A stretch of 64,000 nt of DNA. Origin: Neocallimastix lanati (nom. inval.). Lineage: Eukaryota; Neocallimastigomycota; Neocallimastigomycetes; Neocallimastigales; Neocallimastigaceae. Position 1 is the first letter of the stretch. Every line of letters begins with the position of its first letter. The translations under genes were made by a program, and so were the position numbers. Positions 1 to 64,000 of this stretch are shown in pieces. The DNA lies in the NCBI GenBank assembly GCA_016946835.1, contig JACVTC010000038.1:1150001-1214000 (forward strand), given 5' to 3'. The notes beneath the pieces are model-generated. The model did not search any database. It had not been told where the DNA came from and worked only from the letters and a program-made list of their open reading frames with translations.

Positions 1-173
1 AATAATTATTATAAATTAATAATTATTACCGTAATTTATTATTATTATTATTATTGATAGTTTAACCCTATATATTTATAATATATTTTACTTTGGAGGT
101 AATTATTTGACTAAAATAAAATAAAAAAAAAAAAAAAAAATAGCTAAATATATATATTTTATTTTGTTGGTAT

Positions 174-213
<40 letters not shown>

Positions 214-413
214 TTAGATTACTTAACAAACCTTTGATGATTTATTACCTTAAATTAAAATGGTGTGTCTAATTTTTTGATAATTTACTATTGTAAATCA
301 AAATGATGTGTGTAAATATTTAACAAATATGTTGTTATCTATAATATATAAATAAATGCTTAATAATAATTATTAATCATAAAAGAAAAAAAAAAAAAAA
401 CATGTTTATTTAC

Positions 414-446
<33 letters not shown>

Positions 447-986
447 TAATATCAATCATATATGAATTATACATATAATATATAATAAATATAATATATA
501 ATAATTAATTTTATATATATTGTTTTAGATTTTTTTTATTGATATTAAATATATATTAAAATTTCAAAAAATTATTTTTTTCTTTGTTTTTTTTTTTAAT
601 TTATAAAATATTAATTAAATTTACCTTATTTGTTAGTTTTTATATTTTATTTTATTTATTTACTTATTTATTTATTTTTTTTTAAAAAAAAAATCTATAT
701 AAATACTTTTCAAATTTCCTTTGAATTTCCATTAAACGTAGTATTATCCTTTATAATAATATTTTAATAATATTTCAATAAAAATACATAAATAATTAAT
801 TGAATAAACAATATTAAACAATATTTTAATTTTATTATCATTTTAATAAGTTTACTTTTAAATATATATATATATTTTAAATTTTTTTTTTTTTATACTA
901 TTTTTAATATCTTCATACTTATTCATTCAATATTCAATCACTTTTAACTAATTCAACAACAATAACAACAATAATAAAAAAGTAAA

Positions 987-1027
<41 letters not shown>

Positions 1028-1040
1028 TTTTTATTGAAAA
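1..1040. other. AT-rich upstream region of the first gene
   Basis: No gene is seen. The stretch is nearly pure A/T, with an AT dinucleotide run near 177-210, an AAT run near 415-443 and long A tracts just before the ATG at 1041. A TATA-like string (TATATAAATA, 696-705) lies about 335 bases before the start, but in such A/T-rich DNA it is weak evidence. Confidence 0.5.
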
Positions 1041-2957
1041 ATGAAATTCCAATCTATTTTATTACTTATTGCTACTCTTGCTTTAGCTACCTCTGCTTCT
1101 GTAGAAATCTCTGAAGAAGAGGATGGTGCTATCACTTCAGTTGAATTAACTGCTCCTACTCCTACTGATGCTGTGGCTTTAGATACTGACCCATTTGCCA
1201 CTTCTGAATCTGAATTAGAGGATGCCGATACTAAGGATAACGATAATGATAAGGTAGTTTCTGATGCTGATGGTGATGCTAATGTCAATGATAGTGATGC
1301 TAATGTCAATGATAAAGATAAAGATAAGGCAGTTTTTGATGCTGATGCTAATGCTAAAAATGATGTTGCGTCTGATGATGAAACCGATGTCAATGCCAAC
1401 GATAAAGATAAGGTAGTTTCTGATGCTGACGGTGATGCTAATGTCAATGATAAAGATAATGTAGTTTCTGATGCTGATGGTGATGCTAATGCTAAGAATG
1501 ATGTTGCGTCTGATGATGAAACCGATGCCAATGCCAACAATAAAGATAAGATTGTTTCTGATGCTGATAGTGATGCTAATGTCAATGATAAAGATAAGGT
1601 AGTTTCTGATGCTGATAGTGATGCTAATGTCAATGATAAAGATAAGGTAGTTTCTGATGCTATATCTGATGCTAATGTCAATGATAAAGATAAAGATAAG
1701 GCAGTTTCTGATGCTGATGCTAATGCTAAAAATGATGTTGCGTCTGATGATGAAACCGATGCCAATGCCAATGATAAAGATAAGGTAATTTCTGATGCTG
1801 ATGGTGATACTAATGTCAATGATAAAGATAAGGTAGTTTCTGATGCTATATCTGATGCTAATGTCAATGATAAAGATAACGATAAGGCAGTTTCTGATGC
1901 TGATGCTAATGCTAATAATGATGTTGCGTCTGATGATGAAACCGATGCCAATGCCAATGATAAAGATAAGGTAGTTTCTGATGCTGATGGTGATGCTAAT
2001 GTCAATGATAGTGATGCTAATGTCAGTGATAAAGATAACGATAAGACAGTTTCTGATGCTGATGCTAATGCTAATAATGATGTTGCGTCTGATGATGAAA
2101 CCGATGCTAATGCCAACGATAAAGATAAGGTAGTTTCTTATGCTGACGGTGATGCTAATGTCAATGATAAAGATAATGTAGTTTCTGATGCTGATGGTGA
2201 TGCTAATGCTAAAAATGATGTTGCGTCTGATGATGAAACCGATGTCAATGCCAATGATAAAGATAATGTAGTTTCTGATGCTGATGGTGATGCCAAAGAT
2301 AATGGTGATGCCAAAGATAATGGTGATGTTAAAGATAATGGTGATGCTAAAGATAATGGTGATGCTAAAGATAATGGTGATGCTAAAGATAATGGTGATG
2401 CTAAAGATAATGGTGATGCTAAAGATAATGGTGATGCTAAAGATAATGGTGATGCTAAAGATAATGGTGATGCTAAAGATAATGGTGATGCCAATGCCGA
2501 TAACGGAGAAGCCTCTGATGATTATGGTGATGCTGAGAACAAAAATAATGATAAAACCGATATAAATGGATCTGAAATTAAAGCTCAAGCTAAAGTTCAA
2601 GATCATGATACAAAGGATACTGCTTCAGCCATCGATAATAATGATGTAGCCGATGCTGATGCCGATGCTGATGAGGGTTCTGATGATTATGGTGATACTA
2701 ATAATAACATTACTGATGACGGTGTATCTGCCAAGGATATTACGGAGGATGAAATTGTTGGTAATGAAGTTGAACTTGATGCCGATGAACAATCCGATGA
2801 TGATGAAAGTTATGCCACTAAAGGTACCATCGCTGCTGGAGTTGCTGGAGTAGCTGCCGTTTCTTCTGCTGGACTTTTCCTTTGGGTTAAGAGATCTAAA
2901 CGTTCAAAAACCCAAGCTAACAATAACAATACTAACAATAATATAGCAATGGTTTAA
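1041..2957 (+). CDS. Acidic repeat-rich type I membrane protein, expanded member of the SD family (SD1)
   Basis: A 638-residue protein of unknown function. Residues 1-20 form a signal peptide (MKFQSILLLIATLALATSAS). The body is almost wholly Asp, Asn, Ala, Lys, Val and Ser, built from irregular repeats around NDKDKVVSDADGDANV, followed by eleven near-perfect copies of a six-residue unit (GDAKDN) encoded at 2286-2483. Two SDDYGD motifs follow. The end has a short hydrophobic segment (AAGVAGVAAVSSAGLFLWV), then a basic tail KRSKRS and an Asn-rich end. The same signal, SDDYGD and FLWVKRSKRS elements occur in the 243-residue proteins at 24.2, 39.2 and 43.4 kb, so this is a repeat-expanded paralogue. 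The basic tail after the membrane segment argues against a GPI anchor. A cell-surface or wall-associated role is inference only. The start is the first ATG of the frame, preceded by A-rich DNA. Confidence 0.85.
   Translation: MKFQSILLLIATLALATSASVEISEEEDGAITSVELTAPTPTDAVALDTDPFATSESELEDADTKDNDNDKVVSDADGDANVNDSDANVNDKDKDKAVFDADANAKNDVASDDETDVNANDKDKVVSDADGDANVNDKDNVVSDADGDANAKNDVASDDETDANANNKDKIVSDADSDANVNDKDKVVSDADSDANVNDKDKVVSDAISDANVNDKDKDKAVSDADANAKNDVASDDETDANANDKDKVISDADGDTNVNDKDKVVSDAISDANVNDKDNDKAVSDADANANNDVASDDETDANANDKDKVVSDADGDANVNDSDANVSDKDNDKTVSDADANANNDVASDDETDANANDKDKVVSYADGDANVNDKDNVVSDADGDANAKNDVASDDETDVNANDKDNVVSDADGDAKDNGDAKDNGDVKDNGDAKDNGDAKDNGDAKDNGDAKDNGDAKDNGDAKDNGDAKDNGDAKDNGDANADNGEASDDYGDAENKNNDKTDINGSEIKAQAKVQDHDTKDTASAIDNNDVADADADADEGSDDYGDTNNNITDDGVSAKDITEDEIVGNEVELDADEQSDDDESYATKGTIAAGVAGVAAVSSAGLFLWVKRSKRSKTQANNNNTNNNIAMV
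2286..2483 (+). repeat. 18-base minisatellite inside the SD1 gene
   Basis: Eleven in-frame copies of GATGCYAAAGATAATGGT-type units, encoding GDAKDN (one unit reads GDVKDN). Most units are identical, which suggests recent expansion and probable length variation between strains. Confidence 0.9.
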
Positions 2958-3602
2958 AACAAATAATAATAATAATATTAATAATAATAAAAATAAAAAG
3001 ATAAAAAAAAAAGATAGAAGGAAAGAAAAAATTTATTTCTTTTCTTTTCTTTTTTTTTTTTTTTTATATTTTATCTATGATATAACAACATAATTTTTCT
3101 TTAGAAAAAAAAAAAAAAAAAAAAGGAATTTTTTTAATTCTTTTTATAAATATTACTGTACACAATACTTTATAATTATTATTATAATATTTTAACTATA
3201 TGATTTAAATATATATATATATATATATATATTTAATTTTATTTTATTTCATTTCATTTATATTTTATCTAATAATTTGAAATTATATTTAGATATTTTA
3301 ATTCTTTATATATATTTATAAATATTTTAATATTTTATTCATAATTTATATATATATATATATTATTTTAATCATCATTTTTATTATTTATTCAAAAAAA
3401 AAATTATTTTATTTTATTGAAACTATCTTTTTTTTTTTTTTTTTATTTTTATTACATTTTATTTTATTTTATTTTTTTTTTTTAATTTATATATTATATA
3501 TACTTTATATTATAATTAATAAATAAACAAATAAGTAATGAATAAAATTGAATAAATAATAAGTAAATAAATTTATGAACATAATATATCTTTTTTTAGT
3601 GT

Positions 3603-3646
<44 letters not shown>

Positions 3647-3886
3647 TATTTTTGTTATATATAAATATATAAATATATAAATATATAAATATATAAATAT
3701 ATAAATATATAAATATATAAATATATAAATATATAAATATATAAATATATAAATATATAGATAGATAAATATATAAATAATTATATAAATATATAAATAT
3801 ATAACTATTTATAATAGTTAAATTTTAGATAAATTTGAATTTTATTATTTTATTTATTTTATTTTTATAAAGAATTAAAAAGTGTC
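2958..3886. other. AT-rich intergenic stretch with 8-base tandem repeat
   Basis: No gene is seen. It holds the 3' flank of SD1, AT runs (about 3609-3639), and about thirteen copies of an 8-base unit ATAAATAT at roughly 3657-3760. Confidence 0.6.
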
Positions 3887-3900
3887 ACTCCCTCTCTCTT
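3887..3900 (+). repeat. 5' target-site duplication of the older LINE
   Basis: ACTCCCTCTCTCTT occurs here and again at 10333-10346, directly after a 34-base A tract. A 14-base exact match at both ends of a 5'-truncated, A-tailed element is the mark of target-primed reverse transcription. Confidence 0.85.
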
Positions 3901-4587
3901 TGTCTTTGCTATATCTCAATTATGCTGCTTTAGAAAATGGAAAAACTCATCATGTATTATTATTCATCTCAATAATAATATTCTTACAATGTCACATTAC
4001 TCATGGACTAAAGAATCAAGGACTTTGGATAAGAAATTAATTAATTGGTAAAAAAAATAAGTGAAATAAAAAAGATTAATTGGGAAAGAGATGTCTTCAA
4101 ACCTTCAAAAGCTAAAAAAGCATTTATTTACAAGGAGAATAATTTTGGATTTATTTCAGAAATCAGAAACTTAACATTTCAATATTCTAAATATCAGTTG
4201 GGATTCTTTTTGGATTTCTCGAATTAGGTGTGGTTTTAAATTTGACATTAGTATTTCCAGTAAAAGAAAAATAGTCTCAGAAGATTGCTCTAAATGTTTC
4301 CCTTGTTGTGGTGTTAGTGTACCTAGCTTTTCTCACTGGATCTTTTGCCTGCAAAGAATTGGAAAATTAACCGAAATAAATCTTTACTTTTTCTAGATGA
4401 TCTCTTTTTTGAATTTTGTGCAATGATAATTGAACAAAAAAATCCTTGGATGTTTTCTTTAGATTCAGAAAAGGATTATGATAATAATATTTATTACTTT
4501 ATATGTATGGAGTGCTCTTCTTTTTGGCGGGCGTTCAATATATGAAAAAATTAAAGTTAATGATGAGGGAAAGAAGACAATTAGTTT
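3901..4587 (+). mobile_element. Older, 5'-truncated LINE, first part (interrupted)
   Basis: Broken reading frames here resemble the C-terminal part of the intact LINE downstream: a WTKESRTL segment at about 3998, then a cysteine-rich zinc-knuckle-like stretch near 4280-4345 (CSKCFPCCG), then a GGRSI segment near 4525. Several frameshifts and stops are present, so it is dead. The element continues at 9907 after the younger LINE that landed inside it. Only the 3' end of the original element is present. Confidence 0.85.
4574..4587 (+). repeat. 5' target-site duplication of the younger LINE
   Basis: AAGACAATTAGTTT is found here and at 9893-9906 after the poly(A) tail. The first one or two A bases cannot be told from the tail, so the duplication is 12-14 bases. 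Confidence 0.88.
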
Positions 4588-5247
4588 ACCCCGAGCAGGG
4601 GTGTACTCGATTTATGTATTTAAATCGCCTGCAAGGGGAATTAACTTTACTCTTATAAAGTAGATCCACAGTACTGGTGCAAAATAGTAGTAAAGTTATA
4701 TTTTGTGCTAATTAATAACATTATGCGCAATGGTAATGTTATTGGTAAAATTTTTCTGGTGAACACTCACTGCGGAATATAATGGTGCATTTTTGGAACA
4801 TTGTTAAATAAGTTACACCCAAGAATTAGTAATACATTTTCATTGTATTTCTATTTTCATGTAGTATTACTATTCTCATGTAAGAATCTATTGTATTCAA
4901 TTGTATTTCAACTTTATATTTCATGTATCACGTTGTAAGAGATTGATTCACTCTAAATCTTGTAGTAATTTATTTAACTCTTTACTAATTTTGTGCCATT
5001 TTATTTCATCAATTCAATCTTAGTCATTAAATACTTTATGATATTCAATTTAAATAATATACTGAAAAAAGTGCTAAATCAAATTATTTTTCAATCATTC
5101 AACAAACTACTAATTATCGAAATTATTTACTCCAAAAAGATATAAAATTATTACAATTCTCATTATACTCAAGACTTTATAATAAAAATTGACTTTTTTT
5201 TATTTTTTTTTTTTTTAGTTATTAATTTTTAGTTTTTTATTACTATT

Positions 5248-8200
5248 ATGGAAATCCAATTTATAAGAAATAAGAATTTCATTCTAAGAGGTTCAAGGTG
5301 CCACGGTATACCAATGGAGAATACGAAACTACTCTTTATCCGCGGACTTCGATCTTGGCCAGAAATCAAAATGAGAAGACATTTAAAGAAAACTCTGAAT
5401 GAATTAAATGATAAGGTTTTATCAGTTAAACGTATTGCTAATTTTAATGATGCATTCTTTAAAATTAAAATAGTAGGTAATGAAGAAGAATTAACATCTA
5501 TTACTGATTGTATTGTTAATAGTTTCAAACGTGCTTCAATTAACGTTATTAATTGTAGCAAAAGGAATCATAAATACAGTTTTTCTTCACTCAAAAGGAA
5601 ACATTTTGCCTTATCAGAAAAAGTGAATTCATCTTATAATATCAACTTATTCACTACTTCAAATTCAAATGCAGATTCAAGTCAAAATTCAAATTCAAGT
5701 TCAAATACAGATTCATGTTCAAGTTCAAGTACAAGCTCAAGTTCAAGTTCAAGTACAAGTTCAAGTACAAGCTCAAGTTCAAGTTCAAGTACAAGTTTAA
5801 GTACAAGTTCAAGTACAGGTTCAAGTTCAAGTTCAATTTCAAATTTATGTTTAAATTCAGTTTCAAGCTCAGATTCAAATTCAAATTTCAGTTCAATCAA
5901 TTATAATAATTCCAATAATATTAATAACACTCATATTAATAATAATACAGTTAAAGAATTTTCTCTATGTGTCAGTTGGAATACTAATGGATGGAACTTT
6001 GATAAAAAAGACAGTGTTGAATTCTTTATTTCAATGTATAAACCACTTTTCTTATGCTTTCAGGAAACAGGAAATGGTTCAGGTTCTAGCAGTAAATATC
6101 CATGTCGAGTATCATTAAAAAACTACAAACATTTCTTCAAAAAAGCTAATAATGAAATTCCCGGTAAAAGAGGTCTTTATATTGGGTTTCATAATTCTTG
6201 TCAAGCCTCTCTTGAAAACAACACTTATGAGTATATTATTTCCTTGTATACTTATAATTTTTGGAATTTCACTAAATGTTCTATTGGTAATGTGTACGTA
6301 CCTCATAGTGGCCATAGCCTTCATGCTAGAGCTGCTAGAATTGAAATATTGTCTTGGTTAAATAGTCACTCTTCTCATCCTTCAATGTTGGTTGGTGATT
6401 TTAATTTACCTACTGAGAAATTAAGTAATTTGCTCTCTAAATTTAGTAATTGGAAAATTCTTCCCTTATGGGGCTCCCCAATTTCATGGAGTAGAGGTAA
6501 TAGAGAATCTGATATAGATCATGCGATTGTCAATGATCATATGTTAGATTTACTTTCATATGGTACTTTTATTGACTTTCCCCCCATTTCGGATCATAAA
6601 CCTTTATTAATAAAAGGTAAATGTTTTTCATCAGTTAATTCAGATAATTCTTTCTCTCTGCCTAAAAAGACAGTTAAATGGGATAGATTAAAATGTATAA
6701 ATGAAAAAGAATCAATTTTTGACAACAACTATTTTAGTGTATTAGAGGAAGTGATTCCAGATCCTAATATTAGTATTGATGATATTTCAAAGAAATTTAT
6801 TTCAACTTCATTCAATATTGCTAAGGAACTTAATATCACGTCAATTTCAGAAGTTCGAAAATCTTTTTTTCATATGTCGCAGAAAATATTTAATTTGCAA
6901 AAACTCAAAATGAAATTATATAAATCCATTAAAAGAAGAGGTTCTTATCATAATTTAGATGAATTTGAAGAATTAATTGATAAATATAATAGAATGTGCA
7001 AAATTATTCATCATATGTGTAATATTTATAGGAAAACTGAATACCAACATTGGATTAATACAGGATGTGAATATATGAAATCTCATAACCCTAAAAAAGC
7101 TTGGAAATGGCTTAAAACAACAGCAAAAGTAGATAAATTTAAAAATATGTCAAATTCTCCAGTAAAGGACAAAAATGGTAAACTAGCTACTTCTACTAAA
7201 GAACAGTTAGAAGTATGGCACAATCACTATAAAAAACTTGCTTCAAGCCATTCTGATATCAATAGTGCATTAATCGAATGGTATAATAAATTTTCCAATG
7301 GAACAATTAGGTATACGAGACACAATGAATGGGATATAAATCAAGACATCAGTATAGAAGAAATTAGAGAAGCAATTTTGGCTACTCCAAATTTTAAAGC
7401 TTCAGGCCCGGATGGAATTCCTATTGAATTTTATAAAGCTTTAATTCCTCCGGATGACGAAAATTCAGTAAATAATTCTTCTTCTGGTTTAAATTGTTTA
7501 CAGAAGATATACTCAAGAATTTGGAATGGAGAATTTCCTAGCTCATGGAATGAAGCAAGTATTATATCTATTCCTAAAAAAGGAGATGATCTATCTGATT
7601 GTGACAATTATCGAGGTATCTCTCTGATTAACAATGGTATTAAACTCATTTCGAAAATAGTCTCCAAAAGAATTTCAGAATATGGACTTAAAAATAATTT
7701 TATTAGGCCAGAGCAATTTGGATTTCGTACTAAAGAAGAATGTGTTAGTTTATTTATTTCAATTCGAGAAATTTGTCAAAGGCGTAAAAATGATAATAAA
7801 GAAACTTACCTAGCTTTTCTAGATTTAAAAAAGGCATATGATTCTGTTCCAATAGGTAATATTTTATATAAATTAGATGCTTTAGGTATTAGAGGTAAAT
7901 GTTATCAATTTATAAAAAATCTATATTTGACATCCAAAGCTAGTGTTAAAATTGATGATCAATATTCGGAATCTTTTAATATTATGAAAGGAGTTAGACA
8001 AGGTTGTCCACTATCACCAATTCTTTTCAATCTTTTTATTAATGACATTTTTAATGATGTTTCAGAACTTGGAATTCCTTTAGGTGAATCTAGATGTTGT
8101 GGTGGACTCTTTGCAGATGATATTGTTCTATGCGCACCGTCAAGAACTAAGTTGAAAAAAATGCTTAAGAAGGTAAATGAATGGGCTAAATTTAATATGA

Positions 8201-9165
8201 TGAATTTTGGAATTAATAAGTGTGCAACGATGGTGATTCGACCAGACACACCTCTTTTTCAAAATAAAAGAGATCCTACTTTTTATCTTGCTGGTCAACC
8301 AATTCCAATAACTAAATGTTATACCTATTTAGGTATACCATTTGATAAAAGCTTATCGTTGAAACCTATTATTAAATTACTTAACTCTAAAGTAACTAAA
8401 GCTCTCTTTTCTGTTAGTAAATTTCTTTCAAATTCCAAAATTCCTATTCCATTTAAGAAGATTATAATTAACTCTTATGTACTTAGTAAAGTCTCTTACT
8501 TTGCACCTTTACTTGGTTCGAATAAAACGAGAACAAATAATACTCAGAAATTAATTAATAAAGGATTAAGATGGATTGCAGGTATACAAAAAGCCAAATC
8601 ATTTATTAATGTATATTCTATTTCAAAAGATTTACATATTCCTCCATTGTCAGCTAAGTGTGCTTTGTCTCAGGTCAAATGTTTTGATAAATGGAAAAAT
8701 TCAAATTGTATTATTTCCTATTTAGTTAATAATATTCCAAAATCTAGAAAATATACATGGACAAAAGAAAGTAGAACTCTTAAACGTAAACTAGAGAAAA
8801 GAGGTAATAACGATAATAAAATCAAGGATTTTTATTGGAAAAGAGATATGAAAATCAATTCTATTAAAGCTGAGTTTTATGACAAAAACAAATTCGAAGA
8901 AACATCAAAATTTATAAAACTTTGTTATGACTATCCTGATCTTTCATATGGTTTCTATTGGCTATTGAGAGCACGAAGCGGATATAGATTAGATGCTAGA
9001 ATTGCTAAAGCTGCAAAAATAGTAGATCAAATGTGTCCTAATTTTTGTCCCTGTTGTAAAAGTAATAAACAATGGATAAGTCATTGGTTAATTGATTGTC
9101 CCTTTTTCAATCATACTCGTAGTAAAGTTAATGATAAAATTTTATTTTTATATAATGCTTTTTAA
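5248..9165 (+). CDS. LINE polyprotein: APE endonuclease and reverse transcriptase
   Basis: A 1305-residue protein that would nick target DNA and copy element RNA into it. Residues 1-130 have no recognised domain; about 132-230 form a Ser/Asn-rich linker. An APE-type endonuclease starts with SWNTNG (243-248), with QETG at 272, GDFN at 383 and SDH at 448-450. The reverse transcriptase has SGPDG at 719-723, then AFLDLKKAYDSVP, GVRQGCPLSPILF and the catalytic FADD at 955-958. A zinc knuckle (C1263, C1267, C1269, then His and Cys) lies near the end. The frame stops at TAA 9163-9165, but the same frame stays open from 9166 to 9621, adding an Asn/Ser-rich segment and a GGRSI-containing tail also present in the older LINE. 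The TAA is therefore probably a premature stop in a longer (~1457-position) product. Confidence 0.93.
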   Translation: MEIQFIRNKNFILRGSRCHGIPMENTKLLFIRGLRSWPEIKMRRHLKKTLNELNDKVLSVKRIANFNDAFFKIKIVGNEEELTSITDCIVNSFKRASINVINCSKRNHKYSFSSLKRKHFALSEKVNSSYNINLFTTSNSNADSSQNSNSSSNTDSCSSSSTSSSSSSSTSSSTSSSSSSSTSLSTSSSTGSSSSSISNLCLNSVSSSDSNSNFSSINYNNSNNINNTHINNNTVKEFSLCVSWNTNGWNFDKKDSVEFFISMYKPLFLCFQETGNGSGSSSKYPCRVSLKNYKHFFKKANNEIPGKRGLYIGFHNSCQASLENNTYEYIISLYTYNFWNFTKCSIGNVYVPHSGHSLHARAARIEILSWLNSHSSHPSMLVGDFNLPTEKLSNLLSKFSNWKILPLWGSPISWSRGNRESDIDHAIVNDHMLDLLSYGTFIDFPPISDHKPLLIKGKCFSSVNSDNSFSLPKKTVKWDRLKCINEKESIFDNNYFSVLEEVIPDPNISIDDISKKFISTSFNIAKELNITSISEVRKSFFHMSQKIFNLQKLKMKLYKSIKRRGSYHNLDEFEELIDKYNRMCKIIHHMCNIYRKTEYQHWINTGCEYMKSHNPKKAWKWLKTTAKVDKFKNMSNSPVKDKNGKLATSTKEQLEVWHNHYKKLASSHSDINSALIEWYNKFSNGTIRYTRHNEWDINQDISIEEIREAILATPNFKASGPDGIPIEFYKALIPPDDENSVNNSSSGLNCLQKIYSRIWNGEFPSSWNEASIISIPKKGDDLSDCDNYRGISLINNGIKLISKIVSKRISEYGLKNNFIRPEQFGFRTKEECVSLFISIREICQRRKNDNKETYLAFLDLKKAYDSVPIGNILYKLDALGIRGKCYQFIKNLYLTSKASVKIDDQYSESFNIMKGVRQGCPLSPILFNLFINDIFNDVSELGIPLGESRCCGGLFADDIVLCAPSRTKLKKMLKKVNEWAKFNMMNFGINKCATMVIRPDTPLFQNKRDPTFYLAGQPIPITKCYTYLGIPFDKSLSLKPIIKLLNSKVTKALFSVSKFLSNSKIPIPFKKIIINSYVLSKVSYFAPLLGSNKTRTNNTQKLINKGLRWIAGIQKAKSFINVYSISKDLHIPPLSAKCALSQVKCFDKWKNSNCIISYLVNNIPKSRKYTWTKESRTLKRKLEKRGNNDNKIKDFYWKRDMKINSIKAEFYDKNKFEETSKFIKLCYDYPDLSYGFYWLLRARSGYRLDARIAKAAKIVDQMCPNFCPCCKSNKQWISHWLIDCPFFNHTRSKVNDKILFLYNAF

Positions 9166-9621
9166 CGTGGCAACCTAACAAATGATATTGTTAATAGTAA
9201 TAATGATAATAGTAATAGTAATAATAGTAATAGTTATAATAGTAATAATAATATTAGTAATAGTATTTTTAGTAATGTTAGTAATAGTATTGAAAATAAT
9301 GTGTATATTGATTCTAGTGTGTGTGAAAAAGTGTTTAATTTCCTTCTTGGAGGTCGAAGTATTAATAACAGTACAAGGGAATGGAAGGATCTATTTAAGT
9401 GCCAGATGAAATCAGGTGCTTATTCTGATACTCCGTTCTTAGTGGTTACTGCGGCACTTCTCCAATCGATTATACCTATTGCTATTGGCCAGCAATGGTC
9501 TTTGTTCAATAGGTTCAAATCGAATTATACTACTACTACCAAGAGCGTCAATGCTGAAGAAACAGTAAGACAGGCCAGCAGGGCTAGCGCAACCAATGAA
9601 GATCATAATTTTGTATCTTAA
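9166..9621 (+). pseudogene. C-terminal tail of the LINE polyprotein beyond an in-frame stop
   Basis: This stretch is in the same frame as the LINE polyprotein and has no further stop until 9619-9621. It encodes about 40 Asn/Ser residues, then a conserved-looking segment with FLLGGRSINN and a hydrophobic helix-like part. The matching FGGRSI piece in the older LINE (near 4525) supports this being a real domain cut off by the TAA at 9163. It could instead be a separate unit translated by reinitiation at the ATG at 9301. Confidence 0.6.
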
Positions 9622-9854
9622 AATTATGATTAACATTGCGAAGTCAAAGTTAATTATTATACTTCAGTATAATAATGCCCTTGTGAAGTCTTACAAATAT
9701 TAATTAAATGAAACTAGAATATATTATACCATTATTTTATTTTTATTTTGTGTTTTATTTTTTGTTTATTTTTTTATCTTTTTTTTTTTTTATTATTTTA
9801 TTACATGTATTTTATCAAATATTTAATTAATAAAGATGAAACAAGTTTGCTGCC

Positions 9855-9892
<38 letters not shown>

Positions 9893-9896
<4 letters not shown>

Positions 9897-9906
9897 CAAT
9901 TAGTTT
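9893..9906 (+). repeat. 3' target-site duplication of the younger LINE
   Basis: AAGACAATTAGTTT immediately after the A tail, matching 4574-4587. Confidence 0.88.
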
Positions 9907-10293
9907 GACAATATTTTTAAACAAAGTTCAACTTTCGTCAATTGTTCCGTATTTTGTGGGGAATACGGAGTTTCTAACAAACGTAAATACCATTAATTTG
10001 TCGATCTTTTTAGATTGATGATGAAAATTGATATTCCGTTGAATCTATTGAATCTACCGTTGCCGAGAGATTAGTTTGATAACACTAATACTGAAATTAT
10101 TACTATCAATAATGGACGTGGTGTTATCATCGAGGAATGGGAAAAGTTAGAGGCTATTGCTTCTATCGCACTTTTATAATTTTATAATATATAATATTTT
10201 TTTTTTCATGTATTTTATTTGTTATTTTTTCATTTTTTTCATTTAAATCATGCTATTTTATTATTATTAAAAATTAAATAAAGTTATTCACTA

Positions 10294-10332
<39 letters not shown>
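9907..10332 (+). mobile_element. Older LINE, second part, with poly(A) tail
   Basis: When the younger LINE and one target copy are left out, the GGRSI-containing frame of the first part runs on into this segment for about 35 codons. It has a higher C/G share than its surroundings, then a T-rich 3' untranslated part with AATAAAG at about 10276 and a pure A tail (about 10299-10332). It ends at the 14-base duplication 10333-10346. Confidence 0.82.
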
Positions 10333-10336
<4 letters not shown>

Positions 10337-10346
10337 CCTCTCTCTT
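10333..10346 (+). repeat. 3' target-site duplication of the older LINE
   Basis: ACTCCCTCTCTCTT, matching 3887-3900 exactly. Confidence 0.85.
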
Positions 10347-11969
10347 ACTATGATTTTAGTTGAAATAAATTTCATCTGAATTTTTGAAATGGAGTATGGG
10401 AAAAGAATAATCATAAATATATTTAGTACCATATTATTTACCATTAATCATATCTAGTAATAATTAATATATTTAATAAAATATATATATATAAATATTT
10501 TTTTTTTTTTTCTTATGTTAACTTAAAAACTATTGATTATTAATTTTATTTTTATTATTTATTATTAATTTATTAATATTTATTTATTAATTTATTTATT
10601 AATTTATATATTAATTAATTTATTAATATATTATTTATTATTAAATTAATTAATTATTTATTTTAAAATAATAAAAAAATTTAGAATACATTTTATTATA
10701 TCTTGTTATGTACATTACACATATACATTGATCAATTTTCATTTCTATTTTATTTTCATTTAAGATCAATAAAATATATATAAATTGTGATTAAAAAAAA
10801 AAAAAATTTATTTAAAATTGAAATTGAAATTTTAATTTTTGAACATTTTAAACTTTTATTTTTTTTTTAATTTCGTTTTTACGATTTTTTGTTAAAAAAA
10901 AAAAAAAAAAAAAAAAGAATAAAGTAAGAAAAACAAGCAAACCTATACCATTTATTTTATTTTATATTATTTTTATTTTTATTTTTTTAAATTATATAAT
11001 ATATAAAAATATCTTTTTTTTTTTTTTTACTTAAATATAAATATTATTTTAATGGGGATATTTAATCTTTTTTTTAAGAAAAATACATTAAATATATAAA
11101 TTATTTTAGTAGTGATAATTAATCTTTTTTATTTTAAGAAAAATACTTTAATTCAATTCCAGATTTTATATATCTATAATAATAATAATAATAGTAATAA
11201 TGAGAGAATGTACTAGTAATAATAATAATAACAATAATAATGAAAGAATGTATTAGTAATAATACTATTATTATTCTATAGTATTAAAAGTATAGAAAAA
11301 GAAACAAATATTAATAAATCAAGTTTATAATTCTATTACAATAAATGATATATAAATATAATTTGATAATATTTGAAATAGAATTAATCTTTTTATTTAT
11401 TTATTTATTTATTTATTAAAAATCAATATTTAATACTAATAGGAATAATTTGAAAAACGTTATAACAAGATGTTATTAAATTGAATATAAAAAATAGTAT
11501 TAAAAAGGAGGAATAATGAAATTATATAAAATAATATATACATTTTTTTTTTTTTTTTTAATTATGCCAACTCTAATATAGTAATAGTGACTCCAATAAT
11601 TTAGATTTTCAATTACATTTTAAAATAAATAAAATTATAATTAGTATTACGATGATAATAATAATAAGAAGAAGAAAAAGAAAAAGAAGATTATTTCAAT
11701 ATTAAATTAATAGTAATAATAACAAATGTTATATATATGATGATTTTAAAAAAAAAGGATATTTATATATATATTAGTTAATAAAATATATAAAACGAAA
11801 TATTTTTTTTTTTTTTTTTTTTTTTTTTATTATATAATTATTAAATATATTTATTTAAAAATAATTATTAATATTATATAAATTATATAATCATTATATA
11901 TTTATATCTGCTTATCTTTATATTTATTATTTATTTATTAATGTCTTAAGTTAATACAGTAAAATTAAA
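10347..11969. other. AT-rich intergenic stretch
   Basis: No gene is recognised. There are several A or T tracts of 20 bases or more, short AAT runs with interspersed GAGAATGTA-like words near 11180-11260, and no open frame with sensible composition. Confidence 0.5.
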
Positions 11970-12458
11970 ATGTTGATTAGAACAGCTACTATTGAAGATT
12001 TAGATGCCGTGGCTGCTGTTGAAGCTGAATGTTTCCCACCAGCAGAAGCTGCTACTAAGGAAGCTTTCGAAAAACGTTTAATCCATTATGGTAATCATTT
12101 TTGGTTAATGTTTAATGATGAGGGTAAATTAATTTCCTTTGTGGATGGATTTGTTACCGATGAACCTGATTTAACTGATGAAATGTATGAAAAAGCAGAA
12201 ATGCATAATGAGCAAGGTAAATGGCAAATGCTTTTCGGTGTTAATACCATACCTGCCTATCGTAGAAAGGGTTATGCTGGGGAATTAATTAAAAGAGCCA
12301 TTCAAGATGCTAAGGATCAAGGAAGAGTTGGACTTGTTTTAACTTGTAAAGATAAATTAGTTCCATATTATGCTAAATTTGGTTTTAAGAATGAAGGAAA
12401 AAGTGATAAATCACAGCATGGTGGAGTTGAATGGAATCAAATGAGAATTACATTTTAA
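11970..12458 (+). CDS. GNAT-family N-acetyltransferase, bacterial type
   Basis: A 162-residue enzyme expected to move an acetyl group from acetyl-CoA to an amine; the substrate is not known. The acetyl-CoA-binding motif A is clear: RRKGYAG at 98-104, after the VNTIPAY strand. The N-terminal CFPPAEAA segment (21-28) and the HGGVEW end resemble bacterial GNAT proteins related to arylalkylamine acetyltransferases. The gene has no intron, no signal peptide and no close neighbour. Its base composition is less A/T-rich than the flanks, as for any coding region here. Likely cytosolic. Gene transfer from gut bacteria is plausible but is inference. The start is the first ATG; the length fits a single GNAT domain. 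Confidence 0.88.
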   Translation: MLIRTATIEDLDAVAAVEAECFPPAEAATKEAFEKRLIHYGNHFWLMFNDEGKLISFVDGFVTDEPDLTDEMYEKAEMHNEQGKWQMLFGVNTIPAYRRKGYAGELIKRAIQDAKDQGRVGLVLTCKDKLVPYYAKFGFKNEGKSDKSQHGGVEWNQMRITF

Positions 12459-12462
12459 ATTT

Positions 12463-12502
<40 letters not shown>

Positions 12503-12577
12503 TTTAATAATAATAATAATAATAATAATAAATTATAATAATAATAATAAATGATAATAATAAATTATAATGATATA

Positions 12578-12608
<31 letters not shown>

Positions 12609-13659
12609 ATTTAATATATGTATATAAACCCGAAAAAAAAAATATATATATATATATGTTTATATATATATATTAGAATAACTAATACCTAATATTAATA
12701 ATTAAATAATATTTCAATGAAAAAAAAAGAAAATTTTTTTTTTATTTTATTTTTTAATTATTAATTTTTATGGTTGATAAAATTACTATGAATACTAAAT
12801 AAAGTAAAATTTATCGCAATTTCAATTTAGTATTTGTTGAAATTTTTTTTTTTTTTTTAATTATAATAATAAAATAAAAAAATAAAATAAAATAAAATAA
12901 AAATAAAAATTAAAAAAAAAAAAAAATAAAAAAGTTAATACATATAATAACAATTTAAAATAGTGAGTTTTTTTTGAATTTATTCTTTTCTTTTTATTAA
13001 TTGAATTTTTTTTAATATGTTATAATATTTAATAATTATTCAATTTATAAAAATAAATGAATAAAAAAAAATAATAGAAAAAAAAAAAAAAAATAAACGG
13101 TAAACTTGCTTAACATTGTCAACATTTAGATGAATTTGACAATTTAAAATAAATGATGAATTTTTTTTTTTATTTATTTATTTTATATATATTTGAAAAG
13201 TGAAAATATAATAAAAAAAAAGTTAATAAATAAATATATAAATATTTATTATTTATTTTATTAATACATAAATAATATAAATAAATTAATAACTATTAAT
13301 CAATTAATAATAAATAATAAATTATTTAAAGTTTTAATTAATAATCAATCCATTATCAATAATAATCAATAATTTATAAATTTTAATTTATTTATATTTT
13401 TTTTTTTAATTTTTTTTAATATTTATTATTTATTATTATATTTTTGTTTTTAAGGTTAAATAATTTGATATAGTTTCATGCATCAATAGAAGTACTTTTT
13501 TTTTTAATTTTACTTTTTTTTTATTGGAAAAAATTAATTTTTTTGTAAAAATCTATTTTAATCAATTCCAGAAAAAAATAAATAAATAAATAAATAAATT
13601 AATAACTATAATAAGAAGCTATAATTATAATTATGATTGATTTGATTTAAATTAGTTCA
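12459..13659. other. AT-rich intergenic stretch
   Basis: The 3' flank of the GNAT gene begins with a ~27-base T tract. The rest is A/T homopolymers and AAT runs; no gene is seen. Confidence 0.5.
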
Positions 13660-14067
13660 TCTTTTTCTTTTTATTATTTATTTGTTTATTGAAAATTATT
13701 TAAAGTAATATTCATTTATTCCTTTTGTTATTGATTCATTTTATTCATTTTTTTCCCATTTGTTCGTTATGTTATTAATTCATCGTATTTGTCATGCTTT
13801 TCATTTGTTTGTTTTGTTCCTGTTTCATTTTAATTTATCAAATACATTTGTACAATTTATTGTTGATTCATATCATTCATTATTTTTATTTAATAATAAT
13901 ATTATTATAATTATTTTTTTTTTCATTATTTTTTTCTTTTTAATTTTTTTTTTATTTCTTTATAAATATTACTTGCTTGAATTTATTTATCTTTTATCCT
14001 AATGGATAATGTTTTTTTTTTTTTTTTTTTTTCATCTCATTTTCTTTAATTTTTTTTTCTATCAACT

Positions 14068-14106
14068 CTTGTATATATAATAAAAATAGTTTATTATATA
14101 TACAAG
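14068..14106. repeat. Perfect hairpin conserved between blocks A and B
   Basis: CTTGTATATATAATAAA, a five-base loop AATAG, and its exact complement. Nearly the same hairpin lies at 26125-26165 in block B. The loop sequence is the same in both. It lies in the distal flank about 1.7 kb beyond the stop of PL4 gene 1. Confidence 0.7.
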
Positions 14107-14140
14107 TGTTAAAGATGATGAAATTAGTTTATTATAATAT

Positions 14141-14141
<1 letters not shown>

Positions 14142-14179
<38 letters not shown>

Positions 14180-14248
14180 TGAATAATAATAATATGAATA
14201 ATAATAATATGAATACTGAAGATTTAATTATGCTTTTACTATTTAGTA

Positions 14249-14326
<78 letters not shown>
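14142..14326. repeat. Opposed AAT and ATT microsatellites
   Basis: An AAT run (about 14142-14217, with GAATAATAATAT variants) followed by an ATT run (14248-14326). The two could pair as a long hairpin. No coding function. Confidence 0.7.
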
Positions 14327-14327
<1 letters not shown>

Positions 14328-14810
14328 AATTTGAAAGAAAAACATTTCCATTACTTTACTTATTTATTAATGTAACTATTATAATATTAATTATATAATA
14401 AATAAATAAAATTCATTATAAATATATTTAAATAAAATATCTATAAATATATAAAAGTAAATTAAATAAAATAAAATTATTGTTAGAAATATTATTATAA
14501 TAATATAATTAAAACATATTGTAAAATTTAAAGTTAATCATATTATATAATATTATGACATGAGTTATAATAATTTCTATGAAAAAAATTTTTTTTTTTT
14601 TAATAAAATGAAATAAAGAAATAATCTTTGTAAAAAGGATATTAAATTTTTCATTGAATCAAGAGAAATATTATAATAAAAAAAAAAAAATAATAAAAAA
14701 ATTTCCATAGTCTTTTGTGTGAAGAACAACAATTACTATTTGTGCTAGATAATTTCAAAGTTCTTTCTTTTTTTTTTTTCTTTTCTCTGTTAAGTTTGAC
14801 GTTGACTCTC

Positions 14811-14850
14811 CATTCCTCAAGCTAAGAGAGTACTATTAGTTTGAGGAATG
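14811..14850. repeat. Quasi-palindrome made by a local inverted copy
   Basis: The left arm CATTCCTCAAGCTAA pairs with TTAGTTTGAGGAATG across a ten-base loop, with one G-T pair. Blocks B (26831-26855) and C lack the left arm, so it appears to be a newly inserted inverted copy of the right arm. Confidence 0.75.
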
Positions 14851-15375
14851 ATTTTTCGCTATACCAATCAAAAATAAAACTTAAAGTTTATAAAGAATAA
14901 ATCTTTAAAAAATAATTTTTTTTTTTTGTTTATATTAATATTATTTTTTTCATGAATTAACCACTATTTTTCTCTATTAAATATTTACAAAATGAAATAA
15001 ACCCATATAATTTTTTTTTAAATTGTTCATATTTATATAATTTATATATATATATATATATATAACATTTTAAAATATTAATTATAAAAAATTTTTTTAT
15101 TTCTTGTTAATTGTTAGTTTTATTTAAATTTAAAGTTTATATATATATATATATTTTATTTTATTTATTTATATTATTTGGAAAAATGACATATTAACAA
15201 ATTTTTAAAGAAATTTGAAATAAGTTATTTTACCAAATTAATTTGATTTTCTTCAATAACTATCTAATTTAAGAAATTTATCGTTAATTTTTTTCTTTTT
15301 TTTTTATTTATTTATTTATTAATTAATTAAAGTGAAATTCATTTTTCATTTAATTAATGTAATAAATAATTTTTT

Positions 15376-15415
<40 letters not shown>

Positions 15416-15786
15416 GCTATATATATTTTTATATATAAATTTTAATAAAATTATTTACTATTGAATATTCAATATATATATATATATATATAATATTGTT
15501 ATGCTTATATGTTTACATATATTTTATTTTAATATTATATTAATATATATATACTAATAATTTTTAATCATTAATATATATATAATAATTTTATTTTTTT
15601 AGAAAAAAATTTTATTTACTAATTCTATTTTATTAGATATTAGATAATTTACATATATTTTATTTTAATACTATATTAATATAAATATATACTAATAATT
15701 TTTAATCATTAATATATATATAATAATTTTATTTTTTTAGAAAAAAATTTTATTTACTAATTCTATTTTTTTAGATATTAGATAAT

Positions 15787-18016
15787 TTAAAGTCCAGGAG
15801 TTTCAAGACGAATATGATCGTACATAATACCATCAAATTGATAATTATTAGTGTATCCTCCTGTCTTTCGGGCATGTAAAGTAATCTTATTTTCTCCAAT
15901 TTTGAAATCATTCGGTCCAAATTTAAATTCTAATTCACGATAGAATCCTCGAATACCATCACGACGAACACAGGCATCATCTTTAAAGTTGGAAACTTCG
16001 GCTGAATTCTTTCCTCCATTGATAGAGACGGAAAGTGCAGTAGAAGAATTAGCTGCAACTGAAACTCGTAATACTGATGTACCTGTGGGTTTCTTTCTCA
16101 AATTGAAGTAAATATTCCATGGAATTGATTGATATTTGCCATCTCTTCCTGGAACTGAAACATGACAATAATTCCAATCTCTAGCATAATTAGATTTTCC
16201 AATATAGTAATTAACACCATTTGGGAATTCTTTTGGGAATTTGTATGGAAGTCCCCATTGATTGAAATGATCTCCATGTTTGAATTCCTTGGCGGTACGA
16301 TCTGGAATTCCAATTTCCCATGCAATTGGTCCAACTCTCTTTTCTGTGAAAACAATTTCTCCAAGATTCGTAGTTCTACCAGCTGTGACCGTAATGCTTT
16401 TATTCAATATAAATTCACCAACCACTCCTTTAGACCATGCACGTAATTGATATGTACCTGGAATAACATTGCTTATAGAAAAATTTGGACTAACACCTGA
16501 AATACTATGAGTCCAAAAAGAATAATGACGCCATTGCTGATTAGGAATGGATTCTCTATTAGATTCTGGTTGTACCAATGTAACTACAGCATCTTCTAAT
16601 CTGAAAGCGGAATTATTTAATGGATTCTTAATGGTCAATTTACCTGTAACACTTCCACGTTGTTTAACATATCCTGGTTGAGAAACGAATGAATATGGCC
16701 ATTTTGCTTTTTCAACTTTAGCCACTGCTTTAGCATCTCTCCATGAAGCTTGAGGAGAACCTGCCTTATTCAAATAAATTAAATATGGACCATAAACTTT
16801 TGACCAATTTTCACCTCTCTTTGGATATTCATCTCCTGCACCATAATGAGAACCTGCCATATACATAATTTGTAAAGAATCATTTTCACCTTGATGACAA
16901 GCGAGATCACGATTATAAGCACCTCCATTTTTCCATTCCATTGATGGAGTTACAAACCAACAACCTAAACCATTTTTGGTGGCAAAACCATGAACATCAT
17001 GTTTTAATGCATCAATTGACTAATCATATTTGTGGATGACTTCTCCTGTTTTCACTTTACAAGCTTCTTTTGGACCCATCACTTGACAATTCTTTTGTTG
17101 TTCAGCGGTTGGTAAATAACGACCAACATCATCTTCAACTTGTAACCAACTGAATGGATTACTTTTTAATCTTAAAATTAAACGAATTTCACTGAATTGA
17201 GTATCAGGATAATTAGGCTTATGATCAAGTTTTAAAGAAAAATAGACACCCTTTGTATCATTAAGCGTAGTATTTCTAACTTCCCTATATATATATATAT
17301 ATATATATTTAATTATTATTATAATTAGTTATTATTTTTAAAAAATAATTTATAATTTTGATTTATAATTTTAAAAATATCTGTATTTAATATTAATTAG
17401 ATTTAATATATATTTTATAATTTTTTTTTTAAAATAAACTTACCAATCCATATTTAAAACATTATCAGTGAAAGCAATTTCAACATGATCATTTGTATTC
17501 TTAATTATAGTACTTCTTTTTGCATGAACTTTTAATATATTTTAATAAAAAAAATATTAATAAAAATTAATATATTAATGATAAAAATTTTAAATAATTT
17601 TCCATATAAATAAAAAATCGACAAAAAAACAATTTTCTTTTTTATAAAATCAATATTTACAGCCAGCTTTTGAACCATTAGCATCAATATAAGATCTATT
17701 TAAAAATTCTTGATTGTCACCAGCAATCTTTAATGAAGTAATATAACCATCTTTCTTAGAAATAACAACTGTAGCATAGCTATTTATTATAGTTAATAAT
17801 AAAAAATGATATTTATTAATATAATTTTTAAATAGACTTTTTTCTTTATATTTTAAAAAAATATATAATTAAAAAAATTTGTTTCTAATATAATTAGAGT
17901 TAATTATATATTTACTTATTTTTTAAAGTGTATGAATTATTGTTTTGTGTCAAACTGACAGCAGAAACAATAGAAGCTAAGATGGCTACTAATAAACTAA
18001 TAAATATAACTTTCAT
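15787..18016 (-). pseudogene. PL4 rhamnogalacturonan lyase, copy 1, with TAG at codon 190
   Basis: Four exons on the minus strand: 18016-17916, 17779-17661, 17528-17444 and 17284-15787, joined by introns of 136, 132 and 159 bases with GTAAAT or GTAAGT donors and AG acceptors. The joined frame codes for 600 residues with a signal peptide (about 1-19), a lyase domain with an SHYGAG motif near 247-252, a fibronectin-III-like domain (about 306-415) and a C-terminal carbohydrate-binding-like domain (about 418-600). Such PL4 enzymes cleave the rhamnogalacturonan-I backbone of pectin by beta-elimination. Codon 190, TGG in the intact copies, is TAG at 17022-17020. The same stop occurs in copy 2, its inverted partner. 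Apart from this the frame is open. A TATA-like word (18109-18116) sits about 95 bases before the ATG. It is a pseudogene unless the stop is read through. Confidence 0.88.
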
Positions 18017-18310
18017 TTTTTTTTATTAATAATAGTAAATTAATATAATACAAATATTTATATATATTAATATTTATGAATCTTTGAAATCAAAATGAAA
18101 AATGCAGTTATTTATACCTTTTTTTTTAATTATAAAAGCACTTTATATATAAATAATTTTTCATTTTTATTAATAATATAAATTATTACTTTAAAAAATA
18201 AATAAAATTTATATAAAATATAATATATTATAATCTATACTTTACTAGTCATAAATAGGTATTTTATAATAATTAATTTTAATAATTAAAATTTATGAAA
18301 TCTTTTTATG

Positions 18311-18352
18311 ATAGTGTGCGGTGTGTATTAAATATACTTGTTATGTCATATT
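18311..18352 (-). promoter_or_regulatory. Conserved upstream element of PL4 copy 1
   Basis: A G/C-containing island (TGCGGTGTGT, then TATTAAATATAC and TTATGTCATATT) within nearly pure A/T DNA, about 300 bases before the ATG. Versions occur upstream of copies 2, 3 (twice) and 5. A regulatory role is inferred from conservation. Confidence 0.5.
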
Positions 18353-19446
18353 TTGTTTTTATGTCTTTAATATTGTTATAAAATTAATGAAAAGAAATTT
18401 TATTTTTATTTTATTTAATAATATAAATTAATCTTTCTCAATTTTTTTTTTTATTCAATTTCAATTTATTAATATAAAAATAAAATAAGAGAAATTTTAT
18501 TAAAAAAAATAAATAAGATATTTTTATTCGTCATTATTTAAATTTTTTTTTACTGGAAAATATATATATTAAATCAAAAACTTTTAAATTTTATAATTTA
18601 ACAAAAACCATTTATTTACAGGAAAATAATTTTTATTAAATTATTAATATGTATTTAAATATGTCTTACAAATATGATTTAATTAAAATACGAATTATTT
18701 GTTTAAAAATCATATATAACTAAAAATAAACTTGAAAATAAAACTACTTTATATCTTTTTTTTTTAATATTAAAAATAAGATCTTTAAAAATATTTAGTT
18801 TAAATAATTAAATTTAATAAAAAAATAACTTTAAATTTTTTTTTAAAATATATCAAATAAGTTAGTTTTAAATATTAAATTTTAATTATTAAATTTTTTA
18901 AAATTTTTTTATGATTTTACGGTTCATATTAAATTGGAATATTTTTTATTGGTTTATATATTGAAATTATAAAAAAAAAAAAAAAAAAAAAGAAATAATA
19001 ATAAAATTTTACTATGAAATAAATAAATAATTAATATTTATTTAGTATTTAATTATTTGTATATTTATTTTTCAAGTTTATTTTTAGTTATATATATGAT
19101 TTTGAAACAAATAATTCTTATTTTAATTAAATCATATTTGTAAGACTTATTTTAATATAAATTAATAATTTAATAAAAATTATTTTCCTGTAAATAAATG
19201 GTTTTTGTTAAATTATAAAATTTGAAAGTTTTTGATTTAATATATATATTTTCCGGTAAAAAAAATTTTAAATAATGACGAATAAAAATATCTTATTTAT
19301 TTTTTTTAATAAAATTTCTCTTATTTTATTTTTATATTAATAAATTGAATAAAAAAAAAAATTGAGAAAGATTTATATTATTAAATAAAATAAAAATAAA
19401 ATTCCTTTTCATTAATTTTATAAAAATATTAAAGACATAAAAACAA

Positions 19447-19489
19447 AATATGACATAACATGTATATTTATTACACACCGCACACTATC
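19447..19489 (+). promoter_or_regulatory. Conserved upstream element of PL4 copy 2
   Basis: Read on the minus strand this gives TGCGGTGTGTAATAAATATA followed by CATGTTATGTCATATT. It lies about 350 bases before the ATG, in the same relative orientation as for copies 1, 3 and 5. Confidence 0.5.
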
Positions 19490-19840
19490 GCAAAAAGATT
19501 TCATAAATTTTAATTATTAAAATTAATTATTATAAAATATCTATTTATGACTAGTTAAGTATAGATTATAATATATAAAAAAAAATAAATAAAATTTAAT
19601 TAAATAAAATATAATTAAATTTTATTTATTTTTTAAAGTAATAACTTATATTATTAATAAAAATAAAAAAATATATATATATGTATATATATTTATAAAA
19701 AAAAGTAAGTTCAATAATAATTAAAAAAAAAAAAAAAAGTATAAATTACTGCATTTTTCATTTTGATTTCAAAGATTCATAAATATTAATATATATAAAT
19801 ATTTGTATTATATTAATTTACTATTATTAATAAAAAAAAA

Positions 19841-22069
19841 ATGAAAGTTTTATTTATTAGTTTATTAGTAACTATCTTAGCTTCTATTGTTTCTGCTGTC
19901 AGTTTGACGCAAAACAATAATTCATACACTTTAAAAAATAAGTAAATATATAATTAACTCTAATTATATTAGAAACAAATTTTTTTAATTATATATTTTT
20001 TTAAAATATAAAGAAAAAAGTCTATTTAAAAATTATATTAATAAATATCATTTTTTATTATTAACTATAATAAATAGCTATGCTACAGTTGTTATTTCTA
20101 AGAAAGATGGTTATATTACTTCATTAAAGATTGCTGGTGACAATCAAGAATTTTTAAATAGATCTTATATTGATGCTAATGGTTCAAAAGCTGGCTGTAA
20201 ATATTGATTTTATAGAAAAGAAAATTGTTTTTTTGTCGATTTTTTATTTATATGGAAAATTATTTAAAGTTTTTATCATTAATATATTAATTTTTATTAA
20301 TATTTTTTTTATTAAAATATATTAAAAGTTCATGCAAAAAGAAGTACAATAATTAAGAATACAAATGATCATGTTGAAATTGCTTTCACTGATAATGTAT
20401 TAAATATGGATTGGTAAGTTTATTTTAAAAAAAAATTATATAATATATATAAAGTCTAATTAATATTATATACAGATGTTTTTAAAATTATAAATCAAAA
20501 TTATAAATTATTTTTTAAAAATAATAATTAATTATAATAATAATTAAATATATATATATATATATATATAGGGAAGTTAGATATACTATGCTTAATGATA
20601 CAAAGGGTGTCTATTTTTCTTTAAAACTTGATCATAAGCCTAATTATCCTGATACTCAATTCAGTGAAATTCGTTTAATTTTAAGATTAAAAAGTAATCC
20701 ATTCAGTTGGTTACAAGTTGAAGATGATGTTGGTCGTTATTTACCAACCGCTGAACAACAAAAGAATTGTCAAGTGATGGGTCCAAAAGAAGCTTGTAAA
20801 GTGAAAACAGGAGAAGTCATCCACAAATATGATTAGTCCATTGATGCATTAAAACATGATGTTCATGGTTTTGCCACCAAAAATGGTTTAGGTTGTTGGT
20901 TTGTAACTCCATCAATGGAATGGAAAAATGGAGGTGCTTATAATCGTGATCTTGCTTGTCATCAAGGTGAAAATGATTCTTTACAAATTATGTATATGGC
21001 AGGTTCTCATTATGGTGCAGGAGATGAATATCCAAAGAGAGGTGAAAATTGGTCCAAAGTTTATGGTCCATATTTAATTTATTTGAATAAGGCAGGTTCT
21101 CCTCAAGCTTCATGGAGAGATGCTAAAGCAGTAGCTAAAGTTGAAAAAGCAAAATGGCCATATTCATTCGTTTCTCAACCAGGATATGTTAAACAACGTG
21201 GAAGTGTTACAGGTAAATTGACCATTAAGAATCCATTAAATAATTCCGCTTTCAGATTAGAAGATGCTGTGGTAACATTAGTTCAACCAGAATCTAACAG
21301 AGAATCCATTCCTAATCAGCAATGGCGTCATTATTCTTTCTGGACTCATAGTATTTCAGGTGTTAGTCCAAATTTCTCTATTAACAATGTTATTCCAGGT
21401 ACATATCAATTACGTGCATGGTCTAAAGGAGTGGTTGGTGAATTTATATTGAATAAAAGCATTACGGTCACAGCTGGTAGAACTACGAATCTTGGAGAAA
21501 TTGTTTTCACAGAAAAGAGAGTTGGACCAATTGCATGGGAAATTGGAATTCCAGATCGTACCGCCAAGGAATTCAAACATGGAGATCATTTCAATCAATG
21601 GGGACTTCCATATAAATTCCCAAAAGAATTCCCAAATGGTGTTAATTACTATATTGGAAAATCTAATTATTCCAGAGATTGGAATTATTGTCATGTTTCG
21701 GTTCCAGGAAGAGATGGCAAATATCAATCAATTCCATGGAATATTTACTTCAATTTGAGAAAGAAACCCACAGGTACATCAGTATTACGAGTTTCAGTTG
21801 CAGCTAATTCTTCTACTGCACTTTCCGTTTCTATCAATGGAGGAAAGAATTCAACCGAAGTTGCCAACTTTAAAGATGATGCCTGTGTTCGTCGTGATGG
21901 TATTCGAGGATTCTATCGTGAATTAGAATTTAAATTTGGACCGAATGATTTCAAAGTTGGAGAAAATAAGATTACATTACATGCCCGAAAGACAGGAGGA
22001 TATACTAATAATTATCAATTTGATGGTATTATGTATGATCATATTCGTCTTGAAACTCCTGGACTTTAA
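19841..22069 (+). pseudogene. PL4 rhamnogalacturonan lyase, copy 2, with TAG at codon 190
   Basis: Exons 19841-19941, 20078-20196, 20329-20413 and 20572-22069 (101, 119, 85 and 1498 bases). The joined frame has the PL4 domain order given for copy 1, 600 residues long. Codon 190 is TAG at 20834-20836, as in copy 1; the next codon differs (TCC here, TCA there), so the two copies have since diverged. The signal peptide, intron 1, upstream DNA, the KPN near residue 125 and KSIT near 397-400 match copy 1. The 3' part (STEVAN near 528-533, KVG near 563-565) and the downstream flank match the right-hand type of copy 6. The gene is thus a mosaic with a switch between about residues 400 and 530. A TATA-like word lies at 19740-19747, about 100 bases before the ATG. 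Copy 6 shows the intact form. Confidence 0.88.
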
Positions 22070-22299
22070 ATTATCAAATCTTTTTTAATCGTTGAACTAA
22101 ATAAATGTGAAAAATTCTTTTTATAAATTTATTTTTTTTTAAAGAATTTTCATTATAATTTGTATATATTTTTTGATAATTCAAAGTATATATAAAAGTA
22201 AATGTACTTTTTAAAACAAATATTAGTGTATAAAAGCTATTCGAATTAAATGTAAAAATTAAAAAAAAAAATATTATAAATATATATTAAAAAAATTAT

Positions 22300-24195
22300 A
22301 ATTATTACGTATTAATAAAAATCGTAATTAGTCCAAAATAATGAAAATTTAACATACTTATTTTTAAAGATATAAACGATAAATATGGTTTAAATTTAAT
22401 TTTGGTTTAAATTATTTGAATTAAAAAATAAAAAAAATAATTAAAATCATTTTATTAATTAATTTAAATCAATAATTTTTTTTGATTTATCAATAGACAT
22501 ATTTAAAAAAAAATTTTTTTCGATTTTTTAATTAATAATTTATCATATTGTAAAAAATTAATAATTTTTATTTAAAATATTTTTTTGTAAGAATTTTTTA
22601 TAATTAGATACACATATAAATATTAAATATTATAAATATTATACTTTTTACTTTATGAAAGTAAGGGAAATCATTGTATATAGTAAAATCTCATTTTTTT
22701 TTAGTTATTAAATAAGTAAAAAAAAAAATTATAATATTAAATAATTTAAATAAAAAAAAAAATAATAAAAAATAAGAAGTTAATAATTAAATATATATAT
22801 ATATAAAATATCATTATAATTACAATATTTATTTATTTAATATTTTTATAATTTTTTATATAATAATAACAAAATACTAAAAATAATTTAAAAATAAAAT
22901 TAAAAAATAGAATAAAAATAAAAAATAAAATTAAAAAATATTATTTAACTTTTTTTTTCTATAATTAAATAAATAATAAGTGGAAATATAATTATAAAAA
23001 TATTATCATTTTGTACTTTACTTATTACTAAAATTAAATAATATGTGGAAATAATAACTAAAAGCAATAAAATTTTAACCATTCTATTATTTTAAATCAT
23101 TATTTATTTATTATATTTATTTATTTTATTTTTATTTTAATTTTTATTTATTTATTTAACAGATATATATTAAATATTTCACATAATTGTTTTTATTATT
23201 TTCTAATTTATTTAAATATAAGATATATTATATATATATAATATTAAACATAAATAATTAAAAATGTTATTATATAAAAAAAAAATAATTATTTGCATAT
23301 TTAAAAAACATAATAAAACATAAACAAAAAAAAAATACGCTAAGATATTTAAATATGCAAATAATTAAACAAAAAAAAAATACGCTAAGATATTTAAATA
23401 TGCAAATAATTAAAGTTATTTAAAGGTGTAAAGATTCATACACCCATTAATTAGTTAAATTTTATTTTATATATTGCATTTGTTTTTAACTAATTATTAT
23501 TATATATAATATTTTTTTTATTTTAGTTTTATTTTATATATTGCATTTGTTTTTAACTAATTATTTTATATAATATTTTTTTTATTTTAAAGTTACTTAT
23601 AGATGTAAATACTCAAAAATTCATAAATTAGTTTAGTTTCTTCAATAAAAAAAACTTTTTTTTTAAATACTTTTATTTATATAATAGTAATAGTTATAAA
23701 ACAATTTAATAATTATAAAAATAATTATTTTTCATATTTTCTTTATGTTTTTTATTAAACAATTTAATAATTATAAAATAATTATTTTTCATATTTACTT
23801 TTTATAAAAATAATTATTTTTCATATTTTCTTTATGTTTTTTATTAAACAATTTAATAATTATAAAATAATTATTTTTCATATTTACTTTTTTTTTGTTT
23901 AAAAAGTCCCTTTAATATTTTAATATCTTTAAAACAATCCAATTATTTTTTTTTTTTTTAAATATTTTTTTTTAATTTTTATTTATCTTTATTTTTATAT
24001 ATATATATGATAGAAATATTTATAAAACAATTAAATAATTATTTTTCATAATTTTTTTTTTCTGTTTTTAGTTATATATTTTAGTAGAGTATAATAAATT
24101 TATTAAATACCATAACATGAAAAACTATTAACTAAAAAATAAAAAAAAAAATTTTTTTTTTCTATATGTAAAATGATTTAAATTTTCAATTAATT
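22300..24195. other. AT-rich intergenic stretch with several short tandem duplications
   Basis: No gene is seen. It contains a 45-base unit twice (23324-23413, core TACGCTAAGATATTT) preceded by an inverted partial copy near 23288, a 67-base unit twice (about 23461-23594, core ATATTGCATTTG), and an 89-base unit twice (about 23715-23892). The last part is the 3' flank shared by the SD genes. Confidence 0.6.
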
Positions 24196-24245
24196 TAAAC
24201 CATAGTTAATGAATTACTTTTAAACCATAGTTAATGAATTACTTT
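24196..24245 (-). repeat. 25-base tandem duplication over the SD2 stop codon
   Basis: 24196-24220 and 24221-24245 are identical 25-base units that contain the last seven codons and the TAA. The reading frame ends in the upstream unit, so the second unit is now untranslated. SD3 and SD4 have one unit. Confidence 0.9.
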
Positions 24246-24951
24246 CAACTTCGGAACGCTTAGATCTCTTAACCCAGAGGAAAACACCAGCTGAGGAAAG
24301 AGCAGCAGCTCCGGCAATACCGGCGGCAATACCAGCATTAGAACTGTCTTCTTCTTCAGCAGCGGATTGTTCAGCGGCATCACCATCTTCACCATCTTCA
24401 CCATTAACATCATTGGCATCAACTCCTTCGGCATTATCACCTTCAGCTGGTTGTTCATTATCTCCATAATCATCAGAACCTTCACCAGCTGCTTCACCAT
24501 CGGCAACACCAGCATTATCAGCAGCATTAATACCATTGTCATCTCCATAATCATCAGAACCTTCACCAGCATTAGCAATATCATCTGATGGGTTAGCACT
24601 GTCAGTTAATGGAGTGTCATCAGCTGTTGTAGAATCAGCTGGGGTATCAATGGCATCAGCATTATCTGGAGTATCAATGGCATTAGCATTATCTGGAGTA
24701 TTATCAGATGATGCAACATCACCACTATCTGGAGTTTCTTCATTACCAGCTGGAGTATCAGCATCAATATAAATTTCAGTTCCTAATGGGTTAGATGGAT
24801 TAGATGGGTTATCGATACCTTCTGGTTCAGAGCTGACACCAGCATCAGTAGATCCTGGAGCAACAGCATCTTCATCTTCGGAAACATCTAAAGAGTTAGC
24901 GTAAGCGAAGGCAGCGGTAGCAGCGAATAATAAAATAGATTGGAATTTCAT
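24220..24951 (-). CDS. Acidic type I membrane protein of unknown function (SD2)
   Basis: A 243-residue protein with a signal peptide (MKFQSILLFAATAAFAYA, 1-18), an acidic low-complexity body rich in Asp, Ala, Asn, Glu and Pro, two EGSDDYGD motifs, a hydrophobic segment near the end (GIAAGIAGAAALSSAGVFLW) and a basic tail KRSKRSE. The features predict a secreted acidic domain anchored by a C-terminal membrane helix with a short inner tail. SD3 and SD4 differ from it at only a handful of residues (here LGTEIYID, PDSGD and SNSLTMV). The ATG context TTCGAAAATG and ~600 bases upstream are shared with the other copies. No family name is known to me; a wall or surface role is inference. Confidence 0.87.
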   Translation of the reverse strand: MKFQSILLFAATAAFAYANSLDVSEDEDAVAPGSTDAGVSSEPEGIDNPSNPSNPLGTEIYIDADTPAGNEETPDSGDVASSDNTPDNANAIDTPDNADAIDTPADSTTADDTPLTDSANPSDDIANAGEGSDDYGDDNGINAADNAGVADGEAAGEGSDDYGDNEQPAEGDNAEGVDANDVNGEDGEDGDAAEQSAAEEEDSSNAGIAAGIAGAAALSSAGVFLWVKRSKRSEVESNSLTMV

Positions 24952-25607
24952 TTTCGAATTATATTATATATAAATTATAAAAAAAAATTTTTTTTTTTTA
25001 AAATTGATTTTGTTACAGGTTAATAGTTTTTCTTTTGAATAACTATACTATTTAAATGAAATATATATATTAAATTTTTATTCTGTTAAAATAATATATA
25101 TATTTTTTTATATACAATAAAAATCTTTTATTTCTTTATTAACAATATTTTTTTTTATTTATAAAATAAATTATTATTGAATAAAAAAAAAAATTCTTTT
25201 GAAAGAAAAATTTTAAATATTTATACCAAATTGAAAAAATAATGATATATGATATTTTTATATATATCACTTTCTATAAAAATTATTTGTTTTATATTTA
25301 TAAGTAATTATAAAAATAATAAATAAATAAATATCTTACTATTCCTTATTTAATATTTACTTATTTAATATATATTAAAAAAATATATATAATAATAATA
25401 ATAAAAATAAAAAAAAAAAAATAATAATAAAAAAAAAACTATTGGTAGCTATTTTTATTTTTTATATATATATTAATAATATTTTTAAAAATTATATATA
25501 TATATAAATTTTTAATAAATTATTAAAAATTTAATATAAATATTTATAATTAATTGCTTTTAATTTTTATATGCAATTTTTTAAATTAAAAAAAAAATAA
25601 GAAAGTA

Positions 25608-25630
25608 ATATGTTTTTCGTATCAAAAAAG
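25608..25630 (-). promoter_or_regulatory. Conserved upstream word of SD2
   Basis: ATATGTTTTTCGTATCAAAA, about 660 bases before the SD2 start, is matched on the opposite strand upstream of SD4 (42936-42958) within a longer stretch of similarity. It may only mark the length of the duplicated segment. Confidence 0.3.
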
Positions 25631-25729
25631 AAAATTTATTATATTAATTTTAATTAATAAAATTAATAAATTTTATTAATGTAAATTATTATTTATTTAA
25701 ATTTATATTATTTCAACAGAAAAAATTAA

Positions 25730-25879
25730 TTCTATTCCAACTTTCTTACTAAATATAATTACGGAGTTCAATCTGATGGTAAGATAATTTGTAAAAAACA
25801 ATGTTGGACGGTAAATACGGACGATTATTGTGGTACAGGATATATAAACCAAATTAAGGAATATGTTGTTATTAATTAA
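25730..25879 (+). pseudogene. Cysteine-containing coding remnant, unidentified
   Basis: An open stretch of 49 codons without ATG, ending TAA at 25877-25879. Its amino-acid use (YNYGVQSDGKIICKKQCW, then DDYCGTGYINQIKEYVV) and base composition look coding rather than random A/T DNA. Three Cys and a Trp suggest the end of a secreted, disulfide-bonded domain. It is too short to name. It sits at the edge of block B. Confidence 0.35.
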
Positions 25880-26124
25880 ATTTAATTAAATTAGTTCAAC
25901 TTGTTCTTTTATTATCTATTATTTTATTAAAATTATTAAAGTAATATTCATTTATTCATTTTATTATTGATTCATTTTATTCGTTTTTTTTTTTTTAATT
26001 TTTATTTTTTCATTATTTTTTTTAATCTCTTTTATATTTTTTGCTTGAATTTCCTTTTCTTTTATCCTTCATAACAATGTTTACTTTTTCATCAGTTTCA
26101 TTAAATTTTCTTTTTCTATCAACA

Positions 26125-26165
26125 CTTGTAAATATATAATAAAAATAGTTTATTATATATACAAG
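26125..26165. repeat. Hairpin, block B copy
   Basis: Counterpart of the hairpin at 14068-14106, with the same loop AATAG and two extra A bases in the left arm. Confidence 0.65.
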
Positions 26166-27463
26166 AGTTGAAAATGATGAAATTATTTAATAATTTATTA
26201 ATAATAATAATATTATTATTATTATTATATTTAAATATATTATACTGTTTAATATATTATTAAAATTTAAACATACTTATACTGTTTAATATATTATTAT
26301 TATTTTTTTTTTATAAATTTGAATATTGTTTAATATATTATTATTTTTTTTATAAATATGAAAGAAAAACATTTCCAATGCTTTATTTATTAATTAATGT
26401 AATTATATATAATATTAATTACTTTATATATAAAAAATGCATTATAATATATTTAAATAAAAAATTTATAAATATATTTAATAGTAAATTAAATAAAATA
26501 AAATTATTGTTAGAAATTTTAATATAATTAAAATATAATGCAAAATTTAATGTAATAACAATATTATGGCATGAATTATAATTATTCTATAAAAAAAATA
26601 TTTTTAATAAAATAAAATAAAATAAAGAAGTAATATTTGTAAAAAGGATAGAGGTGTCCATTAAATTTTCCATTAAATCAAGAGAAATATTATCAAAAAA
26701 AAAAAAAAAATAAAAATAAAAATAAAAAAAAAATAAATTTCCATAGATCTGTTGTGTGAGGAACAATAATTACTATTTGTGCTAGATAATTTCAGAGTTT
26801 TTCTTTTTTTTTTTCCCTATTAAGTACGACGTTGACTCTCTTAGTTTGAGGAATAGTTTTTCGCTATACCAATCAAAAATAAAGCTTATAGTTTATAAAA
26901 AGTAAATCCTAAAAATAATTTTTTTTATTTATATTAATATTATTTTTTTCACTAATTAAACACTACTATATATTTAACATTTTAAAACATTAATAATAAA
27001 AAATTTTTTTATTTCTTGTTAATGTTATTTTTATTTAAATTTGAAAATTTAAATATATATATATATTTAAACTTTCAAATATATAAATAATATATATTAT
27101 TTATATATTTATTTGGAAAAATGATATATTAACAAATTCTTAAAGAAATTTGAAATAGGCTATTTTATCAAATTAATTTGATTTTCTTCAATAACTATCT
27201 AATTTAAGAAATTTATCGTTAATTTTTTTTTTTTTTTTTTTTTTTTTTATTTTTTATTTATTAATTAATCTAAATGAAATTCATTTTTCATTTAATTAAT
27301 GTAATAAATAATTTTTTTTTTTGTTTGTTTGTTCTGTTTTGTTTTACATCATATATTACTTTTAATAATTTTTAAATATACAACTTTTTTTTTTCTTTAC
27401 AATATATTATATATTTATAATATTTTATATTTATAATATTGAAATAAATATAAAATATATAAA

Positions 27464-27505
<42 letters not shown>

Positions 27506-27742
27506 GCTATATATATTTTTATATATAAATTTTAGTAAAATTATTTACTATTGAATATTCAATATATATATATATATATGTATAATATTGTTATGCTTAT
27601 ATGTTTACATATATTTTATTTTAATATTATATTAATATATATATACTAATAATTTTTAATCATTAATATATATATATAATAATTTTATTTTTTTAGAAAA
27701 AAATTTTATTAACTAATTCTATTTTATTAGATATTAGATAAT

Positions 27743-29259
27743 TTAAAGTCCAGGAGTTTCAAGACGAATATGATCATACATAATACCATCAAATTGACAA
27801 TTATTGGTATATCCTCCTGTCTTTCGGGCATGTAAAGTAATCTTATTTTCTCCAATTTTGAAATCATTCGGTCCAAATTTAAATTCTAATTCACGATAGA
27901 ATCCTCGAATACCATCACGACGAACACAGGCATCATCTTTAAAGTTGGAAACTTCGGCTGAATTCTTTCCTCCATTGATAGAGACTGAAAGTGCAGTAGA
28001 AGAATTAGCTGCAACTGAAACTCGTAATACTGATGTACCGGTGGGCTTCTTTCTCAAATTGAAGTAAATATTCCATGGAATTGATTGATATTTACCTCCT
28101 CTTCCTGGAACTGAAACATGACAATAATTCCAATCTCTGGAATAATTAGATTTTCCAATATAGTAATTGACTCCATTTGGAAATTCTTTTGGGAATTTGT
28201 ATGGAAGTCCCCATTGATTGAAATGATCTCCATGTTTGAATTCTTTAGCGGTACGATCTGGAATTCCAATTTCCCATGCAATTGGTCCAACTCTCTTTTC
28301 TGTGAAAACAATTTCTCCAAGATTCGTAGTTCTACCGGCTGTGACCGTAATGGTTTTGTTTAAAATAAATTCACCAACCACTCCTTTAGACCATGCACGT
28401 AATTGATACGTACCTGGAATAACATTGTTAATAGAGAAATTTGGACTAACACCTGAAATACTATGAGTCCAGAAAGAATAATGACGCCATTGTTGATTAG
28501 GAATAGATTCTCTGTTAGATTCTGGTTGAACTAATGTTACCACAGCATCTTCTAATCTGAAAGCGGAATTATTTAATGGATTCTTAATGGTCAATTTACC
28601 TGTAACACTTCCACGTTGTTTCACATATCCTGGTTGAGAAACGAATGAATATGGCCATTTTGCTTTTTCAACTTTAGCTACTGCTTTAACATCTCTCCAT
28701 GAAGCTTGAGGAGAACCTGCCTTATTCAAATAAATTAAATATGGACCATAAACTTTGGACCAATTTTCACCTCTCTTTGGATATTCATCTCCTGCACCAT
28801 AATGAGAACCTGCCATATACATAATTTGTAAAGAATCATCTTCACCTTGATGACAAGCAAGATCACGATTATAAGCACCACCATTTTTCCATTCCATTGA
28901 TGGAGTCACAAACCAACAACCTAAACCATTTTTAGTAGCAAAACCATGAACATCATGTTTTAATGCATCAATGGACCAATCATATTTGTGGATGACTTCT
29001 CCTGTCTTCACTTTACAAGCTTCTTTTGGACCCATCACTTGACAATTCTTTTGTTGTTCAGCGGTTGGTAAATAACGACCAACATCATCTTCAACTTGTA
29101 ACCAACTGAATGGATTACTTTTTAATCTTAAAATTAAACGAATTTCACTGAATTGAGTATCAGGATAATTAGCTTTATGATCAAGTTTTAAAGAAAAATA
29201 GACACCTTTTGTATCATTAAGCATAGTATATCTAACTTCCCTATATGTATATATGTATA

Positions 29260-29310
<51 letters not shown>

Positions 29311-30007
29311 AATTATTTTTTTAAAAAAAATATTTATAATTTTAATTTAAAATTTTAAAAATATCATTATTTAATATTAGACTTAATAAATTAATTTTTT
29401 TTATATTTTTTTTAATGTAAACTTACCAATCCATATTTAATACATTATCAGTGAAAGCAATTTCAACATGATCATTTGTATTCTTAATTATAGTACTTCT
29501 TTTTGCATGAACTTTAGATATATTTTAATAAATAAAAAAAATTAATAAAAATTAATATATTAATGATAAAAACTTTAAATAATTATCCATATAAATAAAA
29601 AATCGACGAAAAAACAATTTTCTTTTTTATAAAATCAATATTTACAGCCAGCTTTTGAACCATTAGCATCAATATAAAATCTATTTAAAAATTCTTGATT
29701 GTCACCAGCAATCTTTAATGAAGTAATATAACCATCTTTCTTAGAAATAACAACTGTAGCATAGCTATTTATTATAGTTAATAATAAAAAATGATATTTA
29801 TTAATAAAAATTTTAAATAAGGCTTTTTTCTTCATATTTTTAACAAAATTATATTTTGTTAAAAAAAATTTTTTTTTAATATAATTAGAATTAATTATAT
29901 ATTTACTTATTTTTTAAAGTGTATGAATTATTGTTTTGTGTCAAACTGACAGCAGAAACAATAGAAGATAAGATGGTTACTAATAAACTAATAAATAAAA
30001 TTTTCAT
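27743..30007 (-). CDS. PL4 rhamnogalacturonan lyase, copy 3, intact
   Basis: Exons 30007-29907, 29764-29646, 29511-29427 and 29240-27743, all with GT donors and AG acceptors, give a 600-residue secreted enzyme. Signal peptide MKILFISLLVTILSSIVSA (1-19); lyase domain to about 300 with conserved SHYGAG (247-252; its His is a candidate catalytic residue by comparison with PL4 enzymes) and VYGPYLIYLN; fibronectin-III-like domain from about 306 (GYVKQRGSVTGKLTI); C-terminal carbohydrate-binding-like domain (PIAWEIGIPDRTAKEFKHGD onward). It would cut rhamnogalacturonan I in plant cell walls outside the cell. No dockerin is present, so cellulosome attachment is unlikely. Codon 190 is TGG. Intron 3 holds an ATT microsatellite, as does that of gene 4. 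A TATA-like word (30097-30104) lies about 90 bases before the ATG. Confidence 0.9.
29262..29308. repeat. ATT microsatellite in intron 3 of PL4 copy 3
   Basis: About fifteen ATT units. The facing gene 4 carries a much longer AAT run at the same place; pairs A and C have AT dinucleotides there instead. Confidence 0.9.
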
Positions 30008-30330
30008 TTTTTTATTAATAATAGTAAATTAATATAATACAAATATTTATATATATTAATATTTTTGAATCTTTGAAATAAAATGAAAAATGCAGTTATT
30101 TATACTTTTTTTTTTTTTTTTTTTTAATTATTATTTATCTATTTTTTTTTATACATATATATATAATTTAATTTTTTATTTTTCTCAATAAAATAAATTA
30201 TTACTTTAAAAAAAATAAATAAATTTTAATTTTATAAAATATATTTTTAAATGATATATACTTAACAAGTTATAAATAGTTTTTTTATAATAATTAATTT
30301 TAATAAATAGAAATAAAGAAATATTTTTAC

Positions 30331-30373
30331 GATAGTATGCGGTATGTAATAAATATACATGTTATATCATATT
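30331..30373 (-). promoter_or_regulatory. Conserved upstream element of PL4 copy 3, proximal
   Basis: GATAGTATGCGGTATGTAAT then AAATATACATGTTATATCAT, about 325 bases before the ATG. Confidence 0.5.
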
Positions 30374-30599
30374 ATGATTTTATGTCATTAATTTTGTTTT
30401 AACAATAATGAAAAAGAATTTTATTTTTATTTTTTATACATATATATGTATAATTTAATTTTTTATTTTATTACTTTAAAAAAAATATAAATTTTAATTA
30501 TTTAAAATATATTATATTATAATATATACTAAACTAGTAATAAATAGTTTTTTTTATAATAATTAATTTTAATAATTAGAAATAAAGAAATATTTGTAC

Positions 30600-30643
30600 G
30601 ATAGTATGCGGTGTGTAATAAATATACATGTTATGTCATATTA
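30600..30643 (-). promoter_or_regulatory. Conserved upstream element of PL4 copy 3, distal
   Basis: GATAGTATGCGGTGTGTAAT then AAATATACATGTTATGTCAT, closer to the version of copy 2 than the proximal unit is. Confidence 0.5.
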
Positions 30644-31567
30644 TAATTTTATGTCATTAATTTTGTTATAATGATGTAAAAGAACTTTATTTTTATTTTT
30701 TTTTAATAATATAAATTAAACTTTATAAATATATATTATCGGAAAATATATATTAAATAAAAGTTTTCCAAACTTAATAATTTATCAAAAACTATTTAAT
30801 TATAGGATAATAATCTGAAGCAATATTCTATTTTATTAAATTATTAATATGTATTTAAATATTCCATACGGAATGATTTAATAAAAATATGAATTGTTTC
30901 AAAAACATATATATATAACTAAAATTATACTTAAATTAATAATATAGATAATAAAATTACTTTATATCTTATTTTTTATTTTATTTTTTTTTACTACTAA
31001 AGTTAGTTATTTCTTAATAATTAGTTTTAATAATTAAATTTGAAAAAAAAACTTTATATCTTATATCAAAATAAATATTTATTTCTAGTATTAAAAATTA
31101 AATTTTAATTTTTAAAATATATAATTCTTATTTGGAATACTAATTATAATTTTAATATGATTAGTTAATAATGAATCCTATAGTTAATAAATAAATACTG
31201 AAAAGTAATTATTAAATATAAAGTATGATCAATAATAAAATAAAAAAAAAAATAAAATAAAATAAATTATAAAATTTAAATTATATAAATAATTTAATGT
31301 ATAATTGGTAAAAAAAAATTTGGTATTTTGAATTATGAATAAATATTTATATTATTAATTTAGTTTTAATTTATTTATTTGTAAAATATTAATATTTTAT
31401 CAAAGTTAATATTTATTTAGTAAAATAAATAATATATATAAATAATTCAATTTTCTAATTCGTTTTTTTTTTCTAAATTCATATATTTGTATCTATATAT
31501 ATATATATGTTTAAATTTTAATTTTCATTATATTATATATTATATAATTAAAAAATTAAAAAAAAAA

Positions 31568-33997
<2,430 letters not shown>

Positions 33998-34199
33998 ATT
34001 ATCAAATTTTTTTTAACCATTGAATTAAAATATAAATAAAAGATTCATTCTATAAATTATACATTTTTAAAGAGTTTTAATCATAATTTATATATATTTA
34101 CTGGTAATTAAATATTATTACAAATATACATATATATATATTAGTGTAGTTTTTAAAACAAATGTTTATTAAATAAAAAATATTAAAATAAATGTAAAA

Positions 34200-35734
<1,535 letters not shown>

Positions 35735-36301
35735 ATGAGTAAAGAAAATCCAGATGTCTCATTAGTACCATTACAACCAGAGGATCGTGAACAGTTTATT
35801 ACCGATAATCAGGAAGCCTTTAACTATGGTGCACTAGAAGAGTTTGGTAAGAGAGATGATCATCTCAACAACGAAGGTCAAATTATATCACGTAAAACGA
35901 TTGAACGATCCATCGATCATCCTCATTCCGAGACTTATCGTATCTTGTATAAGGATCAAAAAGTTGGTGGGGTGGTGATCCGTATTGATAAAGAAACATT
36001 AAGAGGTGAATTAGAATTGCTATTTACCTCACCAAAGATTCATAATAAAGGTTGTGGCTATACGGCATGGTGTCTCATTGAAAGATTACATCCAGAAATT
36101 AAAGTATGGGAAACCATCACCCCCTATTTTGAAAAAAGAAATATTCATTTTTATGTGAATCGTTGTGGATTTCATATTGTGGAATTTATAAATGAATTTC
36201 ATCAAGCAAAATACTCTCCAGAAGAAGAAGAAATGTTTGAAGAAGAACCACATGAAGGACCAGAAGAAATGTTTCGTTTTGAAAAAATTATGCATAATTA
36301 A
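35735..36301 (+). CDS. GNAT-family N-acetyltransferase, bacterial type
   Basis: A 188-residue enzyme. A GNAT acetyl-CoA motif lies at 104-111 (NKGCGYTA), after the ELELLFTSP strand, and the C-terminal part has FYVNRCGFHIVE. The protein resembles acetyltransferases of Firmicutes from memory of the family; substrate unknown. There is no signal peptide, so it should be cytosolic. It is a single exon and unrelated in sequence to the GNAT at 12 kb beyond the fold. The acidic end (EEEEMFEEEPHEGPEE) is an addition not needed for the fold. Transfer from gut bacteria is likely but would need a tree. Confidence 0.88.
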   Translation: MSKENPDVSLVPLQPEDREQFITDNQEAFNYGALEEFGKRDDHLNNEGQIISRKTIERSIDHPHSETYRILYKDQKVGGVVIRIDKETLRGELELLFTSPKIHNKGCGYTAWCLIERLHPEIKVWETITPYFEKRNIHFYVNRCGFHIVEFINEFHQAKYSPEEEEMFEEEPHEGPEEMFRFEKIMHN

Positions 36302-36893
36302 TTCATTAATTAATTCATTAATAATAAAATTATTTGAAAAATTAAATAATAGAAAAAGGATAAAAGGATAATTAGATTTTATTTTATTTCATTTAATTTA
36401 ATTTATTAATTAATTTTTATAATTTTCTTGACTGATTTCAATATCAAATTTTTTTTTTTTTTTTTTTTTAATATACAAATAATTTATATTGATTTCATAT
36501 TTCATTGCTCCAATTGTTATTAATACCTATAAACAAATATATAAATAAATCATACAATGAATCTATATAAACTATTAATCATTTTGAATTATAATATTTA
36601 TTTTGACTACTCAATTGATATTACTCTAGTTAAAACAAAAAAAAAATTATATATTTATATATAATTTAATAAAAAAAAAAATTTTTTTTAAATTTTTGTT
36701 TTTTTTTTTTTTTATTGAAAACTTTAAAAATTTAAATTTTGTACAATATAAAAATTATAACAAAAAAAAAAATTTTTTTTTATTATTATTTTTTATAATT
36801 AAACTTATTGATATATTAAATAATTTAAACTTTTTTTTTTATATTATTTATTTTTATTTAAATTATTATAAAAATAATAATCGTATATAATTA

Positions 36894-36938
<45 letters not shown>

Positions 36939-36940
36939 AG
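36302..36940. other. AT-rich intergenic stretch ending in a ~38-base T tract
   Basis: No gene is seen. The T tract (about 36897-36934) directly precedes a LINE fragment. Confidence 0.5.
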
Positions 36941-37330
36941 ATTCATCTTTCTTTATTGGTAGTAACAAATTACCTAAAACCTAAAACTATACTTATCTTG
37001 ATATTCCTATTGATGGATCTTTATCATTGAAACCTATACAATCCAAATTAAACAGTAATTTAAATATCAAGTTAAATTTCGTACTTTCGATTTCTTATTA
37101 ATAAATCTATTCCTCTCTCATTGAAGAAATATGTTTTAATTTTCCTTTATTCATGTTTTATATTATGCTCCTCTCTTTGGTTCAAATAAGAGCAGATACT
37201 CTAAAGCTCAAAAAAATTATTAACAGAGGACTTTATATTGGAATTATGGATTTAAATCTCATAATTCTTATGTTAGTCTCTATGATATTACTCATGAATT
37301 AAGAATACCTTCTCTTTCATCGAAAGTTTC
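36941..37330 (+). mobile_element. Degenerate LINE fragment, region after the reverse transcriptase
   Basis: Broken frames encode YLDIPIDGSLSLKPI, YYAPLFGSNKSR and KIINRGL, matching YLGIPFDKSLSLKPI, YFAPLLGSNKTR and KLINKGL of the intact LINE (about residues 1027-1110 there). Several stops and frameshifts are present. Confidence 0.8.
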
Positions 37331-37344
37331 ATCCACCCCTACAT

Positions 37345-38330
37345 ACAATTATTAGCTCAGGAACGGAATCAACAAGATAGTTATCGAATGGAGGAACAAG
37401 TCGAATATTTCTTGGAAAGCTATCCATCTCAAATATTCATGACCTTATATAGTACAACAAATGATAATAGTAATAATGGTGGTGATGGTGTCAATATATA
37501 TTGGAGGAAATGATTCAACAAAAAAAAAATCTGAGATTAATTACCTTTCTCGTGAATAGCGGTCGGGATATTAATAATTATATGAGAAGTGGGAAATTAC
37601 TAATTGAGAAAGTCAACGAAAATAAAGATAGTTTCTTGGTAAATAAATTAATTGAATTGGGGGGTGCCATTATCGAAGTTCGTATCCAATCCGGTGTTAA
37701 AATTATTGATTTCATTAAATCGATGATAGCCAATTTCTATAAAATGGAAGATGTTATCAACTAGGATACATTAGTAGAGGATAGTATTTATACGAAGGAT
37801 AAAGCCGCCACTAAAGCTATTATTGAGAAAGAAGGTTTGAATATTGATTCAGACGATAGTAGTGTGGACAATCTTTTCCAGAAGGCCTTACTCAATTATG
37901 ATATGGATTAACTGAATGAATTGATAAGATTAGGAGCTGATCCGACTAAAGCCGATGGGGTCCTCCAGATAATGTTAAAAAAAAATAATTAGAGAAGGGA
38001 GGATTGGAAATGAAAGACTTCCATTCCTCAGAATTGACTAATGACAAAGAAAAAATTATCAGTGAGTTGGAATTAATGAATTATAATACCATCGCCAGTG
38101 AATACATTATTTCCAATCAGTTGGAAAAAGCTAATCAATTAATTTGTAAATATGATAAGATTTTGAAATGACAGAATGAAGAAGAATTGAATTTATTATC
38201 GCAGATCATTGTAACTCTCTATAATAAAAAGGAATTACCGATTTTGGAAGAAATTCTGGATTGGTATGCCTATGCCATCAATCGATTTATTCAGAAAATA
38301 AATTTAATAGAAATATTTTTTCATATTTAA
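37345..38330 (+). pseudogene. Ankyrin-like repeat protein, pseudogene
   Basis: Coding-like sequence with a frameshift near 37500 and in-frame stops (for example 37762-37764, TAA near 37909 and TGA near 38169). Segments such as ITFLVNSGRDIN, LVNKLIELGGAIIE and LNELIRLGADPTKADG have the helix-loop pattern of divergent ankyrin repeats. Ankyrin proteins are abundant in anaerobic fungi. The remnant directly follows the LINE fragment and is followed by AAAAC repeats and an A tract. It could be a retrocopy or simply an old gene that has decayed. Confidence 0.6.
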
Positions 38331-38332
38331 AA

Positions 38333-38358
38333 CAAAACAAAACAAAACAAAAACAAAA

Positions 38359-38392
<34 letters not shown>
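38333..38392. repeat. AAAAC repeats and A tract
   Basis: Four or five AAAAC units followed by about 33 A bases; a possible tail of a retroposed unit covering the preceding remnants. Confidence 0.6.
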
Positions 38393-38395
<3 letters not shown>

Positions 38396-38627
38396 AATAG
38401 AATTGTTAGTTTTGTTAGTAAAAAATTATTAATAGAATTGTTAATAATTTTTTAAATATAAAAAGATATGCCCCAAATATATCTCTACTCCAACAAACTA
38501 GATTTTTTAATTTGAAAAATAAAGGAGATAATTGAATGGGCCCAACTTTTTTTTATAAAACAATTTAATACTTTAAATAAATACTATAAATAATTTTTTT
38601 TTCATATTTACTTTTTTTTTTGTTTTT

Positions 38628-38935
38628 AAAGTCCACTAATTATTTTAATATCTTTAAAATAAACCAAATAAAAAAGTTTTTTTATTTTTTAAAGTCCACT
38701 AATTATTTTAATATCTTTAAAATAAACCAAATAAAAAAGTTTTTTTATTTTTTAAAGTCCACTAATTATTTTAATATCTTTAAAATAAACCAAATAAAAA
38801 AGTTTTTTTATTTTTTAAAGTCCACTAATTATTTTAATATCTTTAAAATAAACCAAATAAAAAAGTTTTTTTATTTTTTAATTTTTGAAGTTATTTTAAT
38901 AACTTTAAAACAAACCCAATAAAAATGACTTTTTT
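38628..38935. repeat. 63-base tandem repeat, four copies plus a diverged fifth
   Basis: Units start AAAGTCCACTAATTATTTTA at 38628, 38691, 38754 and 38817 and are identical or nearly so; a degraded unit follows from about 38880. The unit length is a multiple of three, so it leaves an open frame that should not be read as a gene. One related unit lies near 23902 in the 3' flank of SD2. Confidence 0.9.
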
Positions 38936-39171
38936 TTTTTATTTTTTTTTTAATTTTTTTTTTATTTTTATTTCTTTTTATTTATTTATATATATATGAT
39001 AGTAATATTTATTAAAACAATGATAATTATAAAAATAAATAATTAATTTTCATATTTTATTTTTTTTTCTTTTTCGTTTTAAAGTCTAATGAAAAACTAT
39101 TAACTTTAAAAATTTAAAAAAAAAAAAAAATTTTTTTTCTATATATAAAAAGATTTAAATTTTTAATAAAT
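38936..39171. other. 3' flank shared by SD2, SD3 and SD4
   Basis: Contains the words GAAAAACTATTAACT and an A-run joined to a T-run before the stop codon, as at 24117-24195 and, inverted, at 44161-44240. Confidence 0.6.
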
Positions 39172-39903
39172 TTAAACCATAGTTAATGGATTACTTTCAA
39201 CTTCGGAACGCTTTGATCTCTTAACCCAGAGGAAAACACCAGCTGAGGAAAGAGCAGCAGCTCCGGCAATACCGGCGGCAATACCAGCATTAGAACTGTC
39301 TTCTTCTTCAGCAGCGGATTGTTCAGCGGCATCACCATCTTCACCATCTTCACCATTAACATCATTGGCATCAACTCCTTCGGCATTATCACCTTCAGCT
39401 GGTTGTTCATTATCTCCATAATCATCAGAACCTTCACCAGCTGCTTCACCATCGGCAACACCAGCATTATCAGCAGCATTAATACCATTATCATCTCCAT
39501 AATCATCAGAACCTTCACCAGCATTAGCAGTATCATCTGATGGGTTAGCACTGTCATTTAATGGAGTGTCATCAGCTGTTGTAGAATCAGCTGGAGTATC
39601 AATGGCATCAGCATTATCTGGAGTATCAATGGCATTAGCATTATCTGGAGTATTATCAGATGATGCAACATCACCATTGTCTGGAGTTTCTTCATTACCA
39701 GCTGGAGTATCAGCATCAATATCAATTTCAGTTACTAATGGGTTAGATGGGTTAGATGGGTTATCGATACCTTCTGGTTCAGAGCTGACACCAGCATCAG
39801 TAGATCCTGGAGCAACAGCATCTTCATCTTCGGAAACATCTAAAGAGTTAGCGTAAGCGAAGGCAGCGGTAGCAGCGAATAATAAAATAGATTGGAATTT
39901 CAT
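39172..39903 (-). CDS. Acidic type I membrane protein of unknown function (SD3)
   Basis: A 243-residue protein with the SD2 layout: signal peptide 1-18, Asp/Ala/Asn-rich body with TPDNADAIDTP repeats and two EGSDDYGD motifs, hydrophobic segment AALSSAGVFLW near the end, and a KRSKRSE basic tail. It differs from SD4 at few positions (here FAYANS, AVAPGS, PLNDS and SDDTAN). It is divergent from SD4, 3.5 kb away, with inverted similarity over both the gene and at least 250 bases of upstream DNA. Function unknown. Confidence 0.87.
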   Translation of the reverse strand: MKFQSILLFAATAAFAYANSLDVSEDEDAVAPGSTDAGVSSEPEGIDNPSNPSNPLVTEIDIDADTPAGNEETPDNGDVASSDNTPDNANAIDTPDNADAIDTPADSTTADDTPLNDSANPSDDTANAGEGSDDYGDDNGINAADNAGVADGEAAGEGSDDYGDNEQPAEGDNAEGVDANDVNGEDGEDGDAAEQSAAEEEDSSNAGIAAGIAGAAALSSAGVFLWVKRSKRSEVESNPLTMV

Positions 39904-40879
39904 TTTCGAATTATATTATATATAAATTATAAAAAAAAATTTTTTTTTTCTAAAAATTTGATTTTGTTACAGGTTAATAGTTTTTCTTTTGAATAAATAA
40001 ATTATTTAATTGAAATATATATATTAAATTATTGTATTTTAAAATAATATATATATTTTTTATATACAATAAAAGTTTTTATTTTTTATTAACACAATAT
40101 TTTTTTTAATTATTTATAAAATATATTTATATTGAATAAAAAAAAAAAAAACCTTTTGGAAGAAAAATTTTAATATTTATACTAAATTGAAAAATAATAA
40201 TATATGATATTTATATATATATATTAATTATTTATATTAAATTTATTTTTATATAAATTAAAAATTTATAATTAATTAATTTACTACATTAAAAAATCAT
40301 ATATTTAATAAACATTAACCATTATTTTAGGATAATAAAATTTATTTTTGTTAACCTGTATATTAAAATTATTATTTAATAAACTAAAAATTAAGAATAT
40401 ATAATAATAATAATTTTTTTTGTAAAACTTTGTATATTTTTTTATACATAATTATCATTATTATTTTATTTTATTATCATTAAACGAGCCATTTAATTTA
40501 TCATAATTTTATGAATTTTCAATTTAATTATTATTTTATGATACAAACTTTTATTTCTATAAATCTATTTATTAATTATTATTATTATTTTATGAATTAA
40601 ATTAAGAATATATTAATCTATTTTTTTGTTTTAATTATCACTATACATAAACATATTTATTTTACTTTAAGAAAATAAAAACAGTTTACAAATTTTAAAA
40701 TAAAATAAATGCTTTTCTATTTTATTAAGAATTTTCTATATAATTAACTTTATTTATTTATTTTAACTTTTTTTTTTGTTATTTTTTTAACCTAAACTAT
40801 TATTTATTGAATATTTTAAAAATTCTATTATATATTACTAATACTTTTTTTTTTTAAAAAAAAAAAAATTTAGTAGTAA

Positions 40880-41170
40880 ATGTATTAATTTATTGGTTTC
40901 CATTCCTGAAATTCGCCAAAGAAAATAATTTAATGATCAATTTACCTTTCTTAACTTTTCTTGACCTAAAAAAAAACTTATGATTTAGTTCCAATATAAT
41001 AATAACACTTTCAAAACTTAATAATATTGATACTTGATACTTGTGGTAAATGTCTTCGATTTATTTTTAATCTATAACTTATTTCGAAAGCTTGTTGCAA
41101 ACTTTAACGGTAAACTTTTAGAAGAAATTCCAATACATTGTGATGTTCGCCGAGGGTGATAAGAGATATT
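40880..41170 (+). mobile_element. Degenerate LINE fragment, reverse transcriptase
   Basis: Broken frames give LLVSIPEIRQRK, TFLDLKK and SKLNNI, corresponding to LFISIREICQRRK, AFLDLKK and YKLDAL of the intact LINE; a VRRG-like relic near 41145 sits where GVRQG is expected. Confidence 0.7.
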
Positions 41171-41827
41171 TGAAATTAGTATATACGATACACATGTTGC
41201 TAAATCAAAAAACTTTATACCTATTATGTATTATTATTATTTAAATAACAATATTAATATAAAATAATATATAATAATATATAATATAAAATAATATATA
41301 ATAATATTTAATAATAATATTAATATTAAATATTTAATAATATTTAATATTATATATATAATATAATATATAATATTATATAATAATATATAACATATAA
41401 TAATAAAATAATAATATTAAATAATATATAATAATAATTTAAAGTATTATTTTATTCTTCTTCTTTGATAACTTTTTTTTATTTTTTCATTTAAAATTAA
41501 AATTCTTAAAATTTATTAAATAATTAATAAGATGATTTAAAAAATTTAATCAAATATAAATTAGAGCTATAATAGATTAGCTATTATAAGTAAATTTTAA
41601 TTAGTATAAATGATTACTATATTTAGAATCTATATTAATAAAATTAATTAATTTTCTTATTATTTATATCAATATAAATAATAAAAAATTGTGTAACAAT
41701 TAATTAATTTTAATTCAATTAATAAATATTAATAATAATTAATTATAATAAATAATAAAATTAATAAAAAGAAAAAGAAGAAGAAAAAGAATTAAAAAAA
41801 GAAATCAAGGAAAATAATTAATAATAA

Positions 41828-41861
<34 letters not shown>

Positions 41862-42935
41862 ATAATAATAATAATAATAATAATATAGAAATAATAATAA
41901 TAATAATAGTTTTTTAAATAATAGTTTTTTTTTTTTTTTTTTTTTTGATTATAAAATGAATATTTAATTTAATTGATTAAAATCAATTAAATATTGCAAT
42001 CAAATTTTTTGCCAAGATTAAAAAAATATTAATTAAAATACTACTACTACTATTACTAATAATGATAATGTTTAATTTATCATTTATTGTTACATATTAT
42101 ATAACTTTTATTATACTATCAAGAGAGGACTAATTATTGTTTTAATTTTAATATTATTATTATTTTTCAAATAACGGTAATTTAGTTTAAAAAAACAAGA
42201 TGGAAAAGGCCTGAAATTATTACAATTTAAAATTCTAAGAATACTAAAACTTCAAAAAATTATTTTATTATTATTTAATTATTACTATTTAATTATCTAT
42301 AAATAATAATTCTAATTAATAAAGTTCCCTATAAAATAAATTATTATATTAATCATCTTGGTTTTCTTAGTAAATTTTAAATTAGTTAATTAGTAAATTT
42401 TAACGCACTTAATAAAAGAAAAAAGCTTTATAATATCAAAAAAAAATTTTATAATATCAAAAAAAAATTTTATAAGAATAAAAAAGTACTAAAATAAATC
42501 AATAATAGTTTAATATAATTATTCTATTTATTTAAAATATATATTATTTATAATAATATTTTATAATATAACAATATTTAATAATCCAGTTAAATATAAT
42601 AAATTATAATATTAAAAATTAATAATAAAAATAATATTTTATTTAAAATATTAAATTAATAAATAAAAAGAAATTTAATTACTATAATAGTATAGTATAT
42701 ATTATAAATTGCCAATAAAATTCTTGTTTTTTTTTTTTTTCGAATACAATAAACAAATATTAATTTATAAATAAAACATAATTTTTTAAATATTTTTTCT
42801 TTATTTAAATGATGCCAATAAATTAATATAGACTTTTTTTTTTTTCCTTTATAAATAATATAAACTTAAATAAATAATATTTTATATTAATAAAATTTAT
42901 TAATTTTATAAACTAAAATTAATATAATAAATTTT

Positions 42936-42958
42936 CTTTTTTGATACGAAAAACATAT
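42936..42958 (+). promoter_or_regulatory. Conserved upstream word of SD4
   Basis: The complement of TTTTTCGTATCAAAAAAG, about 470 bases before SD4, matching 25608-25630 upstream of SD2. SD3 shows no match in its upstream region. Confidence 0.3.
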
Positions 42959-43428
42959 TAATTTTTAATTTATTGCTTTTTAATTTTTATATGAAATTTT
43001 TTAAATTAAAAAAAAAATAAAAATATTTATCAAATTTTTAATAATTTAAAAATTTATTAAAATTTATTTATATTTATATATAATATAATTATTAATTTAA
43101 TATAAATAATTAATATATATATAAATATCATATATTATTATTTTTTAATTTAGTATAAATATTAAAATTTTTCTTTCAGAAGAAGTTTTTTTTTTATTCA
43201 ATATAAATATATTTTATAAATAATTAAAAAAATATTGTGTTAATAAAAAATAAAAACTTTTATTGTATATAAAAAAATATATATATTATTTTAACAAACA
43301 ATAATTTAATATATATATTTCAATTAAATAATTTATTTATTCAAAAGAAAAACTATTAACCTGTAACAAAATCAAATTTTTAGAAAAAAAAAATTTTTTT
43401 TATAATTTATATATAATATAATTCGAAA

Positions 43429-44160
43429 ATGAAATTCCAATCTATTTTATTATTCGCTGCTACCGCTGCCTTCACTTACGCTAACTCTTTAGATGTTTCC
43501 GAAGATGAAGATGCTGTTGCTCAAGGATCTACTGATGCTGGTGTCAGCTCTGAACCAGAAGGTATCGATAACCCATCTAACCCATCTAACCCATTAGTAA
43601 CTGAAATTGATATTGATGCTGATACTCCAGCTGGTAATGAAGAAACTCCAGATAATGGTGATGTTGCATCATCTGATAATACTCCAGATAATGCTAATGC
43701 TATTGATACTCCAGATAATGCTGATGCCATTGACACCCCAGCTGATTCTACAACAGCTGATGACACTCCATTAACTGACAGTGCTAACCCATCAGATGAT
43801 ATTGCTAATGCTGGTGAAGGTTCTGATGATTATGGAGATGATAATGGTATTAATGCTGCTGATAATGCTGGTGTTGCCGATGGTGAAGCAGCTGGTGAAG
43901 GTTCTGATGATTATGGAGATAATGAACAACCAGCTGAAGGTGATAATGCCGAAGGAGTTGATGCCAATGATGTTAATGGTGAAGATGGTGAAGATGGTGA
44001 TGCCGCTGAACAATCCGCTGCTGAAGAAGAAGACAGTTCTAATGCTGGTATTGCCGCCGGTATTGCCGGAGCTGCTGCTCTTTCCTCAGCTGGTGTTTTC
44101 CTCTGGGTTAAGAGATCAAAGCGTTCCGAAGTTGAAAGTAATCCATTAACTATGGTTTAA
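43429..44160 (+). CDS. Acidic type I membrane protein of unknown function (SD4)
   Basis: A 243-residue protein almost identical to SD2 and SD3: signal peptide MKFQSILLFAATAAFTYA, acidic body with two EGSDDYGD motifs, a hydrophobic segment close to the C-terminus, then KRSKRSEVESNPLTMV. The start codon context TTCGAAAATG is shared by all three short members. It is the inverted partner of SD3. The near-identity of three copies implies recent duplication or gene conversion. Function unknown. Confidence 0.87.
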   Translation: MKFQSILLFAATAAFTYANSLDVSEDEDAVAQGSTDAGVSSEPEGIDNPSNPSNPLVTEIDIDADTPAGNEETPDNGDVASSDNTPDNANAIDTPDNADAIDTPADSTTADDTPLTDSANPSDDIANAGEGSDDYGDDNGINAADNAGVADGEAAGEGSDDYGDNEQPAEGDNAEGVDANDVNGEDGEDGDAAEQSAAEEEDSSNAGIAAGIAGAAALSSAGVFLWVKRSKRSEVESNPLTMV

Positions 44161-44799
44161 ATTTATTAAAAATTTAAATCTTTTTATATATAGAAAAAAA
44201 ATTTTTTTTTTTTTTATTTTTTAGTTAATAGTTTTTCATGTTATCGTAATAATAATAAATTTATTATACTTTAAAATTTAAAACTATGTGGTAAAAAAAA
44301 ATATATATGAAAAATAATTATTTGTAAAATTTTATCATTGATTTATAATATTACTATCTTAAATATAAAAAAAATAAAAACGTAAAAAAAATAAAAAAAA
44401 AAATAAAAATATATATATATATAAAAAAAGGAATGAAATTTTTATTAGTTGAGAAATTGGAATTAATTATTTGTATATAAATATTTTTATATTTAAATAT
44501 TATAATATTACTATCTTAAATATAAAAAAATAAAAACGTAAAAAAAATAAAAAAAAAATAAAAATATATATATATATATAAAAAAAGGAATGAAATTTTT
44601 ATTAGTTGAGAAATTGGAATTAATTATTTGTATATAAATATTTTTATATTTAAATATTAATTTTTATTTATAGCTAATTATTAATTTTTGATATATATTA
44701 TTATAATACAAAAATTGTGGATAAAATATATAAAATCTATATTTTATGAAATCCTTTTATTGCTAAATCAATGGTTATTTAATACATTATTTTATATAT

Positions 44800-44848
<49 letters not shown>
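44161..44848. other. SD4 3' flank, 157-base tandem duplication and A tract
   Basis: A ~157-base unit occurs twice (about 44344-44500 and 44501-44660; core AAAAAAAGGAATGAAATTTT). A 42-base A tract follows (44807-44848). No gene is seen. Confidence 0.65.
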
Positions 44849-44850
<2 letters not shown>

Positions 44851-44859
44851 TTAATTATA

Positions 44860-45245
44860 TTTTCATTTAATGTAAACACCAATAAATAAGAATATTCATT
44901 GGACATATCATTAATTTTTAAAGTTAAATTAATGACTTCACGATAACTACCCAAATCTTCAATTGTTACTTTTTCTCTATTTAAATTAATTTTTTCCATT
45001 GTCACTTTTTTTTTTTTTTTTACTAATTTACTAAGGATATCTCTATAATTAAAATCATGATCACTTATGATATTTCTTATTTTAACTAAACATATCTTTG
45101 ATTCGCCTGGAAATCCCAAAGCAATGGTTAAAAGTACTTCAATTCTTCCATTTTGTTTTTCCATTAATTTTATTACCTATTACTAAATTCAATGGTTGGA
45201 AATTCAATGATTCAATGTTTATTAACTGCTCAATATCTAAATTAA
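44860..45245 (-). pseudogene. Unidentified coding remnant
   Basis: On the minus strand two overlapping frames look coding: LDIEQLINIESLNFQPLNLV in one, then, after a frame change near 45170, a 119-codon frame starting MEKQNGRIEVLLTIALGF and holding DHDFNYRDILSKL and EDLGSYREVINLTLKI. The FQPLNLVIG stretch with NGKTK after it recalls the start of an AAA-type ATPase, but this is weak. A run of lysines matches an internal A tract. It ends in poly(A) DNA. Most likely a frameshifted fragment. Confidence 0.3.
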
Positions 45246-45257
45246 AAAAAAAAAAAA

Positions 45258-45593
45258 ATTAAACTACTTGTAAAGAAATATTCTTTACGGTTTTCAGCAG
45301 CACTTCAAATTTCCAAAATTTTAAATTTCAATTTCGGATCTCAAAACAGTTTCAAAAAGTAGAGATAGTATAAAATTAAATCTTAATTTATAAGGATTAG
45401 AATTTTTAATAACTTTCTCCTTTGACATAATAGTATTGTCCGGCACAGGATTCATCCTTCAGAGAATCCTCTTAAGATCAATAAGAGTTAATGAGCATTG
45501 ATTATATTCTTTAAGAGTCAATGAAATTCTTAATCTATTAGAAAATAAGATTTATATCTTATTAAGTTAACATATATTTATTAATTATGAAGA
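45258..45593 (+). repeat. ~340-base dispersed repeat, copy 1
   Basis: Matches 49451-49793 in the same orientation with only scattered differences by eye. It contains a hairpin GTAAAGAA-ATA-TTCTTTAC and the word GTCCGGCACAGGATTCATCC. No open frame. It might be a solo LTR-like element (TGTAAAG...TTAACA edges) or a non-autonomous element, but the similarity runs slightly past those edges. Confidence 0.75.
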
Positions 45594-46305
45594 ATATTTT
45601 TAATATAGATTAAGGCTTATGTAAAATGGATACAAATTATATTTATTTATAATTAAAAAAATTTTTTTATTTTTTATTTTTTTTTCCATTTACATATATA
45701 ATTTATTAATAATAAAATATATATATATATATATGGAAGTTAATGAATAATGGATGTATGTAAAATTAAATTATATTAATAGAAATTATATTCTATTATG
45801 GTATTATGAAGAAGAAATAATAATAATTATAACTAACTAAAGATGTGAACCATTCTGTAATAAATATTTAATAATTTATTCAATGCTTTCATTGTACAAA
45901 TAAATATATATATATATATAAATACCCCTAATTAATTAATAAAATAGTTATACTTTATATATTGATTTTTTTTATTATTATTATTTTGTATTTACATCAT
46001 TATTTTTTATTATATTTTATTATATCTATAATACTTAATAATTTTATTATGTTTTTATTTATTTTTTATTATATTTTATTATATCTATAATACTTAATAA
46101 TTTTATTATGTTTTTATTTATTTTGAATAAAAGAAAGAAAAGCAAAAAGAAAAAATAAATAAATAAAAAAAAAAAAAAAAAAAAGCTTTATACTCCATTT
46201 TTAGTTATTATTAAAAATTAAAATAAAAATTAAAAATAGAAATCTACTATTATTAAATAATTTTAATTGTGAATTTCTTTTTTTCATCTGAAAAAAAAAA
46301 AAAAA
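45594..46305. other. AT-rich stretch with a 59-base tandem duplication
   Basis: A 59-base unit occurs twice at about 46003-46120 (core TATATCTATAATACTTAATA). It forms the 3' flank of the RING gene. No other gene is seen. Confidence 0.6.
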
Positions 46306-47247
46306 TTACCATAAATGATATAATGAAGTACCTTCAAAATTATCTTCTATTTGTAAACCTTCTCTAGTATTGTCAAGTCTATTTCTTTGGTTATTGTTAT
46401 TTGAATTTCTCTGATTATTTAAATTTTGGGTAATATTAGTTTTTTCTGCACAATTATAACATAAATCAAAATCACACAAAGTACATCGAAATGTTGGTGT
46501 ATCATTTGTAAATAATTTTTTGCAACTATCACAATACCAATTTGGTAAAAATCTTTTAATATATTCTAGTGGGTGACGATGTAAACTACTTATAGTAGAA
46601 TAATCTGTTAATACATAAGATTCATTTTTGTAATATTTATCCATTTCTTTAAAAATTTTACCTTTTGTTATTGTATTTTTTGCACAATTATAACACAAAT
46701 CAAAATCACATAAAGTACAACGGTATGAAGGGGTTTCATCGTTATAACATTTTTTGCAATTATCACAAGTCCATGTTTTTAAAAAAACCCTTACACAAAC
46801 AATTGGATGGTGATGTAAAAAACTTTTAATAGCATTATCATTTTTATTAAAATTAAAATCATTCATTTCTTTAATTTCTTTATCATATTTTTTCTTTAAT
46901 TCTATATACTTTTCTTTAAAATCTATACATGAACATTCTTCATTTTTATGTTTTTTTATAAAATCATAACCTATTTCTTTTCCACATTTACATCTTATTA
47001 TTAATTTTGCTAATAAATTTTTACATATTATTGAAGGTACAAATTTATTATTTTGACATCTAAAAGGACAATTTTTCAATTGTTTTGCACAATTTGAACA
47101 AAAACAATGCTGACATTTATCACATTGAATTGGATCTTTTATAATATCTAAGCATATTGAACAAGTAATCATATATTTAACACCTTCATAGAATTCTATA
47201 TTGGCAATGTCATTTTCTTGAAATAATGTTTCATTATTTGAATCCAT
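46306..47247 (-). CDS. RING finger protein with two C1-like zinc-binding repeats, probable E3 ubiquitin ligase
   Basis: A 313-residue protein. A RING finger is visible at 29-64 (C29, C32, C45, H47, C50, C53, C60, C64), followed by a TRAF-type-like zinc segment (C86, C88, H100, C105), a short coiled-coil-like KEKYIELKKKYDKEIKEM (111-128), then two homologous zinc-binding repeats at about 144-190 and 222-268. Each repeat has the plan HHP/RHP, WxCDxCKK, RCTLCDFDLCYNCA, resembling DC1/ZZ domains. The end is Asn-rich. RING proteins of this layout usually pass ubiquitin from an E2 to a substrate; the substrate is unknown. No signal peptide or membrane segment; likely cytosolic. The gene is a single exon. 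The Asn-rich gene lies divergently ~0.8 kb upstream. Confidence 0.85.
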   Translation of the reverse strand: MDSNNETLFQENDIANIEFYEGVKYMITCSICLDIIKDPIQCDKCQHCFCSNCAKQLKNCPFRCQNNKFVPSIICKNLLAKLIIRCKCGKEIGYDFIKKHKNEECSCIDFKEKYIELKKKYDKEIKEMNDFNFNKNDNAIKSFLHHHPIVCVRVFLKTWTCDNCKKCYNDETPSYRCTLCDFDLCYNCAKNTITKGKIFKEMDKYYKNESYVLTDYSTISSLHRHPLEYIKRFLPNWYCDSCKKLFTNDTPTFRCTLCDFDLCYNCAEKTNITQNLNNQRNSNNNNQRNRLDNTREGLQIEDNFEGTSLYHLW

Positions 47248-47789
47248 TGATAATATTTAAATGTAAAAATAATAGTAATATTAAATAAATAATCTAATAT
47301 AAATGATTTATTTATACTATTTTTATTCATTGTATCATGTGATATATAATAGATATATGTAAATAATTATAAAATATCATAAAATTAATTAAATTAATAA
47401 AAACATAATTTTTTCATTTTTTAAATATATTATTAAAAATACATATATTTTTTTTTTTAAATGATAGGAATTCTAATCTATTAAAATATATGTTAATAAA
47501 ATATCTAACCAATAAAATTTAAGCTATTTTATACAAAGAATTATCTTTTCTTTTTAAATATATTATTATATACACATATAATTTTTTTAAATGGTATGAA
47601 TTCTAATGTATTAAAATATATGCTAATAAAATATCTAACCAATAAAATTTAAGTTATTTTATACAAAGAATTATCATTGTTATGTATAATAAGGTATTTT
47701 ATACAAAGAATTATCATTGTTATATATAATAAGGTAAAGTTTAAACTTGTTACATAAAACAAAAAAGGATAAAATTAATACTTTAATTT

Positions 47790-47824
<35 letters not shown>

Positions 47825-48016
47825 ATGTAACTATATTAAATATACAATATATATATTTCTCTTTATATATATATATATATATTTTTTTTTTTTTGTGAAA
47901 ATATAATAAAAATATTTTATTAAATGAATCTTATATCAAGTTATATTAAAGTTTCATTAATGACCATACTTTATATTTCAAAAATATATATATAAAATAT
48001 ACAATTATTAATATAG
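47248..48016. other. Divergent intergenic region with 130-base tandem duplication
   Basis: A ~130-base unit occurs twice (about 47459-47588 and 47589-47680; core AATAAAATATCTAACCAATA), followed by a 40-base unit repeated (core ATACAAAGAATTATCATTGT). It lies upstream of the RING gene and the Asn-rich gene and may affect either; no direct evidence. Confidence 0.55.
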
Positions 48017-48524
48017 TTTTCTAAAATTTCGAATAATAGTAAAAAAAAAAAAAAAAAGAATAATGATATTTATAAATCGGTGACGGAGAAGCAGTTTATT
48101 CTTTCCCCAATTTTAGCAAATAGATCTGTGGTTACCGCAATACCAGAAGATTCATCAGTTAGTTCATCATACGATTTAAATGATAAATCCATAAATTCCT
48201 CTATTTTATCAAATACTCTTATGAATCAAGAATTTTCAGGTGATACAACAATTACTTCACTTGATGAATCTTCTAAAATTTTAAATTTATCTAGTAATGA
48301 ACAATCCTTAACCCAGTCCACATTAATTAATCATTTGCCAGTTAATATTTCATTTAGTAGTCTTAACAACAATAGCAATAATATTGATACTACTACTAAT
48401 AATGATAATCATATTGAAAATGATAATAATAATGAAAAAAATACTAATAGAAATGATACTAATGAACATAAAATAATTTCTACGATTGATAGTAATCATA
48501 TTGAGAATAATAATAGTAATCAAA

Positions 48525-48560
<36 letters not shown>

Positions 48561-49287
48561 GTAATAATAATTTAGAAGTATCAATGGATCAATCTTTTAA
48601 AGATTTTAATCCACCGATGTCAAGTATTTCAAATAATTTTTCTTTCTTACATTCTACTATTGATGACAAAGTACTAAATAATTCATTATCTATTAATAAT
48701 AATAACGTAATAGTGGAAGATATGTCTATGAATTCAGAAGATATTACAAATTCAGTTTTATATAATAATTATTATTCTTACTCCAGTAATAGCAATAACA
48801 ACAACAACAACAATAATTATAATAATAATAAAAATGATTTTAATAAACATAGTTCCGTATCACATCCTCCTCGTGATTCTAGTTTGTCCGCTATAAAACC
48901 AAGAAGATCTTATGATAAGAATTATAATAAATATAATTATAATCAAAGTTATTCTTCTTCCTATGGTTCTAATGATAATTCCTATCAATATAACCACTCA
49001 CTTATATGTAAAAGTAATAGCTATCAACATAATAATAATATGGAACATGACTATTTAAAAATGTTAAATAATAATTATAACTATAATTATGATTATTATA
49101 AAATAATAATAATAATAATAATTTAGATTATCTTAAACAAACAAGAGTATTATCAAAAAGACCAACACGTATTTCTTCTCTTTTTATGAAAGGTATGGAG
49201 TTAGATAGTCCGCAAGTTATGTTTCAATTATTAAATAATTCTATTATTTTAGATAATTATGAAAAAAATAAAACATTCTTCAAATAA
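48017..49287 (+). CDS. Ser/Asn-rich protein, 5' end unresolved, probable C-terminal intron
   Basis: The frame is open from 48017 without an ATG until 48221, so the true start is either that Met or in an upstream exon. It encodes a low-complexity Ser/Asn-rich protein (SPILANRSVVTAIPEDSS, then Asn runs, then HSSVSHPPRDSSLSAIKPRR). The continuous frame runs into an ATA repeat and stops at 49126, but a GTAAAA donor at 49008 and a TTTAG acceptor ending at 49126 would remove a 119-base AT-rich intron and join the frame to YYLKQTRVLSKRPTRISSLF and DSPQVMFQLLNNSIILD, ending TAA at 49285-49287. That size and those signals match the PL4 introns. The alternative is a frameshifted pseudogene. No domain is recognised; it could be a regulatory protein of the Asn-rich kind common in such genomes. 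Confidence 0.5.
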
Positions 49288-49450
49288 AAATTCAACAAAA
49301 TAAAATGTCCGTAATAAAAATCAATAATAAATCTAAATGAACTATATTTCCACGGAGTATTTCTTCTATAGATATTTTCCATTTCAAGACCAATAGATCT
49401 ATGTCTTTCTATTTCTACCTAATTTTTTTTTAGCGCAATCCTTCCATATT

Positions 49451-49793
49451 AATTAAACTACTTGTAAAGAAATATTCTTTACGGTTTTCAGCAGCACTTC
49501 AAATTTCTAAAATTTTAAATTTCAATTTCGGATCTCAAAACAGTTTCATAAGGTAGAGATAGTATAAAATTAAATCTTAATTTATAAGGGTTAGAATTAT
49601 TAATAATTTTCTCCTTTGATGTAATAGTATTGTCCGGCACAGGATTCATCCTTCAGAGAATCCTCTTAAGATCAATGAGAGTTAATGAGCATTGATTAGA
49701 TTCTTTAAGAGTCAATGAGATTCTTAATCTATTAGAAAATAAGATTTATATTTATATCTTATTAAGTTAACTTATATTTATTAATTATGAAGT
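49451..49793 (+). repeat. ~340-base dispersed repeat, copy 2
   Basis: Same orientation as 45258-45593, with the same hairpin and the GTCCGGCACAGG word; it has an extra TTTATA unit near 49747. Confidence 0.75.
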
Positions 49794-50039
49794 ATATTTA
49801 TGTTTTTGTTTTTGATATATATATATATATTTATATATGTTTTTTATTTATTTATTTTATTTTATTTTTTTTTTTATCTTATTCTATTATATTAATATTT
49901 ATAGTACTATGCTGTTTTATAAGAGATTATTTTATATTTATTAATACTATACTATACTATTTTATTTCAGTTTAGATTTAGATTAGTTTTGTTTATTTAT
50001 TAAACTTGAACGTTTATTATTATTACCAAATTGTATTTT
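49794..50039. other. AT-rich stretch
   Basis: T-rich with short AT runs and ACTAT repeats; nothing recognised. Confidence 0.4.
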
Positions 50040-50460
50040 CATTATTTTCTAGCCCACCTACTGGCTAATTTTAACAATTTCGTAAGTTGAGATTTCTGTT
50101 GGGAGCACATAACACAATGTCATCTGCAAGGAGAACCTCTACAGCAAGCATTTATCACCAATCAAGATACCATATTTTATGACATTTATTAAAAATGTCA
50201 TAAAATGAACAAGTTAAAACAAAATTTGGTGAAAGGGGACAAACTTGACGAACAACTTTCTTAGTACTAAATGATTCCGATAATTGTTCATCAATTCTTA
50301 CACAAGCCTTGAAAGAAAAAGTATAAGTTTTCAATGAAATTATAGCACTTAACCTCGGACACCTAAGTGATGAATCTTCATTAATACATTAGGTATAGGA
50401 ACTAAGTCATAACTCTTTTTTAAGGTTCCAAAAAAAAAAGCTAGGTACATATCTTCATTA
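50040..50460 (-). mobile_element. Degenerate LINE fragment, reverse transcriptase, minus strand
   Basis: On the minus strand broken frames give TYLAF-like and KKSYDLVP, LGVRG, RIDEQLSESF, VRQVCPLSP and a damaged ADDIVLC (read as ADDIVLCAP across frames), in the same order as in the intact LINE. Multiple stops and frameshifts. Confidence 0.78.
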
Positions 50461-51131
50461 AGAATTATATGTCAAAGACATAAATTTAAAAATTAAATGT
50501 AAAGACTTATACGCTCTTCTCAGTTATAACATTTTATTTTTATTATATATAATAGTTATAAAAAAATTATTTTTACATACATAGATAGATATATAATAAA
50601 AATATATTGTTATATTTAAAATTTATTATTTATTCTGCTACTACTACTACTATTATTATTATTATTTTTATTATTATTATTATATAATTACAATTAACTC
50701 ATTAAACTATTAATATTTTTATTATTATTATATATTATTAATTAAATGAAAGAATAATGAACACACACAAACACAATAAAAAAGAAAATAGTATTTTCTG
50801 AAAATGATTATTTTTTATATATATATAATTATAATAAATTTTATTATATATTATTATTAAGAAAGTGGTATTTTTTAATTTACAAATTAAATCTATAGAT
50901 ATTATTTAAGATATATGATTGATGATAATAATTTAATATTGAAAAAAAAAAATTAATTATGGATTCTTTAAAAAAAAAAAGATATAAAAATTATAAAAAT
51001 AAAATATTTAATCCAATAACTATATATATTACAGAATTAAAATAATTTTTTTTATTTCTTAAAAAAAAAAAAATTGATTTTGTGATTTCTATTAAAAAAA
51101 ATTTTTTTTCAAAAAAAATTTTTTAGTTCGT
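50461..51131. other. 3' flank of the xylanase gene
   Basis: AT-rich with short ATT runs near 50650-50690 and A tracts; no gene recognised. Confidence 0.45.
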
Positions 51132-52916
51132 TTACTTTTGACATTGGTGGAAGTAGTCATTAAGTTTCTTACAGGTACCTTCAGAACAACAAGATGGTCC
51201 ATTAAAACCGTTACCACCACATTGACCCCAAAGAGAAGCACAATTACCATCTTTGTTATCATCTTCGGCTTTAACAGCAAATTTAATTGGGGCAGCATTG
51301 TTTTGTGGAGCACCCCAATTAAAACCACCATTACCACCCCATGGATTGCCACCTTGATTTCCTCCCCATGGATTACCACCCCATGGATTACCACCTTGGT
51401 TTCCTCCCCATGGGTTACCTCCTTGATTTCCTCCCCATGGGTTACCACCTTGGTTACCACCCCATGGATTACCACCTGGATTACCACTCCATGGATTACC
51501 ACCCCATGGATTACCACCTGGATTACCTCCTGGATTACCACCTTGATTACCACCCCAATTATTAAAATCAAAACCACCTGGGTTACCACCTTGTGGTGGG
51601 GCTGGAGCTGGAGGGTTATTACCTGCTGGAGCTGGACCATTTCCTGGAGCTGGAGTATCATTACCAGCTGGGGCTTGACCATTTCCTGGAGCTGGAGTAT
51701 CATTGCCAGCAGGAGCTGGACCATTTCCTGGAGCTGGAGGGTTATTACCAGCTGGGGCTTGACCATTTCCTGGAGCTGGAGTATCATTGCCAGCAGGAGC
51801 TGGACCATTTCCTGGAGCTGGAGGGTTATTACCAGCTGGGGCTTGACCATTTCCTGGAGGTGGAGTATCATTGCCAGCTGGGGCTTGATTGTTACCAGCT
51901 GGAGCTGGAGCATCATTACCACCAGCACGTCCACTACCTAAAGTTTGAAGTAAGGAATTATAGGCAGCCTTTGGTTGATAACTACCATTGAAAAGTAAAC
52001 CAGCTTCATTAGCACCTAACCAACTATCATTATCACCAACACCCCAAACTAAGAAGGCCTTACAACAAGAATTACTTAAACAAGCCTTAAGAGCTTCAGA
52101 ATAAACCTTTGCTTGGGCATCAGCGTTACCTCCAGATTTTACATCCATTTCAGTAATATGAACTTCTAAACCAAGTTGACAGTAACGACCAATTAAATCA
52201 TTAATTTTGTTGTATTGTGGGAAAGATTGAGTAGAAACGTGATATTGAAGACCAACACCATCAATTGGAATACCACGAGTTTTCATATCCTTAACAAAAT
52301 TGAATACGGCTTCAGATTTACCATAAATACCTTCAGTATTATAATCATTGTAGAAAAGTTTTGTGGTTGAAGAAGCAGCACGAGCAGTTTTGAAAGCTAA
52401 ATCAACAAAATCTGGAACGTTTTGGTAAAGGAAAGATGGACGCATCTTCCATTGTGGACCATTGGAAGAATCATCGATAGCTTCATTAACAACATCCCAT
52501 GAATCAATCTTACCTTCGTAGTATTTTAAAACCTTATTAATGTGATCAACCATAGCATTCTTTAAGGCATCACCCTTTAAACCTTCAAACCAACCCGGTG
52601 GCATAGAATGCCAAACTAAACAGTGACCACGGAAAGCCATACCTAATTCCTTAGCCTTATTAAGGTGAGCATCACAACCACTGAAGTTGTAATTACCTTG
52701 TTGTGGTTGAATACCAACCATTTTACAAGCATTTTCAGCGACCATATAATTGAAATTTGACATTGCACTTACGTATGCTTGATTATTAAATTTACTTGAA
52801 TCAGCAGCAACACCAATTCTAAAGTTACCTGCTTTAGATTTAAGTGATTCAATAGCGCTGACTGATGAAGCAGCGAGAAGAGTAGAAGTTAACTTTAAAA
52901 TGTTTGAAAATTTCAT
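51132..52916 (-). CDS. Secreted GH10 endo-1,4-beta-xylanase with C-terminal CBM1
   Basis: A 594-residue secreted enzyme that cuts the beta-1,4-xylan backbone of plant hemicellulose. Residues 1-20 are a signal peptide (MKFSNILKLTSTLLAASSVS). The GH10 catalytic domain spans about 22-328: HCLVWH at 98-103, acid/base Glu145 in DVVNEA, DYN at 191-193, QYHV at 224-227, nucleophile Glu256 in EVHITEMD, and VWG at 290-292. A long linker follows (about 335-555), first with Pro/Ala/Asn/Gly repeats (APAGNDTPAPGNG), then Gly/Asn/Trp repeats (GGNPWGGNQ). The end (559-594) is a fungal cellulose-binding CBM1 with WGQCGG and six or more Cys. It carries no dockerin, so it should be a free enzyme tethered to cellulose by the CBM1. 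It is intronless, which with its GH10 fold fits the view that many rumen-fungal hydrolases came from bacteria, although CBM1 is fungal. Confidence 0.95.
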   Translation of the reverse strand: MKFSNILKLTSTLLAASSVSAIESLKSKAGNFRIGVAADSSKFNNQAYVSAMSNFNYMVAENACKMVGIQPQQGNYNFSGCDAHLNKAKELGMAFRGHCLVWHSMPPGWFEGLKGDALKNAMVDHINKVLKYYEGKIDSWDVVNEAIDDSSNGPQWKMRPSFLYQNVPDFVDLAFKTARAASSTTKLFYNDYNTEGIYGKSEAVFNFVKDMKTRGIPIDGVGLQYHVSTQSFPQYNKINDLIGRYCQLGLEVHITEMDVKSGGNADAQAKVYSEALKACLSNSCCKAFLVWGVGDNDSWLGANEAGLLFNGSYQPKAAYNSLLQTLGSGRAGGNDAPAPAGNNQAPAGNDTPPPGNGQAPAGNNPPAPGNGPAPAGNDTPAPGNGQAPAGNNPPAPGNGPAPAGNDTPAPGNGQAPAGNDTPAPGNGPAPAGNNPPAPAPPQGGNPGGFDFNNWGGNQGGNPGGNPGGNPWGGNPWSGNPGGNPWGGNQGGNPWGGNQGGNPWGGNQGGNPWGGNPWGGNQGGNPWGGNGGFNWGAPQNNAAPIKFAVKAEDDNKDGNCASLWGQCGGNGFNGPSCCSEGTCKKLNDYFHQCQK

Positions 52917-55438
52917 TTTGAAGTATAAAAATAAATTAACAATATTACAATATATTTAATAATGTTTTATTTTTTATTTTTTATTTTTTTTTTCTAAAGT
53001 AATTTTATAATACTTTTTTTTTATATAAATTTTTATAATAATAATATGTTAAAATAAAAATTTATATAAATAAAAAGTCTTAATAAATAAATATTTTTAC
53101 AAATTTAAAAATATTATATATATATATATACAAATTTACTATTAATAATATTTATTTTAATACTTTTAATATAAATTAAAAATTATTAAAAAATAAATAA
53201 TTGTTAAATAAAATAAAAAAATTTTTTTTTAGAAAAATTTCATTATTTATATATAATTATTAAATTGTTCAATTTTAATTTTATTTTATTCTATTGACAT
53301 TTGTTTATTTCTTATTGTTGTTATTATCATTAAATAAAGATAACAATAATATTTAAACTAAATATTATATTATAGTAACACTTCATTTCTTTTTTTTTTT
53401 TTTTATTAAATTCAATAATAGAATTGCTGATCACCAATTTTTAATTCGCTGTAGTTGTGCCGTTGAAAAATAAATTTCTATAATAAATTGTTATTTTTTT
53501 TTTAATTTAATTTAATTAAAGTTTAATTATTCTTTTCATATTTCATATTTATATATATAAATAAAATAAAAATATATATAAAATAAAAATAATATAATAT
53601 AATTTCTGTTTTTTTTTTTTTTTTTTTTTTTTATTTTATTTTATTTTTTTTTTTTTGTACACATACATATAATTAATAAATAAATTTTATTAGGAAATAA
53701 AATTTGTATCAAAAAATTTTGTGAAACAATTAATAAATTAACTATTTTTTTTTTTTTTTTTATTTTTATTTTTATTAATATTTTTATTTTTATTTCTTTA
53801 ATTAAAAGTATTTATTTTATATAATTATTTTATTCCTATATATATTATTAATGACTACTAATTAATATTTTCATTTATAATTACAATATATATTAAATTA
53901 GATAATTATATTGTAAGCAATATTAAATAAATAATAATCAGAGTTTATTTTAATTTTAAAAAAAAAAAAATATGAAAAAAAGTAAAAATAAAAAAAAATA
54001 TATATATATGTATATATGTATATACATACATATATGGAAGAATTAAATACTTCTATTATTCAAATTTAATAATTCAATTATTTGTTTTTTTTTTCTGTTT
54101 TTATCTTATACTTTTAGAATATTTAATTTATAGTAATACTATTTTTTGACTAAATTGATTATTATATATTCAAAGAACAACATAAAAAGATAAACTAAAA
54201 AATATTTATTATTATGTTATAAAAAAAAAAAAAAAGTAAAATAATAAATATAAAAGATTTATTTTTATCTTTCCAATATTAATTTAATTTAAATGATGAA
54301 ACTGCTTAATTTTTTTTTTTTTTCCTTTTTTTGATTTAAAAAAAGTTAACATATAAAAGGTATTATTAAAATAAAACGTTGTGCTACGTCTTAGCAATAA
54401 TAATTATTAATATTTAATAATTAATTTATCATTTTTCATATTAATTTAAACAATTGATTTGAACTAATTTCTAATTTCTATTTGGGTTATGTCATACATT
54501 ATTAAAATTATTAAATTCATAAATTTTTAATTACAAACTATTACACATTATTTATTATTCATTATAATTTAATATATTATTCATTATTATTATTATTTAT
54601 TATTTATTATTCAATTATTTATTAATAAATACTCTTTTTTTATTATTTATTATTTATTATTTATTATTTATTATTAATTATTTATTATTTACTATTTATT
54701 TTATTATTTTATTATTTTATTATTTTATTATTTTATTATTTATTATTCAATTATTTATTAAAATGTTTAAAATGTTTAATATAAATATTACAAAAAAAAG
54801 TTTTGTAGGATTAAATTTCTATTAATTGGCCTCAACTAGAAATTAATGATTATAATAAAAATTAAAATCGAATAATAAATGTTCTTTTTAAAATATTAAT
54901 ATATAAATATTAAAATGAACAATTATTATTATTTTTTTTTTATATTAAATATAAATTTTTATTACCTTTATTTCCATTTTATTTTAAATTATTTGATTTA
55001 CATATTAATAATAAGAAATAAATAATAATTAATAAAATAAAATGAAATGAAATATTCAAACCTTAATTAATATAAAATAAATTTTATTATTCAAACATAA
55101 ATTAATGTCATAAATCAAAAAAAAATGGAATGCTTTAGGAACGTGGCTTATAAATTAAAATGTAAATGATTTAAATAATAAATAGTTACTAATGACTGCT
55201 TTCATACAAATTTATAATATATTTATATCTTTAAAATTAAATATTATAAAATATTTTATTATTATTTTAACAAAAATATTAAAATATTTTTTTTTAAAAA
55301 ATAAATATTATTTTTTTATTATTTTCACAAAAAATACTAAAATATATCTTTAAAATTAAAAATTACTAAATATTATTTCATTACTTTAATAAAAAAAATT
55401 ATTAAATATTATTTTATTATCATTTTAACAAAAATATT
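52917..55438. other. Upstream region of the xylanase gene and AT-rich spacer
   Basis: About 2.5 kb with no recognisable gene. A slightly richer patch lies at 53400-53470 (TGCTGATCACC ... CGCTGTAGTTGTGCCGTTG), about 500-550 bases before the xylanase ATG, and could be a control region. TTATTATT runs lie at 54590-54750. A local ~90-base duplication lies around 55210-55440 before block C. Confidence 0.45.
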
Positions 55439-56498
55439 AATCTCCATAGTTCCGTTAGGTGAAGAGCAAAAATTACTATTCGTGCAAGATAAATTCAAAG
55501 TTTTTTTTTTTTTTCCTAATAGTTCGACGTTGACTCTTTTAGTAAAAGAATTGTTTTTCACTATTATATTAAAAAATAAAACTTAAAATATATAATTATT
55601 GAAGTAAACCTTTCAAATTATTCCATTTTTATTATTTTATTAATATTATTTTTTTTATTATTCACACACCATTTTATCCAATTATATATTTACAAAATGA
55701 AACTTAAGCATATAACTTATAAATTTATATATTAATAAATTTTATATATATTATTATAAAAAATAATAATAAAGACTATTTTTTCTCGTAACTACTACTT
55801 TCATTTAATTTTAAAGTTTATATACAAATATAATAATTTTTTTTTTTTTTTATTTGATAAAATTTCAATTTTAAATTTTTAAAGACATTCAAAATAAGTT
55901 ATTTTATCAAATATTCTTAATTTTCAATATCTATCTAATTTTTGAATTGATCTTTTATTTTTTTTTCAAGTAATTATTAATTAGAATGAAATTAATTTTT
56001 CATTTATAAGTACATCATTTTTTTTTACAATATATTTTATAATTATTTATATTTAAAAAATGAAATAAATATAACATATTTAAATTTTTTATTATTTGAT
56101 TTTACTTTTATTTTAATAAATTTTTATATAAATTTTAATATAATTATTTACTATTGAATAATCAATATATATTTTTATATAATATTGTAAAATGTTTATA
56201 TATTTATATATATATTGTAATATAATTCTTATGTTTTGTTATTTTCACATTAATATATATTTTATAATTATTTTTTTTTTATTTTTTGAATAAATTTTTT
56301 GTTTTTAATAAATTTTACAAATATTTTTTATACTTTACAATTTCTTTTTTCATTTGTATATTAATTTTATATTTCATTATTTTTTATTGTTATATATATA
56401 CTAATAATTTTTAATCATTAATATATACAATTAATATTTTTAATTCTTTGAAAAAAAAAAACTATTTATTAATTCTATTTGATTATATATTAGATAAT

Positions 56499-58703
56499 TT
56501 AAAGTCCAGGAGTTTCAAGACGAATATGATCATACATAATACCATCAAATTGATAATTATTAGTATATCCTCCTGTCTTTCGGGCATGTAAAGTAATCTT
56601 ATTTTCTCCAATCTTGAAATCATTCGGTCCAAATTTAAATTCTAATTCACGATAGAATCCTCGAATACCATCACGACGAACACAAGCATCATCTTTAAAG
56701 TCGGCAACTTCGGCTGAATTCTTTCCTCCATTGATAGAGACAGAAAGTGCAGTAGAAGAATTAGCTGCAACTGAAACTCGTAATACTGATGTACCGGTGG
56801 GCTTCTTTCTCAAATTGAAGTAAATATTCCATGGAATAGATTGATATTTACCATCTCTTCCTGGAACTGAAACATGACAATAATTCCAATCTCTAGCATA
56901 ATTAGATTTTCCAATATAATAATTAACACCATTTGGAAATTCTTTTGGGAATTTGTATGGAAGTCCCCATTGATTGAAATGATCTCCATGTTTGAATTCT
57001 TTAGCGGTACGATCTGGAATTCCAATTTCCCATGCAATTGGTCCAACTCTCTTTTCTGTGAAAACAATTTCTCCAAGATTCGTAGTTCTACCGGCTGTGA
57101 CCGTAATGGTTTTATTCAATATAAATTCACCAACCACTCCTTTAGACCATGCACGTAATTGATATGTACCTGGAATAACATTGCTAATTGAGAAATTTGG
57201 ACTAACACCTGAAATACTATGAGTCCTGAAAGAATAATGACGCCATTGTTGATTAGGAATGGATTCTCTGTTAGATTCTGGTTGAACTAATGTAACTACA
57301 GCATCTTCTAATCTGAATGCAGAACTATTTAATGGATTCTTAATTGTCAATTTACCTGTAACACTTCCACGCTGTTTAACATATCCTGATTGAGAAACGA
57401 ATGAATATGGCCATTTCGCTTTTTCAACTTTAGCTACTGCTTTAGCATCTCTCCATGAAGCTTGAGGAGAACCTGCCTTATTCAAATAAATTAAATATGG
57501 ACCATAAACTTTGGACCAATTTTCACCTCTCTTTGGATATTCATCTCCTGCACCATAATGAGAACCTGCCATATACATAATTTGTAAAGAATCATTTTCA
57601 CCTTGATGACAAGCAAGATCACGATTATAAGCACCACCATTTTTCCATTCCATTGATGGAGTCACAAACCAACAACCTAAACCATTTTTGGTGGCAAAAC
57701 CATGAACATCATGTTTTAATGCATCAATGGACCAATCATATTTGTGGATGACTTCACCTGTCTTCACTTTACAAGCTTCTTTTGGACCCATCACTTGACA
57801 ATTTTTTTGTTGTTCAGCAGTTGGTAAATAACGACCAACATCATCTTCAACTTGTAACCAACTGAATGGATTACTTTTTAATCTTAAATTAAACGAATTT
57901 CACTGAATTGAGTATCAGGATAATTAGCTTTGTGATCAAGTTTCAAAGAAAAATAGACACCTTTTGTATCATTAAGCATAGTATATCTAACTTCCCTATA
58001 AATATATATATGTATTATTATAATTATTATTATAATGGTTATTTTTTTAAAAATGAAAAATTTATAATTTTAATTAATAATTTTAAAAATATCATTTTTT
58101 AATATTAATTAGATTTTATATATTATATAATTTTTTTTAATATAGACTTACCAATCCATATTTAATACATTATCAGTGAAAGCAATTTCAACATGATCAT
58201 TTGTATTCTTAATTATAGTACTTCTTTTTGCATGAACTTTTAATATATTTTAATAAAAAAAATATTAATAAAAATTAATAAATATTAATAAAATTTTTAA
58301 ATAATAATCTATATAAATAAAAGTCAACAAAAAATTTTTTTTTTATAAAATCAATATTTACAGCCAGCTTTTGAACCATTAGCATCAATATAAGATCTAT
58401 TTAAAAATTCTTGATTGTCACCAGCAATCTTTAATGAAGTAATATAACCATCTTTCTTAGAAATAACAACTGTAGCATAGCTATTTAATATAAGTTAATA
58501 ATAATTATTAAAAAAATAATTTTATTAATATTAATTTTAATTCTGTTTTATATAAATATATATACTTTTAATTTATATAAATAAAGTTAAGTATGTATTT
58601 ACTTATTCTTTAAAATATATGAATTATTGTTTTGTGTCAAACTGACAGCAGAAACAATAGAAGCTAAGATGGTTATTAATATACTAATAAATAAAATTTT
58701 CAT
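56499..58703 (-). pseudogene. PL4 rhamnogalacturonan lyase, copy 5, one-base deletion
   Basis: Exons 58703-58603, 58480-58362, 58236-58152 and 57995-56499. The first three have the usual 101, 119 and 85 bases; exon 4 is 1497 instead of 1498. One base is missing in the A-run at 57885-57887 (AAA for AAAA), turning ATT TTA AGA into ATT TAA at about residue 139. The rest of exon 4 is open. It shares the residues SQSGY and AEVAD with its partner copy 6 only. The signal peptide is MKILFISILITILASIVSA, the left-hand type. A TATA-like word (58795-58802) lies about 95 bases before the ATG. A base-calling error in the short homopolymer would make it intact. Confidence 0.82.
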
Positions 58704-59129
58704 TTTTTTTTATAAATAATAGTAAATTAATATAATACAAATATTTATATATATTAATATTTTTGAATCTTTGAAATCAAATGAAAAATGCTCTTATTTA
58801 TACTTTTTTTTTTTTTTTTTTTTTTTTAATCATTAATGGTTTTTAAATATATAAATATGATTTTTGTTTTTCTTAATTGTATAAATTATTACTTTAACAA
58901 ATAATTAAATTAATTATGAAAAATAATTAATATTAAATTTTGTTTAATAATTTATTTTTTTTTTTTATATTAATATTATTATAATTTATAATTATTTCAA
59001 TTTGTAATAATAAATTATAATTATATAAAATATACATTATTTTAATCTAAACTTAACTAATTATAATTAGTTTTTTATAATAATATAATAATTAATTTTA
59101 ATAATTAAAATTTATTAAATTTTTTTAAG

Positions 59130-59172
59130 ATTTTATGCGGTTTGTAATAAATATGCATACTATGTCATATTT
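59130..59172 (-). promoter_or_regulatory. Conserved upstream element of PL4 copy 5
   Basis: TTTTATGCGGTTTGTAATAA then ATATGCATACTATGTCATAT, about 430 bases before the ATG; the most diverged version. Confidence 0.45.
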
Positions 59173-61256
59173 TATTTTTATGTCATTAATATTGCTATAA
59201 AATTAATGAAAAGAATTTTATTTTTATTTTATTTAATAATATGAATTAAACTTTTATAAATATTTTTATTCAAAATATTAAAATATATAAATAATGGGAA
59301 TTTTATTTAAAAAAAATAATTTAGATATTTTTATTCGTAATAATTTAAATTTATATTAACGGAAAATAAATATATTAAATCAAACTATCTTTCAAATTTT
59401 ATAACTTAACAAAAATTAATTTGTTATAGGAAAATAATTTTATTAAATTATTATTAATATGTATTAAAATATGTCTTACAAATATAATTTAATTAAAATA
59501 CGAATTATTTGTTTCAAAAACATATATATAACTAAAAATAAATTTTAATTAATAATATAAATAATAAAATTACTTTATATTATATTTTTTTTTCACATTT
59601 TAAATATATTCTTTTTTTATACATATTTGTTTTTAATATTTAATTTTAATAACTAAAAATATATTATTTATTAAAAATAAATTATAATATTTCTTTTTTT
59701 TTTTATTTTTATAAAATATTTTAGCAGGTTTTTTAAGAAAGAAATACATATTGAAGTTACAAAAAAATTAATTAAATTTTACTAAAATAAATAAATAACG
59801 TTTAATTGTTTTTATTTTATTATTTAATTTTTTTTATATAATAAAATATTCTTTTAAACTTTTTAAAAAATTATAATTACAAAATTTGAAAAAAAAAAAT
59901 TTTTTTATTTAAATATTTATATTTAACAGTCATAAATAATTCATATATGATTTTATTTTAATTTTTAAAAATTTTTACATGTTTTTCCCAGTTTTGCGAA
60001 GTATATACTTGTTTTTAGTATTATAAATGAGGAATTAGGAATTTATTTTTTATCAATAATTCAATCAAATATATTAATTATTAAAATAAATAAACCAATT
60101 AAAACTATATTAAAATAAAAAAAATATAATTGAATTTTTTTTTTATTGCTTAACAAATTATATTTTAGGAAAATATAAATACTAAAATTAAATAATGTGA
60201 ATTATGAAATATATAAAAAATAACTTATTTTTAAATGTTCAAAAAGAAAATTATATTTTATTTAATGATATAATTTAAATTAAATGAATTTTGTTATATA
60301 TATATTTTCTATTAAATGTTTAAAAAAATTATATTTTATTCAATGATATATTTACATTAAAATTTATCATACTTTAAATAAATAAATTTTGTAATATATA
60401 TAATTCTATTAATTATAAATATTAAGTTATTAAATAAAATAGTTTTTATTTTGTTGGTTCATTTTCATCAATATGATCATTAATAAAAATGAAGTAGTAA
60501 TTTTATTATTTTTTTTTAATTCGTATTATGAAATAAAATTTAAATATTAATTATAATATAGAAATATTTGAATTAGTAGGAAAAAATGTATTGTAGATTT
60601 TTGGTTTTATAAATTCTTTATTTTTCATTAATATATATTATTTTAAATAGTTTTAAATTTCTAAAATTTATCATATAATAAAAGTATTTTTTTTTTAATA
60701 AATTTGACATAACTAAAAATATTATTTTATATTTTATATTATAAAGTTTATTATGAAACTCATAAATTTAAATTTTAAAAGATAAAATTTATAATTCTTA
60801 TTTGGAATAATAATAATAATTTTAATAATGATTAATTAAAGATGGTTTATATAAATAATAAATAAATGTTGAAAAATAAATTATTAAATAAAAAGTATAA
60901 AAAATAATGAAAAATAAAATAAAAAATAAAAATAAAAAATAAATTAAATAATACATTTTAAATTATAAAAAAAAAGTTAAAAATAATTGGTAAAAAAAAT
61001 ATTTTAGTATATGGAAGTATGAATAAATATTTATATTAATAATTTAATTTTTATTTATTTTTGTAAAATAAATATTATTTATAAAATTTATATAATAGAA
61101 ATAGAATTTTAGCTTTCATAAAATTTAATATTTATTTAGTAAAACGAAAAAAGTATAAATATAATTTTTCAATTTATTTTTTTAAATTCATAAATTTGTA
61201 TATATATTAATATTTTTAAAATATTGACTTTTATTAAATTATAAAATTAAAAAAAA

Positions 61257-61389
61257 ATGAAAGTTTTAATTTTTGGTATTTTAATTTCTTTCCTAATTTC
61301 TATTGTTTCTGCTGTCAGTTTGACACAAAACAATAATTCATACACTTTAAAGAATAAGTAAATATTTAATTAACTCTAATCATACTAAA

Positions 61390-61431
<42 letters not shown>

Positions 61432-62091
61432 TTTATATTATATTTTTTAATAGACATAAAAATATTTTTAAAATTAATATTAATAATTTTTTTATTAATA
61501 TATAAAAAATATAATTAATTTTAATATTAATAATAAAATTTTTAATAATTATTATTAAATATATCTATATTAAATAGTTATGCTACAGTTGTTATTTCTA
61601 AGAAAGATGGTTATATTACTTCATTAAAGATTGCTGGTGACAATCAAGAATTTTTAAATAGATCTTATATTGATGCTAATGGTTCAAAAGCTGGCTGTAA
61701 ATATTTATTTTATATAAAATTAACTTCTTTTTTTTTAGATTTTATATTTATAAGGATAATTATTTAAAAAAATTTTAAATATTTATTAATATTTATTAAT
61801 ACTTATTAATAATTAAATTTTTATTAATATTTTTTATTAAAATATATTTAAAGTTCATGCAAAAAGAAGTACTATAATTAAGAATACAAATGATCATGTT
61901 GAAATTGCTTTCACTGATAATGTATTAAATATGGATTGGTAAGTTTATATTAAAAAAAAATATATAAAAAAAAATTATTTAATTAATAAAGTCTAATTAA
62001 TATTAAAAAAATGATATTTTTAAAATTTTAAATTAAAATTGTAAATTATTCATTTTTAAATAAATAACCATTATAATATAAATTTAATAAT

Positions 62092-62127
<36 letters not shown>

Positions 62128-63623
62128 AAGTTAGATATACTATGCTTAATGATACAAAGGGTATCTATTTTTCTTTAAAACTTGATCACAAGTCTAATTA
62201 TCCTGATACTCAATTCAGTGAAATTCGTTTAATTTTAAGATTAAAAAGTAATCCATTTAGTTGGTTACAAGTTGAAGATGATGTTGGTCGTTATTTACCA
62301 ACCGCTGAACAACAAAAGAATTGTCAAGTGATGGGTCCAAAAGAAGCTTGTAAAGTGAAGACAGGTGAAGTCATTCATAAATATGATTGGTCCATTGATG
62401 CATTAAAACATGATGTTCATGGTTTTACCACCAAAAATGGTTTAGGTTGTTGGTTTGTGACTCCATCAATGGAATGGAAAAATGGAGGTGCTTATAATCG
62501 TGATCTTGCTTGTCATCAAGGTGAAAATGATTCTTTACAAATTATGTATATGGCAGGTTCTCATTATGGTGCAGGAGATGAATATCCAAAGAGAGGTGAA
62601 AATTGGTCCAAAGTTTATGGTCCATATTTAATTTATTTGAATAAGGCAGGTTCTCCTCAAGCTTCATGGAGAGATGCTAAAGCAGTAGCTAAAGTTGAAA
62701 AAGCGAAATGGCCATATTCATTCGTTTCTCAATCAGGATATGTGAAACAACGTGGAAGTGTTTCAGGTAAATTAACCATTAGGAATCCATTAAATAATTC
62801 TGCATTCAGATTAGAAGATGCTGTGGTAACATTAGTTCAACCAGAATCTAATAGAGAATCTATTCCTAATCAACAATGGCGTCATTATTCTTTCTGGACT
62901 CATAGTATTTCAGGTATTAGTCCAAATTTCTCTATTAACAATGTTATTCCAGGTACATATCAATTACGTGCATGGTCTAAAGGAGTGGTTGGTGAATTTA
63001 TATTGAATAAAACCATTACGGTCACAGCCGGTAGAACTACGAATCTTGGAGAAACTGTTTTCACAGAAAAGAGAGTTGGACCAATTGCATGGGAAATTGG
63101 AATTCCAGATCGTACCGCTAAAGAATTCAAACATGGAGATCATTTCAATCAATGGGGACTTCCATACAAATTCCCAAAAGAATTTCCAAATGGTGTTAAT
63201 TATTATATTGGAAAATCTAATTATGCTAGAGATTGGAATTATTGTCATGTTTCAGTTCCAGGAAGAGATGGCAAATATCAGTCTATTCCATGGAATATTT
63301 ACTTCAATTTGAGAAAGAAACCCACAGGTACATCAGTATTACGAGTTTCAGTTGCAGCTAATTCTTCTACTGCACTTTCAGTCTCTATCAATGGAGGAAA
63401 GAATACAGCCGAAGTTGCCGACTTTAAAGATGATGCCTGTGTTCGTCGTGATGGTATTCGAGGATTCTATCGTGAATTAGAGTTCAAATTTGGACCGAAT
63501 GATTTCAAAGTTGGAGAAAATAAGATTACTTTACATGCCCGAAAAACAGGAGGATACACTAATAATTATCAATTTGATGGTATCATGTATGATCATATTC
63601 GTCTTGAAACTCCTGGACTTTAA
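61257..63623 (+). CDS. PL4 rhamnogalacturonan lyase, copy 6, intact
   Basis: Exons 61257-61357, 61578-61696, 61854-61938 and 62126-63623 with proper GT and AG sites encode 600 residues. Signal peptide MKVLIFGILISFLISIVSA (right-hand type, as in copy 4). The lyase, fibronectin-III-like and C-terminal carbohydrate-binding-like domains are as in copy 3, with codon 190 TGG and SHYGAG at 247-252. Copy-specific residues include KSN near 125, SGKLTIRNP and GETVFTEK. It shares SQSGY and AEVAD with copy 5 and intron 1 with copy 4. Its upstream DNA (from about 60780) resembles that of copy 4 (from about 31120), not the left-hand type, and lacks the TGCGG element. A TATA-like word (61154-61161) lies about 100 bases before the ATG. 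With copy 3 it is one of two apparently working genes. Confidence 0.92.
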
Positions 63624-64000
63624 ATTATCAAATCTTTTTTAACCGTTGAACTAAATAAATGTGAAAAATTCTTTTTATAAATTCATTTTTTTAAAGAATT
63701 TTTATTATAATTTGTAAATATTTTTTTGATAATTCAAAATATATATAAAAGTAAATGTACTTTTTAAAATAAATATTAGTGTATACAAGCTATTCGAATA
63801 AATGTAAAAATTAAAAAAAAAAAAAAAAAAAAAAAATATTATAAATATATGTTATAAAAATTATAATTATTACGTATTTATAAAAATTGTTATTAATCCA
63901 CAATAATGAAAATTTAACATACTTATTTTTAAAGATATAAACGATAAATTTTTTTTCTTATATTTTACAATTTACATAATTTAAAATAATTTTTATATTT

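Follow-up and report, generated by a model that had tools for sequence, protein, structure and literature searches.

An imperfect palindrome of two PL4 genes in an anaerobic gut fungus, and the stop codon common to its arms

The palindrome and its genes

The analysed stretch of Neocallimastix lanati DNA (64,000 nucleotides, hereafter the window) carries six PL4 rhamnogalacturonan lyase genes, c1 to c6, and the head-to-head genes c1 and c2 lie inside an imperfect 6.3 kb palindrome at 15777-22079. The features are as follows; L and R denote the classes to which the genes are assigned below.

15777..18718, minus strand: left arm of the palindrome, copy 1 and upstream DNA (inverted-repeat alignment)
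18719..19090, no strand: unique centre, 372 nt between the innermost ungapped arms (inverted-repeat alignment)
19091..22079, plus strand: right arm of the palindrome, copy 2 and upstream DNA (inverted-repeat alignment)
15787..18016, minus strand: c1, PL4 rhamnogalacturonan lyase gene, L type (gene model)
18016-17916, 17779-17661, 17528-17444, 17284-15787, minus strand: exons of c1, with GT and AG at every intron end
17020..17022, minus strand (complement): TAG, codon 190 of c1 (codon alignment of copies)
19841..22069, plus strand: c2, PL4 gene with R-type 3' flank and L-type promoter (gene model, flank and promoter comparison)
19841-19941, 20078-20196, 20329-20413, 20572-22069, plus strand: exons of c2
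20590..20838, plus strand: stretch of c2 around the stop without difference from c1 (copy alignment)
20834..20836, plus strand: TAG, codon 190 of c2 (codon alignment of copies)
27743..30007, minus strand: c3, PL4, L type, TGG190, gene model without lesion
31568..33997, plus strand: c4, PL4, R type, TGG190, with an in-frame TGA, an 8-nt tandem duplication near the 3' end and loss of the intron-1 donor
56499..58703, minus strand: c5, PL4, L type, TGG190, with a 1-nt deletion at 57889
61257..63623, plus strand: c6, PL4, R type, TGG190, gene model without lesion

The palindrome described in a first-pass annotation of this DNA proved to be real, with near-identical inverted arms around a unique centre. 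The arms align in inverted orientation in ungapped blocks of 98% (15777-17433/20423-22079), 99% (17422-18024/19833-20435) and 90% identity (18409-18718/19091-19400), and a gapped alignment of 15777-18127 with 19729-22079 gives 98.1% over 2352 columns. The centre, reported as about 315 bases, does exist but measures 372 nt. Upstream DNA and introns 1 and 2 are common to the arms, as had been noted: the 136 bp of intron 1 do not differ between them, intron 2 of c1 and c2 is 98.5% identical, and 32 of the 868 aligned upstream and intron sites differ between the arms.

The c3 protein is matched by the Pfam profiles PF06045 (47.5 bits, cut-off 22.8), PF14686 (49.5, cut-off 24.4) and PF14683 (111.9, cut-off 27), as well as by PF09284 (36.1 bits, cut-off 27.2); Rhamnogal_lyase, fn3_3 and CBM-like domains follow one another in this order, which is the anaerobic-fungal Rhamnogal_lyase type of PL4. 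The catalytic residues of PL4 are Lys and His, and a search of solved structures (PDB) for a sequence match on which to map them returned none at E 10. Fungal dockerins (CBM_10, PF02013), which mark the Neocallimastigomycota (anaerobic gut fungi), were matched in 150 of 150 cases among the best 150 of 1440 candidates in the genome and in none of 14 control genomes, indicating that the host is an anaerobic gut fungus.

Head-to-head units and conversion between their arms

This palindrome belongs to a set of at least five head-to-head PL4 units (L/R) of old origin. Three pairs lie in the window, a fourth (pair D, c7/c8) is located 19-28 kb to its left, and these four constitute the C312 units (c1-c8); a pair on contig C212 is the fifth. 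A tree of the near 3' flank (+11..+150) separates c1, c3, c5 and c8 from c2, c4, c6 and c7 with 100/100 support, the same split is recovered from +11..+900 (96/94), and a c1+c2 clade is rejected in the near flank (p-AU 8.4e-5). Here sites that unite genes of the same class lead in all six pair comparisons (20, 24, 12, 13, 16 and 20, versus 0, 0, 0, 3, 1 and 0 that unite arm partners), and the C212 relatives comprise one L-type and one R-type gene (C212b) by 3' flank identity. Thus the pairing of an L with an R gene predates the duplication of the unit, and copy 2 did not originate as a recent inverted duplicate of an already dead copy 1.

Exon 4, by contrast with the flanks, is more alike between arm partners than to its counterparts in other units: arm-partner sites lead in six of six comparisons (18, 18, 22, 12, 22 and 23, versus 3, 4, 1, 5, 5 and 2 same-class sites), which argues for arm-to-arm gene conversion. 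At the level of site patterns, these data show that the coding regions of the four C312 units have been kept alike by ectopic conversion between arms. The trees agree with this, although just one pair is strongly supported: for exon 4 the L clade is rejected (p-AU 0.00043), and the c7+c8 clade receives 100/98, c1+c2 only 76/65. In the promoter, c2 groups with c1, c3, c5 and c8 (100/100), and over -500..-130 it is 94.4% identical to c1, 54.5% to c4 and 62.2% to c6. The best promoter tree does not make c1 and c2 sisters, and the AU test rejects neither a clade of the two (p-AU 0.41) nor a tree with c2, c4, c6 and c7 on one side of a branch (p-AU 0.29); hence the L character of the c2 promoter rests on the 100/100 branch together with the identity values.

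Among c1-c6, 283 ungapped columns are variable, and c1 equals c2 at 243 of them; their longest run of agreement, 71 columns, was reached in none of 2000 shuffles, so that chance is ruled out as its explanation. Inside exon 4 the positions at which c1 agrees with c2 show no clustering (839 of 2000 shuffles reached the longest run), and P is about 0.054 for a stretch without differences of the length seen around the stop; these patterns therefore fall short of demonstrating a separate late conversion tract for the stop, which is inferred. Exchange was not limited to arm partners, as runs between c1 and c3 in exon 4 (3/2000 shuffles) and, over the whole gene, between c2 and c6 (15/2000) and c4 and c6 (19/2000) indicate; the arm partners c5 and c6 gave 13/2000.

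The stop codon at position 190 and its history

Codon 190 is TAG in copies 1 and 2 and TGG in c3-c6, as originally reported, and the following codon does differ between the arms (TCA in copy 1, TCC in copy 2). Outside the window c8 has TGG and the site is deleted in c7, so that TGG is found in five of the eight C312 copies; it is also present in six of seven further relatives. A 17-base motif around the TAG has two exact matches in the 199 Mb genome, both in the palindrome arms. Four exon-4 states are common to c1 and c2 against c3-c8, two of them within 20590..20838 (at 20806 and 20835); the three other than TAG all recur in more distant relatives, and one of these lies 29 bp from the stop. 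A candidate 41-nt intron, starting at 20796 and closing with the TAG, would shift the frame and was therefore rejected on inspection by eye.

Lesions are frequent in this family. Six of the eight copies c1-c8 are broken, and only c3 and c6 among the window copies are free of lesions by their gene models. Two of the four TGG copies in the window, c4 and c5, carry other lesions, which are absent from their arm partners. In pair D, c7 and c8 have six identical exon insertions in common that c1-c6 lack; one of them, of 7 nt, has two exact matches in the genome.

TAG190 is an inactivating lesion in both c1 and c2, and neither contains a frameshift. Past the stop the two genes are separated by 19 silent substitutions and 5 that alter an amino acid (5N:19S), whereas 73-79% amino-acid changes are expected under neutrality (P 2e-7 or less under four mutation spectra) and the decayed pair c7/c8 has 33N:30S. 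With no loss of constraint seen since the lesion, c1 and c2 are at most young pseudogenes, and the substitution pattern together with the intact frames suggests that the stop most likely came to be present in both genes at a late stage, both having remained under selection until then. Of the 26 exon-4 differences between c1 and c2, mostly silent, 17 fall at sites that vary among other copies too, so the low N:S may partly reflect older variation left or imported by conversion. Restricting the count to states found in c1 alone or c2 alone among the genes of the cluster gives 1N:6S, a test that is weaker than its P value, since four silent private states of c1 and the sole amino-acid state of c2 recur in distant relatives.

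We consider the following account, taken as a whole, to be probable. An old head-to-head PL4 unit (L, R) would have been duplicated and the coding regions of its arms homogenised by conversion. A conversion, most likely from c1 to c2, would then have replaced an R promoter by an L promoter, as the combination of an L-like promoter and an R-type 3' flank in c2 suggests, and this replacement would have made the long palindrome. Later a mutation in one arm would have turned the Trp190 codon into TAG, which another, recent conversion may have brought to the other arm, given that the stop is common to both arms and that silent differences after it far outnumber amino-acid ones. The product of each gene would be no longer than a signal peptide with part of domain I and would lack the fn3-like and CBM-like domains, so that both genes are most likely young pseudogenes.

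Between the two histories offered by the first-pass annotation, the spread of the stop by conversion is therefore the one supported. A stop that arose in a single gene, which was then duplicated in inverted orientation to form the palindrome, would account for the 98% identity of the arms, which begins close to the promoter and ends 10 bp beyond the gene-end stop codon, and for the identical intron 1. However, we regard this history as very unlikely: the c2 3' flank is R-type like those of c4, c6, c7 and C212b, where c1+c2 is rejected, the C212 pair has one gene of each class, no frameshift has accumulated, and 5N:19S is far from the neutral proportion. The statement that a dead gene was copied onto its partner can be kept at most in the narrow sense that conversion moved the stop between arms; a fresh copy of a dead arm is contradicted. 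An old stop that is tolerated, with translation through TAG and the rest of the protein under selection, would explain the purifying pattern and the absence of frameshifts in either arm, and TAG terminates only one of 16 ORFs checked (24 are listed in the window). Yet TGG prevails among C312 copies and further relatives, the next codon is TCA or TCC and not CUA, which provides a readthrough-prone context, and the commonness of frame-broken PL4 copies here indicates that loss is tolerated; readthrough has very little probability.

Near-identical inverted repeats are hard to polish, and the sequence of one arm, or a single wrong base, might have been copied into the other by assembly or polishing. 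Such an error is highly improbable in view of the 26 mostly silent exon-4 differences, one of them 4 bp from the middle base of the stop, and of the differing upstream and intron sites. The arms do not look like a simple assembly mirror, in agreement with the first reading: their differences are patterned, and their 3' flanks differ, each matching other units. No allelic contig from which the stop could be read independently was found among the matches listed (best 40 of 2699 candidates), and a second search gave one other, weak match. Finally, TAG requires a single G to A change, and the three other shared exon-4 states recur in more distant relatives, as would suit its independent origin in both arms; with one shared state 29 bp away and the long c1/c2 agreement run, this origin is hardly credible.

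Meaning and comparison with known systems

Conversion between palindrome arms is often discussed, in the passages of the paper considered here, as protection against decay (PMC3403216). We tentatively suggest that head-to-head pairs in this genome may behave as coupled units, with conversion running mostly from arm to arm, so that a lesion of one arm tends to fix in both and the pair dies together even though intact copies exist elsewhere in the cluster; pair A (c1/c2, with the stop) and pair D (with the insertions) would then illustrate different stages of this process. The non-partner exchange (c1-c3, c2-c6, c4-c6) and the absence of the c4 and c5 lesions from their partners speak against this suggestion. 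The repeated two-gene unit provides an internal control, flank class versus gene body, and its lesions are shared, not repaired. Where plant-cell-wall enzymes are counted by gene copy in such genomes, the totals take in broken genes, here six of eight.

Anaerobic-fungal PL4 proteins with Rhamnogal_lyase followed by fn3_3 and CBM-like domains, as here, were described with regard to domains and origin in a paper whose passages compared here contain neither inverted pairs nor conversion (PMC6712302). Among titles and abstract openings, we found nothing close on gene conversion in Neocallimastigomycota or on fungal head-to-head pairs. The arms of sex-chromosome palindromes are far longer than 3 kb. 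Like the present locus, these palindromes combine inverted arms, a unique centre and likeness via conversion, according to the parts of two papers used (PMC3403216, PMC8981503); however, their identity exceeds 99% (PMC8981503), whereas our arms have 3 kb at about 98%, lie on no known sex chromosome, and share a lesion instead of removing it. In passages of a review (PMC3966223), the Caenorhabditis elegans hsp16 module likewise consists of two head-to-head genes, is duplicated, and has conversion as the favoured cause of its likeness, but here at least five units occur in a fungus, with disabling lesions common to the arms. The same review describes how, between the C. elegans paralogues fog-2 and ftr-1, a short conversion at a Trp/stop codon replaced the stop by Trp; here, in contrast, both copies have the stop. 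A known process, arm-to-arm conversion, is met in a new place.

PL4 gene pairs and the state of their copies

The window (C312:1150001-1214000) is AT-rich, with a G+C content of 15-28% in 4 kb steps, and its genes include PL4 and GH10-CBM1 enzymes as well as an ORF encoding reverse transcriptase and endonuclease domains. The genome searched comprises 199,045,447 bases in 762 contigs; a PF02013 (dockerin) profile search gave at least 150 matches, 150 of the 1440 first-look candidates being scored, and PF02013 dockerins were found in none of 14 control genomes. Dockerins in such numbers are a mark of an anaerobic gut fungus. The gene in the palindrome arms has four exons and encodes a 600-residue PL4 rhamnogalacturonan lyase, with a signal peptide as judged by eye; domains called on the intact copy c3 are as follows.

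Residues 17-169, Rhamnogal_lyase domain
Residues 347-409, fn3_3 domain
Residues 424-595, CBM-like domain

Passages in PMC6712302 report that anaerobic fungi, unlike other fungi, have the Rhamnogal_lyase domain in common with plants and bacteria.

Head-to-head pairs inside the window are A (c1/c2), B (c3/c4), and C (c5/c6); pair D (c7/c8, C312:1122-1131 kb) lies 19-28 kb left of the window with the overall orientation opposite, as read from flank types, and a fifth pair is located on contig C212, near 451.6-455.0 and 462.4-465.0 kb. In the gene models of the eight C312 copies, c3 and c6 carry no lesion. The lesion of c1 and c2 is a TAG stop at codon 190, predicted to take away both C-terminal domains (fn3_3 and CBM-like) of the protein. 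In c4 the damage comprises an in-frame stop, an 8-nt duplication, and loss of the intron-1 donor, none of which its partner c3 shows; c5 lacks one base, possibly an assembly error, and this lesion is absent from c6. The pair D copies are:

C312:1122064-1124469, c7, heavily broken
C312:1128568-1131229, c8, heavily broken

Elsewhere, a PL4 relative (L009, C11:446735-447502) matches residues 1-256 of a 384-aa query at 91% and belongs to a 2053-aa open frame that may be a fusion. The same PL4 fragments score identically on C390/C586 and on C390/C526, a hint that some contigs of the assembly are duplicates or alleles.

The pair A palindrome and other repeats

The 6.3 kb palindrome described in the first-pass annotation was recovered, its arms flanking a 372-nt centre:

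15777-18718, left arm, c1 on the minus strand
19091-22079, right arm, c2 on the plus strand

Arm identity is 98.1% over 15777-18127 versus 19729-22079 and drops to about 85-94% closer to the centre. The earlier observation that both arms carry the codon-190 stop and differ at the following codon also holds, and the 17-base stop motif has only two exact matches genome-wide, both in these arms. At 15543-15789, in the c1 3' flank, a 109-nt sequence occurs twice, 138 bp apart and 98% alike, and the repeat extends to the left-arm end.

A second palindrome (39089-40254 and 43083-44239, 97.3% alike over 1167 bp) carries a 243-aa ORF in its arms; no Pfam family matches the ORF copies at 24220-24951 and 43429-44160, and a similar head-to-head pair is found on C99 (11440-12078 and 14100-14738). 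A 638-aa ORF at 1041-2957, also without a Pfam match, is rich in internal direct repeats whose DNA is 63-73% alike, and one portion is similar to the 243-aa protein (42%).

Probable conversion between arms

Segment histories were built on the eight C312 copies. The near 3' flank (+11..+150) divides them into left-type (L: c1, c3, c5, c8) and right-type (R: c2, c4, c6, c7) genes with branch support of 100/100, or 96/94 when extended to +900. One C212 flank is 73-77% identical to L and 58-62% to R, and the other, with its start placed by eye, is closer to R (75-80%) than to L (65-69%). This split, together with one C212 gene in each class as judged by identity, argues that the two-gene unit predates the cluster.

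Exon 4 has a different history: in its best tree each copy groups with its arm partner (c7+c8 100/98, the only high support; c1+c2 76/65; c3+c4 58/51; c5+c6 62/55), an L clade is rejected (p-AU 0.00043), and site patterns put arm partners ahead in all six pair comparisons. From exon 1 to intron 3, c1+c2 has support of 99/99 and pair A partners are ahead in 3/3 comparisons, whereas between B and C the same class is ahead, 14 versus 10. In the promoter tree c2 falls within the L group (100/100) despite its R 3' flank, although a split placing it with c4, c6, and c7 survives the AU test (p-AU 0.29). Promoter comparisons involving A favor arm partners (16, 13, 23 versus 1, 3, 5 for same class), and those without A favor same class (67, 23, 43 versus 4, 13, 12). 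Given this grouping and these comparisons, an L gene most likely overwrote the c2 promoter. The nearest L gene by identity is c1, both in the last 130 bp (95.1%; c3 93.7, c5 93.8, c8 92.1) and at -500..-130 (94.4%; c3 80.4, c5 80.1, c8 65.6).

Pair D provides a second case. Insertions at 20654, 20688, 20772 (7 nt), 21124, 21150, and 21718 (c2 coordinates) are identical in c7 and c8 and absent from c1-c6, and the 7-nt insertion has two exact genome matches, one per arm; that at 21150 sits in a run of A, where c8 has four extra bases. At 20672 and 21033 both copies again have insertions relative to c1-c6, here with bases that differ between the two, and each copy has private insertions. The c7 and c8 promoters and near 3' flanks differ in class, c7+c8 being rejected there (p-AU 1.6e-4 and 2.3e-4), with p only 0.051 for the flank out to +900.

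Compared with exon 4 of c3, c7 has 15 insertions, no deletions, and a 113-base loss; c8 has 15 insertions and one deletion; and a C212 relative (L042, 461500-466000) has 55 insertions and no deletions over 876 aligned bases. Decay in these three is insertion-only in type, with A/T runs and tandem micro-duplications, while 15 other fetched relatives combined have 28 insertions and 37 deletions.

Timing and meaning of the shared stop

After the stop, c1 and c2 differ by 24 changes, 5 amino-acid and 19 silent, where neutrality would predict that 73-79% alter the amino acid (P at most 2e-7 for all four mutation spectra); before it the ratio is 4:4. Their silent-site difference is 7.1%, and the upstream-plus-intron difference 3.7%. 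In pair D, with its many insertions, changes after the codon-190 site number 33 amino-acid to 30 silent. Because the post-stop changes in pair A are mostly silent and those in pair D near 1:1, it appears that c1 and c2 were working genes while they diverged and that the stop came to be shared late. Alternatively, patchy conversion left or brought in old variation between them, and 17 of the 26 exon-4 differences do fall at sites variable in other copies; even so, the sharing of the stop would still be recent. A separate tract around the stop is not demonstrated, either by the 249 bp difference-free stretch (P about 0.054) or by clustering, the exon-4 agreement being unclustered.

The value of the locus is that several units serve as an internal control, with lesions common to the arms instead of repaired. 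That head-to-head pairs are coupled units, in which arm-to-arm conversion spreads a lesion and the pair dies together, is a tentative and somewhat doubtful proposal, since non-partner copies also have runs in common. Overall, ectopic gene conversion between inverted arms is the best-supported mechanism; gene conversion is a known process, with parallels in passages of PMC3966223 and PMC3403216.
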